Shown: positions 1 through 64,000 of the stretch, piece by piece
How the letters are laid out: each line of letters starts with the position of its first letter
How positions within the stretch are numbered: the first letter of the stretch is position 1
DNA from: Polaribacter sp. Z022
Lineage (GTDB): Bacteria; Bacteroidota; Bacteroidia; Flavobacteriales; Flavobacteriaceae
Direction: 5' to 3'
Assembly: GCF_023555495.1 (NCBI RefSeq)
Contig: NZ_JALCZO010000003.1
Location: forward strand, 310,001 to 374,000
DNA length: 64,000 bases
Made by a program: the position numbers and the translations under genes
Notes under the pieces: generated by a model
Seen by the model: only the letters and a program-made list of their open reading frames with translations
The model's database searches: none
What the model was told of the DNA's origin: nothing

Positions 1-21
1 ATTAGAAAATAATTCTTACAG

Positions 22-55
22 AAAAGAGGCTCTATAAACGTGCCTCTTTTTTATT
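22..55 (+). terminator. Intrinsic terminator of a gene upstream of the window
   Basis: AAAAGAGGC at 22-30 pairs with GCCTCTTTT at 42-50 and is followed by a T-rich run. It reads towards pnp and so ends a plus-strand gene left of the window. rpsO commonly precedes pnp, but that gene is not visible here. Confidence 0.75.
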
Positions 56-196
56 TTAAACAAGTATTTTAGTTCTGACTAACAAACAGAATCTATATAA
101 AAAAATCAAAAATAGTAACAGCATTTTTGAATTTCCATTGCAACAACAAACAACAACACAACAACAAAAAAATTAAAAAATTTAGAATTAAAATTT
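56..196 (+). promoter_or_regulatory. pnp leader, CAA-rich
   Basis: The stretch between the terminator and the pnp start carries an unstructured run rich in CAA triplets at about 138-170, directly before an A-rich segment and the start codon. No TAnnTTTG box was recognised with certainty. An open A/C-rich leader would favour ribosome access where Shine-Dalgarno sequences are weak; that is inference. Confidence 0.35.
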
Positions 197-2437
197 ATGA
201 TTCCAAAAGTATTTAGAGAGGTAATAGACCTTGGAGATGGAAGAACCATTTCATTAGAAACCGGTAAATTAGCAAAACAAGCACACGGTTCAGTTGTTGT
301 TCAAATGGGAAAAGCAATGTTATTATGTACTGTAGTTTCTAACTACAAACAATCTGACGTTGATTTTTTACCACTAACAGTAGATTATAGAGAAAAATTT
401 GCTGCTGCAGGACGTTATCCTGGAGGTTTCTTTAAAAGAGAAGCAAGACCAAGTGATGGAGAAGTATTAACAATGCGTTTAGTAGACCGTGTTTTACGTC
501 CATTGTTTCCAAAAGATTATCACGCAGAAACTCAAGTTATGATTCAGTTAATGTCTCATGATGATGATGTTATGCCAGATGCATTAGCAGGTTTAGCTGC
601 ATCAACAGTTATACAATTATCAGATATTCCTTTCGAAACTCCAATTTCTGAAGCACGTGTTGCTAGAGTTGATGGAGAATTCATAATCAACCCAAATAGA
701 GCTCAATTAGCTAAATCTGACATTGATATGATGATTGGAGCTTCTGCAGATTCTGTAATGATGGTTGAAGGAGAAATGGATGAAATTTCTGAAGAAGAAA
801 TGGCTGATGCAATTAAGTTTGCTCATGAAGCTATTAAAGTACAATGTGCTGCACAAGTTCGTTTAGCAGAAGCTTTTGGTAAAAAAGAAACTCGTGAGTA
901 CGAACCAGAAAGAGAAGATGAAGAATTAGCTAAAAAAATAAACGATTTAGCTTACGATAAATGTTATGAAATTGCTAAAAAAGGAACTTCTAAAGCAGAA
1001 AGAGGTTTAGCATTTTCTGAAGTTAAAGAAGAAGTTATTGCATCTTTTACAGAAGAAGAATTAGAAGATTTTGGTGGTTTAATTGGAAAATATTTCAGTA
1101 AAGCACAAAAAAATGCAGTTAGAGAATTAACATTAGCAGAAGGTTTACGTTTAGATGGTCGTAAAACTACAGATATTAGACCAATTTGGTGTGAGGTAGA
1201 TTACTTACCATCTACTCATGGTTCTTCTATTTTTACACGTGGAGAAACGCAAGCATTAGCAACAGTAACTTTAGGTACATCTAGAGAAGCTAACCAAATA
1301 GATATGCCATCTTATGAAGGTGAAGAAACATTCTATTTACACTATAACTTCCCTCCTTTTTGTACAGGAGAAGCAAGACCTTTAAGAGGAACATCTCGTA
1401 GAGAAGTTGGACATGGAAATTTAGCACAAAGAGCATTAAAAGGAATGATTCCTGCAGATTGCCCTTATACAGTAAGAGTTGTAAGTGAAGTATTAGAATC
1501 TAATGGTTCTTCTTCTATGGCAACTGTTTGTTCTGGTACAATGGCATTAATGGATGCTGGTGTTCAATTAAAGAAACCTGTTTCTGGTATTGCAATGGGA
1601 TTAATTTCTGATGGAGAACGTTATGCTGTTTTATCTGATATTTTAGGTGATGAGGATCACTTAGGAGATATGGATTTTAAAGTAACTGGTACAGAAGATG
1701 GTATTACTGCTTGTCAAATGGACATTAAAGTAAAAGGATTATCTTACGAAATTTTAGTGAATGCTTTAAAACAAGCAAGAGATGGTCGTTTACATATTTT
1801 ATCTAAATTAACAGATACAATTGAAGCTCCAAATGCAGAAGTTAAAGCACATGCTCCAAAAATGATTAACCGTAGAATTCCTAACGAATTAATTGGTGCA
1901 TTTATTGGTCCTGGAGGTAAAAATATTCAAGAATTACAAAAAGAAACTGAAACTACTATTGTAATTACAGAAGACCCAGTAACTGAAGAAGGTATAATTG
2001 AAATTTTAGGTACTAAGCCTGAAGGAATTGAAGCAGTTATTGCTAAGATTGAATCTATGCTTTTTAAACCAGAAAAAGGTTCTGTTTACGAAGTTAAAGT
2101 AATTAAAATGTTAGACTTTGGCGCTGTTGTAGAATATACAGAAGCTCCAGGAAACGAAGTTTTATTACACGTAAGTGAATTAGCTTGGGAACGTACAAAC
2201 AATGTTTCTGACGTTGTAAAATTAGGTGATGTTTTAGATGTTAAATATTTTGGAATAGACCCAAGAACACGTAAAGAAAAAGTTTCTAGAAAAGCAATTT
2301 TACCAAAACCAGAAGGTTTTGTAGAAAGACCACCTAGAGATAATAATCGTGGAAGAGATAACAGAGGTAGAGATAATCGTGGACGTGACAACAGACGTGA
2401 TGACAGAAAACCTAGACAAGAGAAAAAAGAAGATTAA
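197..2437 (+). CDS. pnp: Polyribonucleotide nucleotidyltransferase (PNPase)
   Basis: PNPase is a phosphorolytic 3'-to-5' exoribonuclease, normally a ring-shaped trimer in the cytoplasm that takes part in mRNA turnover. The 746 residues show the complete family order: two RNase PH-like domains (the second beginning near residue 318 with [11 protein letters not shown]), the catalytic-region motif MDIKVKG near 507, a KH domain with GAFIGPGGK near 565-575, and an S1 domain at about 627-695. The C-terminus is a basic, disordered tail of repeated RGRDN units, probably an RNA-binding extension. Start is the ATG following an A-rich leader. A strong terminator follows, so it appears to be the last gene of its transcript. 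Confidence 0.97.
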
Positions 2438-2464
2438 TTTTAATCTTATTTTATAAATAAAATC

Positions 2465-2500
2465 AAACCTATCGAGTTTTAAAACTTGATAGGTTTTTTT
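2465..2500 (+). terminator. pnp terminator
   Basis: Two 16-nt arms (2465-2480 and 2481-2496) beginning AAACCTATC and ending GATAGGTTT pair almost perfectly, with one G-U pair, followed by a T run. It lies 28 nt after the pnp stop. Confidence 0.85.
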
Positions 2501-2614
2501 GTACATTTAAAATAAAAAAAACACTTTTATATTTATACTTAAATAATAATATCTATTTTTTTTACAGGATATTATTATATAAATGAGTTGTTAGTATTAA
2601 AAAAACGAAAGCAA

Positions 2615-3103
2615 TTGAACATTAGAAAAGCAACAGAAACTGATATTGACCAAATTTGGGAAATATTCTCAAAAGTGATTGAAACTGGAGACACTTACGT
2701 TTTCAATCCAAACACACCAAAAAGTGATTTTAAAAAGCATTGGTTCGCTGATTATATGGAAACTTATGTGATTATAAAAAATGGACAAATACTCGGAACA
2801 TATATAATTAAACCTAATCAAATTGATTTAGGAAACCATATAGCAAATTGTAGTTATATGGTAAATCCAAATGCTCAAGGAAAAGGAATTGGAAAGAAGC
2901 TCTGTGAACATTCACTGAAAATAGCAAATGAAAATAATTTTGAAGGAATTCAATTTAATATTGTGGTAAGTACTAATATAGGAGCTATTGAATTATGGAA
3001 AAAATTCGGATTTAAAATAATTGGAACAACACCTAAAGGATTTAAGCATTCTAAACTTGGTTTGGTTGATACTTACATTATGTATAAAGATTTAAAAGAA
3101 TAA
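2615..3103 (+). CDS. GNAT family N-acetyltransferase
   Basis: Likely transfers an acetyl group from acetyl-CoA to an unknown amine. The acetyl-CoA loop of the GNAT fold is visible as NPNAQGKGIGKKL (Q-x-x-G-x-G), followed by the usual helix and the late motif GAIELWKKFGF before the last strands. Length (about 162 aa) fits a single GNAT domain. No in-frame ATG exists near the N-terminus: the likely start is TTG at 2615, giving MNIRKATETD, a typical GNAT opening; a TTG at 2588 would add nine residues. An ATG at 2583 is in another frame and stops after three codons. Substrate cannot be told. It stands alone between pnp and a lipoprotein gene. Confidence 0.8.
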   Translation: MNIRKATETDIDQIWEIFSKVIETGDTYVFNPNTPKSDFKKHWFADYMETYVIIKNGQILGTYIIKPNQIDLGNHIANCSYMVNPNAQGKGIGKKLCEHSLKIANENNFEGIQFNIVVSTNIGAIELWKKFGFKIIGTTPKGFKHSKLGLVDTYIMYKDLKE

Positions 3104-3223
3104 AAACTCTTACAACAACATATATAAAAGTTTGTTTTTTAGTTTACTATAAAAAACTTCAAAATTTTATTAATATAACTTATAAAAAACCTGTACTCTT
3201 TATTCTTCCATTTAATACTAGAA

Positions 3224-4288
3224 ATGAACTATAAACCTATATTAATTTGTCTAATATTTTTAACACTAAGTTTTTCTTGTGTAGGAAATAAATCATCAGA
3301 AAAAACAATTAGTAAACCAGAATATGTAAACATTCCTAAAAATACTACTCTAAAATTTACTTCAGGAATTAGTGCTATGTTTCAAGATAGTAAAGGATTT
3401 TATTGGTTTGGTAGTTTACAAGAAGGGGTAGCAATTTTTGATGGAAATAGTTTTAGATATTTTACAGTAAATGAAGGATTATCAGATAATCAAATCAGAT
3501 CAATACAAGAAGATAAAAATGGAATTATTTGGATTAACACTGCTCATGGTTTAAGTACTTATGATGGAATTAGAATTACAAACAATATTCCTATAATAAA
3601 TAATTTTTCACAAAATATATGGACAAAAACAGACAACGATCTTTGGTTTAATCCGGGAAACAAAGAAGGAGTTTATCAATATAATGGACAAAACTTAAAA
3701 TATTTAGCTTTCCCACAATCTAAAGTTATAAATCCTAACAATGTCTATTTTATAACCGATATTTCTAAAGGAAAAAACAATATGATTTGGTTTGCTACTT
3801 ATGCTGGTGTATTTGGTTACAATGGTATTAATTTCTCTATCATAAATGATGAAACTTTAGGTCTTAATATTAATACAGAACCTCTTCATATAAGAAGCAT
3901 TTTAGAGGATTCTAAAGGAAGACTTTGGATTGGAAATAATGGAATTGGTGTTTTATTAAAAGATGCTGATACAATAATAAACTTTTCTGAAAAGAATAAT
4001 TTAATTCATCCAACAAGCTCTAGGAAAGGGGATAAATCTAAACCTGGTACATTAGAACATGTTTTTGCAATAGAAGAAGATCTAAAAGGAAATATTTGGT
4101 TTGGAGATAGAGATGCAGGAATCTGGAAGTATGATGGTAAAAACATGACCAACTATACAAAGAAAGATGGGTTAACTAATAATTTTGCATATTCAATTTT
4201 CGAAGATAAAAAAGGTGATTTGTGGTTTGGTATGGTAGATGGAAATATATTTAAGTTCAATGGAAATACTTTTGACAAACAATTTTAA
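3224..4288 (+). CDS. Two-component-regulator-propeller-type lipoprotein
   Basis: The N-terminus is a lipoprotein signal (hydrophobic run ending LSFSC, lipidated Cys near residue 19). The rest is a series of about 40-residue repeats with the pattern S-I-x-E-D-x-x-G-x-I/L-W-I/F-G/N followed by G-L/I-x-x-Y-D/N-G, the reg_prop blades found in periplasmic sensor domains of Bacteroidota hybrid two-component systems. Blades are recognisable near residues 48, 88, 180, 226, 283 and 322. Unlike full sensors it has no Y_Y_Y, kinase or DNA-binding domain: it is a free-standing propeller anchored to a membrane. Ligand and partner are unknown. No terminator was seen downstream. Confidence 0.75.
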   Translation: MNYKPILICLIFLTLSFSCVGNKSSEKTISKPEYVNIPKNTTLKFTSGISAMFQDSKGFYWFGSLQEGVAIFDGNSFRYFTVNEGLSDNQIRSIQEDKNGIIWINTAHGLSTYDGIRITNNIPIINNFSQNIWTKTDNDLWFNPGNKEGVYQYNGQNLKYLAFPQSKVINPNNVYFITDISKGKNNMIWFATYAGVFGYNGINFSIINDETLGLNINTEPLHIRSILEDSKGRLWIGNNGIGVLLKDADTIINFSEKNNLIHPTSSRKGDKSKPGTLEHVFAIEEDLKGNIWFGDRDAGIWKYDGKNMTNYTKKDGLTNNFAYSIFEDKKGDLWFGMVDGNIFKFNGNTFDKQF

Positions 4289-4403
4289 AATTGTAGCTAA
4301 TTATAAAAATTCAGAACATTTTTTGAAGACTTAAATTATGTGAATAAAACCCTAGAAAATTTAAACGTTTTTTTTATCCTTTTTTGTTTCTTTGTTTCTC
4401 TCA

Positions 4404-5528
4404 ATGAAAATTCAAAAAACAACATATTTATCTTTAGGTACAAATCAAGGAAACAAACTTGAAAACCTTCAAAAAGCTATAAATTTAATAGATAATAATA
4501 TAGGTTCTATTATTAAAATATCATCTATATACAAAACTCCTTCATGGGGTTTTAATGGAAATGATTTTTATAATATTTGTATAAAAGTAACTACATACCA
4601 AAATCCAGAAACTTTATTAAACACACTTTTAAGTATTGAAAAAAACATTGGTAGAGTTAGAACATCTAAAGAAGGATATGAAAACAGGTTAATTGACATA
4701 GATATATTATTGTTTGATGAAGAAATTATTTTTTCTAAAAATCTAATGATTCCTCATCCAAAAATGTTGCAAAGAAAATTTGTATTAATTCCTTTGTCTG
4801 AAATTGCTGAAACAACAATCCACCCAATAGAGAAAAAACAAATATCAATTTGTTTGCAAAACTGTTTAGACTCTTCAGAGATTGCCATAACATCAGAAAA
4901 GTTAATAAGACCTATTCCTTTATCAGAAAAATACAACTATATAGCTATTGAAGGAAATATTGGTGCTGGTAAAACCTCTTTAGCAAATATGATTTCTAAT
5001 GAATTTAATGCTAAAATAGTTTTAGAGCGTTTTGCTGAAAATCCTTTTTTACCAAAATTTTATAAAGACAAAGAAAGGTATGCTTTTCCATTAGAAATGA
5101 GTTTTTTGGCAGATCGATATCAACAACTTACCGATGATTTGGCCCAATTCGACTTATTTAAAAACTTTATTGTTTCAGATTATTATATTTTTAAATCGTT
5201 AATATTTGCACAAGTAACATTACAACAAGAAGAGTATCTTTTGTATAGAAAAATGTTCGATTTAATGTATAAAGAAATTACAAAACCAGATTTATATATA
5301 TATCTATTTCAAAATACAGATCGACTTTTACAAAATATAAAAAAGAGAGGAAGAGAATATGAACAAAACATTGAACCTTCTTATTTAAAAAAGATTCATA
5401 GTGGTTATAAAAACTTTATAAACACCGAAAAAAATTTAAATACGCTAGTAATTGATGTATCTGATATAGATTTTGTAAATAATCATGAAGATTACAAGTA
5501 CATTATTAATAAAATAAAGTGTTTTTAA
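4404..5528 (+). CDS. folK: HPPK (FolK) fused to deoxynucleoside kinase
   Basis: The first ~150 residues are 6-hydroxymethyl-7,8-dihydropterin pyrophosphokinase (folate synthesis): SLGTNQGNK near the N-terminus, then GRVRTSKEGYENRLIDIDIL carrying the catalytic R..DID pattern and IPHPKM. The second half is a deoxynucleoside kinase of the dGK/dCK/TK2 fold: P-loop GNIGAGKT at about 184-191, then the ERF and DRY motifs and an RGREYE lid-like segment. The two pathways are unrelated metabolically, so the fusion may serve co-expression. The ATG at 4404 is preferred over an upstream TTG at 4392. From memory the same fusion is frequent in flavobacteria. Substrate of the kinase half is not determined. 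Confidence 0.88.
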   Translation: MKIQKTTYLSLGTNQGNKLENLQKAINLIDNNIGSIIKISSIYKTPSWGFNGNDFYNICIKVTTYQNPETLLNTLLSIEKNIGRVRTSKEGYENRLIDIDILLFDEEIIFSKNLMIPHPKMLQRKFVLIPLSEIAETTIHPIEKKQISICLQNCLDSSEIAITSEKLIRPIPLSEKYNYIAIEGNIGAGKTSLANMISNEFNAKIVLERFAENPFLPKFYKDKERYAFPLEMSFLADRYQQLTDDLAQFDLFKNFIVSDYYIFKSLIFAQVTLQQEEYLLYRKMFDLMYKEITKPDLYIYLFQNTDRLLQNIKKRGREYEQNIEPSYLKKIHSGYKNFINTEKNLNTLVIDVSDIDFVNNHEDYKYIINKIKCF

Positions 5529-5539
5529 AAAAAAAATTA

Positions 5540-5547
5540 TACTTTTG
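5540..5547 (+). promoter_or_regulatory. -7 box TACTTTTG of the OmpA-family gene
   Basis: TACTTTTG fits the Bacteroidota -7 consensus TAnnTTTG exactly and lies 44 nt before the ATG at 5592. A clear -33 TTG was not found. Confidence 0.6.
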
Positions 5548-5591
5548 CGGGAATAATGAGTTCCCCCAAAAAATAATAAAACAAAAATCAT

Positions 5592-7064
5592 ATGATAATG
5601 AGGAGAATTTTTTTATTTGTTCTTTTTAGCACATTCTTTGCAGCTAATTCCTTTAGCCAATTTACTACAGACGAAATTACTTACGGAAACAGAATTGATT
5701 TAGAAAACAGCAATAGTTGGGCTGTAGGTGGTGGTTTTAGTAACTTTATAATGCATGGTGATATGCGTTCTTTAGGCACAAGTGATGACACTAATTATTG
5801 GAACTTTGGTTTATATGGATATGTAAACAAAATGTTTAACCCATTATTAGGATTAGAATTAAAAGCTTCTTTTACTAAAATTTCTGGTGGAGCACAATAT
5901 TTCTCAAACGTATACGAATTAGAGTATGTACCAAATACTGTAATTAGAGATAATATGAGATTTGAAGGTAAAGCATATGGAGCTGAATTAAATTTAATTT
6001 TCAGTTTTACAAACCTTTATCAAACTACTGCAAGTAAATGGCATGCTGCTGGTTATTTTGGAGTTGGTTACCACTTATATGATTCTCAATTATTTGAAAT
6101 TGTTCCAGGAGCTGCTGACAACCCGTTAGTAGACTTTGGTAAAAACCCAGCAAGAAACAGTGTAAATCAAGCAAGTTCAATTTATTTATCAGCTCAATTT
6201 GGTTTAAAAAGAAGAATAAACAAAAGAGTAGATCTTGAGTTTAGAACAGGAATGTATTTTAATTATGAAGACCATTTAGATGCAGCAATATCTAACAAAC
6301 AAGATTGGGAAACATTTTTTGTTTCTAGTATTGGTGTAGCTGTTAAATTAGGTAAAAAGAAAATCTTTACAATTTGGGGTGATGAAGGTGGTAAAGGTGA
6401 TAATTTTAAAATTATTGATACAGATAAGGATGGTGTAATGGATCAATTAGATATTGAACCTAATACACCTGCAGGTGTAATGGTTTATGGTAATGGTAAA
6501 GCTGTAGATTCTGACAAAGATGGATTACCTGACTATAAAGATAAATGTCCTTTAAAATACGGACCTATTTCAAACGAAGGATGTCCTCTTAACGTAGATT
6601 CTGATGGAGATGGGATTATGGATGGAGAAGATTTATGTCCTAACACTCCTGGTGTAGTTGAAAACAGAGGTTGTCCTAAACAAGAAGCTGCTAAGCCAGA
6701 TAACATTAACCAACAAATTGGTTTATTAGCTGCAAGTATTTATTTTGATACAAATAGTGATAGAATTAAATCTATATCTTTTGCAACAATTGATAAAATT
6801 ATAAACTTAATGAAAAAAGTACCTAATGTTAAGTTTGTTATTGAAGGGCATACAGATGATAGAAACAGTGATAGATATAACTTATATTTATCTCAAAGAA
6901 GAGCTGCAAGTGTAAGAAAATACATGGTTAAACAAGGTATTCCATCTGACAGATTAGAATCTAAAGGATATGGAGAATCTAGACCTAAATTCTCTAACAG
7001 TAATGCAGGAGGAAGACAATTAAACAGAAGGGTAGAAATTAAACCAACAGGTTCAATAGAATAA
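5592..7064 (+). CDS. OmpA family outer membrane protein with type 3 repeats
   Basis: The 490-residue protein has a signal peptide (ending near NSFSQ), an N-terminal region rich in aromatic/glycine strands that looks like an outer membrane beta-barrel, then three calcium-binding thrombospondin type 3-like repeats (DTDKDG, DSDKDG, DSDGDG at about 275-350, with paired cysteines), and a C-terminal OmpA peptidoglycan-binding domain (IYFDTNSDRI, EGHTDDRNS, LSQRRAASV, GYGESRP). It probably anchors the outer membrane to the cell wall. ATG codons at 5592 and 5598 are both possible. It has its own promoter box and terminator, so is likely a highly expressed single-gene unit. Confidence 0.9.
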   Translation: MIMRRIFLFVLFSTFFAANSFSQFTTDEITYGNRIDLENSNSWAVGGGFSNFIMHGDMRSLGTSDDTNYWNFGLYGYVNKMFNPLLGLELKASFTKISGGAQYFSNVYELEYVPNTVIRDNMRFEGKAYGAELNLIFSFTNLYQTTASKWHAAGYFGVGYHLYDSQLFEIVPGAADNPLVDFGKNPARNSVNQASSIYLSAQFGLKRRINKRVDLEFRTGMYFNYEDHLDAAISNKQDWETFFVSSIGVAVKLGKKKIFTIWGDEGGKGDNFKIIDTDKDGVMDQLDIEPNTPAGVMVYGNGKAVDSDKDGLPDYKDKCPLKYGPISNEGCPLNVDSDGDGIMDGEDLCPNTPGVVENRGCPKQEAAKPDNINQQIGLLAASIYFDTNSDRIKSISFATIDKIINLMKKVPNVKFVIEGHTDDRNSDRYNLYLSQRRAASVRKYMVKQGIPSDRLESKGYGESRPKFSNSNAGGRQLNRRVEIKPTGSIE

Positions 7065-7089
7065 AACCTTTTTAATAGTTATAAAGCAA

Positions 7090-7125
7090 AAGAGACTACT
7101 TTTAAAAGTAGTCTCTTTTTTTTGC
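7090..7125 (+). terminator. Terminator of the OmpA-family gene
   Basis: Perfect stem: AGAGACTACTTTT pairs with AAAAGTAGTCTCT, followed by a run of T. Confidence 0.85.
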
Positions 7126-7156
7126 TCTATCTATATATTTATTAAATTTAATACAA

Positions 7157-7192
7157 AAAATTCCCTTCTAAATTAATTTAGAAGGGAATTCA
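7157..7192 (-). terminator. gldBC terminator
   Basis: Arms AATTCCCTTCTAAATT and AATTTAGAAGGGAATT pair perfectly; on the minus strand a T run follows. It ends the convergent gldB-gldC unit. Confidence 0.8.
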
Positions 7193-7215
7193 TAAAAAAG
7201 ATAAAGAATAATATT

Positions 7216-7551
7216 TTACTTTTTTAGTTCTAATTTCTCTGCAAAGTAATCGCAAAAATCACGCATTGTAGCACTCATTTTTTGATCATCTGTAGCTCTT
7301 TCAAAAGTATCAGCCATAGACACTAATGTTTGATGATAAAATTGTTTCATTTCATCTACAGGCATATCTTTTGTCCATAAATCCATACGTAAAGTATCTT
7401 TTTTCTTATGGTCCCAAACAGAAATCATTATAGCTTTAGAAGCTTCGTTATTAATACCTCCATCTTTAGCAGACCAAGAAATTTCTTCTGGAACTTTATT
7501 TTCGTCTAAACCAACTTGAAAGTTTATTTGTGAGTTATGTTTTACTGACAT
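7216..7551 (-). CDS. gldC: Gliding motility protein GldC
   Basis: The 111-residue soluble protein, without signal peptide, matches GldC of flavobacteria (MSVKHNSQI start, KDMPVDEMKQFYHQTL and MRDFCDYFAEKL segments). In Flavobacterium johnsoniae gldC lies directly after gldB and its loss weakens gliding; its exact role is unknown. Here its start codon overlaps the gldB stop by one base, indicating co-translation. A terminator follows the stop, so gldB-gldC is a two-gene operon. Confidence 0.9.
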   Translation of the reverse strand: MSVKHNSQINFQVGLDENKVPEEISWSAKDGGINNEASKAIMISVWDHKKKDTLRMDLWTKDMPVDEMKQFYHQTLVSMADTFERATDDQKMSATMRDFCDYFAEKLELKK

Positions 7552-8510
7552 TATTTTTTAGGCTTATATTTAGATTTATTGAATAACTCTTCTGAGTCAA
7601 TTATTAATAATTCTTGCAAAGATACATCATTATTTTGCATAAAAGATCTAACTATTTGCCATCCTAACCACACTCCTATTCTACCTGGAGAATCACTATC
7701 ATTCTCTAAATAAAACTTAGAAAAAGGAGCATTATCAATAAACCTTTTATTTAATTTAGTATCTGTACTAAATAATAATTTTCTTTCAATGAAATATTTC
7801 CAAATATCTTCTTCATTAAAGGTAGCCCATTGCATTTTATCTTCTGAATAACCAATCTTTATCGAATCAGAAATACCATTAACATACATATCTAATAAAT
7901 ACATTTTTTTTCCTTCATATATTATTTTACTAATAAAGCTTCTATTAGAAATAGATAACAATTGTTTATTTATAATAGAATTTGCAACATCTATAATAAT
8001 ATTTTTATCAGTATTATTTTGTTTGATATATTTTGGATAATCTGCATAAAATTTATGCTTAGAACCTAAATAAGAATCTAAAGAAATAAATAGTAAACTA
8101 TCTGCATAAATAACTCTATTTTCATAATCTATATTAGATAGCATTGTAACAACTTTTGGCGACCTAAATTTGGGATTATAATATTTTACATATTTAAATA
8201 GAGAAGTAAGTTGAGATTCTAAATTTGAAATATTTTTATATATTTTTTGTGATTCTAAAAATAATTCTTGTTCATCTTTATTACTAATTTTAGCTAATGC
8301 TATACTATCAGTAAATTCTTTAGGAAATAAATAAGGATATTTATTTTTTAAGTTTTTCAAACTATCTTTAGAAGCAGTGTAAAAATCTACTTCATACCTA
8401 TCTATAGACAAATTTGCATTTATATTAGAAACATCTATTGTATGTTTACTCTCTAACTTACAAGAAAAGAAACTAAATAAAACAAAAAAAACTATTATAA
8501 AAAATCTCAT
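7551..8510 (-). CDS. gldB: Gliding motility lipoprotein GldB
   Basis: GldB is a lipoprotein required for gliding in F. johnsoniae and linked to assembly of the type IX secretion/gliding machinery. The 319-residue product starts with a short SPII signal, the lipidated Cys being residue 17 in SFFSC. The body resembles GldB: IDRYEVDFY, YYNPKFRSPKVVTM, an IYADSLLFISLDSYLG segment, and a C-terminal RIGVWLGWQIVRSFM. gldC follows with one-base overlap. It is divergent from nadE across 58 bp, so the two probably share a control region. Confidence 0.9.
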   Translation of the reverse strand: MRFFIIVFFVLFSFFSCKLESKHTIDVSNINANLSIDRYEVDFYTASKDSLKNLKNKYPYLFPKEFTDSIALAKISNKDEQELFLESQKIYKNISNLESQLTSLFKYVKYYNPKFRSPKVVTMLSNIDYENRVIYADSLLFISLDSYLGSKHKFYADYPKYIKQNNTDKNIIIDVANSIINKQLLSISNRSFISKIIYEGKKMYLLDMYVNGISDSIKIGYSEDKMQWATFNEEDIWKYFIERKLLFSTDTKLNKRFIDNAPFSKFYLENDSDSPGRIGVWLGWQIVRSFMQNNDVSLQELLIIDSEELFNKSKYKPKK

Positions 8511-8568
8511 AAACTTTGTATCTTGCTATTAGAAATAAAAACGATAAAAATACTAAAATAGTTTATCA

Positions 8569-9357
8569 ATGAAAACTGAAAAAGTTGCAGAACACATTAT
8601 AAAATGGTTAAAGGATTATGCTGAAAATGCTAAAGTAAAAGGCTTTGTAGTTGGGGTTTCTGGAGGAATCGATTCTGCTTTAACTTCTACTCTTTGCGCA
8701 AAAACTGGTTTCCCTACTTTATGTGTAGAAATGCCAATTCACCAAGCAGAAAGTCAAGTAACAAGGGCACAAGAACATATTTCACAATTAAAAGAACGTT
8801 TTGATAATGTATCAGATGTAAGAGTTAATTTAACTTCTACTTTCGAAGATTTTATAAATGTTGTTCCAGAAACAGAATCTTCTACCAAAGTAGATTTGTC
8901 TTTAGCAAATACAAGAGCTAGGTTAAGAATGACAACTTTATATTATTTAGCTGGTATAAATGGTTATTTAGTTGCAGGAACAGGTAATAAAGTAGAAGAT
9001 TTTGGAGTTGGATTTTACACTAAATATGGAGATGGAGGTGTAGATTTAAGTCCGATTGCAGATTTAATGAAATCTGAAGTTTATGAATTAGCTGCTTATT
9101 TAAAAGTTCCAAATTCTATACAAGTTGCACAACCTACAGATGGTTTGTTTGGAGATAGTAGAACTGATGAAGATCAAATTGGTGCATCTTATGATGAGCT
9201 AGAGTGGGCAATGAAAATGCAAGATGAAGGTAAAACTGAAAATGATTTTTCTGAAAGAGAATTAGAAGTTTTTAAAATTTACACAAGATTAAACAGAATT
9301 AATCAACATAAAATGATACCAATTCCTGTTTGTGAAATTCCAACAAATTTTAAATAA
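8569..9357 (+). CDS. nadE: Ammonia-dependent NAD+ synthetase
   Basis: Catalyses the last step of NAD synthesis, adenylating nicotinate adenine dinucleotide and amidating it. The ATP pyrophosphatase P-loop SGGIDS is at residues 31-36; further family segments are ANTRARLRMTTLYY, the GTGNKVEDFGVGFYTKYGDGGVD stretch (split here by its GNK-VED and YGDG motifs) and LKVPNSIQ. At 262 residues it lacks the N-terminal nitrilase-type glutaminase domain, so free ammonia is the expected nitrogen donor. It is divergent from gldB and has a strong downstream terminator. Confidence 0.93.
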   Translation: MKTEKVAEHIIKWLKDYAENAKVKGFVVGVSGGIDSALTSTLCAKTGFPTLCVEMPIHQAESQVTRAQEHISQLKERFDNVSDVRVNLTSTFEDFINVVPETESSTKVDLSLANTRARLRMTTLYYLAGINGYLVAGTGNKVEDFGVGFYTKYGDGGVDLSPIADLMKSEVYELAAYLKVPNSIQVAQPTDGLFGDSRTDEDQIGASYDELEWAMKMQDEGKTENDFSERELEVFKIYTRLNRINQHKMIPIPVCEIPTNFK

Positions 9358-9369
9358 TATTTAAAAAAT

Positions 9370-9406
9370 AAAAAAGCTTTAATCTAATGATTAAAGCTTT
9401 TTTATT
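9370..9406. terminator. Bidirectional terminator after nadE
   Basis: AAAAAGCTTTAATC pairs with GATTAAAGCTTTTT, with A run on the left and T run on the right, so it works for nadE and for the small minus-strand ORF that ends 16 nt away. Confidence 0.8.
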
Positions 9407-9421
9407 TTTTAATTTAAACTG

Positions 9422-9553
9422 TTACAGTAAGTTTGCTGCAACAAGCATTTTCTTAATTTTCATATAGGCTCTTTTTTTAGACCCTTTAGATATTTCAAAA
9501 GGTAATAAAAGAAACAATTGTAAGATTTTTAATAATTGTAATGTTTTTTTCAT
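9422..9553 (-). CDS. Small hypothetical protein (43 aa)
   Basis: An ATG-started minus-strand frame encodes MKKTLQLLKILQLFLLLPFE then a basic segment (SKGSKKRAYMKIKKM) and VAANLL. The N-terminal half is hydrophobic and could be a membrane helix or signal. It fills the gap between nadE and dnaG, and the nadE terminator doubles as a terminator for it, which is the main reason for listing it. No family is recognised and a chance frame in AT-rich DNA remains possible. Confidence 0.35.
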   Translation of the reverse strand: MKKTLQLLKILQLFLLLPFEISKGSKKRAYMKIKKMLVAANLL

Positions 9554-9655
9554 AGTATGAGGATTTCTCTTTTAGCGAGTGCAATATACAAAAAAACTAA
9601 TTAATAACTTTTTTACACTATAGGGGAAAACACCCAAATTTACAATTTAATAATA

Positions 9656-11689
9656 TTACACTACTCTTTTCAGTTTTTCTGACAACCTAATTCTTAATGA
9701 ATTATAACTCATTATATCTTCTTTTTCTTCTGTAGAATACTCTTTTCCTTCTTGTAAAAACTCATTAACCAGCCTTTCTATTAAAATTCTACGCAAATTA
9801 AAAATTACATCAGGTATTGCTTTAGATAAAACCTCAACTGCAGTTTTAACTCCAATATTTTGTCCTTCCCAATTACTTAACCTTTTATTAGGATTTTCTT
9901 CATCCATTAAAATTGAAGTAACTATTGTTCTTATATCTGGGTTTTTATGATTAATTAGACTATCTATTTGTAATTTTTCTGACTGGTTTAATTGATGAAT
10001 CATTTCAGTATAAATTTCTTGAAAAAGAGGATTTGTAAACTCTGTTTCATCTTCTTGAAGATGTAAATAGATTTCTGAAGAAACAGAATTTGTATATTTT
10101 CTTATAGTAACAGATTCTTTTCCATATTCATCTACATTTGTAACTTCTTCAACAAAATCTACTTCTTCATTTCCATAAAGCACTAAATTTTTAATAATTT
10201 CTTTTTCTAAAATAGAGAGTTGATCTATTTTTTCTGAAGAAACAACACCTCCTTTTACTATCCCCATTTGAGCTTGTTCCATTTCCATAAAATATTCTGG
10301 AGGTGGTTGGTTTGGATCTTGTGGTGGTTGATTTTGTTGCTGCTGATATCTATTTTGTTGCTTAGTAGCTTTGTTTTTATCTTGAATACCTTTCTTTAAC
10401 AATTGAGCTAATTCACTAAACAAAACACGTTCAGAAATATCCATGATTCTTGCGCATTCTTGCACATACACTTCACGTTGAATTCCATCTGGAATTTTAG
10501 AAATACTTGTTACAATATCTCTTATTACTCCTGCTTTTTTAATTGGATCGTTATTAGAATCTTTAAGTAAAAGTGATACTTTAAAATTGATGAAATCTTG
10601 CGCAGAATCTTCTAAATAGTTTTTTAAATCTGCATCAGAATTTGCTTTTGCAAAACTATCTGGGTCTTCACCTTCTGGAAACTGAACAACTTTTACGTTC
10701 ATTCCTTGTTCTAGAATCAAATCGATTCCACGAATAGAAGCTCTTATTCCTGCTGCATCTCCATCAAAAAGAACTGTAATATTTTTTGTTAATCTATTTA
10801 CCAAACGTATTTGATCTGATGTTAAAGCTGTACCAGATGAAGCTACAACATTCTCTATTCCAGATTGGTTAAAAGAAATAACATCTGTATAACCTTCTAC
10901 TAAAAAACAATTGTCTTGTTTCGCAATTTCTTTTTTAGCTTGATAAATTCCGTAAAGAATTTTACTCTTATGGTAAATATCACTCTCAGGTGAATTTAAA
11001 TATTTGGCAGCTTTTTTATCGGCAGTTAAAATACGTCCTCCAAATCCTAAAATACGTCCAGACATAGAATGTATAGGAAACATTACACGTCCTTTAAAAC
11101 GATCAAATTGTTTGTTTTCTTTTACAATTGTTAATCCTGTTGAAGCTAAATATTTTAAATCATATCCTTTAGCTAAAGCCGCTTTTGTAAAATTATCCCA
11201 TTCATCAATACAATATCCTAAATCGAATTTTTTAATGGTATCTTCTCTAAAACCACGTTCTTTAAAATAACTTAAACCAATTGCTTTTCCTTTGTTAGAA
11301 TTCAGCATGATATCATGAAAATAGTCTTTGGCAAATTTAGATACCATAAACATACTTTCTCTTTCATTCATTTGAGCTTTTTCTTCTGAAGTTTGCTCAG
11401 TTTCTTCAATTTCTATATTGTACTTTTTAGCCAACCAACGTAAAGCTTCTGGGTATGAATAATGCTCATGTTCCATTAAAAAAGAAACTGCATTACCACC
11501 TTTACCTGTAGAAAAATCTTTCCAGATTTGTTTTACTGGAGACACCATAAATGATGGCGATTTTTCATCTGTAAAAGGGCTCAATCCTTTAAAGTTAGAC
11601 CCGGCTTTTTTAAGTTGAACAAACTCACCAATAACTTCTTCTACTCTTGCAGATTCGAAAATACGGTCTATAGAACTTCTTGATATCAT
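9656..11689 (-). CDS. dnaG: DNA primase DnaG
   Basis: Synthesises RNA primers at the replication fork, working with the DnaB helicase. The 677 residues contain the N-terminal primase domain, the Toprim core (VEGYTD, then LFDGDAAG and a DPDSFAK acidic motif) and a helicase-interacting C-terminus; a Gln/Pro-rich linker follows the core. Oddly the N-terminal CHC2 zinc ribbon has lost its metal ligands: where E. coli has CCPFH and CFGCG, this protein has LSPFT and DFSTG, so Cys, His, Cys and Cys are all replaced, while the surrounding fold motifs (EKSPSFMVSP, GGNAVSFLM) remain. A perfect -7 box lies just upstream. Confidence 0.95.
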   Translation of the reverse strand: MISRSSIDRIFESARVEEVIGEFVQLKKAGSNFKGLSPFTDEKSPSFMVSPVKQIWKDFSTGKGGNAVSFLMEHEHYSYPEALRWLAKKYNIEIEETEQTSEEKAQMNERESMFMVSKFAKDYFHDIMLNSNKGKAIGLSYFKERGFREDTIKKFDLGYCIDEWDNFTKAALAKGYDLKYLASTGLTIVKENKQFDRFKGRVMFPIHSMSGRILGFGGRILTADKKAAKYLNSPESDIYHKSKILYGIYQAKKEIAKQDNCFLVEGYTDVISFNQSGIENVVASSGTALTSDQIRLVNRLTKNITVLFDGDAAGIRASIRGIDLILEQGMNVKVVQFPEGEDPDSFAKANSDADLKNYLEDSAQDFINFKVSLLLKDSNNDPIKKAGVIRDIVTSISKIPDGIQREVYVQECARIMDISERVLFSELAQLLKKGIQDKNKATKQQNRYQQQQNQPPQDPNQPPPEYFMEMEQAQMGIVKGGVVSSEKIDQLSILEKEIIKNLVLYGNEEVDFVEEVTNVDEYGKESVTIRKYTNSVSSEIYLHLQEDETEFTNPLFQEIYTEMIHQLNQSEKLQIDSLINHKNPDIRTIVTSILMDEENPNKRLSNWEGQNIGVKTAVEVLSKAIPDVIFNLRRILIERLVNEFLQEGKEYSTEEKEDIMSYNSLRIRLSEKLKRVV

Positions 11690-11715
11690 TAATTGGTTAT
11701 ATTGAAAAAGGAAAA

Positions 11716-11723
11716 CAAATATA
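11716..11723 (-). promoter_or_regulatory. -7 box TATATTTG of dnaG
   Basis: On the minus strand TATATTTG fits TAnnTTTG exactly, 26 nt before the dnaG ATG. With the clpX terminator upstream it shows dnaG is transcribed separately. Confidence 0.6.
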
Positions 11724-11744
11724 AGAATTAGAATAGGTATCTAA

Positions 11745-11782
11745 ATTAAAAAACCTCATTAAATACATAATGAGGTTTTTGT
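11745..11782 (-). terminator. clpX terminator
   Basis: AAAAACCTCATT and AATGAGGTTTTT form a hairpin; the minus-strand side continues with T-rich sequence. It separates clpX from dnaG. Confidence 0.75.
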
Positions 11783-11811
11783 TTTATTTCGTTTAAAACG
11801 ATTTATTATTT

Positions 11812-13050
11812 TTAAGAAGCTGCTTTTAACTTCTTTAAAGTTGTATTTGTTAATTTAGACTCTGCATATTCTTTGGTTACATTAAATTCTTTTTGATCAG
11901 AACTTGGTAAATCAAACATAGCGTCTGTAAAAATTGCTTCACACAAAGAACGTAATCCTCTTGCTCCTAACTTATACTCTACAGCTTTGTCTACAATATA
12001 ATTTAACGCTTCTTCTTCAATTGTAAATTCAACTTCATCCATTCCAAATAACTTTGCATATTGCTTAATTATTGAATTTTTAGGTTCTGTTAAAATTGCT
12101 CTTAATGTTTTAGCATCTAAAGGATTCATGTAGCTTAAAACTGGCAAACGACCTATGATTTCTGGTATTAAACCAAATGCTTTTAAATCTATAGGAGTTA
12201 TATATTGCAATAAATTTTCTTCATCAATTTTATCTTCTTCTAAAGAAGCACCAAAACCAACAGCTTGCCTATTTAAACGTTTGCTAATCATTCTATCTAT
12301 TCCAGAAAATGCTCCTCCTGCAATAAATAAAATATCTTTTGTGTTTACCTCAATAAATTTTTGTTCTGGATGTTTTCTTCCACCTTTAGGCGCAACATTT
12401 ACAACAGAACCTTCTAATAATTTTAATAAAGCTTGTTGTACACCTTCTCCAGAAACATCTCTTGTAATTGATGGATTGTCTCCTTTACGAGCAATTTTAT
12501 CAATTTCATCAATAAAAACAATACCTCTTTCTGCTTTTTCTACATCGTAATCTGCAGCTTGTAAAAGTCTACTTAAAATACTTTCTACATCTTCACCAAC
12601 ATAACCTGCTTGTGTTAAAACTGTAGCATCTACTATAGAAAAAGGTACATTTAACATTCTTGCAATGGTACGTGCAACTAATGTTTTACCTGTACCTGTT
12701 TCTCCTACCAAAACAATGTTCGATTTTTCTATCTCTACATCATCTTCTGTATTTTTATCTTGTAAAAGACGTTTGTAATGATTGTAAACTGCCACAGCCA
12801 TTGCTCTTTTAGTTTCATCTTGACCAATGATATATTGATCTAAAAAGTCTTTTATTTCAATTGGTTTTTTTAGAATTAAATCTTTTGATAGACTATTAGA
12901 TTTTGCATCAGAAATTTCTTCTTCTACAATACCATGAGCTTGCTCAATACATTTATCGCAAATATGAGCATCCATACCTGCAATTAACAAGTCTGTTTCT
13001 GCTTTCTTTCGTCCGCAAAACGAACACTCTAAGTTTTCTTCTTTCGACAT
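11812..13050 (-). CDS. clpX: ATP-dependent Clp protease ATPase subunit ClpX
   Basis: AAA+ unfoldase that feeds tagged proteins to ClpP. The 412 residues show the N-terminal four-Cys zinc domain (CSFCGRKKAE...CDKC), Walker A GETGTGKT, Walker B VFIDEIDKI, the pore loop region AGYVGED, and sensor/arginine motifs (GGRKHPEQ, LGARGLRS). An IGF-type ClpP-contact loop is not obvious as IGF: the corresponding region reads KRLNRQAVGFGA. It follows clpP with a 34-nt gap, the usual clpP-clpX order, and ends in a terminator. Confidence 0.97.
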   Translation of the reverse strand: MSKEENLECSFCGRKKAETDLLIAGMDAHICDKCIEQAHGIVEEEISDAKSNSLSKDLILKKPIEIKDFLDQYIIGQDETKRAMAVAVYNHYKRLLQDKNTEDDVEIEKSNIVLVGETGTGKTLVARTIARMLNVPFSIVDATVLTQAGYVGEDVESILSRLLQAADYDVEKAERGIVFIDEIDKIARKGDNPSITRDVSGEGVQQALLKLLEGSVVNVAPKGGRKHPEQKFIEVNTKDILFIAGGAFSGIDRMISKRLNRQAVGFGASLEEDKIDEENLLQYITPIDLKAFGLIPEIIGRLPVLSYMNPLDAKTLRAILTEPKNSIIKQYAKLFGMDEVEFTIEEEALNYIVDKAVEYKLGARGLRSLCEAIFTDAMFDLPSSDQKEFNVTKEYAESKLTNTTLKKLKAAS

Positions 13051-13084
13051 TATAATCCGCTTTTTACTTTTGGCAATTAGTTTT

Positions 13085-13744
13085 TTATTTTCTTGCTAAA
13101 ACTTCATCAATCATACCGTAAGCTTTTGCTTCATCGGCTTTCATCCAATAATCTCTATCAGAATCGTTGTGTACTTTCTCTATTGTTTGTCCTGAATGGT
13201 TTGCAATAATAGCATACAATTCATCTTTTAACTTTAAGATTTCTCTTGCAGTAATTTCGATATCAGACGCTTGTCCTTGTGCTCCACCTAATGGTTGGTG
13301 AATCATAATTCTTGAATGTGGTAATGCAGAACGTTTTCCTTTTTGACCTGCACACATTAAAACAGCTCCCATAGAAGCAGCCATTCCTGTACAAATTGTT
13401 GCAACATCTGGCTTTATAAACTGCATGGTATCATAAATACCTAAACCTGCATACACACCTCCTCCTGGAGAGTTAATATAAATTGAAATATCTTTATTAG
13501 CATCTACACTTTCTAAAAACAATAATTGCGCCTGAATAACATTTGCTACTTGATCGTTAATTCCTGTTCCTAAAAAAATAATTCTATCCATCATTAAACG
13601 AGAAAAAACATCCATTTGAGTAATGTTCATTTGACGTTCTTCCATAATATATGGTGTTAAACTACTAGTAATTTTATTGTAGTAAGCACTATTTATTCCA
13701 TGATGTTTTGTTGCGTATTTTTCGAACTCTTTTCCGTAATCCAT
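13085..13744 (-). CDS. clpP: ATP-dependent Clp protease proteolytic subunit ClpP
   Basis: Serine protease forming a double heptamer barrel with ClpX as unfoldase. Catalytic triad residues are visible: Ser124 in GMAASMGA, His149 in MIHQPLGG and Asp198 in SDRDYW. The oxyanion glycine loop SPGGGVYAG is intact. Length 219 aa is normal, with a somewhat long N-terminal extension of about 30 residues. Upstream is tig, separated by a terminator; clpX follows directly. Confidence 0.97.
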
Positions 13745-13820
13745 TTTCGTGATTCTGTTTTAAGTTTAATATTGTAAATATAAGAACTATTCTCTTAATA
13801 TTTTGTTACATATAGTCGCT

Positions 13821-13853
13821 AAAAAAACCTGAATCTAACAATTCAGGTTTTTT
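13821..13853 (-). terminator. tig terminator
   Basis: AAAAAAACCTGAAT pairs with ATTCAGGTTTTTT; T run on the minus strand. It separates tig from clpP. Confidence 0.75.
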
Positions 13854-13902
13854 ATATTGGGTCTTTACGAAAGAAAAATAATTGAAATAATCTCTTTTTA
13901 AC

Positions 13903-13932
13903 AAACAGGTTGCTTCGTTTCTCGCAATAACC
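13903..13932. repeat. Degenerate interspersed repeat (TTGCTTCGT...CTCGCAAT type)
   Basis: TTGCTTCGTTTCTCGCAATAAC lies between tig and its terminator. It resembles, by eye, the partly matching sequence at 51516-51540 (GATCGCTTCGT ... ACAATGACA) in the repeat block. Assignment to a repeat family is from memory of similar sequences and is unverified. Confidence 0.35.
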
Positions 13933-13942
13933 TTAACATTTG

Positions 13943-15265
13943 TTATTTGTATACTTCTTTTATAAAATCTTCGTAAGAAAGCTCTTTTGATTTAAATTTC
14001 ATGTTCTCTTTGTAAAAAGTCAATAATTTTTGACTGATTAATTGAGATTGTAATTTTTGAGCTTCTTCTTGGTTTTGTAAGATTCTACCAGCAATATCAT
14101 CTAATTCTTTTTCTTCTGGATTCATGTTACCAAACTGAGCCATTTGTTGACGGATAAATACCTTAGCATAATCTACCAATTCTTGATACTCTAATTTGAT
14201 ATCATTATCTTTCATAATCTTACCTTCGATTAATTGATAACGTAAACCTTTTTCAGATTTTTCGTACTCTGCAGCAGCTTCTTCAGCTGTTAACGCTTTT
14301 TCTCCTGCTGTTGCTAACCATTTCTTTAAGAAATCTGCTGGTAAATCAAACTTAGTATTTTCTACTAAATGCTCTGTTACAGCATTTAATAATTGTTGAT
14401 CACCTTGTTGTAAGAATTGCTTTTCTGCATCTTCTTTAATTTTTTCTCTTAATTCTGTTACAGAGTTTACAGAACCATCTGCAAATAATTTATCAAATAA
14501 TTCTTTATCTAAATCTGCAGGTTCAGTTTTTGTAATTTCTTCTACAGTTAAAGAAACTTTAATATCTAAATCATGAATTACATCATGGTCTACACCTAAA
14601 ATGTGTTGTAATTTATGATCGTCTTCGAATAATTTCTTAGTATCTAATTCAATTACATCACCAACTTTTGCTCCTATTACTTTCTTTTCGTTTTTCTTCC
14701 CTTTAAGGTCATTAACTAAAAAAGTAGATTTTTTGTTGATATTATTTTCTTCGTTTACAAAAGTACCAGTTACATTAGAGTGCTCTGTAGCTTCATCTAA
14801 AGAACTCATTTTTCCATAACGAGTTTGAATATTCTTAACTTCTTCGTCAAGTAATTCTTCTGTAGCAACAATATTATATTGCTTTACTTTGTTTTTTCCT
14901 TTTAAATCTATTTCGAATTCTGGTACTAAACCTAACTCAAACTCAAAAGAAAAAGTTTCTGCATCCCAGTTAAAATCTTCTTGAATTCTTGGTAAAGGAT
15001 TTCCTAAGATGTCTAATTTTTCTTCAGTTATAAATTTGTTTAAAGAATCTTGTAAAAGCTTGTTAACCTCATCTATCATTATAGATTTACCATACTGCTT
15101 TTTAATCATTCCCATTGGCACATGTCCTTTTCTAAAACCAGGTACATCAGCCTTTTTACGATAATCAGTTAATAATTCTGTTACTTTTGCTTGATAGTCA
15201 TCAGCAACGATATCTACTTTTACAACTGCGTTTAACGCATCAATGTTTTCTTTTGTAATATTCAT
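13943..15265 (-). CDS. tig: Trigger factor
   Basis: Ribosome-associated chaperone that receives nascent chains. The N-terminal ribosome-binding domain is clear, with the signature PGFRKGHVPMGMIKKQYG (normally GFRxGxxP). The C-terminal helical arms run from about residue 250 to the end (NSVTELREKIKEDAEKQF, GKIMKDNDI). The middle region that in E. coli is an FKBP-type prolyl isomerase is here weakly similar (IGAKVGDVIELD at about 195), as is usual in Bacteroidota, so isomerase activity is doubtful. Length 440 aa. A perfect -7 box sits just upstream. Its position before clpP-clpX is the classic arrangement. Confidence 0.93.
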   Translation of the reverse strand: MNITKENIDALNAVVKVDIVADDYQAKVTELLTDYRKKADVPGFRKGHVPMGMIKKQYGKSIMIDEVNKLLQDSLNKFITEEKLDILGNPLPRIQEDFNWDAETFSFEFELGLVPEFEIDLKGKNKVKQYNIVATEELLDEEVKNIQTRYGKMSSLDEATEHSNVTGTFVNEENNINKKSTFLVNDLKGKKNEKKVIGAKVGDVIELDTKKLFEDDHKLQHILGVDHDVIHDLDIKVSLTVEEITKTEPADLDKELFDKLFADGSVNSVTELREKIKEDAEKQFLQQGDQQLLNAVTEHLVENTKFDLPADFLKKWLATAGEKALTAEEAAAEYEKSEKGLRYQLIEGKIMKDNDIKLEYQELVDYAKVFIRQQMAQFGNMNPEEKELDDIAGRILQNQEEAQKLQSQLISQKLLTFYKENMKFKSKELSYEDFIKEVYK

Positions 15266-15298
15266 TTCGTGTTCTCTTATTCTTTAAAAAATCGAGTG

Positions 15299-15306
15299 CA
15301 AAATTA
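15299..15306 (-). promoter_or_regulatory. -7 box TAATTTTG of tig
   Basis: Minus-strand TAATTTTG fits TAnnTTTG exactly and lies 33 nt before the tig ATG. Confidence 0.55.
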
Positions 15307-15351
15307 ATCATTTTAATTGATTGCACAAATGTTTAAATACTTCTATTTCAG

Positions 15352-15708
15352 TTATTTTAATGATTTCTTATCTTCTTTTAGTAAAGAAAATAAAGCTGAC
15401 CTAAAAATTGACAGTAAAACACTGAATAATAGGGCTGCAAAGAAACCAGATACAGCAAAACCACTTACCAAATTACTTGCTAATAAAATGATACATGCAT
15501 TAATTACAAACAAAAACAAACCTAAAGTTACAATTGTTGCTGGTAATGTAAAAAATATTATAAGTGGACGTATAAACATATTTAATAACGAAATAACAAC
15601 AGCTACAATAATTGCAGAAGTATAACCAGCTACTGTAATTCCGGGTAAAATATTAGCTAATACTATTACTGCTATTGCAGTAAGTAAGATTTTTAAAAAG
15701 GTTTTCAT
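15352..15708 (-). CDS. Small four-helix membrane protein, phage holin 4_2 / YvlD-like
   Basis: The 118-residue product is almost entirely hydrophobic, with four probable membrane helices (about 4-24, 30-50, 56-80 and 85-108) and a short basic tail KEDKKSLK. The pattern LLNMFIRPLIIFFTLPATIVTLGLF matches the family named 'phage holin family 4 superfamily IV' or YvlD-like, a chromosomal bacterial family without proven holin function. No phage genes are nearby, so a lysis role is not supported. It reads in the same direction as tig, 86 nt upstream of it. Confidence 0.75.
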   Translation of the reverse strand: MKTFLKILLTAIAVIVLANILPGITVAGYTSAIIVAVVISLLNMFIRPLIIFFTLPATIVTLGLFLFVINACIILLASNLVSGFAVSGFFAALLFSVLLSIFRSALFSLLKEDKKSLK

Positions 15709-15790
15709 ATAGATTATTTTAATATAGTTTATAGAATGCGAAAACTATACCAAATAAAAAAACATGAAGAAATGGCAGATTTTAAAAACT

Positions 15791-17527
15791 TTATTTTTTT
15801 AAGACACGCTTGTTAACTGTTCCTAATCCACTAGAAAAGCTAAAAATATAAAGACCTGATTTTAAATTAGAAACATCTATATTTTCATCTTTTAACGATT
15901 TGCTCACAATTAACTTACCTAATTGATCGTATATTTTTAAAGTATTAAAGTCTTGAATATTACTAATTTTTAAATTCTCTTTAACTGGATTAGGCCATAA
16001 ACTTATTGTGTTATTATTTAAAATATTTGACTCAATATTTAATGTTGATGCTTCAAAAACTCTTAATTCTAACAAACTAACCCAAGAACCTGTATAACCT
16101 TCTGCACCTGTAACAGTTATTTTTATAAACTGACCTTCAACTCCAGAAAACACATCTACAATAGGGCTTGCTTCTGTACCTTCTGTTGTATTGTTAGATC
16201 TATCTACAATTTCTGTATAAGTACCATTTTCTGTATCAGAAATAGAAATCGAATATTTATAGGCTCTATCTGAATAACATACTACTTCTGTTCTTTCTAC
16301 TGGATATTTTTTACCTAAATCTATAATTGCTGATTGAGGAAAACCAGACACTGACCATCTTGTAGATGTTAATCCATCTACTAAATTTTCTACTGCATTA
16401 TCAGAATGATGTGTACCTGTTCCTGTTATTGATTTATTTAAAGCTAAATTTGGACCTGAAGCATCTTCAATAACTGTAATTACACTTGTATCTGTAAAAC
16501 TTCCTTCTTTAGTAGTTACTGTAATTATTGCCTCTCCTACAGAAATAGGCGTTACAACTCCTGTCTCATTAACAGTAGCAACAGAAGTATTAGAACTACT
16601 ATATGTTACTCCTTTATTTGTTGCATTAGAAGGTGTTACTATTGCTGATAATTGATAAGCGCTACTTTGTGTTAAATTAACTGTACTTGGAGATAAAGAA
16701 ACACCAGAAACTGCTACTTCATCATGTACTACCGAAAAATCATACACTAAAACTTCACCGTAATTATTTGGGTCATCAGTGTCATCTCCTTCTTTTTCTG
16801 CATTACTTTGAGTATAGTTTCCAATTTTAAAGTAAGTTTCATCATAATTTAAATCCATTACAAAATCATTTTCTCCATCTTTTACCAAATAAGCATCTGC
16901 ATTTCCACTATTATAGGCAGCTAATAAATTATCATCTTCAGAATAGTAACAATAATGTTTACCATCTTCTACAACAAAAATAACTTCATGTTTTGTACCT
17001 AAAATATAATTTGTTTTAATAGTTAAATCTTCTCTTAACTTACCTCCATTAAATGATAAAAAAAGATGAGAATCTTCTAATCTTAACACCATAGAATCAT
17101 CTATACCATCATCTTTATTTCCGTGAATTTGAGTTGCAACTAAGTGAGATTTATTTATTGGTAAATGAGTAATTGCTTGCTTTACATACACCATATGTTT
17201 ACCTTCTGTAGTCCAATAAATATCTTTAGATCCATCAGTTTCACGTTCTCTTAATTCCGAACGTATATAACTAGAGTTTGGTGTTGTTCCATTATCGCTT
17301 CTTACTGGTGCTCTAAAAACTATAGCATTACCTGTATTATTTACATAAAAATATTCATTACTTGGTTCAGTACATAATGTTTTAACTTCACTTCCATTTG
17401 GATAAGTAATTTTCCACTGATTACAATTACTCATTAAATCTGCGGGCTTTTGAGCAAAAGAAACTGCATTAAAACAAGTTGATAAAAAGCAGTAAACTAT
17501 TAAAATGCGAAAATTACGAGTAACCAT
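15791..17527 (-). CDS. Secreted PL7 alginate lyase with Ig-like, F5/8C and T9SS sorting domains
   Basis: Cleaves alginate by beta-elimination. After a signal peptide (ends near FAQ, residue 26) comes a PL7 catalytic domain with its three signature blocks: RSELR (89-93), QIH (133-135) and YFKIGNYTQ (232-240). A BIG2 Ig-like domain follows (about 271-355), then a coagulation factor 5/8 C-type carbohydrate-binding domain (about 360-490, NLALNKSITGTG...VDGLTSTRW), and a type A type IX sorting domain (about 505-578, SLWPNPVKENLKI...LKSGLYIF). Export through the type IX system to the surface or medium is expected. Two palindromic operators lie upstream. No susCD pair or other polysaccharide genes adjoin it. 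Confidence 0.92.
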   Translation of the reverse strand: MVTRNFRILIVYCFLSTCFNAVSFAQKPADLMSNCNQWKITYPNGSEVKTLCTEPSNEYFYVNNTGNAIVFRAPVRSDNGTTPNSSYIRSELRERETDGSKDIYWTTEGKHMVYVKQAITHLPINKSHLVATQIHGNKDDGIDDSMVLRLEDSHLFLSFNGGKLREDLTIKTNYILGTKHEVIFVVEDGKHYCYYSEDDNLLAAYNSGNADAYLVKDGENDFVMDLNYDETYFKIGNYTQSNAEKEGDDTDDPNNYGEVLVYDFSVVHDEVAVSGVSLSPSTVNLTQSSAYQLSAIVTPSNATNKGVTYSSSNTSVATVNETGVVTPISVGEAIITVTTKEGSFTDTSVITVIEDASGPNLALNKSITGTGTHHSDNAVENLVDGLTSTRWSVSGFPQSAIIDLGKKYPVERTEVVCYSDRAYKYSISISDTENGTYTEIVDRSNNTTEGTEASPIVDVFSGVEGQFIKITVTGAEGYTGSWVSLLELRVFEASTLNIESNILNNNTISLWPNPVKENLKISNIQDFNTLKIYDQLGKLIVSKSLKDENIDVSNLKSGLYIFSFSSGLGTVNKRVLKK

Positions 17528-17565
17528 TTTTATGAATTATTTTGAGGGATTTACAATAAAAAAAC

Positions 17566-17591
17566 AATTAAATTGGTTAACCAATTTAATT
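17566..17591. promoter_or_regulatory. Palindromic operator 1 upstream of the alginate lyase
   Basis: A perfect 26-nt palindrome centred on GGTTAACC (17575-17582), core AATTGGTTAACCAATT, 38 nt before the start codon. The TTGGTnnACCAA core is like operators of FadR/UxuR-type GntR regulators; LacI-type regulators are an alternative. No regulator gene is adjacent. Confidence 0.7.
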
Positions 17592-17624
17592 TTACGCAAA
17601 ATAAGTATAAAAATAGAGATAAAA

Positions 17625-17646
17625 AAAAATTGGTTAACCAATTTTT
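17625..17646. promoter_or_regulatory. Palindromic operator 2 upstream of the alginate lyase
   Basis: A perfect 22-nt palindrome with the same core AATTGGTTAACCAATT as operator 1; the centres are 57 bp apart. A near-match -7 box (TTATTTTG, minus strand, 17596-17603) lies between the two sites, suggesting repression by a looped or paired dimer. Confidence 0.7.
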
Positions 17647-17656
17647 AATAAAATAA

Positions 17657-17692
17657 AAAACGCCTAATTTTATTTAAAAAATTAAGCGCTTA
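17657..17692 (-). terminator. nrdJ terminator
   Basis: On the minus strand CGCTTAATTTT pairs with AAAATTAGGCG (one G-U), followed by a T run. It lies 8 nt beyond the nrdJ stop and just before operator 2. Confidence 0.75.
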
Positions 17693-17699
17693 AAATATT

Positions 17700-20249
17700 T
17701 TATCCACATTTAGAAGATCCACATTCTTGACATGTTAAACAACCTTCTTGATAAATTAAATCTGTAGAATCGCAATTATCACAAGTTTGACCTTTTGCTT
17801 TTGTACCATCTTCTACATACCTTTTTAGAGCTCTTTGCACTCCATTTTTCCAAGTATTTATAGATTCTGAATTTAACTGTAAACTCTGTATTAATTCTAT
17901 AACTTTATCAATAGGCATTCCATGTCTTAAAGTTCCAGAAATTAATTTGGCATAATTCCAAAACTCAGGATTAAACTTATGACTCAATCCTTCAATAGTA
18001 GTTTTATAACCTCTTTTATTTTTGTATTGAAAATCGTAACGAGATGAACCATTTTCATCTTTACTTTTAATGATAAGCCCATTTTCTACAGAACGTGGAA
18101 TTAAAATTCCATCTTCATCATCTACTAATCCTGTAAAAATTTCATAAGGTTTGTTATCAAAAATACCAACAAAAGCAATCCATTTTTCTTTTTGATTTTG
18201 AAAACGAACTACATCTGCCTCTAACTCTAGTGGTCTTTTTTTAGGGAAATTAGAACTTATAGCAGTTTCTTCTTTTTTATCATCTGTAGATATTAACACT
18301 CCAGATCTAGAACCATCTCTATAAACAGTAACTCCTTTACAACCTACTTCCCAAGCTTTTAAATACAACTCACCTACTAAATCTTCTGTAACATCATTTG
18401 GTAAATTTACAGTTACACTAATTGAGTGATCTACCCATTTTTGAATTGCACCTTGCATAGTAACTTTACTTACCCAATTAATATCATTAGATGTTGCTTT
18501 GTAATAAGGCGATTTTTTAACAAGTTCATTTAACTCTTCTTGTGTAAAATTCTTTGAAGAATCTATATTATTAACTTCCATCCATTGTTTAAAACGATGA
18601 TGAAAAACTACATACTCTTCCCAAGAATCACCAACTTCATCAACAAAATCTACTCGTACATCTTTATCGTTTGGATTTACTTTTTTTCTACGTTTGTAAA
18701 CAGGCATAAACACAGGCTCAATTCCAGATGAAGTTTGAGTCATTAAACTTGTGGTTCCTGTTGGTGCTATTGTTAAAAGAGCAATATTTCTACGACCATG
18801 TTCTAACATTTCGTAATACAACTTACTATCTGCTTCTTTTAATCTTAATATAAATGGATTTTCTTTTTCTCTTTCTGAATCAAAAATTGAAAAAGCACCT
18901 CTTTCTTTTGCTAAATTTACAGAAGCTCTATAGGTTTCTACACCCAAAGTTTTATGAACTTCTGTAGAAAATTCATTTCCTTCTTTACTTCCATAACGAA
19001 TTCCTAATGCAGCTAACATATCTCCTTCTGCAGTAATACCAATTCCTGTTCTTCTTCCTTCGTATGCTTTTTGTCTAATATTTAACCACAAATTTTTCTC
19101 TGTTGCTTTCACATCATCTTGCTCAGGATCTGCATCAATCTTCGCTAAAATTCCATCTATTTTTTCTAACTCTAAATCAATAATATCATCCATTATTCTT
19201 TGAGCAATTACAATATGTTTTTTGAATAATTCAAAATTAAATTCTGCTTTTTCTGTAAATGGATTTTCTACATAAGAAAATAAATTCATAGCCAATAAAC
19301 GACAAGAATCATAAGGACATAAAGGAATTTCTCCACAAGGATTTGTAGAAACCGTTTTATATCCTAAATCTGCATAACAATCTGGCACAGATTCATTAAT
19401 TATAGTATCCCAAAACAAGATTCCTGGTTCTGCAGATTTCCATGCATTGTGTACTATTTTTTTCCAAATTTTAGTTGCTTCTATTTCTTTAGTGTACAGA
19501 GGTTTTTTACTAAAAGTAGGATATAATTGTGTGTATTTACCATCTGCTTTTACAGCTTTCATAAAAGCATCATCTATTCTAACAGAAACATTTGCACCTG
19601 TAACTTTTCCTTGTTCTAATTTGGCGTCGATAAAATCTTCAGCATCTGGATGATTTATAGAAACCGACAACATTAAAGCTCCTCTTCTACCATCTTGTGC
19701 AACTTCTCTTGTAGAATTTGAATAACGCTCCATAAAAGGAACAATTCCTGTTGATGTTAAAGCAGAATTTTTTACTGGTGATCCTTTAGGACGAATGTGA
19801 GATAAATCGTGACCAACTCCTCCTCTTCGTTTCATTAACTGCACTTGTTCTTGGTCTATTTTCATTATTCCACCATAAGAATCAGATTCTCCATTATTAC
19901 CAATTACAAAGCAATTAGACAAAGAAGCTATTTGAAAAGGATTTCCAATTCCAGCCATTGGACTTCCTTGAGGAACAATGTATTTAAAGTTTTTAATTAC
20001 TTCAAAAATATCTTCTTTAGTTAATGGGTTTTTATATTTCTGTTCTACTCTTGCTATTTCTGACGCAATTCTCTGATGCATTTCATCTGGAGTGCTTTCA
20101 TAAATATTATCTGAAGAATCTTTTAAAGCGTATTTATTTAGCCATACAGAAGCAGCCAATTCATCACCTTTAAAATAGTTTAACGCAGCATTTAAAGCCT
20201 CATCTCTAGAATAAATTTTCTGAGGTGAGAGAGCAGTTTGAAGTTTCAT
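17700..20249 (-). CDS. nrdJ: Adenosylcobalamin-dependent (class II) ribonucleotide reductase
   Basis: Reduces ribonucleotides to deoxyribonucleotides using adenosylcobalamin, so needs no oxygen and no separate radical subunit. The 849 residues show the class I/II alpha barrel: SNCFVIGN with the redox Cys, NPCGEIPLCPYDSC with the NxCxE active-site loop, and IAPTGTTSLM. The C-terminus carries CDNCDSTDLIYQEGCLTC and QECGSSKCG, the Cys pairs that deliver electrons and a zinc-ribbon-like tail. A promoter TTG-N18-TAAGTTTG lies about 120 nt upstream, leaving a leader with a hairpin at the start codon. It links to other cobalamin-dependent functions in this window (icmF). Confidence 0.94.
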   Translation of the reverse strand: MKLQTALSPQKIYSRDEALNAALNYFKGDELAASVWLNKYALKDSSDNIYESTPDEMHQRIASEIARVEQKYKNPLTKEDIFEVIKNFKYIVPQGSPMAGIGNPFQIASLSNCFVIGNNGESDSYGGIMKIDQEQVQLMKRRGGVGHDLSHIRPKGSPVKNSALTSTGIVPFMERYSNSTREVAQDGRRGALMLSVSINHPDAEDFIDAKLEQGKVTGANVSVRIDDAFMKAVKADGKYTQLYPTFSKKPLYTKEIEATKIWKKIVHNAWKSAEPGILFWDTIINESVPDCYADLGYKTVSTNPCGEIPLCPYDSCRLLAMNLFSYVENPFTEKAEFNFELFKKHIVIAQRIMDDIIDLELEKIDGILAKIDADPEQDDVKATEKNLWLNIRQKAYEGRRTGIGITAEGDMLAALGIRYGSKEGNEFSTEVHKTLGVETYRASVNLAKERGAFSIFDSEREKENPFILRLKEADSKLYYEMLEHGRRNIALLTIAPTGTTSLMTQTSSGIEPVFMPVYKRRKKVNPNDKDVRVDFVDEVGDSWEEYVVFHHRFKQWMEVNNIDSSKNFTQEELNELVKKSPYYKATSNDINWVSKVTMQGAIQKWVDHSISVTVNLPNDVTEDLVGELYLKAWEVGCKGVTVYRDGSRSGVLISTDDKKEETAISSNFPKKRPLELEADVVRFQNQKEKWIAFVGIFDNKPYEIFTGLVDDEDGILIPRSVENGLIIKSKDENGSSRYDFQYKNKRGYKTTIEGLSHKFNPEFWNYAKLISGTLRHGMPIDKVIELIQSLQLNSESINTWKNGVQRALKRYVEDGTKAKGQTCDNCDSTDLIYQEGCLTCQECGSSKCG

Positions 20250-20257
20250 AGTTTTTT

Positions 20258-20291
20258 AGACAGTTTTAGTTTTTTGAAAAACTAAATGTCT
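20258..20291 (-). promoter_or_regulatory. Hairpin in the nrdJ leader
   Basis: On the minus strand AGACATTTAGTTTTT pairs, with a small bulge, with AAAAACTAAAACTGTCT, ending 8 nt before the nrdJ ATG. No T run follows, so it is not a terminator. It could mask ribosome access. It is too small for a cobalamin riboswitch. Confidence 0.4.
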
Positions 20292-20372
20292 CTAAATTGA
20301 ACAAGCAAAAAGATGATAATTGTCATAAAGTTTTCAGTAAAAAAACATAAAACCCTAAATATCAAATAACTA

Positions 20373-20401
20373 CAAACTTATCAACATAAAAAAGTTAACA
20401 A
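20373..20401 (-). promoter_or_regulatory. nrdJ promoter
   Basis: On the minus strand TTG (20401-20399), 18 nt, then TAAGTTTG (20380-20373): both elements of the Bacteroidota promoter at accepted spacing. Confidence 0.55.
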
Positions 20402-20432
20402 ATAAATAAATTTTAAAAAAAGAAAAAAGAAT

Positions 20433-21611
20433 TTAATATTCAAAAACGCCAAACTCACTTTTAATAGTCAGTTTTTTAGTTTCTGAAGCTTTTACGCTAC
20501 CTACAATTTTGGCATCTACATTATAAGATTTAGAAATTTTAATAATGTCTTCTGCTATTTCTGGAGAAACATAAATTTCCATTCTATGACCACAGTTAAA
20601 TACTTGATACATTTCTTTCCAATCTGTTTTAGATTGTTCTTGTATTAATTTAAATAAAGGTGGAATTGGGAACATATTGTCTTTTACAATGTGTAAATTA
20701 TCTACAAAATGTAAAATTTTTGTTTGTGCACCACCAGAACAATGAATCATTCCATGAACTTTATCAGAAGAAAAATTATTTAAAATTTCTTTTATAATTG
20801 GGGCATAAGTTCTTGTTGGAGATAACACTAATTTACCTGCATCTATAGGTGAATTTTCAACTTTATCAGTCAAATTTGTATTACCAGAATATACCAAATC
20901 TGTAGGTACAGCAGCATCAAAACTCTCAGGATATTTTTCTGCTAAATATTTATGAAAAACATCATGTCTTGCAGAAGTTAATCCATTAGACCCCATTCCT
21001 CCATTATATTCTGTTTCATAAGTTGCTTGTCCAAAAGATTCTAAACCTACAATAACATCACCTGCTTTTATATTTGCATTATCTACAACATCACTACGTT
21101 TCATACGTGCAGTAACTGTAGAATCTACAATAATTGTACGTACTAAGTCTCCAACATCTGCAGTTTCTCCTCCTGTTGAGTGTATGGTAACGCCAAATCC
21201 TTTTAAATCTTCTATTAACTCTTCTGTTCCGTTAATAATAGCTGATAAAACTTCTCCTGGAATTTTACTTTTATTACGACCAATTGTAGAAGATAACATA
21301 ATATTATCTGTTGCACCAACACATAATAAATCGTCAATATTCATAATTAAAGCATCTTGAGCAATACCTTTCCAAACAGAAATGTCTCCAGTTTCTTTCC
21401 AATACATGTAAGCTAAAGAAGATTTTGTACCTGCACCATCTGCATGCATTATTAAACAATAATCATCATCGTTTGTTAAATAATCTGGTACAATTTTGCA
21501 AAATGCTTTTGGAAATAATCCTTTATCTATATTCTTAATAGCATTGTGTACATCTTCTTTAGATGCAGAAACACCTCTTTGTGCGTATCTTTTAGAAACT
21601 TCTTGACTCAT
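20433..21611 (-). CDS. purM: Phosphoribosylformylglycinamidine cyclo-ligase (AIR synthetase)
   Basis: Fifth step of purine synthesis: ATP-dependent ring closure of FGAM to AIR. The PurM fold motifs are MHADGAGTKSSLAY near the N-terminus (ATP/substrate loop), DALIMNIDDLLCVGA, and IHSTGGETADVGD. At 392 residues it is longer than E. coli PurM (345), as in other Bacteroidota. It is a single gene rather than part of a pur operon here, with its own -7 box (TAAATTTG, minus strand, 21638-21631). A related selenophosphate synthetase is excluded by the ring-closure motifs and the absence of the catalytic Cys/Sec loop. Confidence 0.87.
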   Translation of the reverse strand: MSQEVSKRYAQRGVSASKEDVHNAIKNIDKGLFPKAFCKIVPDYLTNDDDYCLIMHADGAGTKSSLAYMYWKETGDISVWKGIAQDALIMNIDDLLCVGATDNIMLSSTIGRNKSKIPGEVLSAIINGTEELIEDLKGFGVTIHSTGGETADVGDLVRTIIVDSTVTARMKRSDVVDNANIKAGDVIVGLESFGQATYETEYNGGMGSNGLTSARHDVFHKYLAEKYPESFDAAVPTDLVYSGNTNLTDKVENSPIDAGKLVLSPTRTYAPIIKEILNNFSSDKVHGMIHCSGGAQTKILHFVDNLHIVKDNMFPIPPLFKLIQEQSKTDWKEMYQVFNCGHRMEIYVSPEIAEDIIKISKSYNVDAKIVGSVKASETKKLTIKSEFGVFEY

Positions 21612-21630
21612 GTTGTTGTGTTGTAAAATG

Positions 21631-21638
21631 CAAATTTA
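21631..21638 (-). promoter_or_regulatory. -7 box TAAATTTG of purM
   Basis: Exact TAnnTTTG match on the minus strand, 19 nt before the purM ATG. Confidence 0.55.
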
Positions 21639-21649
21639 GTCTTTTACAT

Positions 21650-21680
21650 AAAAAATCCTACCGAAAAGTAGGATGTTTTT
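21650..21680 (-). terminator. glnN terminator
   Basis: AAAAATCCTAC pairs with GTAGGATGTTTTT; on the minus strand the hairpin is followed by a T run. It is 4 nt beyond the glnN stop. Confidence 0.75.
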
Positions 21681-21684
21681 ATGA

Positions 21685-23868
21685 TTACTTTGTAAACAGT
21701 AACTCTCTATATTTTGTTAATGGCCATAAATTATCATCAACCATTGTTTCTAGTTGATCACAATGATACCTAATATCTACAAAATAAGGTTTTATTTTTT
21801 TACTATAATATTCTGCTAATTTAAGACCAATTAGTTTTTTTGCTTTTAATTTATCTTCCTCCATTTTAATTACTAAAGCATTAATTTGAGTTATATGATT
21901 AGAAATTACCATAATTAATTCAATTTGTTCTTTAGCTATATTTTTATATTCACCTCCAAAAATTTCTTTTAAATTTTTAGTATTTTCTAATAACGTGTTT
22001 TGATAAATTATTGCTGTTGGCACTACTTGGTTTCTTGCAATATCTCCTAAAACTCTACTTTCTATTTGAAATCTTTTAGTGTACGCTTCTAAATCTATTT
22101 CATACCTAGCGTTTAATTCAACACTATTCATTACTTCTAACTCTTCAAATAAATCAACTATTCTTTTGGTAATTTTTACTTTTAAAGCATCTGGAGTTGT
22201 TTTATTATTACTTAAACCTCTTTTTTTAGCTTCCTTTTCCCAAGCTTCACCATAACTATCACCATCAAAACGAATTGCTTTAGAATCCTTAATATATTCT
22301 CTTAATATATTAAAGACAGCTTCATCTTTCTTAAGACCTTTTTCATCTACTAATGCATCAACTTCTATTTTAAACTCTTTTAATTGTTTAGCAACTATTG
22401 TATTTAAAACAGTCATAGGTATTGCACAATTAGCCCAAGAACCAACTGCTCTAAACTCGAATTTATTTCCTGTAAAAGCAAAAGGAGAAGTTCTATTTCT
22501 ATCTGTATTATCTAATAATATTTCAGGAATTTTACCAATAATATTAAGTTTTAAATCTGTTTTTTCTTGTGGAGAAAGTTTCCCTTTAGTTACGTTTTCT
22601 AACTCATCTAAAACTGCAGATAATTGCTTACCTATAAATACAGATATTATTGCTGGAGGCGCTTCATTTGCTCCTAATCTATATTCATTGCTTGCAGAAG
22701 CAATAGAAGAACGTAATAACTCCTCATAAGTATGAACTGCTTTAATAGTATTGATAAAAAAAGTAAGAAATTGTAAATTTTTCATTGGTGTTTTACCAGG
22801 ACTCAACAAGTTAATTCCTTTATCTGAAGATAAAGACCAATTGTTATGTTTACCAGAACCATTTATTCCTGAAAATGGTTTTTCATGAAATAACACTTTA
22901 AATTTATGTCTTCGAGAAACCTTTTGCATCACATCCATTAATAAGGTATTGTGGTCTACTGCTAAATTGGCTTCTTCAAAAATTGGAGCAACTTCAAATT
23001 GATTTGGAGCAACTTCATTATGTCTAGTTTTAACAGGAATTCCTAACAACATACATTCTTGTTCTAAATCTTGCATAAAACTCATAGCTCTTGCAGGAAT
23101 TGTACCAAAATAATGATCATCTAATTGTTCTCCTTTAGCAGGTGAATGCCCTAATAAAGTTCTTCCTGTTAATTGTAAATCAGATCTAGAAAGTGCCAAA
23201 GCATCATCAATCAAAAAAAATTCTTGCTCCCATCCTAAAGTTGCACTTACTTTAGATGCATTTTTATCAAAATATTTACAAACCGCAGTTGCATGCTCAT
23301 CTATTGCTTGCAATGCCCTTAATAAAGGTGTTTTATTGTCTAAAGCCTCACCTGTATAGGCTACAAAAATTGTTGGTATACATAAAGTTGTTTCATAAAT
23401 AAATGCTGGAGAAGTAGGATCCCAAGCAGTATAACCTCTTGCCTCAAATGTATTTCTAATACCTCCATGTGGAAAACTAGATGCATCTGGTTCTTGTTGC
23501 ACTAATTGTTCTCCATCAAATTTCTCCATAGCTAAACTACCATTTATAGATTCAAAAAAAGCGTCATGCTTTTCTGCAGTTGCTCCTGTAAGTGGCTGAA
23601 ACCAATGTGTATAATGAGTAGCTCCTTTAGACATTGCCCAATCTTTCATACTTACTGCAACTTGGTCTGCAATTTTTCTATCTATTTTAGTTCCATGCTC
23701 AATAGCATTCATTACACTTTCATAAGCTGAACGTGTAAGATACTGTTGCATAGCATGTTTGTTAAAGACATTTTTACCAAAAAGAGATGACCTTTTTTCA
23801 TTTTGAACCACATTTATTGGGCTTCTATGAAGTGTTTCTTGCAAAGCATTGAATCTAATCCTTGACAT
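21685..23868 (-). CDS. glnN: Glutamine synthetase type III
   Basis: Makes glutamine from glutamate and ammonia with ATP; GS III is the large type common in Bacteroidota. The 727 residues carry an N-terminal GSIII-specific region, the catalytic ATP-grasp-like core (GWEQEFFLID, RHNEVAPNQFEVAPIFEEANLA, FHEKPFSGINGSGKHNNWSL, with metal-binding Glu and His) and the GSIII C-terminal helical domain after about 580. RTSPFAFTGNKFEFRAVGS carries the nucleotide and glutamate contacts. It is divergent from a GS II gene over 169 bp. A perfect -7 box (TATATTTG) precedes it. Confidence 0.95.
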   Translation of the reverse strand: MSRIRFNALQETLHRSPINVVQNEKRSSLFGKNVFNKHAMQQYLTRSAYESVMNAIEHGTKIDRKIADQVAVSMKDWAMSKGATHYTHWFQPLTGATAEKHDAFFESINGSLAMEKFDGEQLVQQEPDASSFPHGGIRNTFEARGYTAWDPTSPAFIYETTLCIPTIFVAYTGEALDNKTPLLRALQAIDEHATAVCKYFDKNASKVSATLGWEQEFFLIDDALALSRSDLQLTGRTLLGHSPAKGEQLDDHYFGTIPARAMSFMQDLEQECMLLGIPVKTRHNEVAPNQFEVAPIFEEANLAVDHNTLLMDVMQKVSRRHKFKVLFHEKPFSGINGSGKHNNWSLSSDKGINLLSPGKTPMKNLQFLTFFINTIKAVHTYEELLRSSIASASNEYRLGANEAPPAIISVFIGKQLSAVLDELENVTKGKLSPQEKTDLKLNIIGKIPEILLDNTDRNRTSPFAFTGNKFEFRAVGSWANCAIPMTVLNTIVAKQLKEFKIEVDALVDEKGLKKDEAVFNILREYIKDSKAIRFDGDSYGEAWEKEAKKRGLSNNKTTPDALKVKITKRIVDLFEELEVMNSVELNARYEIDLEAYTKRFQIESRVLGDIARNQVVPTAIIYQNTLLENTKNLKEIFGGEYKNIAKEQIELIMVISNHITQINALVIKMEEDKLKAKKLIGLKLAEYYSKKIKPYFVDIRYHCDQLETMVDDNLWPLTKYRELLFTK

Positions 23869-23903
23869 ATTATTAATATTTTCTACTTATTTTTAATATT
23901 AAA

Positions 23904-23911
23904 CAAATATA
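23904..23911 (-). promoter_or_regulatory. -7 box TATATTTG of glnN
   Basis: Exact TAnnTTTG match on the minus strand, 35 nt before the glnN ATG, in the glnN / GS II divergent intergenic region. Confidence 0.55.
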
Positions 23912-24037
23912 CCCTTTCAAAATTAGGGATAAAATTATTTTTAGTTGATTTTTAATATTTTACCCCTCTTTTTTTTGATATGTAGCTAATTTATTTGAAA
24001 TTTGTAACAGAAACATCACATTAACAATTTTTATATT

Positions 24038-25051
24038 ATGGCTAAAATTAAATTAGAGTACATATGGTTAGACGGTTACAAGCCGACTCAAAACCTAAGA
24101 AGCAAAACTAAAGTTGAAGAGCATGAAAACTTTCAAGGAACAATTGAAGAATTAGGAGATTGGTCTTTTGATGGTTCATCAACTCAACAAGCAGAAGGTG
24201 GATCTTCAGACTGTTTATTAAAACCAGTTGCTATTTACCCAGATCCTGCTAGAATTAATGGTTATTTAGTAATGACTGAAGTTTACAATGCAGATGGTAC
24301 ACCTCATGAATCTAATGGACGTGCTACTATTGATGATGATGATAATGATTTCTGGTTTGGGTTTGAGCAAGAATATTTTATTATGGACTCTAGAACTCAA
24401 TTACCTTTAGGTTTCCCTATTGGAGGATATCCTGGACCACAAGGAATGTACTACTGTTCTGTTGGTGGTAAAAACACATGGGGAAGAGATATCGTTGAAG
24501 AGCATGCTGATTTATGTATTGACGCTGGTTTAAACTTTGAAGGAATTAATCAAGAAGTTGCTGCTGGACAATGGGAATTCCAATTATTTGCTAAAGGAGC
24601 TAAAAAAGCAGGAGATGAAATTTGGATTGCTAGATACTTATTAGACAGATTAACTGAAAAGCACCACTACTATATTGAATATCACCCAAAACCAATTAAA
24701 GGAGACTGGAATGGTTCTGGAATGCACGCTAACTTCTCTAACTCAATTTTAAGAGAATGTGGTTCTAAAGAAAAGTATGCTGAAATCTGTGAAGCTTTTA
24801 GACCAGTAACTAAAGAACACATTGAAGTTTATGGAGAATATAACGATGAGCGTTTAACAGGATTACATGAAACTGCTGCTATTACTGATTTCTCTTGGGG
24901 AGTTTCTGATAGAGGAGCATCAATCCGTATACCAATTATCGCTGTAGAAAAAGGATATAAAGGATGGTTAGAAGACAGAAGACCAGCTTCTAATGGTGAC
25001 CCATATAAAATTGCAGCTAGAATTATTAAGACTGTAAAGCCTATTAAATAA
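24038..25051 (+). CDS. glnII: Glutamine synthetase type II (eukaryote-like)
   Basis: A 337-residue glutamine synthetase of the short GS II type: beta-grasp domain with YIWLDGYKPTQNLRSKT, the motif ELGDWSFDGSSTQQAEGG, and the catalytic half with GFEQEYFIMD, NGSGMHANFS and RGASIRIP. Rhizobial and eukaryotic GS II share these blocks. No adenylylation-site motif like that of GS I was seen. It is divergent from glnN, so the cell holds two unlike glutamine synthetases with a common control region; they may respond to different nitrogen states. A strong terminator follows. Confidence 0.92.
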   Translation: MAKIKLEYIWLDGYKPTQNLRSKTKVEEHENFQGTIEELGDWSFDGSSTQQAEGGSSDCLLKPVAIYPDPARINGYLVMTEVYNADGTPHESNGRATIDDDDNDFWFGFEQEYFIMDSRTQLPLGFPIGGYPGPQGMYYCSVGGKNTWGRDIVEEHADLCIDAGLNFEGINQEVAAGQWEFQLFAKGAKKAGDEIWIARYLLDRLTEKHHYYIEYHPKPIKGDWNGSGMHANFSNSILRECGSKEKYAEICEAFRPVTKEHIEVYGEYNDERLTGLHETAAITDFSWGVSDRGASIRIPIIAVEKGYKGWLEDRRPASNGDPYKIAARIIKTVKPIK

Positions 25052-25075
25052 TTCTTTAAGTATTATATAAATATT

Positions 25076-25108
25076 AAAACGCTAACATAAATATGTTAGC
25101 GTTTTTTT
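25076..25108 (+). terminator. Terminator of the GS II gene
   Basis: AAAACGCTAACA pairs with TGTTAGCGTTTT, loop TAAATA, followed by a T run. Confidence 0.85.
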
Positions 25109-25131
25109 ATGCAATAAAATTATTACCTCTC

Positions 25132-26064
25132 TTATACTGTAAAATAAATAAATGCAATGTAAGCTGCTAATAATACAATACCATCTTTCCAATTTAAACG
25201 ATATCCTTTAGGTACAAATACTAAAGGTAATACTACAAACGAAATTCCAAGCATCCAGTAAATATCATTATCTAATATACCAATATCTTTTACAGCTACA
25301 GGAGTTATAATTGATGTGATTCCTAATACCGCTAATATATTAAACACATTAGATCCAATTAAATTCCCTAAAGAAATTGCTTTTTCTTTCTTTAAAACCG
25401 CTATAATTGATGCTGCTAACTCAGGCACACTTGTACCAATAGAAACTACTGTAACACCTATTACCCTCTCACTTACTCCATATTCTAAAGCCATAGAAGT
25501 TGCTCCCTTTATTAGTAACTCTGATCCTCCCCAAAGACCTAAACCTCCAATTACTAAAAATAAAACAATCTTATATAAAGGTAAAGGTTCATCATCTTCT
25601 GGTAACTCATCTAAAACTGCTGTTTTTTGGTATCTTAAAAGGTAAATTAGAAATATTATCAAAAAAGAAAATAAGATAATACCTTCATTTCTAGCAATAA
25701 CATTATCACCACTTAAGAAAAAATATAATAATATTGAAGCAATCATCATTACAGGCCAATCAGTTTTATAAAAACTTTTTTGCACATGCATAGTTCCTAG
25801 CAATAAAGTTATTCCTAAAACCAAACCAAGGTTTGCAATATTAGAGCCAATTACATTTCCTAAGGCTAAATCTGATGAACCACTTAAAGCTGCATTAATG
25901 CTTACAATTAGTTCTGGAGCAGAAGTTGCAAAAGAAACCACAGTCATACCAATTACAATTTTAGGTACATCTAATTTTAAAGACAAAGCTACAGCCGATT
26001 TTAACAACCAATTACCGCCTAAAATCAACAATATTAAGCCTCCTATAATTAATAAAAAATTCAT
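25132..26064 (-). CDS. Calcium/sodium antiporter (YrbG/CaxA-like)
   Basis: Inner membrane exchanger of the Na+/Ca2+ (NCX/CaCA) family. Two inverted homologous halves each hold an alpha-repeat: VVSFATSAPELIVSI with LGNVIGSNIANLGLVLGI, and VVSIGTSVPELAASI with LGNLIGSNVFNILAVLGI; the Glu and Ser/Asn residues of these repeats bind the cations. About ten membrane helices. A central acidic loop (LDELPEDDEPLP) joins the halves. Start taken at the ATG at 26064 (MNFLLIIGG), which fits the family; an in-frame ATG twelve codons upstream exists, but a near-consensus box TATATTCG lies between the two. It runs towards GS II. Confidence 0.92.
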   Translation of the reverse strand: MNFLLIIGGLILLILGGNWLLKSAVALSLKLDVPKIVIGMTVVSFATSAPELIVSINAALSGSSDLALGNVIGSNIANLGLVLGITLLLGTMHVQKSFYKTDWPVMMIASILLYFFLSGDNVIARNEGIILFSFLIIFLIYLLRYQKTAVLDELPEDDEPLPLYKIVLFLVIGGLGLWGGSELLIKGATSMALEYGVSERVIGVTVVSIGTSVPELAASIIAVLKKEKAISLGNLIGSNVFNILAVLGITSIITPVAVKDIGILDNDIYWMLGISFVVLPLVFVPKGYRLNWKDGIVLLAAYIAFIYFTV

Positions 26065-26588
26065 GAAATATAATTTATTGCGAATATACATTTTTATCAC
26101 TTCAACTATAATGAAAAAATGAAAAGCATAAAAACAGATAAAAAAAATGTTTTAAATCCCTTTAGATTTTAAATTATTATAAAAACTTTCCTTTACCACA
26201 TTACACATTAACGCCTTAATAAGTTGTTTTAATTACAATTTAAAACATAAATTAAGCAAATTTAACTTCATATTAAAACCATATTAATCAAATTGATTAT
26301 AAATAAAAAATCAATTTGACAAATAACTACTTTTTTATTTGGGAACGATATCACAATCCATATATATTGATAAAACAATTAAAAAAAACCCAATATTATT
26401 AACCCAAATACCTATAAAAACTATGATTATTATTTTAACTAAATTTATTGAAACTATGTCTGATATTATTTTTCAAATTCTGTTTTAATAAAATTACCTT
26501 TTAAAAACCACACTATTCTAAAAGCAACTCATTCATTGAAGCTTGAGTTGTTTATTTTCATTAAATTTGATAAATAACTAATCATATA
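26065..26588. other. Gene-poor AT-rich intergenic region with two inverted repeats
   Basis: About 520 nt with no convincing gene. TCAAATTGAT (26288-26297) and ATCAATTTGA (26310-26319) form a 10-bp inverted repeat. CAACTCA (26524-26530) and TGAGTTG (26544-26550) form a second hairpin followed by TTTATTTT, terminator-like. A 21-codon hydrophobic frame begins at 26422. A small RNA between the two hairpins is possible but unsupported. Confidence 0.4.
26562..26569 (+). promoter_or_regulatory. -7 box TAAATTTG of the 50-residue small gene
   Basis: Exact TAnnTTTG match 19 nt before the ATG at 26589; a TTG lies at 26543-26545, 16 nt upstream, slightly short spacing. Confidence 0.55.
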
Positions 26589-26741
26589 ATGAAAAAACAA
26601 GTATTTAAAATTCTTGCAAAAATTAACAAATTGATTTTACCATCTTTTACAAAAAAAGGATTGGACATTTCTAAAGCATCAAAAGCTCAACTTGCTTTAG
26701 TTGGATGGAGAGCTTATGTAACATTAAATTCACTAGATTAA
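26589..26741 (+). CDS. Conserved flavobacterial small protein (50 aa)
   Basis: The frame encodes MKKQVFKILAKINKLILPSF, then TKKGLDISKASKAQLALVGWRAYVTLNSLD. The same layout (KILAKINK.ILPS, a KGLD.SKA.K.Q..L.GWRAYVT.N.LD tail) is known to me from flavobacterial genomes, where some entries carry the name 'SsrA-binding protein'; real SmpB is about 150 aa, so that name should not be trusted. Function is unknown. It has its own promoter box with a very short leader and is followed 14 nt later by the DUF2007 gene, probably one transcript. Confidence 0.7.
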   Translation: MKKQVFKILAKINKLILPSFTKKGLDISKASKAQLALVGWRAYVTLNSLD

Positions 26742-26755
26742 AAAAAGGAAAAATC

Positions 26756-26986
26756 ATGAAAGACAATTATACCAAAGTATTAACAGATACAACTATCATT
26801 ATAAAAGGACTTCAAACAATTTTAAGTGAAGCAAAAATTGACTACAAAGTATTAGACAGTGTTGAATCTGGTAGACTTGCTGGATTTGGTGTTCCTATAA
26901 ATTCTGTTCAATTATATGTTCTAAACAACGATTTAAAAAAAGCTCAACCAATTATAGATAGCTATAAAGAAGAAATAAATTCATAA
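26756..26986 (+). CDS. DUF2007-type small protein
   Basis: The 76-residue product begins MKDNYTKVLTDTTIIIKGL and has the DUF2007 pattern: a helix with LQTILSEAKIDYKVLDS, a segment with GFGVPINSVQLYVLNNDLKKAQPII and an end helix. This ferredoxin-like fold is called 'putative signal transducing protein' in family databases, without known function. ATG at 26756, preceded by AAAAAAGGAAAAATC (a good ribosome-binding purine tract), is preferred over an upstream in-frame ATG at 26705 that would overlap the preceding small gene. Confidence 0.75.
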   Translation: MKDNYTKVLTDTTIIIKGLQTILSEAKIDYKVLDSVESGRLAGFGVPINSVQLYVLNNDLKKAQPIIDSYKEEINS

Positions 26987-27024
26987 AAAGTTACAATAGT
27001 CTTTCTGATTTAAAAAAATGCTAT

Positions 27025-27032
27025 TATATTTG
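27025..27032 (+). promoter_or_regulatory. -7 box TATATTTG of the tRNA gene
   Basis: Exact TAnnTTTG match 11 nt before the mature 5' end of tRNA-Arg. Confidence 0.65.
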
Positions 27033-27043
27033 CACCCGCTTAC

Positions 27044-27117
27044 GGCCATGTGGCGCAACTGAATAGCGCACTTGATTACGGCTCAAGAGGTTCTAGGTTT
27101 GAATCCTAGCATGGTCA
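27044..27117 (+). tRNA. tRNA-Arg (anticodon ACG)
   Basis: A complete cloverleaf of 74 nt: acceptor GGCCATG (27044-27050) with CATGGTC (27110-27116, one G-U), D stem GCGC/GCGC, anticodon stem CTTGA/TCAAG around loop TTACGGC (anticodon ACG), T stem CTAGG/CCTAG with loop TTTGAAT. CCA is not encoded. A34 is expected to be deaminated to inosine so the tRNA reads CGU, CGC and CGA. Promoter box and terminator flank it closely, so it is a single-gene unit. Confidence 0.95.
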
Positions 27118-27119
27118 CA

Positions 27120-27152
27120 AAAACTCATCTATTATTAGATGAGTTTTTTTTA
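27120..27152 (+). terminator. tRNA-Arg terminator
   Basis: AAAACTCATCTA and TAGATGAGTTTT form a hairpin with a long T run, directly after the tRNA. Confidence 0.85.
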
Positions 27153-27172
27153 TTTATATAATTGCAATAATG

Positions 27173-27207
27173 AAAAAGACCTTAAGCAATAGCTTAAGGC
27201 CTTTTTG
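27173..27207. terminator. Terminator of the PID-CTERM-like gene
   Basis: GGCCTTAAGCTATTGCTTAAGG-type hairpin (arms GACCTTAAGC at 27179-27188 and GCTTAAGGCC at 27194-27203) with A run left and T run right; it can serve both strands. Confidence 0.7.
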
Positions 27208-27230
27208 TCTAACCAAACTTAGTATAAAAA

Positions 27231-27443
27231 CTAACTACTACTATCTTTAATGATCTTTTTAGATCCGTATATTAATCCTATTAAAAACAATAAACCAGAA
27301 ACACCATCTATTGGTAAACCTGGTGGTGGAGGTGGTGGAGCTGGAGGAGGCACAATTTGCCCATATCCTAAAGCAGGAAGCAAAAAAATAATTAAAACTA
27401 TTAAAACCCTTTTATACACCTTGTTCTTATTTCTATGACCCAT
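27231..27443 (-). CDS. Small exported PID-CTERM-like protein
   Basis: The 70-residue product has a basic N-terminus, a signal peptide (VLIVLIIFLLPALGYGQ), then a proline run (VPPPAPPPPPPGLPIDG) and a second hydrophobic segment (VSGLLFLIGLIYG) ending in a basic SKKIIKD tail. The GLPIDG plus hydrophobic helix plus basic tail arrangement matches what is named the PID-CTERM protein-sorting signal in Bacteroidota. Nearly nothing remains once signal and sorting segments are removed, so the mature product would be a tiny peptide. ATG at 27443 is preferred to a GTG at 27461. Confidence 0.65.
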   Translation of the reverse strand: MGHRNKNKVYKRVLIVLIIFLLPALGYGQIVPPPAPPPPPPGLPIDGVSGLLFLIGLIYGSKKIIKDSSS

Positions 27444-27515
27444 AACCCCTTTATAAGTCACTACAAATAAAAAACAATTATAACTTTTATTTAATAGTTT
27501 TCGATGAACTGCACT

Positions 27516-27788
27516 TTAGTGTAGATATTGCTTAATCATTAAGCGATGTGCAGGAATACTCTTATTGTAGTTTTTAACTAATAATTCTACTATTTCTGGT
27601 GAATTAATTCCAATTTCCTTTTTGTGTTTAAATCTTGAAACGTATAAATTATAAGTTGAATTCTCTTTTTCAAAAATTAAGAAATGAGTTTCATTAAGTT
27701 CTGTATAACTAATTTCATTACCAGAAAAAGCTTCAGATTTATCTATAAAAAAATCAGAGAACTCGTAATATTTAAAAACATTTTCCAT
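27516..27788 (-). CDS. Hypothetical protein downstream of clpS (90 aa)
   Basis: Begins MENVFKYYEFSDFFIDKSEA and contains ETHFLIFEKENSTYNLYVSRFKHKKEIGINSPEI; soluble, no signal peptide, mixed charge, no recognised motif. It starts 2 nt after the clpS stop, so is probably co-translated with clpS and prmA. A link with adaptor-mediated proteolysis is only positional. Confidence 0.6.
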   Translation of the reverse strand: MENVFKYYEFSDFFIDKSEAFSGNEISYTELNETHFLIFEKENSTYNLYVSRFKHKKEIGINSPEIVELLVKNYNKSIPAHRLMIKQYLH

Positions 27789-27790
27789 AA

Positions 27791-28066
27791 TTATACTAAT
27801 TCTGCAGAAAGACCTAATTGCAACAATTTAGAACACCTTGGTTCTAAATCTTTAAATTCTCCAGACTTTACAGTACATTTTCCTTTATAATGAACCAAAG
27901 TTGCACATTGTTCTGCTTGTTCAAAACTATGATCACAAACTGTAACTAAAGATTCTATAACATGATCAAATGTATTAACATCATCATTATGCAAAACTAT
28001 TTCATGTTGAAAAACTTCTTGTTCTAAAACATCAACTTCTTCTTGTTTTTTTTCTTTTGTACTCAT
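27791..28066 (-). CDS. clpS: ATP-dependent Clp protease adaptor ClpS
   Basis: N-end-rule adaptor that binds proteins with bulky N-terminal residues and delivers them to a Clp AAA+ partner. The fold signature is intact: IVLHNDDVNTFDHVIESL (the DD..T..FV-type acceptor pocket), CATLVHYKGKCTVKSGE. ATG at 28066 gives 91 residues and the normal disordered acidic N-terminus; an ORF extension to 28120 adds a non-family segment. It follows prmA with a short gap. No clpA gene is in the window. Confidence 0.9.
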   Translation of the reverse strand: MSTKEKKQEEVDVLEQEVFQHEIVLHNDDVNTFDHVIESLVTVCDHSFEQAEQCATLVHYKGKCTVKSGEFKDLEPRCSKLLQLGLSAELV

Positions 28067-28089
28067 CCTATAAAAATAGAAAATATTTT

Positions 28090-28926
28090 TTACTCTTTTA
28101 TATATTTTAATGCAACCCAATTATTTCTTTCAATATAAGTTTCTAATTTTAACCCATATTGTGAAACTTCAGCATCTATAATTGGTATATCTTCTTGATA
28201 AAAACCACTTAACAGCAACACTCCGTTTTCATTAAGGCAATTTGTATAAATTTTCATATCCATCAACAAAATATTTCTATTGATGTTGGCAATAATTACA
28301 TCGTATTTTTTATTTATTAATAAAGATGAATCTCCTTCATAAACAGAAATATTCTTACAATTATTACGAGTAACATTTTCTACAGAGTTTTCATAACACC
28401 AATTATCAATATCTATTGCATCTGTTGGGTTAGCACCTTTCATTTCAGCAAAAATTGCTAAAATTCCAGTACCACAACCCATATCTAAAACTTTTTTATT
28501 TGCTAAATCTAATTTTAACAAATGCTGAACCATCATGTGAGTTGTTTCATGATGACCTGTACCAAAACTCATTTTTGGTTCAATAACTATATCGTATTTT
28601 AAATTAGGGTTTTCATGAAAAGGAGCACGAATACTTACTAAATTATCTACTTGAATTGGTGTAAAATTCTTTTCCCATTCTGCATTCCAATTTGTTTGAG
28701 CAACTTCATTTTGATTGTATTCAATAGAAAATTCATCAGAATTTAAAACAAAAATGTCTGTAAGAATTGTTTCATTCCAATCATTCTTCTGAATGTATGC
28801 AGTTACACCTGTTTCGTTTTCTACAAAGCTTTCAAAACCAACTCCACCTAATTCTGCAATTAAAATTTCTGTTGCAGGTTCTTTTGGGGTTACTGTAAAA
28901 TTGTATTCTATATAAATGTTATCCAT
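28090..28926 (-). CDS. prmA: Ribosomal protein L11 methyltransferase
   Basis: SAM-dependent trimethylation of ribosomal protein L11. The 278 residues show the substrate-recognition N-terminus, the linker and the Rossmann domain: PKMSFGTGHHETT, motif I LDMGCGTGILAIFA, the acidic motif II DIDNWCYEN, and the NxxN-type motif IIANINRN. It heads the prmA-clpS-hypothetical unit on the minus strand, behind the tpiA terminator. Confidence 0.93.
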   Translation of the reverse strand: MDNIYIEYNFTVTPKEPATEILIAELGGVGFESFVENETGVTAYIQKNDWNETILTDIFVLNSDEFSIEYNQNEVAQTNWNAEWEKNFTPIQVDNLVSIRAPFHENPNLKYDIVIEPKMSFGTGHHETTHMMVQHLLKLDLANKKVLDMGCGTGILAIFAEMKGANPTDAIDIDNWCYENSVENVTRNNCKNISVYEGDSSLLINKKYDVIIANINRNILLMDMKIYTNCLNENGVLLLSGFYQEDIPIIDAEVSQYGLKLETYIERNNWVALKYIKE

Positions 28927-28946
28927 AAAAATAATCTAAAAAAAAA

Positions 28947-28974
28947 TGCATCGAGATTTTTAAATCTCGATGCA
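28947..28974 (-). terminator. tpiA terminator
   Basis: TGCATCGAGATTT (28947-28959) and AAATCTCGATGCA (28962-28974) form a 13-bp stem with a 2-nt gap; a long T run follows on the minus strand. It stands between tpiA and prmA. Confidence 0.85.
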
Positions 28975-29005
28975 AATTTATTGTAAATATCTTAAAGTAC
29001 TCTAT

Positions 29006-29764
29006 TTAAATAGCAGTAATAATTCCCATAAAATCTTCTACTTTTAAAGCAGCTCCACCAATTAAACCACCATCTACATCTGGTTTAGAAAATATTTCTT
29101 CTGCATTTGCAGGTTTTACACTTCCTCCATATAATATAGAAACTTCATCTGCAACTTCTTGGTTGTATTGTTTTGCTATAATACCTCTAATAAAAGCATG
29201 CATTTCTTGTGCTTGTTCTGCACTTGCAGTTTCACCTGTACCAATTGCCCAAACTGGCTCATAAGCTAAAACTATACTTTTCCAAGCAGAAGCTTCTAAA
29301 TGAAATAATGCATTTTTTAACTGACTTTCTACAACAGCAAAATGGTTTTCAGATTTTCTATCTTCTAATAATTCTCCAAAACAAAAGATTGTTTCTAAGT
29401 CATTTTCTATGATAGCATCTACTTTTTCTGCTAAAGAAGCGTCTGTTTCATTAAAATAAGTTCTTCTTTCTGAGTGCCCTAAAATAACAGTTTCAACACC
29501 AATAGCTTTTAACATATCTGCAGAAATTTCACCTGTATAAGCACCATTTTTAGCTTGATGCATATTTTGAGCAACAACTTCTATTTTAGAATCTTTTGCA
29601 GCTTTTACAGAAGAAGATAAATTTACAAAAGTAGGAGCAACAATTACTCGAGTGTTTTTTAATTTCTCTTTCTTTAATGCCTTTTTTAATTCTTTGATAA
29701 GTTTTTTACTTTCTTTCTTATCATTATTCATTTTCCAGTTTCCTGCTACTATTTTTGATCTCAT
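29006..29764 (-). CDS. tpiA: Triosephosphate isomerase
   Basis: Glycolytic interconversion of dihydroxyacetone phosphate and glyceraldehyde 3-phosphate in the cytoplasm. Catalytic residues are all present: Lys in GNWKMN, His in VILGHSERR, Glu in AYEPVWAIGTG, and phosphate-binding YGGSVKP plus GGLIGGAAL. At 252 residues it is the normal length. It is followed by a terminator and is separate from prmA. Confidence 0.97.
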   Translation of the reverse strand: MRSKIVAGNWKMNNDKKESKKLIKELKKALKKEKLKNTRVIVAPTFVNLSSSVKAAKDSKIEVVAQNMHQAKNGAYTGEISADMLKAIGVETVILGHSERRTYFNETDASLAEKVDAIIENDLETIFCFGELLEDRKSENHFAVVESQLKNALFHLEASAWKSIVLAYEPVWAIGTGETASAEQAQEMHAFIRGIIAKQYNQEVADEVSILYGGSVKPANAEEIFSKPDVDGGLIGGAALKVEDFMGIITAI

Positions 29765-29879
29765 AATTCTATAATTTATAACCTAAGTTATTGGTTTTAT
29801 CCCTATTTAAATTTTCATGTAAATTTAAGAAATGAAAAAACAAAAAACATGACGAAAATCAAATAGTTACTAAAACGAT

Positions 29880-30377
29880 TTATATAGATTTTTTTAACGC
29901 ATTTACAAGATCTTTATCAGATGCGTTTGTGGCTTTAAACAAAGAAATTTTACCTTGCTCATCTATAACTATATATCTAGGAATCCATCTTAAATTTAAG
30001 AAATCTACCAAATCTCCATTCTTCATTCCTTTTGGCAAATTATAATGTTCTCCTTTAATTTGATATCGTTTTACACCTCTTTTCCATGAATTGATTCTTT
30101 CATCTACAGATAAAAACATAAAAACAACATCAGGGTTTTCTTTTTGTAATTCTTTTACTTTTGGCAACCCTTCTAAACAATCTCTACACCAAGATGCCCA
30201 AACATCTATAAATATTTTTTTCCCTTTATGTTTATTTAAGACCTCTTTAAAAGCATAAGGAGTATCATTTAAGGTATATACCTTTTCGTTTAAAGCTAAT
30301 TCTGAAAACTGTGTTGGTGTTTCAAAATTACAACTCATAAATATTAATAAAACTAAGAACGATAATTTTTTAAACAT
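29880..30377 (-). CDS. TlpA-like thioredoxin-fold lipoprotein
   Basis: A periplasmic or outer-membrane thiol-disulfide oxidoreductase-like lipoprotein of 165 residues. The N-terminus MFKKLSFLVLLIFMSC is an SPII signal with the lipidated Cys near residue 16. A thioredoxin fold follows: IFIDVWASWCRDC with the active site WCRDC, then FMFLSVDE and the cis-Pro loop RWIPRYIVID. The redox partner is unknown. ATG at 30377 is chosen as it gives a compact signal peptide. It is divergent from pyrF. Confidence 0.88.
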   Translation of the reverse strand: MFKKLSFLVLLIFMSCNFETPTQFSELALNEKVYTLNDTPYAFKEVLNKHKGKKIFIDVWASWCRDCLEGLPKVKELQKENPDVVFMFLSVDERINSWKRGVKRYQIKGEHYNLPKGMKNGDLVDFLNLRWIPRYIVIDEQGKISLFKATNASDKDLVNALKKSI

Positions 30378-30453
30378 AAATTTATTTTTATTCTTTGTCA
30401 TTAATTAGCCTTTTTACTTACAATTGAAAGCTATATTTAAAAACAAAAATAAC

Positions 30454-30461
30454 TACTTTTG
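30454..30461 (+). promoter_or_regulatory. -7 box TACTTTTG of pyrF
   Basis: Exact TAnnTTTG match 19 nt before the ATG at 30481. Because it lies inside a longer reading frame starting at 30424, it supports the shorter start. Confidence 0.65.
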
Positions 30462-30480
30462 CATAACTTTTACAAAACAG

Positions 30481-31293
30481 ATGACAACACAAGAACTTAT
30501 TACTCAAATTAAAAAGAAAAAATCATTTTTATGCATTGGTTTAGATGTAGATTTAAATAAAATTCCACCTCATCTTTTAAAGGAAGAAGATCCTATTTTT
30601 GAATTTAACAAAGCCATAATAGATGCAACAAATCATTTATGTGTTGCTTATAAACCAAACACTGCTTTTTATGAAGCTTATGGTTTAAAAGGTTGGAAAT
30701 CTTTAGAAAAAACTATTAATTACTTGAATGAGAATTACCCAGAAATCTACACAATTGCAGATGCTAAACGTGGAGATATTGGAAACACTTCTACCATGTA
30801 TGCTAAAGCATTTTTTGAAGATTTAGCTTTTGATTCTGTTACAGTTGCTCCTTATATGGGAAAAGATTCTGTTGAGCCTTTTTTAGCTTTTGATAACAAA
30901 CACACAATTATGTTAGCCTTAACTTCTAATGAAGGTGCTTTCGATTTTCAAACAAAAGAAGTTGATGGTAAAGAGTTATACAAACAAGTTTTAGAAACTT
31001 CTAAAAATTGGAAAAACGCTGATAATTTAATGTATGTTGTAGGCGCAACAAAGGCTGAATATTTTAAAGAAATTAGAAAGATTGTTCCTAATTCTTTTTT
31101 ATTAGTTCCTGGTGTTGGTGCACAAGGTGGTAATTTACAAGATGTTTGCAAATATGGTTTATCAGAAAATATTGGTTTACTAATTAATTCTTCTAGAGGA
31201 ATTATATATGCTTCAACAGATGTTGATTATGCTAAAAAAGCTGCTTTAAAAGCAGAAGAACTTCAGAAAGAAATGGCTGAAATTTTAGGTTAA
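30481..31293 (+). CDS. pyrF: Orotidine 5'-phosphate decarboxylase
   Basis: Last step of UMP synthesis. This is the long (about 270-residue) bacterial type: CIGLDVDL for phosphate-side binding, [10 protein letters not shown], the catalytic Lys/Asp region [10 protein letters not shown], and [10 protein letters not shown] followed by [11 protein letters not shown]. Start at 30481 is supported by the promoter box and by [10 protein letters not shown]. The next gene begins 7 nt after the stop, so the two are likely co-transcribed. Confidence 0.95.
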
Positions 31294-31300
31294 ATTATTC

Positions 31301-32098
31301 ATGGAATATCAAGATCAAATTGGAAGAGTTTTAGTTCTTAAAAAAACTCCCATTCGTATTATTTGTCTTGTTCCAAGTTTAACAGAACTTTTAGTAGATT
31401 TAGGATTAGAAGATTGTATTATTGGTATCACAAAATTTTGTATTCATCCAGAACATTTAAAACAAACCAAAACTGTAGTTGGAGGAACAAAAAACATCAA
31501 TATTGATAAAATTAAAAATCTTAAACCTGATATAATTCTCTGCAACAAAGAAGAAAACAGTAAAGATATTGTAGAAATTTGTGAAAAAATTGCACCTACA
31601 CACGTTTCTGACATTTATACAATTGATGATAATTTAGATCTAATAAAACAGTATGGTTTATTATTTTCTAAAGAAAATAAAGCTACAGAAATAATAGAGG
31701 AAATCCATTCTAAATTAGAAGATTTTAGGCGTTTTACTAAAACTTTAAAAGTAAAAAAAGTAACATATTTTATTTGGAAAAATCCATGGATGGCAGTTGG
31801 AAATAATACTTTTATAAATCATTTATTACAACTAAATAAATTTGAAAATATTTATCAAAACAAAGAACGTTACCCAGAAGTACAATTAAATGAAATAGAT
31901 GCTAATAGAAATCTTGACTTTGTATTTTTATCTTCTGAACCTTATCCTTTTAAGGGAGAACATATTTTTGAGGTAGAAAAAATCACAAAAAAGGCTAAAG
32001 TTATTTTGGTTGATGGAGAAATGTTTTCTTGGTATGGAAGTAGACTTAAATTAGCTTTCAAATATTTTAAAACACTTCATAAAAATATAGCAGAATAA
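31301..32098 (+). CDS. Helical-backbone metal receptor (BtuF/FhuD-like), cytoplasmic form
   Basis: The 265 residues fit a periplasmic-binding-protein fold of the cobalamin/siderophore type: RIICLVPSLTELLVDLGLEDCIIGIT at the N-terminus, CIHPE, VVGGTKNINIDKIKNLKPDIILCNKEEN, and HSKLEDFRRFTK of the backbone helix. The family normally carries a signal peptide or lipobox and feeds an ABC importer, but this frame starts directly with the mature domain (MEYQDQIGRV) and no ABC genes adjoin it. It either acts in the cytoplasm or lacks transport function. It follows pyrF by 7 nt and is ended by a terminator. Confidence 0.8.
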   Translation: MEYQDQIGRVLVLKKTPIRIICLVPSLTELLVDLGLEDCIIGITKFCIHPEHLKQTKTVVGGTKNINIDKIKNLKPDIILCNKEENSKDIVEICEKIAPTHVSDIYTIDDNLDLIKQYGLLFSKENKATEIIEEIHSKLEDFRRFTKTLKVKKVTYFIWKNPWMAVGNNTFINHLLQLNKFENIYQNKERYPEVQLNEIDANRNLDFVFLSSEPYPFKGEHIFEVEKITKKAKVILVDGEMFSWYGSRLKLAFKYFKTLHKNIAE

Positions 32099-32137
32099 AA
32101 AAAGAGGCTTTAATTAAAGCCTCTTTTTTATATTAAT
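32098..32137. terminator. Bidirectional terminator
   Basis: AAAAAGAGGCTTTAA and TTAAAGCCTCTTTTT form a long stem with A run left and T run right; serves the convergent binding-protein gene and the DUF4197 gene. Confidence 0.85.
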
Positions 32138-32146
32138 TTTTTAACT

Positions 32147-32857
32147 TTATTTCTTATCCTGTAAAGCAAATACTTGTTGCAACAAAGCAGTGTTTCTTAA
32201 TCCTACTTTTTCTCTAATTCCTTTTTCTTCAACTTCAATCATTGTAAATACACCAGCTAAAGCTTGATCTGTTACATATTGAGTTAAATCTGGATTTACT
32301 TTCTTTACAAAAGGAATAGAATTGTATTTTGTAATTAAGTTACTCCACACTTTATCTGCACCAACTTTACTAAATGAGTTACTAATTACAGGACTAAAAC
32401 TAGCATATAAACTTTCTGATGTTTTTCCTTGTAAATAAGAAGTTGCAGCATTTTGCTCTCCTAATAAAATATTTTTAGCATCTGTAAAAGTCATATCTTT
32501 TACTGCATTTACAAAAATTGGAGTTGCTGTTTTAACGGCATCTTCTGCAGCTCTATTTAAAACTTTAATTCCTTCATCAGCTAAATTACCTAAACCTATT
32601 TTACGTAAACCTTTATCTACTGCTTGTAACTCTTCTGGTAATAAAATTTTTACCAAATCATTTTTATAAAAACCATCTGTTGCAGTTAATTTAGAAACCT
32701 GGTTTTTAATTCCATTATCTAAAGCTTGTTTTAAACCATTACCTATTTGTTCTTGACTTAACACACCACTCTCAGTAACCTGATTTACCACTTTTTGTAA
32801 TTCTGCACATCCTACAAACTGAAGAGCAATTACTAATACTAAAATTCTTTTTATCAT
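32147..32857 (-). CDS. DUF4197 lipoprotein
   Basis: 236 residues beginning MIKRILVLVIALQFVGCAEL, an SPII signal with the lipidated Cys at residue 17. The body matches DUF4197: ALDNGIKNQVSKLTATDGFYKNDLVKILLP, FVNAVKDMTFTDAKNILLGEQNAATSYL, ALAGVFTMIEVEEKGIREK; mostly helical, periplasmic side. Function unknown. A monocistronic unit between a terminator and a small Cys-rich gene reading the same way. Confidence 0.85.
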   Translation of the reverse strand: MIKRILVLVIALQFVGCAELQKVVNQVTESGVLSQEQIGNGLKQALDNGIKNQVSKLTATDGFYKNDLVKILLPEELQAVDKGLRKIGLGNLADEGIKVLNRAAEDAVKTATPIFVNAVKDMTFTDAKNILLGEQNAATSYLQGKTSESLYASFSPVISNSFSKVGADKVWSNLITKYNSIPFVKKVNPDLTQYVTDQALAGVFTMIEVEEKGIREKVGLRNTALLQQVFALQDKK

Positions 32858-32909
32858 TTTTTATTATTTATCTATACTTATGAAACTGTTTTCTCTTAAA
32901 AGTCACATA

Positions 32910-33074
32910 CTATTTAAAACTATCTGTTTTTTTATCATACCCATAAGGGCAATGTTTGCAACCACTTTTACAACAATATCCTCTTTTTAAGTGAAATTTT
33001 TCTGTAAAAACTTTATAGCCTTTTTCGTTTAAATAAAAATCATCTTCCTCTAAAGGAGTTCTTTGATTATACAT
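32910..33074 (-). CDS. DUF5522-type small Cys-rich protein (54 aa)
   Basis: A short frame with MYNQRTPLEEDDFYLNEKGY, then KVFTEKFHLKRGYCCKSGCK and HCPYGYDKKTDSFK. The C-x-x-x-C-x-x-C and paired-Cys pattern GYCCKSGCKHCPYG is that of the DUF5522 family, probably a metal or iron-sulfur site. No function is known. A perfect -7 box (TATTTTTG, minus strand, 33086-33079) ends 4 nt before the ATG, so the transcript should be leaderless or nearly so. Independent of its neighbours. Confidence 0.8.
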   Translation of the reverse strand: MYNQRTPLEEDDFYLNEKGYKVFTEKFHLKRGYCCKSGCKHCPYGYDKKTDSFK

Positions 33075-33078
33075 ATTG

Positions 33079-33086
33079 CAAAAATA
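33079..33086 (-). promoter_or_regulatory. -7 box TATTTTTG of the DUF5522 gene
   Basis: Exact TAnnTTTG match on the minus strand, 4 nt before the start codon at 33074; decides the start and suggests a leaderless mRNA. Confidence 0.55.
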
Positions 33087-33100
33087 GTTTTTATTCCATA

Positions 33101-33128
33101 AAAAAAGCGCTCCTAAGAACGCTTTAAC
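33101..33128 (-). terminator. Terminator of the DUF4136 gene
   Basis: AAAGCG and CGCTTT arms around TCCTAAGAA, with an A run on the plus-strand left, i.e. a T run on the minus strand. Confidence 0.6.
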
Positions 33129-33131
33129 TTT

Positions 33132-33656
33132 TTATTTATCTTTTCCTGGAGGAAACCTAGAAATTATCTCTTTTACAAATTCTTTAATCCTTGCTTCTTT
33201 TTTTTCTCTATTTTGAAGCTTTAGAGCTCCTGTTCCAATTCCTTGCCAAATTAACTCTTTCTTTTCTTTATCAATAAAATCAATAAAAAGCGTTCCTTCT
33301 GTATGCTGATTTATACTCATATTATTATTCATACCACCAAACCAAGGATTCCAACCAAAACCAACGTTATTTTGAGAAATATTTACTTTTTCTCTAGATT
33401 TTGTAAAAATACCTACCAACATATCTGGATTTTTAGATTTTGTAAATCCTAAAGCAGATAATTCTGCTTCAATAGCTCTTAAAATTCGTTTTTTATCTAA
33501 ATCCGATATTTTAGCTTTATCAATTTCTGGCTTATAAAAACCATAAGTTTTATACTTGGTAAAATCTACCTTAGAATCATAATCTGTAAGAACTTTTATA
33601 GAGCTACAAGAAGTAAACAACACTACACTTAACAATAAAAGAATACTTTTTTTCAT
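33132..33656 (-). CDS. DUF4136 lipoprotein
   Basis: 174 residues starting MKKSILLLLSVVLFTSCSSI, an SPII lipoprotein signal (Cys17). The body has the DUF4136 pattern: VDFTKYKTYGFYKPE, LDKKRILRAIEAELSALGF, NPDMLVGIFTKSREK, TEGTLFIDFIDKEKKELIWQGIGTG. A glycine/tryptophan-rich patch (GFGWNPWFGGM) is typical. Function unknown. A box TATTTTTG (minus strand, 33718-33711) could be its promoter. Confidence 0.87.
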   Translation of the reverse strand: MKKSILLLLSVVLFTSCSSIKVLTDYDSKVDFTKYKTYGFYKPEIDKAKISDLDKKRILRAIEAELSALGFTKSKNPDMLVGIFTKSREKVNISQNNVGFGWNPWFGGMNNNMSINQHTEGTLFIDFIDKEKKELIWQGIGTGALKLQNREKKEARIKEFVKEIISRFPPGKDK

Positions 33657-33751
33657 AATAAACTGATTTTTATACCTACAAAAACATCAATAAGTATGCC
33701 ATTTAATTGACAAAAATAATTAATTTAGAATACTCATAATTTGTGTTTTAC

Positions 33752-34075
33752 ATGATTTTAATTTTAAAATATATTGTTCCTAAAGGATTTATTGCAATTA
33801 CACTCTATCCATTTATATTTTTAAGGTCAAAAAAATTAAAGCAAAACAAAACACTTCTCAATCATGAAAACATACATCTTAAACAACAACAAGAATTATT
33901 AGTTGTATTTTTCTATATTATTTATGGATTAGAGTGGATCTATAAATTCTTTATCTATAAAAACAGTTATCTTACATACCTTAATTTAAGTTTTGAAAGA
34001 GAAGCTTATCAAAATGAAAAAAACTCAACTTATTTAAAAAACAGAAAGTACTTTAGCTTTATAAAATATTTTTAA
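33752..34075 (+). CDS. Small membrane protein with an HExxH motif
   Basis: 107 residues with an N-terminal hydrophobic segment (KGFIAITLYPFIFL), a hydrophilic stretch with HENIH at 38-42, a second hydrophobic segment (VVFFYIIYGLEWIYKFF, about 51-67) and FEREAY at 81-86. HExxH followed about 40 residues later by E-x-E-A is the ligand layout of zincin metallopeptidases, so a very small membrane-bound peptidase is possible; no activity is shown. Similar short proteins exist in flavobacteria as hypotheticals, from memory. ATG at 33752 is used rather than an upstream GTG at 33743. It precedes icmF with a 71-nt gap. Confidence 0.65.
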   Translation: MILILKYIVPKGFIAITLYPFIFLRSKKLKQNKTLLNHENIHLKQQQELLVVFFYIIYGLEWIYKFFIYKNSYLTYLNLSFEREAYQNEKNSTYLKNRKYFSFIKYF

Positions 34076-34146
34076 ATAAATAAAAAATATGTAACTATTT
34101 TATTAATTTACTAAATTGCAAGCCCAAAATAAAACATTTATTACGA

Positions 34147-37100
34147 ATGAATCAAGAAAAATCATATAGACCAAAACATAAAGTAAGAATTGTAACTGCT
34201 GCTTCTCTTTTTGATGGACATGATGCTGCCATTAATATTATGCGTAGAATTATACAATCTACAGGTGTTGAAGTTATTCATTTAGGCCATGATAGATCTG
34301 TAGAAGAGGTTGTAAATTGTGCTATTCAAGAAGATGTAAATGCTATTGCAATGACATCTTATCAAGGTGGTCATAATGAGTATTTTAAATACATGTATGA
34401 TTTATTAAAAGAAAAAGGTGCTGGACATATTAAAATATTTGGTGGTGGTGGTGGTGTAATTCTACCTGAAGAAATAAAAGAATTAATGGATTATGGAATT
34501 ACACGCATATATTCTCCTGATGATGGTAGAGAATTGGGTTTACAAGGAATGATAAATGATTTGGTACAAACTTCTGATTTTGCAATTGGTAATACACTAA
34601 ACACAACTATAAACGAATTAACCAATAAAGAAGCTGGTAAAATTGCCAGAGTAATATCTTCAGCAGAAAACTTCCCTGAAGTTGCAAAAGATACTTTAGA
34701 GAAAATTCATACAAAGAATAAATATTCAAAAATTCCGGTTTTAGGAATTACAGGAACTGGTGGAGCAGGAAAATCTTCGTTAGTTGACGAATTAGTACGT
34801 CGTTTTTTAATCGATTTTCCAGAAAAAACAGTTGGTTTAATTTCTGTTGACCCATCAAAAAGAAAAACAGGTGGTGCACTTTTAGGTGATAGAATTAGAA
34901 TGAACGCAATTAATAACCCTAGAGTTTACATGCGTTCTTTAGCAACTCGTCAATCTAACTTAGCTCTTTCTAAATATGTAAATGAAGCTATAGAAGTATT
35001 AAAGGCTGCAGAATTCGATTTAATTATTTTAGAAACTTCTGGTATTGGGCAATCTGACACAGAAATTATAGAACACTCAGATACATCTTTATATGTAATG
35101 ACGCCAGAATTTGGTGCTGCTACTCAATTAGAAAAAATTGACATGCTAGATTTTGCTGATTTAGTTGCCATTAATAAATTTGACAAAAGAGGTGCTTTAG
35201 ATGCTGTTAGAGATGTAAAAAAACAATATATGCGTAACAATAATTTGTGGCATATCAATCAAGATGATTTACCAGTTTACGGAACAATCGCTTCTCAATT
35301 TAACGACCCAGGAATGAATACTTTGTACAAAAGTATTATGGATAAATTGGTAGAGAAAACCAATGCAGATTTAGTTTCTAAAATGGAAATTACCTCAGCA
35401 ATTTCTGAAAAGATATTTGTAATTCCACCTAAAAGAGTTCGTTATTTATCTGAAATTGCTGATGACAATAGAGATTACAATCAAAAAGTTGATGAACAAG
35501 TAAAAGTTGCTCAAAAATTATATGGAATTTTTCAAACTATTTTATCAGTATCTAATGTCACTTCAAGCACAGTCGAGAAGTCTTTTTTAACAAAAACAGG
35601 ATTAAATGAAGATGAGATTCTTTCTTCAGAAGTTACTGAAATTGATAAAGACTTTTTAAAATTACTTTTTGCTCAATTTGACAAAGTAAAAATGAACTTA
35701 AACCCACATAATTGGGAAATCATTTTAAACTGGCAAGAAAAAGTAAACAAGTATAAAAATCCGGTTTATACATTTAAGGTTAGAGATAAAGAAATAAATA
35801 TTGAAACTCATTCTGAATCGCTTTCACACTCTCAAATACCAAAAGTAGCTTTACCTAAATACGAAGCTTGGGGAGATTTATTACGTTGGAATTTACAAGA
35901 AAATGTTCCTGGAGAATTCCCTTTTGCTGCTGGCTTGTATCCTTTTAAAAGAACTGGAGAAGACCCAACAAGAATGTTTGCTGGAGAAGGTGGACCAGAA
36001 AGAACCAACAGACGTTTTCATTACGTAAGTTTAGGAATGGACGCAAAACGTTTATCTACAGCTTTTGATTCTGTTACACTTTATGGAAATGATCCAGATG
36101 TAAGACCCGATATTTATGGTAAAATTGGTAATGCAGGAGTTTCTATTTGTTGTTTAGACGATGCTAAAAAACTGTATTCTGGTTTTGATTTAACACATCA
36201 TATGACTTCTGTTTCTATGACAATTAATGGTCCTGCACCAATGTTATTAGGTTTCTTTATGAATGCTGCCATAGATCAGAATTGTGAGAAATATATTAAA
36301 GAAAATAACCTTGAAAAACATGTTGAAGCGAAGTTCAAAGAAATTTACGATTCAAAAGGATTAGAAAGACCAACATATCAAGGCGATTTACCTGAAGGAA
36401 ATAATGGTTTAGGTTTACTTTTATTGGGTTTGACTGGTGATTTGGTGTTACCTTCTGATGTTTATCAACAAATAAAACAAGACACTTTAGCACAAGTTAG
36501 AGGAACTGTACAAGCAGATATTCTTAAAGAAGATCAGGCACAAAATACCTGTATATTTTCTACTGAATTTGCATTGAGATTAATGGGAGATGTTCAAGAA
36601 TACTTCATCGAAAAACAAGTAAGAAACTTTTATTCGGTTTCTATTTCTGGTTATCATATTGCTGAGGCTGGAGCAAACCCTATTACACAATTGGCCTTGA
36701 CTTTATCTAACGGATTTACTTATGTTGAGTATTATTTAAGCAGAGGAATGGATATTAATAAATTTGGTCCAAACTTATCGTTTTTCTTTTCAAACGGAAT
36801 TGACCCTGAATATTCTGTAATTGGTAGAGTTGCTCGTAAAATTTGGGCAAAAGCCATGAAAAATAAATATGGAGCAAACCCAAGAGCACAAATGTTAAAA
36901 TATCACATTCAGACTTCTGGACGTTCTTTACACGCTCAAGAAATAGACTTTAATGATATTAGAACTACGCTTCAAGCTTTGTATGCTATAAATGATAATT
37001 GTAATTCTTTACATACAAATGCATATGATGAAGCTATTACCACTCCAACAGAAGAGTCTGTAAGAAGAGCTATGGCAATTCAGTTAATCATCAATAAAGA

Positions 37101-37599
37101 ATTGGGTTTAACTAAGAATGAAAATCCAATTCAAGGAGCCTTTATTATTGAAGAATTAACAGATTTAGTTGAAACTGCTGTTTTAGAAGAATTTGATAGA
37201 ATTACAGAAAGAGGTGGTGTTTTAGGAGCTATGGAAACCATGTATCAACGCTCTAAAATACAAGAAGAAAGTTTATATTACGAAACATTAAAACATAATG
37301 GAGAGTTTCCAATTATAGGTGTAAATACTTTTCTGAGTTCTAAAGGTTCACCTACAGTACAACCAGCAGAAGTAATTAGAGCAACTGAAGATGAAAAACA
37401 AAATCAAATTAAAACCAAAGAAAGTTTAAATAAAGCAAATCCAATTAAAGTTGCTGAACAAATTGCAATTTTACAAGAAGCTGCAATTCAGAATGAAAAC
37501 TTATTTGATAAATTAATGGAAGCAACTAAAGTTTGTTCTCTAGGACAAATTACTGAAGCTTTGTTTAAAGTTGGAGGTCAATATAGAAGGAATATGTAA
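34147..37599 (+). CDS. icmF: Fused isobutyryl-CoA mutase IcmF
   Basis: A 1150-residue adenosylcobalamin enzyme in the IcmF order: B12-binding domain first (DGHDAA at 23-28, the lower-ligand His25), then a MeaB-type G-protein chaperone (Walker A GTGGAGKS at 203-210, NKFD), a linker, then the mutase barrel (from about 570, with [28 protein letters not shown]). Methylmalonyl-CoA mutases place an Arg that holds the carboxylate in KEFMVRNT; here the segment reads KEDQAQNT with Gln799, matching isobutyryl-CoA-type specificity. It rearranges isobutyryl-CoA and n-butyryl-CoA. The linker carries a repeat-like segment near 35559. A terminator follows. Confidence 0.93.
35556..35590 (+). repeat. Repeat-like segment inside icmF
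   Basis: GTCACTTCAAGCACAGTCGA followed by GAAGTC reads in frame as VTSSTVEKS within the linker between the G domain and the mutase barrel. It resembles, by eye, palindromic interspersed repeats of the GTCA-TTTCGA type present at 51.0-51.5 kb, and uses codons (GTC, GAG, AAG, AGC) uncommon in the neighbouring AT-rich code. A repeat fossil taken up in coding sequence is an inference. Confidence 0.3.
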
Positions 37600-37669
37600 A
37601 AGGCAATGGCTTTTGATAAATACCTAAAACTTTAAATAACAAACATCTTTATAAAAGAAGTCAATAATT

Positions 37670-37704
37670 AACCCCTTCAGGTTTTGAAAATCTGAAGGGG
37701 TTTG
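37670..37704. terminator. icmF terminator
   Basis: AACCCCTTCAGGTTTT and AAAATCTGAAGGGGTT form a stable stem ending in T-rich sequence; can also end the convergent membrane protein gene. Confidence 0.8.
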
Positions 37705-37707
37705 TTG

Positions 37708-38103
37708 CTAATTGAAATAAATAATAAAAAATACTGTACTCATATAAATCCAAAATAAAGTGAAAATTATATGCATGATTGTTTCAAAATTTTTCCCTTT
37801 CCATAGTTTTGGAGAATACACAAATAATTGAAAAATTAATCTAACAAACCAAAAAATGCCTAATCCAAGAGAGATTTTCTTTCCTAAATTAGTTTCTATC
37901 AATTCGTTTGCAGAAGTTAAGCACAATAAACCAATTAAGAAAACAACTAAAGCTATAAAAAATGTATGCACACTCATCATTTGTTTATTAATTAAACTCA
38001 AGTTCTCTTGTTCTTCTTTCCAATTAAAATACTTTGGAAAACCAATATGAATAAATGCTAAAAGTGTTAAAATAAAACCTATTATTTGTATATGTAAAAT
38101 CAT
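37708..38103 (-). CDS. Hypothetical four-helix membrane protein
   Basis: 131 residues with four hydrophobic helices (about 4-22, 44-64, 78-95, 108-130). HIQIIGFILTLLAFIHIGFPKYFNWKEEQ opens it; a conserved-looking KQMMSVHTFFIALVVFLIGLLCL follows. No domain is recognised with certainty. It is the last gene of the minus-strand run that starts at the GbsR-like regulator at 40.5 kb, 7 nt after the methyltransferase stop, so probably co-transcribed with it. Confidence 0.7.
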   Translation of the reverse strand: MILHIQIIGFILTLLAFIHIGFPKYFNWKEEQENLSLINKQMMSVHTFFIALVVFLIGLLCLTSANELIETNLGKKISLGLGIFWFVRLIFQLFVYSPKLWKGKNFETIMHIIFTLFWIYMSTVFFIIYFN

Positions 38104-38110
38104 AATTCAT

Positions 38111-38863
38111 CTATTTTTTGATAGTAAAAATTGACATAAATGGTGTGAACTTCTTTTCAGAAAATTCAGTAAAACCAGCTTCTTTAAAAACTTTTATCCA
38201 AATGTATTTTGAAAAGAAATGCGTAAAGCCAATAGAAAACGCAAAGAAACTTGGAATATCTCTTAAATGCTCTACGATTACTACTTTACCATTTTCTCTA
38301 CAAACTCTTTTACATTCTTTAAAAAAAGTGACTTTCTCTTTATTACTTCTTATTTCGTGAGCTGCTGATAAAAGAAAAACAACATCTGCAGAATTATCAT
38401 TTAAAGGAATTTGACTAGTTTTAATCTGTTCTGTATTTGGATAAATCTCACTTACTTTTCTGGCTCTAATGATTGCAGGTTCAGTATGTTTTTTTGAGTT
38501 GTAAAAATCAAAAACATTTAAAGTTGACTTTGGAAATTTATTTTTTATGATAAAACTTGTTTCATCAAAACCAGCATTTATATTTACAATTTGTGTTTCT
38601 AAACCATCATTAATTTCTAATTCTTTAAACCAAACAAAATTATAATATCCAGAGAAATCATACACATAAGCAGACACTAATAAAGGCATAAGTAATCCAT
38701 AAAAAAATGCTCCAGATATTATCCAAATAAGATTTTTTGATACATCTAATGTAGAACAAACAAAAATAATCATTATTAAAACTAGAAGCCCAATCACATA
38801 AAAATGCCTATTAAAACTTAATATATTTAAAACTCCTTGAAACTTCTTTCTTTTTATTTCCAT
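38111..38863 (-). CDS. Membrane-anchored class I SAM-dependent methyltransferase
   Basis: 250 residues. The first ~80 hold two to three membrane helices (FYVIGLLVLIMIIFVCSTL, LIWIISGAFFYGLLMPLLVSAYVYDF). The rest is a methyltransferase fold: TQIVNINAGFDETS in place of a glycine-rich motif I, NVFDFYNS after strand beta-2, the post-III motif NSADVVFLLSAAHEIR with KVVIVEHLRD. The substrate is unknown. ATG at 38863 is favoured over one at 38887, since it reduces the overlap with the preceding DUF2071 gene to 10 nt. Confidence 0.72.
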   Translation of the reverse strand: MEIKRKKFQGVLNILSFNRHFYVIGLLVLIMIIFVCSTLDVSKNLIWIISGAFFYGLLMPLLVSAYVYDFSGYYNFVWFKELEINDGLETQIVNINAGFDETSFIIKNKFPKSTLNVFDFYNSKKHTEPAIIRARKVSEIYPNTEQIKTSQIPLNDNSADVVFLLSAAHEIRSNKEKVTFFKECKRVCRENGKVVIVEHLRDIPSFFAFSIGFTHFFSKYIWIKVFKEAGFTEFSEKKFTPFMSIFTIKK

Positions 38864-39588
38864 AATTCTATTCTTCCTTTTTTCCATTGGTATGGAACGT
38901 TTTCAATAACAAATGCATTAGCTAAAACACAATTATCTAATTCAAGTTTTTTTATAAAGCCAAAATGATAATCTTCAACTTTTAATGGATTTGGGTTCCA
39001 ATTTGTACGAACTCCTTCAATAATTAAAACCTCATTCGTTTTATCATTATAAGTAAAAGTAAATGGTAATGGCCCTGCAAATCTTCTAGCTTCTTTCCAA
39101 TTATTAAATGGTGAATTTATAGGTAATTCAACTTCTTCTAGTTTATTTACTTTAATATTAAATTTTGATTTTTTAGAAGAAATTTCTATAATTTCTTTTT
39201 CAGAATTTATATTTATATCTGTAGTAGTATAATTATAATGAGTAAAAATATTTCCTCTAAAAGTCATTTTTTTGCTATCAGTTTCTGACTTCAGAATATA
39301 CAAACCTCGTAATCTTTTTCCTTTTCTATTTGTATATCTCACAAAAACACGATAACCAATTAAAAAGAAATCATTGCCCATAAAATTCGGAAATCCTTTA
39401 GGTTTCAAATCTTTCGTTTGCACCATTGCAACTGCAATAAAAGCCCATTTTTCTTGCAAAGTATCTAGTGTTAAACATTTAGGGATTAAAGGTTCTACTT
39501 CCTCTTTTGGTATTGCAAAAGTAAATACCATAGAACTTTCAAAGAAGGCTTCTACTGCAAACGGATGATTTTTTAATGATTTAAGCAT
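38854..39588 (-). CDS. DUF2071 (YqjF-like) protein
   Basis: 244 residues of the acetoacetate-decarboxylase-like DUF2071 family: FAIPKEEVEPLIPKCLTLDTL, WAFIAVAMVQTKDLKPKG, GYRVFVRYTNRKGKRLRGLYILKSETDS, NIFTHYNY, and EARRFAGPLPFTFTYN. These proteins have no proven enzymatic role. Its last 10-34 nt overlap the downstream methyltransferase and its first bases overlap the end of the DoxX-like gene by 8 nt, consistent with translational coupling in one operon. Confidence 0.82.
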   Translation of the reverse strand: MLKSLKNHPFAVEAFFESSMVFTFAIPKEEVEPLIPKCLTLDTLQEKWAFIAVAMVQTKDLKPKGFPNFMGNDFFLIGYRVFVRYTNRKGKRLRGLYILKSETDSKKMTFRGNIFTHYNYTTTDININSEKEIIEISSKKSKFNIKVNKLEEVELPINSPFNNWKEARRFAGPLPFTFTYNDKTNEVLIIEGVRTNWNPNPLKVEDYHFGFIKKLELDNCVLANAFVIENVPYQWKKGRIELWK

Positions 39589-39946
39589 AACTTCTTTGTT
39601 TTAAAATGAATTCTTTATAATAAATTAGAGCGCAAAAAAAAATCGAAAAAACTAAATTCAAATTTCCAAAAAGCAACAAATCTTTTGCTCTAAAAAATTC
39701 AATTAAGTTCATTGTGATTATAATTAGTATTTGAACTTTAGCATTTAATCTAATTTTATAACCGCTCAAAATCCATACAATCATTAATATCTCTAATACA
39801 CCTATTGTAAAAGTGAATTCTCTTGAATATTGTTCACCTAAAATTCTTTCAACAATTTCTTGATGCCTTGGAACTAGGTTTAAAATTTTACAGTAAAAAC
39901 CGTTTACAAACCAAACTGAAGAAATTAGATATTTAAATAGATTCAT
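39581..39946 (-). CDS. DoxX-like small membrane protein
   Basis: 121 residues with four probable membrane helices. MNLFKYLISSVWFVNGFYCKILNLVPRHQEIV, GVLEILMIVWILSGYK and the layout (helix with conserved W/G, charged loop, three more helices) match DoxX-like proteins, small integral membrane proteins of unclear function. ATG at 39946 is used. A near-perfect inverted repeat (39962-39987) lies just upstream, between this gene and the regulator, so the run DoxX-DUF2071-methyltransferase-membrane protein is probably controlled by that regulator. Confidence 0.78.
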   Translation of the reverse strand: MNLFKYLISSVWFVNGFYCKILNLVPRHQEIVERILGEQYSREFTFTIGVLEILMIVWILSGYKIRLNAKVQILIIITMNLIEFFRAKDLLLFGNLNLVFSIFFCALIYYKEFILKQRSYA

Positions 39947-39961
39947 TACTATTAACACTTA

Positions 39962-39987
39962 AAACTTTCAGAAATTATTGAAAGTTT
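39962..39987. promoter_or_regulatory. Operator-like inverted repeat downstream of the GbsR gene
   Basis: AAACTTTCA (39962-39970) and TGAAAGTTT (39979-39987) are perfect 9-bp arms around 8 nt. Read on the minus strand, CTTTCAATAATTTCTGAAA is nearly identical to the repeat upstream of the regulator (40532-40551). It sits 15 nt before the DoxX-like start codon. Confidence 0.65.
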
Positions 39988-40001
39988 ATAATCAAATTTT
40001 T

Positions 40002-40505
40002 TTACTTTTTCATAATTTTTGTAAAGTTAGATAGTAACCAATGCTCATCAGCTTTAATTGCATTTTCTAACATCGAATTTACTTTTGTTGTTACAAAAGA
40101 TAAATCCCCTAAAACTTTTTTAAATTGCTCACCTTCTTCTGTAGAATCGTCAACTTTTTGTAATTCATCTAAAACTTTTATAACAGGTTCTATTTCTCTT
40201 TTCTTTCGTTCTTTGGTAATTTGTTTAAACAATTCCCAAATATCTTTATCTGCAACAAAAAACTCTTTACGTTCACCTACTACAAATTCTTTTGAAACAA
40301 TACCCCAATCAATTAAAGCTCTAACATTCATATTTACATTTCCTCTAGAAATTTTTAAAGTTTCCATAATGTCTTCAGCAGAAAGAGGTTTTGTAGAAAC
40401 TAACAACAAAGCATGTACTTGAGCCATGGTTTTATTTATACCCCAAGAAGTTGCTAAACTTCCCCAAGTTTGAATGTATTTATTTTTTGCTTCATTTAAT
40501 TCCAT
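40002..40505 (-). CDS. GbsR/MarR-type transcriptional regulator
   Basis: 167 residues with the GbsR pattern: MELNEAKNKYIQTWGSLATSWGINKTMAQVHALLLVSTKPLSAEDIMETLKISRGNVNMNVRALIDWGIV (MarR-type winged helix, the recognition helix near SRGNVNMNVRAL), then VVGERKEFF on the wing and a helical C-terminal dimer region. In Bacillus GbsR senses choline, but the ligand here is unknown. ATG at 40505. The promoter (TTG-N19-TATATTTG) lies immediately upstream with an inverted repeat overlapping the -33 element, and a second copy follows the gene: a self-regulated local repressor is likely. Confidence 0.85.
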   Translation of the reverse strand: MELNEAKNKYIQTWGSLATSWGINKTMAQVHALLLVSTKPLSAEDIMETLKISRGNVNMNVRALIDWGIVSKEFVVGERKEFFVADKDIWELFKQITKERKKREIEPVIKVLDELQKVDDSTEEGEQFKKVLGDLSFVTTKVNSMLENAIKADEHWLLSNFTKIMKK

Positions 40506-40509
40506 GGTA

Positions 40510-40541
40510 CAAATATACAATAAATTATTTAACTTTCAATA
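40510..40541 (-). promoter_or_regulatory. GbsR-gene promoter, consensus with N19 spacing
   Basis: On the minus strand TTG (in the repeat arm, about 40539-40537), exactly 19 nt, then TATATTTG (40517-40510). The start codon lies 4 nt after the -7 box, so the mRNA has almost no leader. Confidence 0.65.
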
Positions 40542-40551
40542 ATTACTGAAA
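40532..40551. promoter_or_regulatory. Operator-like inverted repeat upstream of the GbsR gene
   Basis: ACTTTCAATAATTACTGAAA: TTTCA and TGAAA around 8 nt. It overlaps the -33 element of the regulator's own promoter and matches the repeat at 39962-39987 in 19 of 20 positions when that one is read on the minus strand. Confidence 0.65.
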
Positions 40552-40566
40552 ATTAAATAACTAAGT

Positions 40567-40917
40567 TTATTTTGTTTCAGTAGACTTTAAACCATCTATC
40601 AATCCCTTCAAATCTTTTAAAGAATTTGTGACATTGTTTTCTTTAATTACATCGTTCATTAACTGAATTGCCTCTTGAGGACTAGAATTTAACATCGTTT
40701 TTGCAGCAGCAGCTGTCACTGCATTTTGTAATGTGTGTAATTGTTGTTGCTGTTGCACAATATTCATCATTGCAATACTTGCAGCTTGTGTAGTAATTTG
40801 GTTAGAAATAGAATCTAAACTAAAACTACTGTCTTTTAAAAATCCATTAACTTGTTTAATAGCATCAATTATTTGGCTATTTACAGTTTTTCCTGAGTTA
40901 TTGTTTGTTTCTGGCAT
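40567..40917 (-). CDS. RebB-like R-body protein, longer paralogue
   Basis: 116 residues. After a short polar N-terminus it has the Reb ('killing trait') pattern: TVNSQIIDAIKQVNGFLKDS, QITTQAASIAMMNIVQQQQQLHTLQNAVTAAAAKTML, then a charged C-terminal extension (ENNVTNSLKDLKGLIDGLKS). RebB-like proteins polymerise into R-bodies, rolled protein ribbons that unroll under acid and break membranes in Caedibacter. Whether this pair makes an R-body is unknown. It overlaps the 3' end of the neighbouring Reb gene by 20 nt, so both are co-translated. Confidence 0.72.
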   Translation of the reverse strand: MPETNNNSGKTVNSQIIDAIKQVNGFLKDSSFSLDSISNQITTQAASIAMMNIVQQQQQLHTLQNAVTAAAAKTMLNSSPQEAIQLMNDVIKENNVTNSLKDLKGLIDGLKSTETK

Positions 40918-41137
40918 CTTTTGTTGCTAAAATAGTGGTTACACATTGAGTTGTTACTGCTTGAGATAATATATTAGCTTGCTGTTGTTGGTTAACTGCA
41001 TTCTCCATTAAAATTCCAATAGAATGCGCTAAAGATTGATACACATTTCCCATTGCCATAGCTGGTGCTTCTGCTACCACCTTTACATTAGATTGAGTTA
41101 CTGCATCTGTTACTTGAGGATTTACTACATCTGACAT
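40898..41137 (-). CDS. rebB: RebB family R-body protein
   Basis: 79 residues with the family signature: VNPQVTDAVTQSNVKVVAEAPAMAMGNVYQSLAHSIGILMENAVNQQQQANILSQAVTTQCVTTILATKD. The blocks N-x-Q-V-T-D-A-V-T-Q-x-N-V-K-V, APAMAMGNVYQSLAHS and NAVNQQQQ are those of RebA/RebB from R-body loci. No transmembrane segment or signal peptide. No housekeeping-type promoter box was found upstream; it is divergent from a metallothionein-like peptide and a SigZ-type sigma factor, which may direct its transcription (inference). Confidence 0.85.
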   Translation of the reverse strand: MSDVVNPQVTDAVTQSNVKVVAEAPAMAMGNVYQSLAHSIGILMENAVNQQQQANILSQAVTTQCVTTILATKDARNKQ

Positions 41138-41328
41138 TTTTAATATTTTTTAAAGTTATAATTATCTAAATGTACATTTACAATTTGACACTTTTAAAGT
41201 AAATACTGAAAATCAAGTGTTTACACCTATTAAAATGGAGGAATATACTTTCTCTAAAAATAATTTATATAAAATGCATCTTTTTCAATAACTTTAAGTC
41301 TATTAAGTGAATATTAAAAATCAATATC
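41138..41328. promoter_or_regulatory. Divergent control region, Reb genes / Cys-rich peptide
   Basis: 191 nt of AT-rich sequence without an exact TAnnTTTG box on either strand. It holds a perfect 12-nt palindrome AAATGTACATTT and an ACACTT...AAGTGT inverted repeat around about 41190-41222. Absence of the normal -7 box on both sides could mean that an alternative sigma factor, perhaps SigZ itself, reads it. Confidence 0.4.
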
Positions 41329-41430
41329 ATGAAAAATAATAATTGTACTTGTAATTGCGTAGGTTGTAACACAGGAGATTGCAAAAATTGTACTTGCCAA
41401 AACTGTACATGTTCTAATTGTAATTGTTAA
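41329..41430 (+). CDS. Metallothionein-like Cys-rich peptide (33 aa)
   Basis: The frame reads MKNNNCTCNCVGCNTGDCKN then CTCQNCTCSNCNC: 11 Cys in 33 residues, five of them in C-x-C pairs, the rest polar Asn, Thr, Gln and Gly with no aromatic residue. This is metallothionein-like in composition, but I recognise no family. It stops 2 nt before the SigZ start, so is almost certainly co-translated with it. It could buffer metal, sense metal or redox state, or act as a Cys-rich anti-sigma factor; the last two are inference from position. Its size would hide it from most gene finders. Confidence 0.7.
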   Translation: MKNNNCTCNCVGCNTGDCKNCTCQNCTCSNCNC

Positions 41431-41432
41431 AA

Positions 41433-41972
41433 ATGACAACTAAACAAGTTTGGACTTCGTATTCAGAAGATTTAAAACGATTTATCATCAGCAAAGTAAA
41501 AAATAATACAATTGCTGATGATATTTTGCAGGATACTTTTATTAAAATTCACACAAAACTCCACACTTTAAAAGATTTAAATAAATTAAAATCTTGGTGT
41601 TTTACTATTGCTAGAAACTCCATTTTAGATTATTGGAAATCTACAAATCAAACTTTTGAAATTGCAAATTTTGAAAGCGAAACAGAGACTTCAGAAACCA
41701 TTCATACAGAAAAAGATTGTTTACGTGGAATTTTAAAAAGTCTTCCTAAAAAATATAGAGACCCTTTATTTTTATCAGATATAAAAGGATTAAAACAACA
41801 AGAAGTAGCCAATCAATTAAAACAAAGTTTACCAACTACAAAATCTCAAATTCAACGTGCAAGAAAATTAATTGCTCAAGGTTTTATGGATTGTTGTGGT
41901 TTTGTTTTAAATAGTGAAGGAAATTTAGTGGGAGAAGTTCAAGATAAAAAGGATTGTAAAGTTTGTAATTAA
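41433..41972 (+). CDS. sigZ: RNA polymerase sigma factor, SigZ type (ECF)
   Basis: 179 residues. Region 2 is visible as SEDLKRFIISKVKNNTIADDILQDTFIKIHTKLHTLKDLNKLKSWCFTIARNSILDYWK and region 4 as LPKKYRDPLFLSDIKGLKQQEVANQLKQSLPTTKSQIQRARKLI. The C-terminus DCCGFVLNSEGNLVGEVQDKKDCKVCN is Cys-rich and matches the SigZ subfamily, where it may bind metal or sense redox state (inference). No anti-sigma factor gene follows, apart from the tiny Cys-rich peptide before it. Start ATG at 41433. Confidence 0.87.
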   Translation: MTTKQVWTSYSEDLKRFIISKVKNNTIADDILQDTFIKIHTKLHTLKDLNKLKSWCFTIARNSILDYWKSTNQTFEIANFESETETSETIHTEKDCLRGILKSLPKKYRDPLFLSDIKGLKQQEVANQLKQSLPTTKSQIQRARKLIAQGFMDCCGFVLNSEGNLVGEVQDKKDCKVCN

Positions 41973-42001
41973 TATATTTACATAATATTAAATTACTTGT
42001 A

Positions 42002-42877
42002 GTGGAAAATTATTTAGATGCTTTTAAAAATGCTTTTAACGGAACTTTAGATTGGACATGGAAATCTATAATTTTTGATGTTCCTTACTATACAAATTAC
42101 TTTTGGGGATTAATTATTATTTCACTTATTGTTTGGGGATTAGAAATTGCATTTCCTTGGAGAAAAAATCAAGCTATTTTTAGAAAAGACTTTTGGTTGG
42201 ATGCTTTTTATATGTTTTTTAACTTCTTTATTTTCTCTATTGTAATTAGTGGAGTTTATAAAGTTTTAGGTTTATTTTTTGGAGAGTTTAATATTACCTC
42301 AAAAAGTTTAGCTATTATTAATATTTCTGAGTGGAAACCTTGGTTACAACTATTAGTATTTTTCATCACTTTAGATTTTGTACAATGGTTTACACATGTG
42401 CTTTTACATAATTACCCTTTATTATGGAGATTTCACAAAGTACATCACAGTGTTAAAGAAATGGGATTTGCAGCACATTTAAGATACCATTGGATGGAAA
42501 ATATTTTATACAAACCCCTTAAAACTTTTGGTGTAATGTTAATAGGTGGCTTTGAACCAGAACAAGCTTTTATTGTTCATTTTATAACCATAGTAATTGG
42601 CCATTTTAATCACGCAAATATTAAAATTACTTATGGTGTTTTTAAATACATTTTAAACAATCCTGTTATGCATTTATATCATCATGCCTATGTTTTACCA
42701 AAAGGTAAAAACGGAATGAATTATGGAATAAGCTTAAGCATATGGGATTATATTTTTAAAACAAATTACATTCCAGAAGATAGTGGAACAATTGATTTAG
42801 GTTTTGAAGGTGATGAAGAGTTTCCAAAAGACTTTATACATCAAAATCTGTACGGATTTAAAAAGGATAATAAATAA
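42002..42877 (+). CDS. Fatty acid hydroxylase / sterol desaturase family membrane protein
   Basis: 291 residues, membrane-integral, with the diiron histidine clusters: HVLLH (132-136), HKVHH (145-149), HLRYHW (159-164) and HLYHH near 230. Four to five hydrophobic helices surround them. The family includes C-4 sterol oxidase and sphingolipid hydroxylase; in Bacteroidota the substrate is often unknown, possibly membrane lipids or carotenoids. Start is GTG (42002), giving MENYLDAFKN. It follows sigZ with a 29-nt gap and may be in its transcript. Confidence 0.88.
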   Translation: MENYLDAFKNAFNGTLDWTWKSIIFDVPYYTNYFWGLIIISLIVWGLEIAFPWRKNQAIFRKDFWLDAFYMFFNFFIFSIVISGVYKVLGLFFGEFNITSKSLAIINISEWKPWLQLLVFFITLDFVQWFTHVLLHNYPLLWRFHKVHHSVKEMGFAAHLRYHWMENILYKPLKTFGVMLIGGFEPEQAFIVHFITIVIGHFNHANIKITYGVFKYILNNPVMHLYHHAYVLPKGKNGMNYGISLSIWDYIFKTNYIPEDSGTIDLGFEGDEEFPKDFIHQNLYGFKKDNK

Positions 42878-42976
42878 TTTTAACACTCATGCAATTGTAT
42901 GAATCTTAAAACTAAAAATTAATCATCATTTTTAACTATCTTGTGATGATAATTTAACTTTTTAAAACACACTATT

Positions 42977-43867
42977 ATGGCATCACTAAAGAAAGAAGAC
43001 ATTAGTCAAGAAGTATTTGATTTGTATGATGATTATGCACACAATAAAATTACACGTAAAGACTTTTTACAAAAACTATCTTTATATGCTGTTGGAGCAA
43101 TAACCCTGCCTGCTTTATTAAGTTTTATTTCTCCAGATTATATAAACTCTATAATTATACCTGAAGAAGACCCAAGGTTAAATTCTAAAATGATAACCTA
43201 TGATTCTCCAAAAGGAGGAAAAAAAATTGATGGATTGCTGTCAATTCCTAAAGACAAAAAAGGGAAACTACCAGGAGTAATTGTAGTACATGAAAATAGA
43301 GGTTTAAACCCATATATAAAAGATGTTGGTAGAAGAACTGCTATAGAAGGCTTTATAAGTTTAGCTCCAGATGCATTAACTCCTTTAGGAGGATATCCTG
43401 GAAATGATGATGATGGTAGAGCAATGCAAAAGAAAAGAGACAGAATGGAAATGTTAGAAGATTTTATTGCTGCTTATAACTACCTTAAAAAACACAAAAA
43501 ATGTAATGGAAAAGTTGGGGTAGTTGGTTTTTGTTTTGGTGGATGGATTTCTAACATGATGGCTGTTCAAGTGCCAGATTTAGGTGCTGCAGTTCCTTAT
43601 TATGGAAGACAACCTAATGATGAACTTGCTGCAAAAGTTAAAGCACCATTATTATTACAGTATGGAGAATTAGACAAAAGAGTAAATGCTGGTTGGCCTG
43701 CTTATGAAAAAATTTTAAAAGCAAATAAAATACCACATACAGCACATTTTTATCCAAATGCAAACCATGGTTTCCACAACAATACTACTCCAAGGTTTGA
43801 TGAAGCTGCAGCAAATTTATCATGGGAAAGAACTATTGCTTTTTTTAATAAATACTTAAAAAGTTAA
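42977..43867 (+). CDS. Dienelactone hydrolase family protein with Tat-like N-terminus
   Basis: 296 residues. The alpha/beta hydrolase core has nucleophile Cys186 in GFCFGG, Asp233 in GELDKRV and His264 in NANHGFH, the Cys-Asp-His triad of the DLH family; VVHENRGL fits the oxyanion region. Before it is a 50-residue segment with TRKDFLQKLSLYAVGAITLPALLSF, a twin-arginine-like signal with Lys instead of the second Arg, so export through Tat is plausible but uncertain. Substrate unknown. It lies 99 nt after the hydroxylase-like gene. Confidence 0.85.
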   Translation: MASLKKEDISQEVFDLYDDYAHNKITRKDFLQKLSLYAVGAITLPALLSFISPDYINSIIIPEEDPRLNSKMITYDSPKGGKKIDGLLSIPKDKKGKLPGVIVVHENRGLNPYIKDVGRRTAIEGFISLAPDALTPLGGYPGNDDDGRAMQKKRDRMEMLEDFIAAYNYLKKHKKCNGKVGVVGFCFGGWISNMMAVQVPDLGAAVPYYGRQPNDELAAKVKAPLLLQYGELDKRVNAGWPAYEKILKANKIPHTAHFYPNANHGFHNNTTPRFDEAAANLSWERTIAFFNKYLKS

Positions 43868-43875
43868 TTTAATTA

Positions 43876-44058
43876 ATGAGTATTTTTAAACACTTAAAAT
43901 TTAAAGTCAATTTTAAAAAAAAGTATTGCCCAAAATGTAATGAAGAACAACCTAAAATAAGAAAACCAAAAGGTTGGCAAGAAATACTTTGGGGAGGAAA
44001 TACATGTAGAAATTGCGGATGCAAAATGGATAGACTTGGAAATGAAAGAGAAAAATAA
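43876..44058 (+). CDS. Small zinc-ribbon protein (60 aa)
   Basis: MSIFKHLKFKVNFKKKYCPK opens the frame, then C-x-x-C at KYCPKCNE and C-x-x-C-x-C at NTCRNCGCKMD, a treble Cys pattern typical of a one-zinc ribbon, between basic segments. It starts 8 nt after the dienelactone hydrolase-like gene and overlaps the next gene's start by 17 nt, so is part of one transcript. Function unknown. Confidence 0.65.
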   Translation: MSIFKHLKFKVNFKKKYCPKCNEEQPKIRKPKGWQEILWGGNTCRNCGCKMDRLGNEREK

Positions 44059-44869
44059 AAAACTAATAAGCAAAGAATTAAACGATTTTTACAACAAAGT
44101 TTCAGAGGAAACTCGTCTAGAAAAAGGTATGGGGATTTTTGAATTTGAGCGTATAAAAGATTTAATTGAAAAACATATTTCTAAATCTAATTCTACTATT
44201 ATTGATGTTGGTGGAGGAACTGGAAAATATGCTGAATGGTTAGCAAAAAAAAATCATACTGTACATTTAATAGAACCTGTTTTAAAACATATTAAACTTG
44301 CAGAAAAAAGAGCTCAAAAATTAAAGAATCCTTTTTCTGTAACTAAAGGTATTGCTCAAAAGTTACCTTTTAAGAACGAAAGTGCTGATTTGGTTATTTT
44401 ACACGGTCCTTTGTATCACTTGCAAAAAAAAGAAGATAGGATTGCAACAATTATTGAAGCAAAAAGAGTCTTAAAAAAAGGAGGTATAATTTTAGGTTTT
44501 GCCATAAATGCAACTGCATCTACAGTGGTAGGATTAATGAACGGAATGATTCATGCTAATTCTTTTTTTGAAATGTGCAAAGAAGAATTAACTTCTGGAA
44601 TTCACAATGCTCCAAAAGATTTTCCTTTTTTATTGGCAGATGCTTATTATCACAAACCACAAGAATTAAAAGAAGAGTTTTTAGAACAAAACTTAAAATT
44701 CATCAATCTTTTTGCTGTTGAAGGTATGATATGGTTAGACAACGAATATTTTGCGAATATGTTAGACAAAAAGAAATCTAAAACTTTAAAAGCATTGCAA
44801 AAACTCACAGAAAATGATGAGTATTTACTGCCTTTTAGCCCTCATATGATGATTGCTATCAGGAAATAA
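44042..44869 (+). CDS. Class I SAM-dependent methyltransferase
   Basis: 275 residues with the methyltransferase core: motif I IIDVGGGTGKYAEWLA, motif II acidic HLIEPVLKHIKLAE, motif III ADLVILHGPLYHLQKKEDR and KRVLKKGGIILGF. The C-terminal part (NAPKDFPFLLADAYYHKP) is variable. It resembles the small-molecule type of UbiE/COQ5 group, but the substrate is unknown. ATG at 44042 is chosen over an upstream TTG. Overlaps the zinc-ribbon gene. Confidence 0.82.
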   Translation: MKEKNKKLISKELNDFYNKVSEETRLEKGMGIFEFERIKDLIEKHISKSNSTIIDVGGGTGKYAEWLAKKNHTVHLIEPVLKHIKLAEKRAQKLKNPFSVTKGIAQKLPFKNESADLVILHGPLYHLQKKEDRIATIIEAKRVLKKGGIILGFAINATASTVVGLMNGMIHANSFFEMCKEELTSGIHNAPKDFPFLLADAYYHKPQELKEEFLEQNLKFINLFAVEGMIWLDNEYFANMLDKKKSKTLKALQKLTENDEYLLPFSPHMMIAIRK

Positions 44870-44965
44870 AAGAATATTATTTCATTCTTTAAACGTAGCT
44901 AAAAAAACTTAAAATTCTTATATTGCAATTAAAAGAATACCCTAACAAAATTGCTAATATTTAAT

Positions 44966-46795
44966 ATGAAAAAATCATTATACTTTATAGTATTGATGTT
45001 TTTTATTTTTTCCTATCTCAATGGAATTTCTCAAAATATCGATGTAAAATCAAAATTTGAAAAAATTAAAATTTTAGATGACCATTCATTTGTTAATGAA
45101 ATTACCATTATTTTTAAAAAAAGTGAAGTATCTAGACTTTACCCTATATTTTATGACACAAAATTAGAATATATCGCAAACATTAAAATATTTGAAAAAA
45201 GAAGGAAAAAATTTAAAGAAATACCTTTAAAAAAAATTTATGAAAATGATGTTGAGTTAGATTACATAAGTAGTAAAAAAATAAAATCCATACAAATACC
45301 CCCTAATAAAGACATAAAACTAACTTACTCAATTACTTGTTCTGAGTTAATGTATTTTTCCAGTCTACAATTCTTTTCTTACTATGCAGTAGATTCTTTA
45401 AAATATCAGATTAAAGTCCCTAAAAAATTTGCTTTTGCCCACAATATCGTAAACAAAGATTCTTTACCTAATTTTTATTTCGATTCTATAAAAAATATAA
45501 ATGAAACTGTTTGGAAGATTAATTTAATTCCTAAAAAAATTGAACCAGATCCGTTATCTTTTTTTCGAATTTACAAAAATATAAAAGCACCTTTAATGAG
45601 AACTTTAGTAACTCCCATTGCATATAAAGATAATCCTACTAAATATATGAACGATTGGTACACTAAAAGTTTGATTTCTAAAAAAGGATTAAATGATATT
45701 GTTAAGAAAAAAATTGATGAATTAACTTTTAATGTAAATGACCAAAATAAAATTTTGAATATTATTTATAATTATGTTAAAAAAAATTTCAAATATGTAG
45801 CTATAGAAGTTGGAATGGGAGCGTTTATTCCTACTCCAGCAAACGAAGTTTTTCTTAATAAACAAGGAGATTGTAAAGATCTTTCAAATTTTTTATCTGA
45901 GGCTTTAAATTACAAAGGCATTAAAAGTAATGTAGCTTTAGCTGCAACTTTTAATCATATTAGCAATTGTGATTTCCCTTCTTTAAGTTCAGCTAATCAT
46001 GTTATTTGTATTGCATATTTAAAAGATAAAAAAATTTTATTAGACCCAACTGACCCTATTCACATAGAACAACAACCAGTTCAAAGCTTACAAGACAGAA
46101 CTATTTTTATAATAAATTCTGAAGGAGGAACATTTTATAATGTAGATAAGTTTACTCCTAAACAAAATGAAATTTCCTACAATGTCAACTTAAATTTAAA
46201 CAGTGAAAAATCTCTTATTAAAGGTAATTTTAACATTAATTACAAAGGTATTTCTGGCAATTTCTTAAAAAGGTTCAAAAAAAGTGAAAGCGAAAAAAAC
46301 TTTAATAACTTTCAAAAAAATCTATATGAAGAAATTTTTGGCAACCAATCTGTAACTGATATTTCTACTATAAAAAGCGATGAAAATTTAAATTTAAAAG
46401 GAAAAATTTCTATTAGTGGTAAAACTTTTAATGACGGACAAAACAAATACTTATTTATTGATTTTCTTCCAAGAATTATTGAAACCGAAAATAGAGAAAC
46501 TTTAATTGAAGGAACTTATCTTAACAATCCTTTTTACAAAAAAGTAAAAGTAAAAATAAAATTAGACCAACCTATAGAACGCTTTAAAACAAAAGAACAC
46601 TCGTTTAAAGGAAAAAACATATCTCTAAATTTAAAAATAAAGTTCATTTCTAACATAGAAATTGAATGTAGTTATAATTTTATTTTCAATCATCTTTTTA
46701 TAAATAAAGAAAATATAGAGAAAATAAATAAAATTTTAAAGTCATTTAAAAAAATAACAAATGAACCTATTGTTCTTCAAAAACAAAAAAAATAG
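44966..46795 (+). CDS. DUF3857 / transglutaminase-like exported protein
   Basis: 609 residues. After a signal peptide (LYFIVLMFFIFSYLNGISQ) comes a beta-rich DUF3857 domain, then a transglutaminase-like core with its full triad: Cys303 in GDCKDL, His345 in ANHVI and Asp360 in LDPTD. The last ~200 residues are a further beta domain. The protein is expected in the periplasm or outer membrane; such proteins may cleave or cross-link peptides, but no target is known. It overlaps the next, related gene by 35 nt. Confidence 0.8.
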   Translation: MKKSLYFIVLMFFIFSYLNGISQNIDVKSKFEKIKILDDHSFVNEITIIFKKSEVSRLYPIFYDTKLEYIANIKIFEKRRKKFKEIPLKKIYENDVELDYISSKKIKSIQIPPNKDIKLTYSITCSELMYFSSLQFFSYYAVDSLKYQIKVPKKFAFAHNIVNKDSLPNFYFDSIKNINETVWKINLIPKKIEPDPLSFFRIYKNIKAPLMRTLVTPIAYKDNPTKYMNDWYTKSLISKKGLNDIVKKKIDELTFNVNDQNKILNIIYNYVKKNFKYVAIEVGMGAFIPTPANEVFLNKQGDCKDLSNFLSEALNYKGIKSNVALAATFNHISNCDFPSLSSANHVICIAYLKDKKILLDPTDPIHIEQQPVQSLQDRTIFIINSEGGTFYNVDKFTPKQNEISYNVNLNLNSEKSLIKGNFNINYKGISGNFLKRFKKSESEKNFNNFQKNLYEEIFGNQSVTDISTIKSDENLNLKGKISISGKTFNDGQNKYLFIDFLPRIIETENRETLIEGTYLNNPFYKKVKVKIKLDQPIERFKTKEHSFKGKNISLNLKIKFISNIEIECSYNFIFNHLFINKENIEKINKILKSFKKITNEPIVLQKQKK

Positions 46796-48785
46796 TCTAA
46801 TAATAATTATCTTTAGTTTACTTTTTTACAGTTTTAATTCTTCGTTTAAAAATAATAATGAAGATCCTTTTTTAAAAATCTGTAAAAATTCGGATGCTTA
46901 TTATTTGTATTCTAACACCGATGTTTTTTACACCAAAAGATGGATAAATTACAAAAGACTAGTTACTGTAAACAACAAGTTAGTTGTAAATAATGCGAAT
47001 GGTGTAGATAAATTTGCTTTCTTAAAACTAAGTGAATATGAGAGTAATAATATCAAAAAAATTAAAATAAGAACTTTAAAATCTGATGGTTCAATTATAG
47101 AGTTAGATTCCAATCTTGTTTTTAAAAAAGATTCAAAAAGTAAAAAGATTAGTGCAATAAACTACCCTATACCAGCAGTAGAACCTGGAGATACCATTGA
47201 AACATCTTATACATATTCAGAAATTTTAGAAAAGGGAGAGTTAATGGATTATGTAAGTTTACAATTAAACTCACCTAGTAAAAAAATTAATTATACAATA
47301 AAAACAGGATCAGAATTAGCTATTAGATATAAACAATATAATAATTTTCCAGATCCAGAAGTTGTTACAAATGACACTTTAGTTCAAATAAAATTTTCTG
47401 TTAAGAACTTAAAAGGTTTAACTGAAAACGAACACAATTGTACTCTTTGTGAATTGCCTTATTTATATTACACTTTAGAAAACAAAAAAAGTACAGTAAG
47501 AAATTGGAATGATGTTTACAATCAAGAATTTAATTTTTTAACACAACCTATTTCTATAGACCATCATAGATCTACCTATTACAAAAGATGGAAACGAAGA
47601 ATAATAGACCAAGCAAAAGACAGCTCTAAATATTATAAATTTAAACTACTTTATAATGAAGTTTTAAATAATTTTAAAATGGTTGATATAAACCGTGAAG
47701 AATTAATTAAAGCCAGTGGTTATTTTCTTAAAGAGAAAAAATTTAACCCAATTAGCCTTAGAAGGTTTTATAGACAAATACTAGAAGACTTAGAAATTGA
47801 ATATTGGGCTGTATTTGGTAGAAGTAGATTATTGGGTACAATTGATGTTGATTATGTTAGAAAAGGAGAATTTGACCATATCTTTTTCGCTTATGAAAAT
47901 AAAGATGGGTTTGCAAAATTTTTATACCCTCATGAAGATATATATAAATATCAAATTGATGAACTCCCTACAAGACTTTACAATACTAAAGCAGTATTAG
48001 TAAAACCTATTTTTAGAGAAAAAAAATCAAAAAAAGTAAAATTTATTACTAGAAATTTAACGTTTGCAAAAACAGATACTGTTAATATTTCTGCTATTAA
48101 ACTTCCAGGAATGGACCCTAACTTTAATTATATAAATCAGATTATATCTGGTCAAGTTAATATTAAAGAAAAGAAAACTACATTAAAGTATATGTTTAAA
48201 GCTTCAGGTGGATTATATACAGAATTGCGTTCATTTTATTCAATGTTAAATAAAAATGAAGAAGCAAGTAATTTTTATGATGCTTTATCTAAATTTGAAG
48301 GAAATGAAAACGCAATACAAATAGATTCTTTAACGAGTATAACTATAAAAACAAAAAAACCTTTTTCTTACTCAACAAAAGGTTTAGGAAAACTAAACAA
48401 TTCTATTCTATTTTTAAATGATAGTTTAGTAAGCATTTCAATAGACAAACTAATAAAACATAGTCAAATAGAAAGCAAAACTGAAAGCATAGACCTTAAC
48501 TATTATTTAGATTATAGTTACTCTGATAATTTTACTTTTTATTTAAATTTTCCAAGTAAAATAAAAATTTTAGGACTTGAAAACGGAAATATTAATTTTA
48601 AAAATGATTATGGTGAATATTTATTTGAAGTAAAACAAAGCAAAGAAAATCAAATAAAATTTAGATCTAACTATATCATAAAAAAAGAAATATTACCAAA
48701 GGAAAAATACAATGACCTTAAACAACTTAATGAACAAGTTAAAAACGTAAAAAACAAACGATTAATTGTTAAGTTAATATCTTAA
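46761..48785 (+). CDS. DUF3857 protein, transglutaminase core degenerate
   Basis: 674 residues. Signal anchor (NSLIIIIFSLLFYSFNS), then a clear DUF3857 domain (RWINYKRLVTVNNKLVV, IKIRTLKSDGSIIELDSNLVFKK, EPGDTIETSYTY). Where the transglutaminase Cys (GDCKDL) would lie the sequence reads NPISLRRFYRQILEDLEIEYW, so the catalytic Cys is gone, and no clear NHV or LDPT follows. It overlaps the preceding active-looking relative by 35 nt, so the pair is co-translated: one active-like, one probably structural partner. Confidence 0.78.
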   Translation: MNLLFFKNKKNSLIIIIFSLLFYSFNSSFKNNNEDPFLKICKNSDAYYLYSNTDVFYTKRWINYKRLVTVNNKLVVNNANGVDKFAFLKLSEYESNNIKKIKIRTLKSDGSIIELDSNLVFKKDSKSKKISAINYPIPAVEPGDTIETSYTYSEILEKGELMDYVSLQLNSPSKKINYTIKTGSELAIRYKQYNNFPDPEVVTNDTLVQIKFSVKNLKGLTENEHNCTLCELPYLYYTLENKKSTVRNWNDVYNQEFNFLTQPISIDHHRSTYYKRWKRRIIDQAKDSSKYYKFKLLYNEVLNNFKMVDINREELIKASGYFLKEKKFNPISLRRFYRQILEDLEIEYWAVFGRSRLLGTIDVDYVRKGEFDHIFFAYENKDGFAKFLYPHEDIYKYQIDELPTRLYNTKAVLVKPIFREKKSKKVKFITRNLTFAKTDTVNISAIKLPGMDPNFNYINQIISGQVNIKEKKTTLKYMFKASGGLYTELRSFYSMLNKNEEASNFYDALSKFEGNENAIQIDSLTSITIKTKKPFSYSTKGLGKLNNSILFLNDSLVSISIDKLIKHSQIESKTESIDLNYYLDYSYSDNFTFYLNFPSKIKILGLENGNINFKNDYGEYLFEVKQSKENQIKFRSNYIIKKEILPKEKYNDLKQLNEQVKNVKNKRLIVKLIS

Positions 48786-48841
48786 CCTAAATCATAATTC
48801 TGCTAAAATTTCAGAAAAAAGCTTCAAAAAATCAACAGTAC

Positions 48842-50806
48842 CTACCTCCTTCTCTTTTTAGAAGAAGTTCTACTTGCTTTTTTCTTTCTTCTATTAAAAG
48901 GAACAGCATCATCAAAAGTATTTTTTGCTGCTTTTGCTTTTTTATTCTTTTGCCAAGAATTAGTTTCTGGTAACAATACTTTTAATAAGTCTTGTCTGCC
49001 AACTTTGTTTAAAGTATTTCTAATCCAATCTTTGTTTTCCTTTTTATACCAAAAGAAAAAACGATGCTGATCTTCTCTTTCTCTTTTTGATTTCGGAGTT
49101 TTTGTTGGCTTTAATGTATAAGGATGATATCCTGAATAATAAATAACTGTAGCAACAGTCATTGGAGTTGGAGTAAATCCTTGCACTTGCTCTAACTGAA
49201 AGCCCATATCTTTGGTTTCTGCAGCTAAATTTGCCATATCTTCTACTTCACTTGCTGGGTGACTAGAAATAAAATACGGAATTAATTGAAGGTTCAATCT
49301 TCTCTTAATATTTATCTTATCAAAACGTTTTTTAAATAAATGAAAGTATTTAAAAGATGGTTTACGCATCAACTTTAAAACTGGATCAGAAGTATGCTCT
49401 GGTGCCACTTTTAAACGACCAGAAACATGTTTTGTCATTACTTCTTCTGTGTACGCATCTAATTCTTTTGGATCTGCATTCTTATTGAATTCTGGCACCA
49501 ACATATCATGTCTAATACCACTACCAATAAAAGATTTTTTAATTTTTGGATGCTTATCAACTGCTTGATACAATTCTGTTAATGGTTTATGAGAAGTATC
49601 TAAATTAGAACAAATCACTGGCGAAATACAACTTGGTGCAACACATTTATCACAAATTTCTTGCACTTTACCTTTCATCTGATACATGTTTGCAGATGGT
49701 CCACCAATATCAGACAAATAGCCTTTAAAATCTGGCATATTTGCCACTTTATCAACTTCTTTTAAAACAGATTCTTGACTTCTACTTGCAATAAATTTTC
49801 CTTGATGTGCAGAAATGGTACAAAAACTACAACCACCAAAACACCCTCTGTGAATATTGATAGAAAACTTTATCATTTCAAACGCAGGTATAGGTCCACG
49901 TTTGTTATATTTTGGGTGTGGCAAACGAGTATATGGTAAATCAAAAGAACCATCAATTTCCTTTTCTGTCATTGTAGGAAAAGGCGGATTAATCACCAAT
50001 GTATTCTCTCCTACTCCTTGTAAAACCCTACGTGCTTTTAATTTATTAGATTCTTGCTCAATAACTTTAAAGTTAGATGCAAATGTTTTTTTATCTGCTA
50101 AACAAGCTTCGTGCGAATTAATCTCAACATCTTCCCAATCTTTTACAACTGGTAATTTTTCATCATTTTGATTGATAAAAATTGCAGTTTGTTTTATGTT
50201 TTTTAAGCTCGAAAACGGAACCCCTTTTTGCAATAATTCTACAATTTCACGTAAAGGTTGCTCCCCCATTCCATACACCAACATATCAGCTTTAGAAGTT
50301 TCTAAAATGGTTGGCAATAATTTATCAGACCAATAATCATAATGTGTTACACGTCTTAAAGAAGCTTCAATTCCACCAATTAAAACAGGCACTTCAGGAT
50401 ACTTTTCTTTTAAAATTTTAGAGTAAACAGAAGTTGCATAATCTGGTCTAAAACCTTTATCACCATTAGGTGTATAAGCATCTTTATCTCTACGCCTTTT
50501 ACTTGCAGTATAATTAGAAACCATTGGATCCATGCATCCACCAGTTACTGCAAAAAACAAACGAGGTTTTCCTAATTTTTCAAAATCTTGTAAATTATCA
50601 TTTACACTAGGTTGAGGCACAATTGCAACACGTAAACCATAACTTTCTAGAATTCTACCAATTACAGCAGGTCCAAAAGATGGATGATCTACATAAGCAT
50701 CTCCACTAAAAAGAATCACATCTAACTCTTCCCATCCTCGAATTTTTACTTCTCTGTTGGTTGTTGGTAACCAATCTGTTAATTGATGTTTATTCGTGCC
50801 TTCCAT
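48842..50806 (-). CDS. YgiQ family radical SAM protein
   Basis: 654 residues. The N-terminal region (WEELDVILFSGDAYVDHPSFG, GGIEASLRRVTHYDYWSD) matches YgiQ, the radical SAM core has its 4Fe-4S Cys motif CFGGCSFC, and the C-terminus is a long basic tail ending KKKASRTSSKKRRR. The YgiQ family's substrate is unknown. ATG at 50806 is fixed by a perfect -7 box (TATTTTTG, minus strand, 50820-50813) ending 6 nt before it, which rules out the TTG at 50815; a leaderless or near-leaderless mRNA is expected. Confidence 0.93.
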   Translation of the reverse strand: MEGTNKHQLTDWLPTTNREVKIRGWEELDVILFSGDAYVDHPSFGPAVIGRILESYGLRVAIVPQPSVNDNLQDFEKLGKPRLFFAVTGGCMDPMVSNYTASKRRRDKDAYTPNGDKGFRPDYATSVYSKILKEKYPEVPVLIGGIEASLRRVTHYDYWSDKLLPTILETSKADMLVYGMGEQPLREIVELLQKGVPFSSLKNIKQTAIFINQNDEKLPVVKDWEDVEINSHEACLADKKTFASNFKVIEQESNKLKARRVLQGVGENTLVINPPFPTMTEKEIDGSFDLPYTRLPHPKYNKRGPIPAFEMIKFSINIHRGCFGGCSFCTISAHQGKFIASRSQESVLKEVDKVANMPDFKGYLSDIGGPSANMYQMKGKVQEICDKCVAPSCISPVICSNLDTSHKPLTELYQAVDKHPKIKKSFIGSGIRHDMLVPEFNKNADPKELDAYTEEVMTKHVSGRLKVAPEHTSDPVLKLMRKPSFKYFHLFKKRFDKINIKRRLNLQLIPYFISSHPASEVEDMANLAAETKDMGFQLEQVQGFTPTPMTVATVIYYSGYHPYTLKPTKTPKSKREREDQHRFFFWYKKENKDWIRNTLNKVGRQDLLKVLLPETNSWQKNKKAKAAKNTFDDAVPFNRRKKKASRTSSKKRRR

Positions 50807-50812
50807 ATTTTG

Positions 50813-50820
50813 CAAAAATA
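50813..50820 (-). promoter_or_regulatory. -7 box TATTTTTG of the YgiQ gene
   Basis: Exact TAnnTTTG match on the minus strand ending 6 nt before the ATG at 50806. Confidence 0.55.
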
Positions 50821-50875
50821 CAAGAATTATAATTGAATAAAATACTTATTCTTTAAATCTATTTTATAATGATTA

Positions 50876-50999
50876 GAAGCTATTTCCTGCTTTCCACTAT
50901 ATCTTTTTATTTTGTTCTCGATACAAATTTGATCATTCTTCCCAAATTTGCTCGAACTAACAATAAAAAGGATGTCGTTTCAATCAGGGCTAAACTTGT
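50876..50999. repeat. Imperfect long inverted repeat
   Basis: Arms at about 50901-50930 (ATCTTTTTATTTTGTTCTCG...) and 50943-50972 (reverse complement begins ATCCTTTTTATTGTTAG...) pair imperfectly around a 12-nt loop; flanks CCTGCTTTCC and CAATCAGGGC may extend it. No gene. It would form one large cruciform or RNA hairpin and resembles interspersed elements known to me from flavobacteria, unverified. Confidence 0.5.
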
Positions 51000-51031
51000 T
51001 TGCAAACCTATTAAATAATAAAAAGGTTAAA

Positions 51032-51115
51032 TGTTATTTCGAACGAAACAGAGTACAGTTGAGAAATCATAATTAATATTTTTTTGTGAGATTTCTCCAC
51101 AAGGTCGAAATGACA
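51032..51115. repeat. Palindromic repeat, copy 1
   Basis: Starts TGTTATTTCGAACGAAACAG and ends AAGGTCGAAATGACA. Outer ends GTTATTTCGA / TCGAAATGAC and inner GAGAAATC / GATTTCTC pair, so the whole can fold as a long imperfect hairpin of about 84 nt. Confidence 0.8.
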
Positions 51116-51205
51116 ATAGGTCATCATCAATTCAAATAAAACACTAAATAGAATTAATCAGATCTTAACATATTTGCTAACTCTAAGAAGATTGAATAGT
51201 TAGAA
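51116..51205. repeat. Spacer unit, copy 1 of tandem repeat
   Basis: 90 nt that recur, with 4 substitutions, at 51292-51381. Together with the palindromes this gives a tandem duplication of period about 175 nt. Confidence 0.75.
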
Positions 51206-51291
51206 TGTCATTTCGAACGAAACAGAGTGAAGTTGAGAAATCTTAATTAATAATTTTTTTTGTGAGATTTCTCCACAAGGTCGAAATGACA
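51206..51291. repeat. Palindromic repeat, copy 2
   Basis: 86-nt copy, TGTCATTTCGAACGAAACAG to AAGGTCGAAATGACA. Perfect outer arms GTCATTTCGA and TCGAAATGAC. Confidence 0.85.
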
Positions 51292-51381
51292 ATAGGTCAT
51301 CATCAATTCAAATAAAACACTAAACAAAATTAATCAAATCTTAACATATTTGCTAACTCTAAGAATATTGAATAGTTAGAA
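51292..51381. repeat. Spacer unit, copy 2 of tandem repeat
   Basis: Second 90-nt spacer, 4 differences from the first (51116-51205). Confidence 0.75.
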
Positions 51382-51464
51382 TGTCATTTCGAACGAAACA
51401 GAGTGAAGTTGAGAAATCATAATTAATTTTTTTTTTGAGATTTCTCCACAAGGTCGAAATGACA
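51382..51464. repeat. Palindromic repeat, copy 3
   Basis: 83-nt copy with the same outer arms GTCATTTCGA / TCGAAATGAC. After it only a decayed spacer (ATTCAAATAAAAACATTAA) and a degenerate GATCGCTTCGT...CAATGACA segment (51516-51540) follow before the DJ-1-like gene stop. Confidence 0.8.
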
Positions 51465-51544
51465 ATATGTATTCAGTGATTCAAATAAAAACATTAATTT
51501 ATTTACAAAATTGAGATCGCTTCGTAAACACACAATGACAATAA

Positions 51545-52279
51545 TTACTCAACAATTAAATGAGGTACCTCATCTACATTCCAATCAATAACCAAACCAC
51601 CTGCTAAAGATTTAGCAACATCTTTTCCGTATAAAAACTCACATAAATACAAAGCAGCTTCAAAAGATTTTGCTCCTCCAGCAGATGTAATGTATTTTCC
51701 ATCATGTACAAATAACACTTTTTTTCTGATATCTAAATCTGGAAACATTATTCTCATTTTATCAATATCACTAGGAAAAGTAGTGGAAACTTTACCTTTT
51801 AACAATCCTGCTTTTGCCAAAACAAATGCTCCATCACAATGAGAAGTTACATATTTAGCTTCTTTATCAATGCGTTTTACAAAATCTATCATTGCTTTGT
51901 CATCTAAATCTGTATCTAAATGATGTTCTGCAGAAGGAACAACCAAAATATCAATCTTTGGTAAAGAATCTTTTACATAATTATAATCTGGCAAAATTTT
52001 CATTCCTTCAAAAGTAGTAATGTGTTTATCTGTATTTGCAACCGTAAACACATTCATTGCTTTTATATTTTCTCTAAAAATAGTATGCTGAAAAATATCA
52101 AAAGGAGCTGTTAACTCTGTATTAAAGGTTCCATCCATAATTAAAAAAGCAACATTATATCTGTCTTTTTCTAATTTTGGAAATGTTTTTTCTACTGAAA
52201 CTTCTTTAACTACTTCTTCTTTTTTAGGTTTACAACCAACAAATGCAATTGTTAATAAAACTAATAATATACTTCTCAT
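51545..52279 (-). CDS. DJ-1/PfpI family lipoprotein
   Basis: 244 residues. MRSILLVLLTIAFVGC is an SPII signal with lipidated Cys16. The DJ-1/PfpI fold follows: YNVAFLIMDGTFNTELTAPFDIFQ, the nucleophile Cys148 in TSHCDGAFVLA, STTFP and YITSAGGAKSFEAAL. Such family members are glyoxalase, chaperone or transcription-regulator-associated domains; here it is a free-standing lipoprotein on the outside of a membrane. Substrate unknown. The tandem palindromes end 80 nt beyond its stop. Confidence 0.88.
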   Translation of the reverse strand: MRSILLVLLTIAFVGCKPKKEEVVKEVSVEKTFPKLEKDRYNVAFLIMDGTFNTELTAPFDIFQHTIFRENIKAMNVFTVANTDKHITTFEGMKILPDYNYVKDSLPKIDILVVPSAEHHLDTDLDDKAMIDFVKRIDKEAKYVTSHCDGAFVLAKAGLLKGKVSTTFPSDIDKMRIMFPDLDIRKKVLFVHDGKYITSAGGAKSFEAALYLCEFLYGKDVAKSLAGGLVIDWNVDEVPHLIVE

Positions 52280-52392
52280 TTCTTTAATTTATTCAAGCAT
52301 AAAAATATCTAAAATCATTTTAACAATTCATTTTAATTGAAACTCTTTTTTGTTTTGTAGATTTAGCCTGAATTTAAAAACCAACTTTACAA

Positions 52393-54309
52393 ATGAAAAG
52401 ATATATTCTTCTCGCTATTTTCAGTGTTTTTTTAATCGTTAGTTGCGATAAAAAAACAGATGAAAAATCACCTAAAAAAAATACTTATGTTGCAGACAAT
52501 TACACTAAAAAAGAAGTGGATATTGTTATGAGAGATGGTGTAAAATTACATACAACAATCTACTCACCAAAAGACACAAGTAAAGAATACCCTATTTTAA
52601 TGCAAAGAACTCCTTATAGCTCTAGGCCTTATGGAGAAGGAAAAATGAAAAGCAAAATAGGACCAAATGTTCATTTAATGAAAGAAGGAAATATTGTAGT
52701 ATATCAAGATGTTCGTGGAAGATGGATGAGTGAAGGTGTTTATGACAATATGCGCGCATACATTCCAAACAAAAAAGAAAATGAATCTGATGAAGTTTCT
52801 GATACGTATGACACTATAGATTGGTTGGTTAAAAATGTAGAAAACAACAATGGAAATGTAGGTACTTGGGGAATATCATATCCTGGTCATTATGCTACAG
52901 TTTCTGCTATAGATGCACATCCTGCTTTAAAAGCAGCTTCTCCTCAAGCTTGTATTGGAGATTTTTTCTTTGATGATTTTCATCATAATGGTGCATTTTT
53001 ATTAAGCTATTTTAGAGCAATTTCGTTATTTGGAACCTATAAAGACACTCCAACAGATTCTGCTTGGTACTCTTTTCCTAAAATGAACTCTAAAGATCAA
53101 TATCAATTTTTCTTAGACAAAGGTCCTTTATCTAACTTAAATGAATATTTTCAATACGATAAGTTAGATGTAAATGCAACTTCATCAAAAGATAAAATTG
53201 ATGATTTTTTCTGGAAAGAAATTGTAGAACATCCTAATTATGACGAAGTTTGGAAAAGCAAAGGAATTATTCAACACATGAACAAAGTACCAAGTACAGT
53301 AGCAACTATGATTGTTGGTGGAGAATTTGATGCTGAAGATTTATACGGACCTTTAGAAACGTATAAAGGAATAGAGAAACACGGAAAAGACAATTACAAC
53401 ACTTTAGTTTTTGGACCTTGGGATCATGGTAGATGGGCAAGTTCTGGAGTAAGAAACGCAGTTGGTAATTATTATTTTGGAGATTCTATTTCTTTAAATT
53501 TTCAAAAAAATATTGAAACAAAATTCTTTAACCATTTCTTAAAAGGTAAAGGTGATAAAAACTCAGGTTTACCTGAAGCTTATGTATTTGATTCTGGTAA
53601 AAAAGAATGGAAATCTTATGATTCTTGGCCACCAAAAAAAGTAGTGAAAGAAAACTGGTTTTTATCTGATAATCAAGAGTTAACTGCTGAAAAAAAATCA
53701 ACATCAAAAATTAGTTTTATTAGTGATATAAAACGTCCTGTTCCATATTCTGAAGACATTAAAACTGTTTTTACTCCAAGAAAATACATGACAGACGATC
53801 AACGTTTTGCTGCAAGAAGACCAGATGTTTTAGTTTTTGAAACAAATATTTTAACAGAAGACTTTACTTTAGCTGGAGATATTTTAGCAAAATTAAAAGT
53901 TGCTACAACTGGTACAGCTGCAGATTGGATTGTTAAAGTTGTTGATGTTCATCCTTCTGACACAAAAGAAAATAATGATAAATTACAAGATCATTTAAAA
54001 ATGAGTAATTATCATTTAATGGTGAGAAGCGAAGTTTTAAGAGGTAGATTTAGAAATAGTTTTGAAAAACCAGAACCTTTTATTCCTAACAAAAAAACAG
54101 ATGTAAATATAAAATTACAAGACGTTTTTCACACCTTTAAAAAAGGACATAAAGTACAAATTCAAGTACAAAGCACTTGGTTTCCTTTAATAGATTTAAA
54201 TCCGCAAACGTATGTAGACAATATCTATAAGGCCAAAGAAAAAGACTTTAAAACGCAAACTCATACAGTTTTTACAGATTCTTCAATTGAGTTTACTGTA
54301 TTGAAATAA
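52393..54309 (+). CDS. CocE/NonD-type S15 hydrolase lipoprotein
   Basis: 638 residues. MKRYILLAIFSVFLIVSC is an SPII signal (Cys18). The X-Pro dipeptidyl-peptidase / cocaine-esterase fold has VMRDGVKLHTTIYSP, the nucleophile Ser162 in GISYPGH, Asp in GEFDAEDLYG, His in GPWDHGRW, and a jelly-roll C-terminal domain (AGDILAKLKVATTGTAADWIVKVVDVHP). Acylase or peptidase activity cannot be told apart. It would act at the cell surface or in the periplasm. A terminator follows. Confidence 0.9.
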   Translation: MKRYILLAIFSVFLIVSCDKKTDEKSPKKNTYVADNYTKKEVDIVMRDGVKLHTTIYSPKDTSKEYPILMQRTPYSSRPYGEGKMKSKIGPNVHLMKEGNIVVYQDVRGRWMSEGVYDNMRAYIPNKKENESDEVSDTYDTIDWLVKNVENNNGNVGTWGISYPGHYATVSAIDAHPALKAASPQACIGDFFFDDFHHNGAFLLSYFRAISLFGTYKDTPTDSAWYSFPKMNSKDQYQFFLDKGPLSNLNEYFQYDKLDVNATSSKDKIDDFFWKEIVEHPNYDEVWKSKGIIQHMNKVPSTVATMIVGGEFDAEDLYGPLETYKGIEKHGKDNYNTLVFGPWDHGRWASSGVRNAVGNYYFGDSISLNFQKNIETKFFNHFLKGKGDKNSGLPEAYVFDSGKKEWKSYDSWPPKKVVKENWFLSDNQELTAEKKSTSKISFISDIKRPVPYSEDIKTVFTPRKYMTDDQRFAARRPDVLVFETNILTEDFTLAGDILAKLKVATTGTAADWIVKVVDVHPSDTKENNDKLQDHLKMSNYHLMVRSEVLRGRFRNSFEKPEPFIPNKKTDVNIKLQDVFHTFKKGHKVQIQVQSTWFPLIDLNPQTYVDNIYKAKEKDFKTQTHTVFTDSSIEFTVLK

Positions 54310-54325
54310 AGCATTTTTAATTTTA

Positions 54326-54361
54326 AAAAAATCCATCAATGAACTTGATGGATTTTTTTTA
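54326..54361. terminator. Bidirectional terminator
   Basis: AATCCATCAA and TTGATGGATT form a stem around TGAAC, A run left and T run right; ends both the CocE-like gene and, overlapping its stop codon, the MFS gene. Confidence 0.8.
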
Positions 54362-55564
54362 TGCTTCTTCATTTTTTAGAACTCTTAAAAGGTACATCAA
54401 TATTAAAACACCAACTAATGCAAAAATTGTAGTTGTGTACCAAGTAAATTCAAAACCAAATTCATCAACCATTTGCATACCTACATTATGACTAAAAATA
54501 TGTGACAATGAAAATGAAATACTATAAAGAGCCATATATTCTCCTTGATTTCCTTTTTTTGCTCTTTCCACTGCAAAAGCATTAGAAAAAGGAAATGCTA
54601 TCATTTCTCCTATTGTCATTAATAACATTCCAATTATTAAAATACCTACCCAACCAGTTAAATTTAATACGATAAAACTTAAAGCAGTTAAAAACAAACC
54701 AAGAGTAATTAATTTTACTTTAGATTTTTTAGTGTCTTCTAACCATTTAATTAAAGGCATTTCTAAAAGAAATATAAAAAACCCATTAAAGCCCATTAAC
54801 AAACCTATTTCAAATTCTGATAAGAAATGGATGTCTTTATAATACAATGGCATTGTAGAAAAGTATTGTAAGAATACAAATCCGAAGATAAACATGGCAA
54901 TAAAGAAAATCCAAAATGCTTTGTCTTCATAAGCAGAAACAGGGTTTTCTACTTTTACCTCATCTTGTACTTTAGCTTTTTTAGGATGCAAAACTTTTAG
55001 CAATAAAAATGCTGCTAATACACACGTAATTCCATCTGTCCAAAATAAACCTTCATAACCAATACCAGTAATTATTAAACCACCAATTGCTGGTCCTGCA
55101 GAAAAACCTAAATTAATTGCCAAACGAATTAATGTTACAGAACGTGTCTTGTTTTCTGGCTTACTGTATGCACTTAAGGCAACAAACATTGCTGGTCTAA
55201 AAGAATCTGCAACCAACATAACAAAAAATATACCTGCACAAAAACCATAAAAAGTAGTTGCATATTGTAGTGCAACAAATAAAACACCTGTTAACAAAAG
55301 GCTTACATACATTACCTTGTAATAACCTATTTTATCAGTTAATTTTCCTCCAATCCAAGTTCCTACTACAGAACCTAAACCAAAAAAAGACATAATCCAA
55401 CCAACATCAGTTAACGAAAAATTTAAACTTTTTGTTAAGTAAAGTGATAGAAAAGGAATAACCATTGTTCCTGATCTGTTTATAAAAGTGATTAAAGATA
55501 ACCACCAAACTTCTTTAGAGAGACCTCTAAAAGTATTTATGTAATTATTGTATAGTTTTATCAT
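54359..55564 (-). CDS. Major facilitator superfamily transporter
   Basis: 401 residues with about 12 membrane helices. Loop motif GGKLTDKIGYYKVM between helices 2 and 3 is the MFS signature; a central cytoplasmic loop is near residue 200 (HPKKAKVQDEVKVENPVSAYED). The sequence resembles drug-efflux-type MFS (MdtH-like group), but substrate is unknown. A strong terminator-like hairpin lies 24 nt before its start codon on the same strand, and no minus-strand gene precedes it, so read-through control is possible. No promoter box is recognisable. Confidence 0.9.
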   Translation of the reverse strand: MIKLYNNYINTFRGLSKEVWWLSLITFINRSGTMVIPFLSLYLTKSLNFSLTDVGWIMSFFGLGSVVGTWIGGKLTDKIGYYKVMYVSLLLTGVLFVALQYATTFYGFCAGIFFVMLVADSFRPAMFVALSAYSKPENKTRSVTLIRLAINLGFSAGPAIGGLIITGIGYEGLFWTDGITCVLAAFLLLKVLHPKKAKVQDEVKVENPVSAYEDKAFWIFFIAMFIFGFVFLQYFSTMPLYYKDIHFLSEFEIGLLMGFNGFFIFLLEMPLIKWLEDTKKSKVKLITLGLFLTALSFIVLNLTGWVGILIIGMLLMTIGEMIAFPFSNAFAVERAKKGNQGEYMALYSISFSLSHIFSHNVGMQMVDEFGFEFTWYTTTIFALVGVLILMYLLRVLKNEEA

Positions 55565-55587
55565 GATTAGTTGTTGTATAAAAATAA

Positions 55588-55617
55588 AAAAGTCCGACTT
55601 TGAAGTCGGACTTTTAT
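55588..55617 (-). terminator. Terminator-like hairpin in front of the MFS gene
   Basis: AAAAGTCCGACTT and AAGTCGGACTTTT pair perfectly; on the minus strand TTTTTTATTTTT follows. It is placed upstream of the MFS start with no gene behind it on that strand, so it either ends an unseen transcript or is an attenuator. Confidence 0.6.
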
Positions 55618-55767
55618 AATTGTTTGATTTTATATTGATATTATCAAAACATATTTACAGACCGATTTTCTCGTGTTTTACACGATAACTTGGTAATATA
55701 TGTTAAGACTTGATACATTTTATTTCTTTTAAGATGGGATAAATCTACATAAAATAATTGAAAATTG

Positions 55768-55775
55768 TATTTTTG
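55768..55775 (+). promoter_or_regulatory. -7 box TATTTTTG of the DUF4252 gene
   Basis: Exact TAnnTTTG match 18 nt before the ATG at 55794. Confidence 0.55.
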
Positions 55776-55793
55776 AGATGTAAATAAATTATT

Positions 55794-56327
55794 ATGAATA
55801 AAAAACACATTGTTATTTTAAGTCTTATTTTTTTAATTTCTTGTGGAAGTGGAAAATCTTTTCAAAGTTTTTTTAATGACCACAAAAGAGATTTAGGCGT
55901 TACTGCTTTTCAGGTTCCAAATTTCATGAGGGCTTTGTTAACAAACATTTCTCCAGAAATAAATAATCTTTTTGGCAATGTAAAAGATTTTAAATTTATA
56001 ACATTTAATGACATTTCTACTACCAAACAAAATACTTTAATTGAAGAAATGGACTTAGTAACTGCTAATAATTTTACAGATATACTTAGAACAAATACTG
56101 TTGATAAAACAAAAATTATATCTGTAAAAGAAAATGGTGATGTTGTTACACAAGCAATCATTTTTAATTCTACTTTAGCTAAAACATCTGTAATTTATTT
56201 AAAAGGTAATTTTGATCCAAATAAAATAAAGCAACTTTCAGAAACCAATCAATTTGAAGATTTATCAAATAAATTATTGCAAAACTATCAACCAAAATCT
56301 ATAACTCCTGGTTTTAACCCTAACTAA
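55794..56327 (+). CDS. DUF4252-like lipoprotein
   Basis: 177 residues with SPII signal MNKKHIVILSLIFLISC (Cys17). The body (VTAFQVPNFMRALLTNISPE, FKFITFNDISTTKQNTLIEEMDL, IISVKENGDVVTQAIIFNST, ISLKG-like end) fits DUF4252, lipoproteins often found next to sigma/anti-sigma genes in Bacteroidota. No such gene adjoins it here; the following DUF1684 lipoprotein begins 3 nt after the stop, so they form one unit. Function unknown. Confidence 0.72.
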   Translation: MNKKHIVILSLIFLISCGSGKSFQSFFNDHKRDLGVTAFQVPNFMRALLTNISPEINNLFGNVKDFKFITFNDISTTKQNTLIEEMDLVTANNFTDILRTNTVDKTKIISVKENGDVVTQAIIFNSTLAKTSVIYLKGNFDPNKIKQLSETNQFEDLSNKLLQNYQPKSITPGFNPN

Positions 56328-56330
56328 ACA

Positions 56331-56948
56331 ATGAAAAAACTACTTCTTTTATCTACTCTAATTTTTTCTTTAATTTCTTGTAACTCTCAAGGAAAACGTA
56401 AAATAATGGGAGAAACAACTTATCAAAAAGAGTTAAACGCAAGTTATAAAGACGCTTCTAAATCTCCTTTAAAAAAGAAAGATTTAAAAAACTTTAAAGG
56501 ATTAGAATTTTTTAAAATTGATTCTTCTTTTGTAATAAAAGCAAACTTTACAAAAATAGAAAATGCTCCTACTTTTGAAATGGCTACTACAACAGACAGG
56601 AAACCTTTATACAAAGAATTTGGTTTGGTAAATTTTACTCTAAATGGTAAAGATTGCCAATTAACAATTTACCAAAGTCAAGATGATTTACGTGACGAAA
56701 AATATAAAGATTATTTGTTTTTACCTTTTACAGATAATACTTCTGGAGGAGAATCTTATGGAGGTGGACGTTATATGGATATAATGATTTCTGATATTAA
56801 AACTGATAATACTGTAACATTAAATTTTAATAACACATACAACCCTTATTGTGCTTATAATGATAAATATTCTTGCCCATTAACTCCTAGAAAAAACCAT
56901 TTAGATATAGAAATTAAAGCAGGTATAAAAGTTTTTAAGAAACATTAA
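56331..56948 (+). CDS. DUF1684 lipoprotein
   Basis: 205 residues, SPII signal MKKLLLLSTLIFSLISC (Cys17). The DUF1684 pattern is visible: KSPLKKKDLKNFKGLEFFKID, GLVNFTLNGKDCQLTIYQS, LFLPFTDNTSGGESYGGGRYMDI, NFNNTYNPYCAYNDKYSCPLTPRKN. Function unknown; conserved Cys-bearing loop YNPYCAYN is typical. Co-transcribed with the DUF4252-like gene. Confidence 0.88.
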   Translation: MKKLLLLSTLIFSLISCNSQGKRKIMGETTYQKELNASYKDASKSPLKKKDLKNFKGLEFFKIDSSFVIKANFTKIENAPTFEMATTTDRKPLYKEFGLVNFTLNGKDCQLTIYQSQDDLRDEKYKDYLFLPFTDNTSGGESYGGGRYMDIMISDIKTDNTVTLNFNNTYNPYCAYNDKYSCPLTPRKNHLDIEIKAGIKVFKKH

Positions 56949-56957
56949 AAATGAATA

Positions 56958-57206
56958 TTACTTCATTTTTTTATTGGTTATATATAAACCATAAAAAACA
57001 CTGAAGATAATTTTAAACCCAAAAAAGTTTTTCCATTTACCGTCAGAAAAATTATTCTTATTCAACGTTTCAAAATCTCCAGAAAATATTTCTGAAGAAC
57101 TATTTATTAGCAAAGAAATTACTGTAACTATCACAAAAAAAGGGATGGCTACTTTTGCAAAGTTAGACCAAAACTCAGGTTGTTTTATTTTATTTAGAAA
57201 TGCCAT
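56958..57206 (-). CDS. Small membrane protein behind the MazG-like gene
   Basis: 82 residues with one or two membrane helices (VAIPFFVIVTVISLLI, FKIIFSVFYGLYI). Its start codon overlaps the stop of the MazG-like gene by one base (TAATG), so the two are co-translated. No family recognised. Confidence 0.65.
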   Translation of the reverse strand: MAFLNKIKQPEFWSNFAKVAIPFFVIVTVISLLINSSSEIFSGDFETLNKNNFSDGKWKNFFGFKIIFSVFYGLYITNKKMK

Positions 57207-57532
57207 TATTTTAATTTTTTATTATTGTGATGACGATCGTGATCGCGTTTTGTTTTAATATCTAATTTCTTTTCAAAAGCGTCTTGTAAATTAACACCTG
57301 TTTGGTTTGCTAAACATAAAACCACAAACATAACATCTGCTAATTCTTCTCCTAAATCTTTATTTTTATCAGATTCTTTTTCACTTTGTTCTCCATAACG
57401 TCTTGCAATAATTCGTGCAACCTCTCCTACCTCTTCTGTAAGTTGTGCCATATTTGTTAGCTCATTAAAATAACGAACTCCATGATTTTTAATCCAATCA
57501 TCAACTTGTTTTTGAGCGTTTTCTATGTTCAT
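57206..57532 (-). CDS. MazG-like nucleotide pyrophosphohydrolase
   Basis: 108 residues, all-alpha. The MazG-type motif EExxE...ExxD is present as LTEEVGEVARIIARRYGE and LGEELADVMFVVLCLAN, the acidic ligands for Mg2+. It should hydrolyse a non-canonical or (d)NTP to NMP plus pyrophosphate; substrate unknown. A perfect -7 box (TATCTTTG, minus strand, 57573-57566) precedes it, and a small membrane protein overlaps its end. Confidence 0.85.
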   Translation of the reverse strand: MNIENAQKQVDDWIKNHGVRYFNELTNMAQLTEEVGEVARIIARRYGEQSEKESDKNKDLGEELADVMFVVLCLANQTGVNLQDAFEKKLDIKTKRDHDRHHNNKKLK

Positions 57533-57565
57533 TTTATTTATTTAAATAATTAAAAAATTACATTT

Positions 57566-57573
57566 CAAAGATA
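57566..57573 (-). promoter_or_regulatory. -7 box TATCTTTG of the MazG-like gene
   Basis: Exact TAnnTTTG match on the minus strand, 33 nt before the start codon. Confidence 0.5.
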
Positions 57574-57659
57574 TAATTTCTAAAATACATTCGTTTATTT
57601 GTTAATGTAAAAAACATACTTACAAAACTGGTTTTTAAGATTTTTTATTGATGAAAAAT

Positions 57660-58523
57660 CTAAAAATTCATAACTACACCAAAACTTTGTGGTGTAAATT
57701 GAAAATCCCAAGCTACTTTTTTCTTTTTTCGTTTGTCATTGTATTTTTCATCGTATTTTCTATCTAAATATCTATCAATAGTTTCTACAATAAAAATACT
57801 TAATGCTGTAGAAAAAACAACATCAGACAACCAATGAAAACGATCTACAATTCTTGCAAAACCAGGAATTGAACCTACAGTATACAAACCAGCTTTTATC
57901 CAAGGATTATCAAAATGTTTCGCTAAAACATACGCATTTGTAAAACCTAACATTACATGGCCAGAAGGAAAAGAATCATAATTATAAACTCTGTCAAAAT
58001 GCAAAGGATCAAAAACATTTTTACCAACATTTGCTTTTGGTCTTGCTCTACCAATAATTCTTTTAGAAACTTGTTGCAATAATCCTGCTGCAGATGCAGA
58101 CGATATTAACAACACACCTGTTCTTCTTAATTTGGGGTTTTTGGTAAAAAGTCCAACCAAATATACAGCTCCTGTTAATCTAAAATTTGTATTTGGGCCT
58201 CCATATTCATTTCCATAATCTGTTAACCAACGAGGCACATCTCCTCTCCAATTATTTGCCCAATTATCTACATTATCATCAATTGTGTATAGAGCTGCAG
58301 TTCCTGCTGCTATTAACCCAAAATTAGCAAATTGATCTTTTTTCCAATACAAAGGTCTAGAGTAGGCATACCCCATTCCTCCAGCAATATTACCCAAATC
58401 ATACGTAAATTCTTGCCATAAGTTTCGCTCTTTATTTATATTTAAAGAATACTTAGAATCTTGACTAAAAACAAAATTTACAACTAATAAAAAAGTGATT
58501 GATAAGGCTATTTTTTTCTTCAT
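57660..58523 (-). CDS. PAP2 family phosphatase
   Basis: 287 residues with signal peptide (ending FSQ) and the three PAP2 motifs: KRIIGRARP (154-162), PSGH (186-189) and R224...H230...D234 (ARIVDRFHWLSD). Short hydrophobic segments alternate with loops. The family dephosphorylates lipid or small-molecule phosphates on the outer face of a membrane; undecaprenyl diphosphate or phosphatidic acid are possible substrates. It is the last gene of the pdxJ-hydrolase-PAP2 run, 11 nt after the hydrolase. Confidence 0.9.
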   Translation of the reverse strand: MKKKIALSITFLLVVNFVFSQDSKYSLNINKERNLWQEFTYDLGNIAGGMGYAYSRPLYWKKDQFANFGLIAAGTAALYTIDDNVDNWANNWRGDVPRWLTDYGNEYGGPNTNFRLTGAVYLVGLFTKNPKLRRTGVLLISSASAAGLLQQVSKRIIGRARPKANVGKNVFDPLHFDRVYNYDSFPSGHVMLGFTNAYVLAKHFDNPWIKAGLYTVGSIPGFARIVDRFHWLSDVVFSTALSIFIVETIDRYLDRKYDEKYNDKRKKKKVAWDFQFTPQSFGVVMNF

Positions 58524-58534
58524 ATTAGTTTATA

Positions 58535-59299
58535 CTACTTTAAAAAATCGCAAACTTCGTTATAAAATTGTTTCGGATTTTCTGCATGTAACCAATGACC
58601 TGCATTTTTAATTTCTATGATTTTTGAATTTGGAAAATGAGCTTCTATAATTGGCTCTTCATTTTCTGTAATATAATCAGATTTATCACCTTTTAAAAAC
58701 AAGGTTTCTTTTTCAAAAACTGTAAAAGGTGGCAACGCTTCACCAACTTCTGGATTGTTTTCTGTTAAAGACTCTAAATTAAAACGATAAGCTAATTGTC
58801 CTTTTTCTTTCCAAAAAACATTCTTTAATAAAAACTGACGTACACCAAAATCTGGAATTAATTTGGCTATTTTTTTATCAACTAAAGTTCTTGTATTTTC
58901 AATAGAAAAATCAACCGAATTTAAACCTGCTAAAATTGCATTATGATGTGGTTGATACATTCTTGGAGAAATATCTACTACAATTAATTTTTCTACCAAT
59001 TCTGGATATGTAACTGCAAACAACATGGCAGTTTTCCCTCCCATAGAATGACCAATAATTTCAACTTTTTCTAATTGATGAAACTGAATATAGTTAAATA
59101 AATCTTCAACTAAAACTTCATAATTAAATTCATCTTCATGAAAACTACGTCCATGATTTCTTTGATCTATTAAATGAACTTGAAAATCTTCAGCAAACTG
59201 ATTTCCTAATGACTTCCAATTATCAGACATTCCAAAATAACCATGTAAAATTAACAATGGTTTTCCTTCTCCTTTTATTGTAGAATGTAAAATTTCCAT
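58535..59299 (-). CDS. Alpha/beta hydrolase (YbfF-like)
   Basis: 254 residues with oxyanion HGYFG, nucleophile Ser85 in GHSMGG, and His in NAGHWLH near the end. The opening LLILHGYFGMSDNW and DQRNHGRS are those of YbfF-type esterases. Cytoplasmic, no signal. One nucleotide separates it from pdxJ upstream. Substrate unknown. Confidence 0.9.
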   Translation of the reverse strand: MEILHSTIKGEGKPLLILHGYFGMSDNWKSLGNQFAEDFQVHLIDQRNHGRSFHEDEFNYEVLVEDLFNYIQFHQLEKVEIIGHSMGGKTAMLFAVTYPELVEKLIVVDISPRMYQPHHNAILAGLNSVDFSIENTRTLVDKKIAKLIPDFGVRQFLLKNVFWKEKGQLAYRFNLESLTENNPEVGEALPPFTVFEKETLFLKGDKSDYITENEEPIIEAHFPNSKIIEIKNAGHWLHAENPKQFYNEVCDFLK

Positions 59300-59300
59300 T

Positions 59301-60014
59301 TTATTGTAGTTTGTGTAAATACATGTTTACAACATTTTCTAGCCCTAAATACAAACTTTCTGCAATTAAAGCATGACCTATAGACACTTCTGCCAAATTA
59401 GGAATATTCTGTTTAAAGAATTTAATATTGTCTAAACTTAAATCATGTCCTGCATTAATACCCAAGCCTAAATCATGAGCTAAAACAGCAGCATCTGCAT
59501 AAGATTTTACAATTTCTTTATTTCCTAAATCAAATTGAGTTGCAAAATCTTCTGTATACAATTCTATTCTATCTGCCCCTGTTTTTGCAGCAGCTTCAAT
59601 TAATTTTAAATCTGTATCAATAAAAATAGACGTTCTTATATTATTTTCTTGAAACTCTTTAATTACTTCTTGCAAAAAAGATTGATGTTTAATAGTATCC
59701 CAACCAGCATTCGATGTAATAGCATCAACAGCATCTGGCACTAAAGTAACCTGGGTTGGTTTAACTTCTAATACTAAATCCATAAAAGATTTAATAGGAT
59801 TTCCTTCAATATTATATTCTGTAGTAACAATATTTTTTAAATCTCTTGCATCTTGATAACGAATATGTCTTTCATCTGGTCTTGGATGAATTGTAATTCC
59901 TTGAGCACCAAATTCTTCTATATCTTTTGCAACTTTTAAAAGATTAGGTACATCTCCTCCTCTAGAATTTCTTAAAGTTGCTATTTTATTAATATTTACA
60001 CTTAACTTTGTCAT
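59301..60014 (-). CDS. pdxJ: Pyridoxine 5'-phosphate synthase
   Basis: Final ring-closure step of the DXP-dependent vitamin B6 pathway: condenses 1-deoxyxylulose 5-phosphate and 3-amino-2-oxopropyl phosphate. 237 residues with [17 protein letters not shown], the catalytic-region [27 protein letters not shown], and [14 protein letters not shown] perfect -7 box (TATCTTTG, minus strand, 60039-60032) lies 17 nt before the ATG. It leads a three-gene run; the CBS-domain gene is divergent. Confidence 0.95.
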
Positions 60015-60031
60015 GGTCTAAAATTAGATGG

Positions 60032-60039
60032 CAAAGATA
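60032..60039 (-). promoter_or_regulatory. -7 box TATCTTTG of pdxJ
   Basis: Exact TAnnTTTG match on the minus strand, 17 nt before pdxJ. On the plus strand TATATTCG near 60060, one mismatch, may serve the CBS gene. Confidence 0.55.
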
Positions 60040-60073
60040 ATTTATTAAATCATTTATCCTATATTCGTAAAGC

Positions 60074-60733
60074 ATGAATATGAACGATTACATTTTAGAA
60101 GAAATTAAACCAATTCGTTTAACGGAACCTGTAAAAAATGCCCAAAAGGTGTTTAAAAATTATCCTATTACTCATTTTCCAGTAATAGAAAACAATAAGT
60201 TACTAGGTTCTTTTGCAGAAGAAGATATACAAACTATAGAAAACAAAGAAGATGAATTGGCTAGTTATGCTCATTTATTAAATTCTTTTTTTGCAGATGA
60301 AAAAGCAACTGTTTTAGAATTGCTAAAGATTTTTGCAGATAATGACACTAATATCATTCCTATTTTAAACGAATTTAACGACTATATTGGTTATTTTGAT
60401 TTAAGAGACATTTTAGATGTTTTTTCTACTAGTCCATTTATGATTGAAGAAAGTGAGACTTTAGTGATAGAAAAAATGAGAAATGAATATTCTATGAGTG
60501 AAATTGTTCAAATCATTGAAGCAAGTGGAGGCAAATTGTTAGGATTGTATGTTTCAGAAAAATCTGCAAACACAACCCAAATTACCATTAAAGTAATTAC
60601 TGATGAAATAAACGAAATCATGCAAACTTTTAGACGATATGATTATAAAATTATATCTATGCATGAGAATGATATATATTTAGAAGATTTAAAAAACAGA
60701 TCTGAATATTTACAAAAATACTTAGAAATGTAA
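60074..60733 (+). CDS. CBS-domain protein
   Basis: 219 residues, two CBS motifs in tandem (AQKVFKNYPITHFPVIENNKLLGSF and LLKIFADNDTNIIPILNEFNDYIGYFDLRDILDVF), followed by an ACT-like/regulatory-type C-terminus (SEIVQIIEASGGKLLGLYVSE, FRRYDYKIISMHEND). CBS pairs bind adenine nucleotides and regulate partner proteins. It is followed by nadK with a 35-nt gap; an adenylate-sensing role upstream of nadK is inference. ATG at 60074, alternative at 60080. Confidence 0.85.
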   Translation: MNMNDYILEEIKPIRLTEPVKNAQKVFKNYPITHFPVIENNKLLGSFAEEDIQTIENKEDELASYAHLLNSFFADEKATVLELLKIFADNDTNIIPILNEFNDYIGYFDLRDILDVFSTSPFMIEESETLVIEKMRNEYSMSEIVQIIEASGGKLLGLYVSEKSANTTQITIKVITDEINEIMQTFRRYDYKIISMHENDIYLEDLKNRSEYLQKYLEM

Positions 60734-60768
60734 ACCTATAATTTAGGTGATAAGTAAAAAATAATATT

Positions 60769-61668
60769 TTGAAAAAAGCAGCAATTTACGGTCAATCTTA
60801 CGCTATTACTTCTGAAAAAGAAATAAAAATTTTATTAGATGTTTTAGAAAAAAATAACATTGATTTCTACATAGAAAATGAATTCTATAATTTACTTATA
60901 GAAAACAAAGTTTTAAAAGATAGTTACAAATCATTTGTAAGTTTTAACGACTTAGATAATTCTTTTGACATTATGTTTACCATTGGTGGAGATGGTACTT
61001 TTTTACGATCTGCAACACATATTAGAGATTTAAATATTCCCATTTTAGGAATAAATACAGGAAGATTAGGTTTTTTAGCAATTGTACCAAAAGATGTAAT
61101 AGAAGAGAGTTTAAATCTTGTAATTAATGGTAATTATACCATACAAGAAAGAACACTTTTATCTGTAAGAACAGAACCAAAAACTCCAGAGTTTTCTGAA
61201 CTTAATTTTGCTTTAAATGAAGTTACAGTTGCTAAGAAAAACACAACATCTATGATTGGTGTAAAAACCTCTTTAAATGATGAATATCTTACTAATTATT
61301 GGGCAGATGGTTTAATTATTTCTACCCCAACAGGTTCTACAGGATATTCATTAAGTTGTAATGGTCCTGTAATTTTACCAGATTCTAAAAACATAGTTAT
61401 AACACCAATTGCTCCTCATAATTTAAATGCAAGACCAATGGTTATATCTGATGAAACAAAAATTAAATTAGAAGTAGATTCTAGAGAAAAAAGTTATTTA
61501 ATTTCTTTAGATTCTAGAGTAACTACTGTACCCAAAGACACCAAGATATTTATAGAAAAGAACAACTTTACTATAAAAAGTATTTTACCTAAAAATCAAT
61601 CATTTTTAAAGACCTTAAGAAGTAAACTTTTATGGGGAGAAGACATTAGAAACAAAACCAATCTTTAA
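60769..61668 (+). CDS. nadK: NAD kinase
   Basis: Phosphorylates NAD+ to NADP+. 299 residues with GGDGT at 73-77 (nucleotide-binding), LGINTGRLGFLA, ALNEVTV, and the late signature TPTGSTGYSLSCNGPV. No ATG precedes the conserved start: TTG at 60769 is the only plausible initiator since an in-frame stop lies just upstream. It follows the CBS gene and likely shares a transcript. Confidence 0.93.
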   Translation: MKKAAIYGQSYAITSEKEIKILLDVLEKNNIDFYIENEFYNLLIENKVLKDSYKSFVSFNDLDNSFDIMFTIGGDGTFLRSATHIRDLNIPILGINTGRLGFLAIVPKDVIEESLNLVINGNYTIQERTLLSVRTEPKTPEFSELNFALNEVTVAKKNTTSMIGVKTSLNDEYLTNYWADGLIISTPTGSTGYSLSCNGPVILPDSKNIVITPIAPHNLNARPMVISDETKIKLEVDSREKSYLISLDSRVTTVPKDTKIFIEKNNFTIKSILPKNQSFLKTLRSKLLWGEDIRNKTNL

Positions 61669-61750
61669 CAAGTTACTTACAATATTTTCATAAAAAAGTT
61701 GTTATTCAAAAAAGACTGAGTATTAACTTTATAAAGCAATTAGAAATCCC

Positions 61751-61758
61751 TATATTTG
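61751..61758 (+). promoter_or_regulatory. -7 box TATATTTG of porG
   Basis: Exact TAnnTTTG match 16 nt before the ATG at 61775. Confidence 0.6.
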
Positions 61759-61774
61759 CTCGCTATTTTTTAGA

Positions 61775-62461
61775 ATGAAACATAGAATTTTATTTTTTTT
61801 ATTTGTAAGTTTTACCTCATTAATTATGGGGCAAATACATGAAGTGGGTGTATCTTTAGGTGGCACAAACTACGTTGGTGATATTGGTAGAAACACATAC
61901 ATTTACCCAAACAAACCTGCTGGTGCAGCTTTTTACAAATACAATTGGAATCCAAGAATTGCATTAAGAGCAACTTTTAGTTATTTACCAATTTCTGGTA
62001 ATGACTTAGATGCAGATACTTCATTTAGAAAAAATAGAACTACTGGAGCTTTAAATTTTACGAACGATATTAAAGAGTTAGCATTAGGTTTAGAATATAA
62101 TTTTTATGACTATGATTTATCATCTGATGATAAAACATGGACACCATATATTCTTTTAGAACTGGTTGGTTTTAACTATACAAATGTACAGTCTTATGAT
62201 ACCTCTGGACAAATTGTATATGGAAATAAAACATCATATGCTCTTCCTTTCGGATTAGGTTTTAAATCAAAATTATATGGAACTTTAGCTTTTGCTCTTG
62301 AAGCAAAATTTAGATATACTTTTGAAGATGATTTAGATTATGTTTCTAATAAATCTCCAAATATTAATTTAGAAGGAACAGGAAATGATTGGTATATGTT
62401 TACAGGAATTTCTGTAATTTATACATTTGGTAGACCTGCTTGCTATACAAAAGGATTATAA
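61775..62461 (+). CDS. porG: DUF6089/PorG-like outer membrane protein
   Basis: 228 residues: signal peptide (LFFLFVSFTSLIMGQ), then a beta-barrel-like sequence starting HEVGVSLGGTNYVGDIGRN and ending WYMFTGISVIYTFGRPACY. The family (DUF6089) is annotated as type IX secretion component PorG. In Porphyromonas gingivalis porG is also followed by uppS and the BamA-type omp85 gene, the same order as here; the context supports the name. A promoter box directly precedes it. uppS begins 5 nt beyond its stop. Confidence 0.75.
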   Translation: MKHRILFFLFVSFTSLIMGQIHEVGVSLGGTNYVGDIGRNTYIYPNKPAGAAFYKYNWNPRIALRATFSYLPISGNDLDADTSFRKNRTTGALNFTNDIKELALGLEYNFYDYDLSSDDKTWTPYILLELVGFNYTNVQSYDTSGQIVYGNKTSYALPFGLGFKSKLYGTLAFALEAKFRYTFEDDLDYVSNKSPNINLEGTGNDWYMFTGISVIYTFGRPACYTKGL

Positions 62462-62466
62462 AAAAT

Positions 62467-63210
62467 ATGGATAAAAAACTACAAATCGATTTACAAAAAA
62501 CTCCTAAACATGTTGCCATTATTATGGATGGTAATGGACGTTGGGCCAAAGGTATAGGGATGAATAGAATTTTTGGCCATAGAAATGCATTAACTGCTGT
62601 AAGAGAATCTATTGAGGCTGCAGCAAAAATAAATGTAGAAGCAATTACACTTTATGCTTTTTCTACAGAAAATTGGAATAGACCTAAATTAGAAGTAGAA
62701 GGTTTAATGCAACTACTTATATCTTCACTAAAAAAAGAATTACCAACTTTTCAAAAAAATGAAGTTAAAGTTAATGCAATAGGTAATATAGAAAGTTTAC
62801 CAAAAAAAGCTCAAAATACTTTAGCAGATGTAATTAATCAAACAAAAGATAATTCTAGAATAACTTTAACTTTAGCTTTAAGTTATGGTTCTAGAGAAGA
62901 AATTGTTAACACTATTAAAAACATATCTAAAAAAGTTGTTAATAAAGAGCTTAATATCAAAGAAATTGATGAAAAAACTATAAATAATCATTTATATACG
63001 TTTAATTTGCCCGACGTTGACTTAATGATAAGAACTAGTGGAGAACAACGCATTAGTAATTTCTTATTATGGCAATTGGCATATGCCGAATTATATTTTA
63101 CAGATGTACTTTGGCCAGATTTTAGAGAAGAGCATTTTTATGATGCAATTATTGATTACCAGAATAGAGAACGAAGATTTGGAAAAACAAGCGAACAAAT
63201 TACAGAATAG
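62467..63210 (+). CDS. uppS: Undecaprenyl diphosphate synthase (isoprenyl transferase)
   Basis: Cis-prenyltransferase making the C55 carrier lipid for peptidoglycan and surface polysaccharides. 247 residues with IIMDGNGRWAKG (catalytic Asp21, phosphate-binding loop Gly-Asn-Gly-Arg), GHRNAL, TLYAFSTENWNRP, RTSGEQRISNFLLWQ and the end motif ELYFTDVLWPDF. ATG at 62467 is preferred over an earlier start that would overlap porG. bamA begins 7 nt after the stop. Confidence 0.95.
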   Translation: MDKKLQIDLQKTPKHVAIIMDGNGRWAKGIGMNRIFGHRNALTAVRESIEAAAKINVEAITLYAFSTENWNRPKLEVEGLMQLLISSLKKELPTFQKNEVKVNAIGNIESLPKKAQNTLADVINQTKDNSRITLTLALSYGSREEIVNTIKNISKKVVNKELNIKEIDEKTINNHLYTFNLPDVDLMIRTSGEQRISNFLLWQLAYAELYFTDVLWPDFREEHFYDAIIDYQNRERRFGKTSEQITE

Positions 63211-63217
63211 ATTTTTT

Positions 63218-64000
63218 ATGAAACTATTTTCTGCATTAATAATGCTAACAGCATTATTTTCTACTTTTAACACAAAAGCACAAACAACTAAAGACAGTTT
63301 ATCTATTGTAAAAAAAGATACTACTACTGTTAAAAATCTAACTTTTGAAACTGGTAAAGAATATACTCTTGGAGGAATTTCTGTAACCGGGTTAAAAAAG
63401 TTTAGCGAAGAAACTGTAAGAGTTTTTACAGGACTTAGAAATGGACAAATTATTAAGCTTCCTGGAGATAAGCTTACCAGTGCTATAAAAAAACTTTACG
63501 AAAGTAAACAATTTAGTAATGTTGATGTTTACTTAGCTAAATTAGATGGAGATACTGTTTATCTTCAATTTGATGTTCAAGAATTGCCACAATTAAACTC
63601 TGTAAAAATTTCTGGAATTAAAAAAGGTAAAGCAAAAGAATTAAAAAAAGATGCCGAATTAAAAGTAGGTGCTATGGTTACAGATAACTTAATTGTAACC
63701 ACAAAAAACTATTTCACAAAAAAATACACAGACAAAGGTTTCTTAAAAACTAAAGTTAGTTTAGATGTAAAAACAGATACTGCTGATGCAAACGTTGTTA
63801 ATATGGCTATTCATATTTATAAAGGAAGAAAAATAAAAATCAAAGACATTATTTTTACAGGTAATAAAGCGCTTTCTGGTACTAAACTAAGAAAAGCTAT
63901 GAAAAATACCAAAGAAAAATTAATTGGTCGTTTCTGGAAAGGCTCTAAATATATTGAAGAAGATTACCAAGAAGATTTAGAAAGTATATTAGATAAATAT
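63218..64000 (+). CDS. bamA: BamA-type outer membrane assembly protein (N-terminal part, partial)
   Basis: The frame starts with a signal peptide (MKLFSALIMLTALFSTFNTKAQ) and runs off the end of the window after 261 codons. POTRA-like repeats are visible: YTLGGISVTGLKKFSEETVR, LPQLNSVKISGIKKGKAKEL and KIKIKDIIFTGNKALSGTKLRKAM; the beta-barrel lies beyond the window. BamA inserts outer membrane proteins. ATG at 63218 lies 7 nt after uppS, an operon with porG and uppS. Confidence 0.87.
   Translation, partial: MKLFSALIMLTALFSTFNTKAQTTKDSLSIVKKDTTTVKNLTFETGKEYTLGGISVTGLKKFSEETVRVFTGLRNGQIIKLPGDKLTSAIKKLYESKQFSNVDVYLAKLDGDTVYLQFDVQELPQLNSVKISGIKKGKAKELKKDAELKVGAMVTDNLIVTTKNYFTKKYTDKGFLKTKVSLDVKTDTADANVVNMAIHIYKGRKIKIKDIIFTGNKALSGTKLRKAMKNTKEKLIGRFWKGSKYIEEDYQEDLESILDKY

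Follow-up and report, generated by a model that had tools for sequence, protein, structure and literature searches.

R-bodies are protein springs, and a pair of overlapping genes in Polaribacter sp. Z022 raises the question of whether as few as two Reb-type proteins could form such a structure. The pair lies within a stretch of 64,000 nucleotides (positions 310,001 to 374,000 of contig NZ_JALCZO010000003.1), hereafter the window, to which coordinates refer unless another locus is given. An initial annotation had described it as a pair of RebB-like genes with the RebA/RebB signature in a flavobacterium and had considered the role of R-bodies in free-living Bacteroidota to be little known. The host is indeed a flavobacterium, of the same genus as Polaribacter aquimarinus. 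The second statement has to be corrected, as R-body genes were already on record in this phylum from Kordia (Raymann 2013) and from at least 10 species of Chryseobacterium (Dorr 2026). Both open reading frames were recovered where they had been placed, on the minus strand and overlapping by 20 nt, and the features of the locus are as follows.

40898-41137, minus strand: S, short Reb protein of 79 aa, matching PF11747; likely ribbon subunit
40567-40917, minus strand: L, long Reb-like protein of 116 aa, recognised by the profile of its relatives; likely assembly partner
40898-40917, minus strand: overlap of the S and L genes, 20 nt by their coordinates; predicted translational coupling
41213-41228, minus strand: palindromic box AGGTGTAAACACTTGA, candidate regulator site, ending 78 nt before the S start codon
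41329-41430, plus strand: Cys-rich ORF of 33 aa with ~11 cysteines, just before the SigZ-like sigma factor gene
41433-41972: SigZ-like sigma factor

Two overlapping genes and their family

Comparison with the Pfam RebB family (PF11747, curated cut-off 24) gave 101.2 bits for S (E 3.4e-29), whereas L, at 15 bits (E 0.027), stayed under the cut-off and reaches the family only via its relatives; the match anticipated for both proteins was thus obtained directly for S alone. NCBIfam returned zero Reb matches for either protein. As originally quoted, S contains VTDAVTQSNVKV, APAMAMGNVYQSLAHS, and NAVNQQQQ, and its QVTD, NAV, and QQQQ motifs match the published Reb signature, which comprises (Q)ITD, NAV, and QQQ motifs, low charge until a charged C-terminus, and scarce F, W, and C (Dorr 2026). 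The composition of S is of the same type (no F or W, one Y, one C, low charge), with charged residues (D, E, K, R) at 8% and then 31% toward the C-terminus. L carries QIID, NAV, and QQQQQ motifs, two F, and no C, and lacks the EAPAMAM stretch; the charged tail ascribed to it is present, with 24% of residues charged after residue 66 versus 11% in the first 66 aa. Reb proteins are helical in structure (Raymann 2013). S was modelled as a single helix spanning residues 7-78 (pLDDT 74, pTM 0.32); the model of L, a low-confidence one (pLDDT 64), has four helices. A PDB sequence search with S found no solved relative. Compared with P. aquimarinus (NG86 method), dN was 0.085 and dS 0.77 for S, and dN was 0.167 and dS 2.04, a saturated value, for L. 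Amino acid-changing differences are therefore far rarer than silent ones, and both proteins are constrained.

The relationship of L to the Reb family emerged from profiles. A search with the single L sequence matched 17 proteins, and a profile of 19 aligned relatives gave 126 matches at E<=1e-3 among 3948 candidates. Among the 120 matches listed, the profile goes from Polaribacter to 115-aa proteins of Dyella, Lysobacter, and Agrilutibacter with PF11747, and PF11747 members match it at about E 1e-22 to 1e-38. Conserved in the alignment are the N, Q, and D of the first motif, the QQ stretch, and the tail around PEEAL. In profile-profile comparison (hhalign), the L family reached 97.5% (E 7e-12) with RebD-type Rebs and 88.8% with group 2 Rebs, compared with <=1% for five column-shuffled controls of the L profile against four targets. 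Given this difference and the E value of S, the Reb matches of S and L are not due to chance. Judged by these sequence comparisons, L is a Reb relative through its relatives rather than its own score, and the Reb-family status first proposed for both genes stands on that basis. Moreover, judged by an exact match in length of the longest contig, 8 of 15 close L relatives are seemingly on contigs carrying an S relative, which suggests that the S-L pair stays together across relatives.

Genomic setting and a compact module

The closest locus in the genome collection, from which near relatives of the host genome itself may be left out, is that of P. aquimarinus, where S is 86% identical and the two genes also overlap (locus L090, 10061-10077). 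The pair is kept there and in several metagenome contigs. With the host genome counted each time, PF11747 was detected in 4 of 146 genomes within the genus; the figures are 4 of 397 at family level and 7 of 395 at class level. At E<=1e-12, the L profile matches 2 of 395 genomes of the order, namely the host genome and P. aquimarinus. The L proteins of the other two genus genomes with reb genes (G029 and G143) have the same sequences as P0144 and P0140, entered at NCBI as 'RebB family R body protein' of strains SA4-12 and Hel1_85, so reb-type genes of Polaribacter were already annotated. No match was found for S in the phage collection or for L in plasmids and viral contigs; S matched in 17 plasmid records, none of them assigned by name to Bacteroidota.

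Next to the cassette, each of the four Polaribacter reb loci has a SigZ-like sigma factor gene together with a small ORF rich in Cys, both on one side; in Hel1_85, a 113-aa gene intervenes. A CudC-like regulator lies on the other side in three of the four, SA4-12 having none. Ten loci lacking reb were also fetched; the regulator-to-sigma factor interval is spanned by 8 of them, and a 175-aa gene and a 111-117-aa gene each occur in 6 of the 10. The interval 40521-41328 (and its counterparts in L092-L102) is variable among Polaribacter and holds reb genes or a 175-aa, 111-117-aa, or 201-aa gene, and Cys-rich ORFs are found near the SigZ-like sigma factor in Polaribacter with and without reb. The neighbouring regulator (40002-40520) was considered as a reb-specific trait and dropped because it is present in 50 of 142 genus genomes, against 4 of 146 for reb, and because SA4-12 has reb without it.

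A box like TAGGTGTAAACACCTGATTTT is common to the four Polaribacter reb loci, 73-78 nt before the first reb ATG. With one mismatch at most, three of these loci have its 12-base core (the copy in P. aquimarinus is looser), and the eight spanning intervals without reb lack it. The 15-base box has one exact site in the host genome and three with one mismatch (a reversed control pattern gave 1); with a single exact site, the idea of a wide regulon was dropped. Upstream of the Kordia cluster there was no close match, and near the Chryseobacterium gregarium cluster there was one looser match. The reb promoter of Azorhizobium contains palindromes bound by a repressor and by a Crp-type activator; the Polaribacter box resembles neither consensus.

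Polaribacter sp. SA4-12, Hel1_85, and flavobacterium G806 share the gene order short Reb, short Reb, L, T, in which T is a small, charged ORF of 58, 60, and 62 aa, respectively. In G806 this module is at a different genomic place from the Polaribacter loci. This order recurs in Dyella acidiphila and D. acidisoli, where the T position is taken by a 90-aa ORF.

L088:9092-9268, L089:9083-9265, L150:8126-8314, L171:6315-6587, and L172:7168-7440: ORF T, which immediately follows L in the five compact loci (two phyla)

When the L profile was run on 20 genomes, 19 matched at E<=1e-3 and the two Dyella alone reached 1e-47; the others, at 6e-12 or weaker, scored as cross-matches to other Rebs do. In both Dyella genomes, the compact module and the canonical R-body cluster occupy different places: about 29 kb lie between them in D. 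acidiphila, and in D. acidisoli they are on different contigs. Position and composition suggest that the Dyella and flavobacterial T proteins are one family, an assignment that is tentative because identity to the SA4-12 T is just 23-25% across phyla.

The window contains a short Reb gene followed directly by one for an L-clade protein, without the second short Reb and without T. A T profile built from five members, which recovers each of its own five, had no match in this genome or in P. aquimarinus, a result that speaks to absence and not to spread. Within 40000-41500, no T remnant was seen, and queries with the first short Reb matched S, weakly L, and nothing else. The host genome (99.4% complete) has one PF11747 match, and a 40-row Reb profile found in it S, L, and no other Reb proteins. 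With two reb genes in the whole genome, it does not reach the cluster filter of Dorr 2026 (at least 3 reb genes); the two-gene form is missing from the synteny maps of that survey because the maps drop clusters of fewer than three genes. A RapA-like profile and a 269-aa partner found nothing in the genome, both searches having been run without a positive control. The identity of a RebA/RebB pair was not upheld: S and L belong to a compact module unlike the canonical cluster, which here consists of two genes. In the survey of linked genes in relatives, S-L adjacency recurred, and the relatives proved to have a fuller short-short-L-T set that is absent here. The pair is likely a cut-down form of the compact module that occurs also in Dyella, and the simpler guess is that this lineage lost the remaining parts rather than that the others gained them.

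Kinds of Reb protein and known R-body systems

To place the two proteins, Reb groups were sorted by motif and position from fetched loci (the best 80 of 180 matches), with labels of our own after Dorr 2026 and HP1.x names given by length and position after Raymann 2013. Two of 54 rows first classed as RebD-type proved group 2-like and were excluded afterwards. S scored 111 bits with the group 2 profile and 97 bits with the RebD-type profile and is thus intermediate, since for group 2 members the two scores lie 51 bits or more apart. In a 65-row tree, clades of L (100/100), group 2 (98/92), and RebD-type proteins (91/89) were recovered; S was placed with P. aquimarinus only, its position beyond that being without resolution. 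A 74-row tree (90 columns) added group 1 proteins of Azospirillum and Vibrio, with three long-branch rows excluded and two proteins trimmed. Here a 99/95 branch had on one side S, the short proteins of the compact loci, groups 1 and 2, two Thalassovita proteins, and the Caedibacter proteins of 114 and 105 aa; RebD-type proteins fell outside this structural side, and the short proteins formed one group with a support of 67/85. The L clade (98/93) joined HP1.3, HP1.4, and their Vibrio counterparts at 90/91, a region in which the program warns of long branches, and a clade of L, HP1.3, and a 150-aa Vibrio protein alone was not rejected (p-AU 0.35). On the Azospirillum cluster, the L profile scored HP1.3 at 56 bits versus 33-35 for the structural Rebs. 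From these tree positions and profile scores, S looks like a structural subunit and L like an accessory Reb, nearest to HP1.3. The early suggestion of a polymer subunit plus a second component fits the larger tree, with S on the structural side and L in its own clade.

A RebD-RapA reading, prompted by the short-then-long order as in canonical clusters, had mixed support. L reached 12.8% with 31 proteobacterial RapA-like rows (those of 52 loci meeting our own motif rule), 84.1% when four longer proteins of L022, L064, L072, and L080 were added, 77.9% with these four accessory proteins alone, and 0.4% with 14 Bacteroidota RapA-like rows. The reading was dropped because the L clade is apart from the three RapA-like 'sec' proteins in the trees, canonical RapA rows not being among them, and because S is outside the RebD-type clade. 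As side observations, Thalassovita autumnalis has four adjacent Reb-like genes (L022:4965-6087; 104, 76, 76, and 114 aa) resembling the compact order, but its 114-aa protein sits among other accessory proteins, at the end of a very long branch. Kordiimonas marina (L072:2882-8427) and an alphaproteobacterium (L080:2757-8376) have 12 Reb-like ORFs each within 6 kb.

Among known systems, S is 42% identical to one of three Reb proteins of Caedibacter taeniospiralis type 51 (pKAP298; rebA, rebB, rebD), two of whose Rebs (114 and 105 aa) are those on the S side of the 74-row tree. The Caedibacter system has, by literature, three Reb genes and rebC (Raymann 2013), compared with two here, and its 3.3-kb stretch contains no L-type protein among its Reb matches. 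Group 2 clusters (Kordia, Chryseobacterium, and Pseudomonas) consist of RebD, a RapA-like gene, and then 2-5 structural Rebs, which are up to ~70% identical to S. Unlike in these clusters, no RebD-type, second subunit, or RapA-like gene was found here (the RapA-like search lacking a positive control); S is short-tailed, without the IYS-DT tail of group 2 subunits, and L, in contrast to the group 2 partner, is not RapA in trees built without canonical RapA rows. Group 1 clusters (Azospirillum and Vibrio) supply the accessory protein that fits the L profile best, HP1.3, but L has a conserved tail where the group 1 accessory Rebs have a proline-rich one, and group 1 has four short Rebs versus one here. 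What the window shares with the compact loci (SA4-12, Hel1_85, G806, and the two Dyella) is S-L adjacency and an L protein of one common clade (100/100 and 98/93).

What the pair may form

We consider the pair most likely to be a reduced yet selected R-body-type operon. That S polymerises into an R-body-type ribbon and that L aids its assembly, within a small Reb-family operon, is in our judgment evenly poised. In such an operon, S and L would be co-transcribed, with translation coupled via their overlap; by comparison with known systems, S would polymerise into the ribbon and L would aid or cap the polymer. More speculatively, the ribbon might extend after uptake by a grazer and break membranes, as described for Caedibacter; that the pair acts on grazers at all is a guess from such systems. 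There is precedent for a second, unlike protein in an R-body, because RapA of P. aeruginosa occurs in the insoluble fraction at a level comparable to those of RebP1 and RebP2. Counting against a ribbon, the studied systems, as far as the accounts consulted describe them, need more parts than two; S lacked resolution in the 65-row tree, the short-protein group had just 67/85, and the model of L is of low confidence. The parts required vary from system to system in these accounts: Azorhizobium R-bodies need rebAZC3, rebAZC4, one of rebAZC1/2, and AZC_3784, whereas RebA, B, and C are sufficient for Caedibacter ribbons in E. coli and insufficient for killing (cited by Raymann 2013). We regard as a tentative minority view the stronger claim that the pair is a self-contained two-protein R-body machine, without RebD, RapA, a second structural subunit, or T, and the smallest form of a compact module common to Bacteroidota and Gammaproteobacteria.

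Somewhat less probable is that the pair has ceased to make an R-body: as a remnant left after loss of the first short Reb and T, it would be kept for another role, such as a short filament or a soluble helical complex. The presence of two Reb genes only, the missing T and second short Reb, and the three or more Reb-type parts needed in the systems studied are in line with such a remnant, but both proteins are full length and under constraint, and the pair has been retained in P. aquimarinus and several metagenome contigs. A polymer or inclusion other than a coiled, extendable R-body, e.g. a fixed intracellular filament, is improbable: the missing IYS-DT tail of S and the unlikeness of L to each Reb class in the trees would suit it, but the S core belongs to the structural Reb type. 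Finally, that S and L are small regulators rather than structural proteins is very improbable, because, although some S relatives are named 'antirepressor protein RebB' in databases, no DNA-binding domain match reached its family cut-off among matches listed at E<=1 (just RebB for S), and the composition is that of Reb subunits.

Returning to the reduced R-body-type operon, no description of Polaribacter R-bodies was found by title or opening of the abstract among the papers listed in literature searches, of which one mentions R-body and Polaribacter once each, and the main text of the Dorr 2026 survey does not mention Polaribacter. The compact module, its Dyella copies, and T were likewise not found described in the parts of that literature covered, and the group seeds of Dorr 2026 may hold the short-short-L set under another name. 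What is new is the compact module and its two-gene form; Bacteroidota R-body genes and the Polaribacter L relatives were already annotated. Overall, two phyla share a compact module that may include a fourth gene, and a two-gene form of it occurs here. If true, a natural two-gene R-body would offer very few parts for testing in E. coli and for structure determination.
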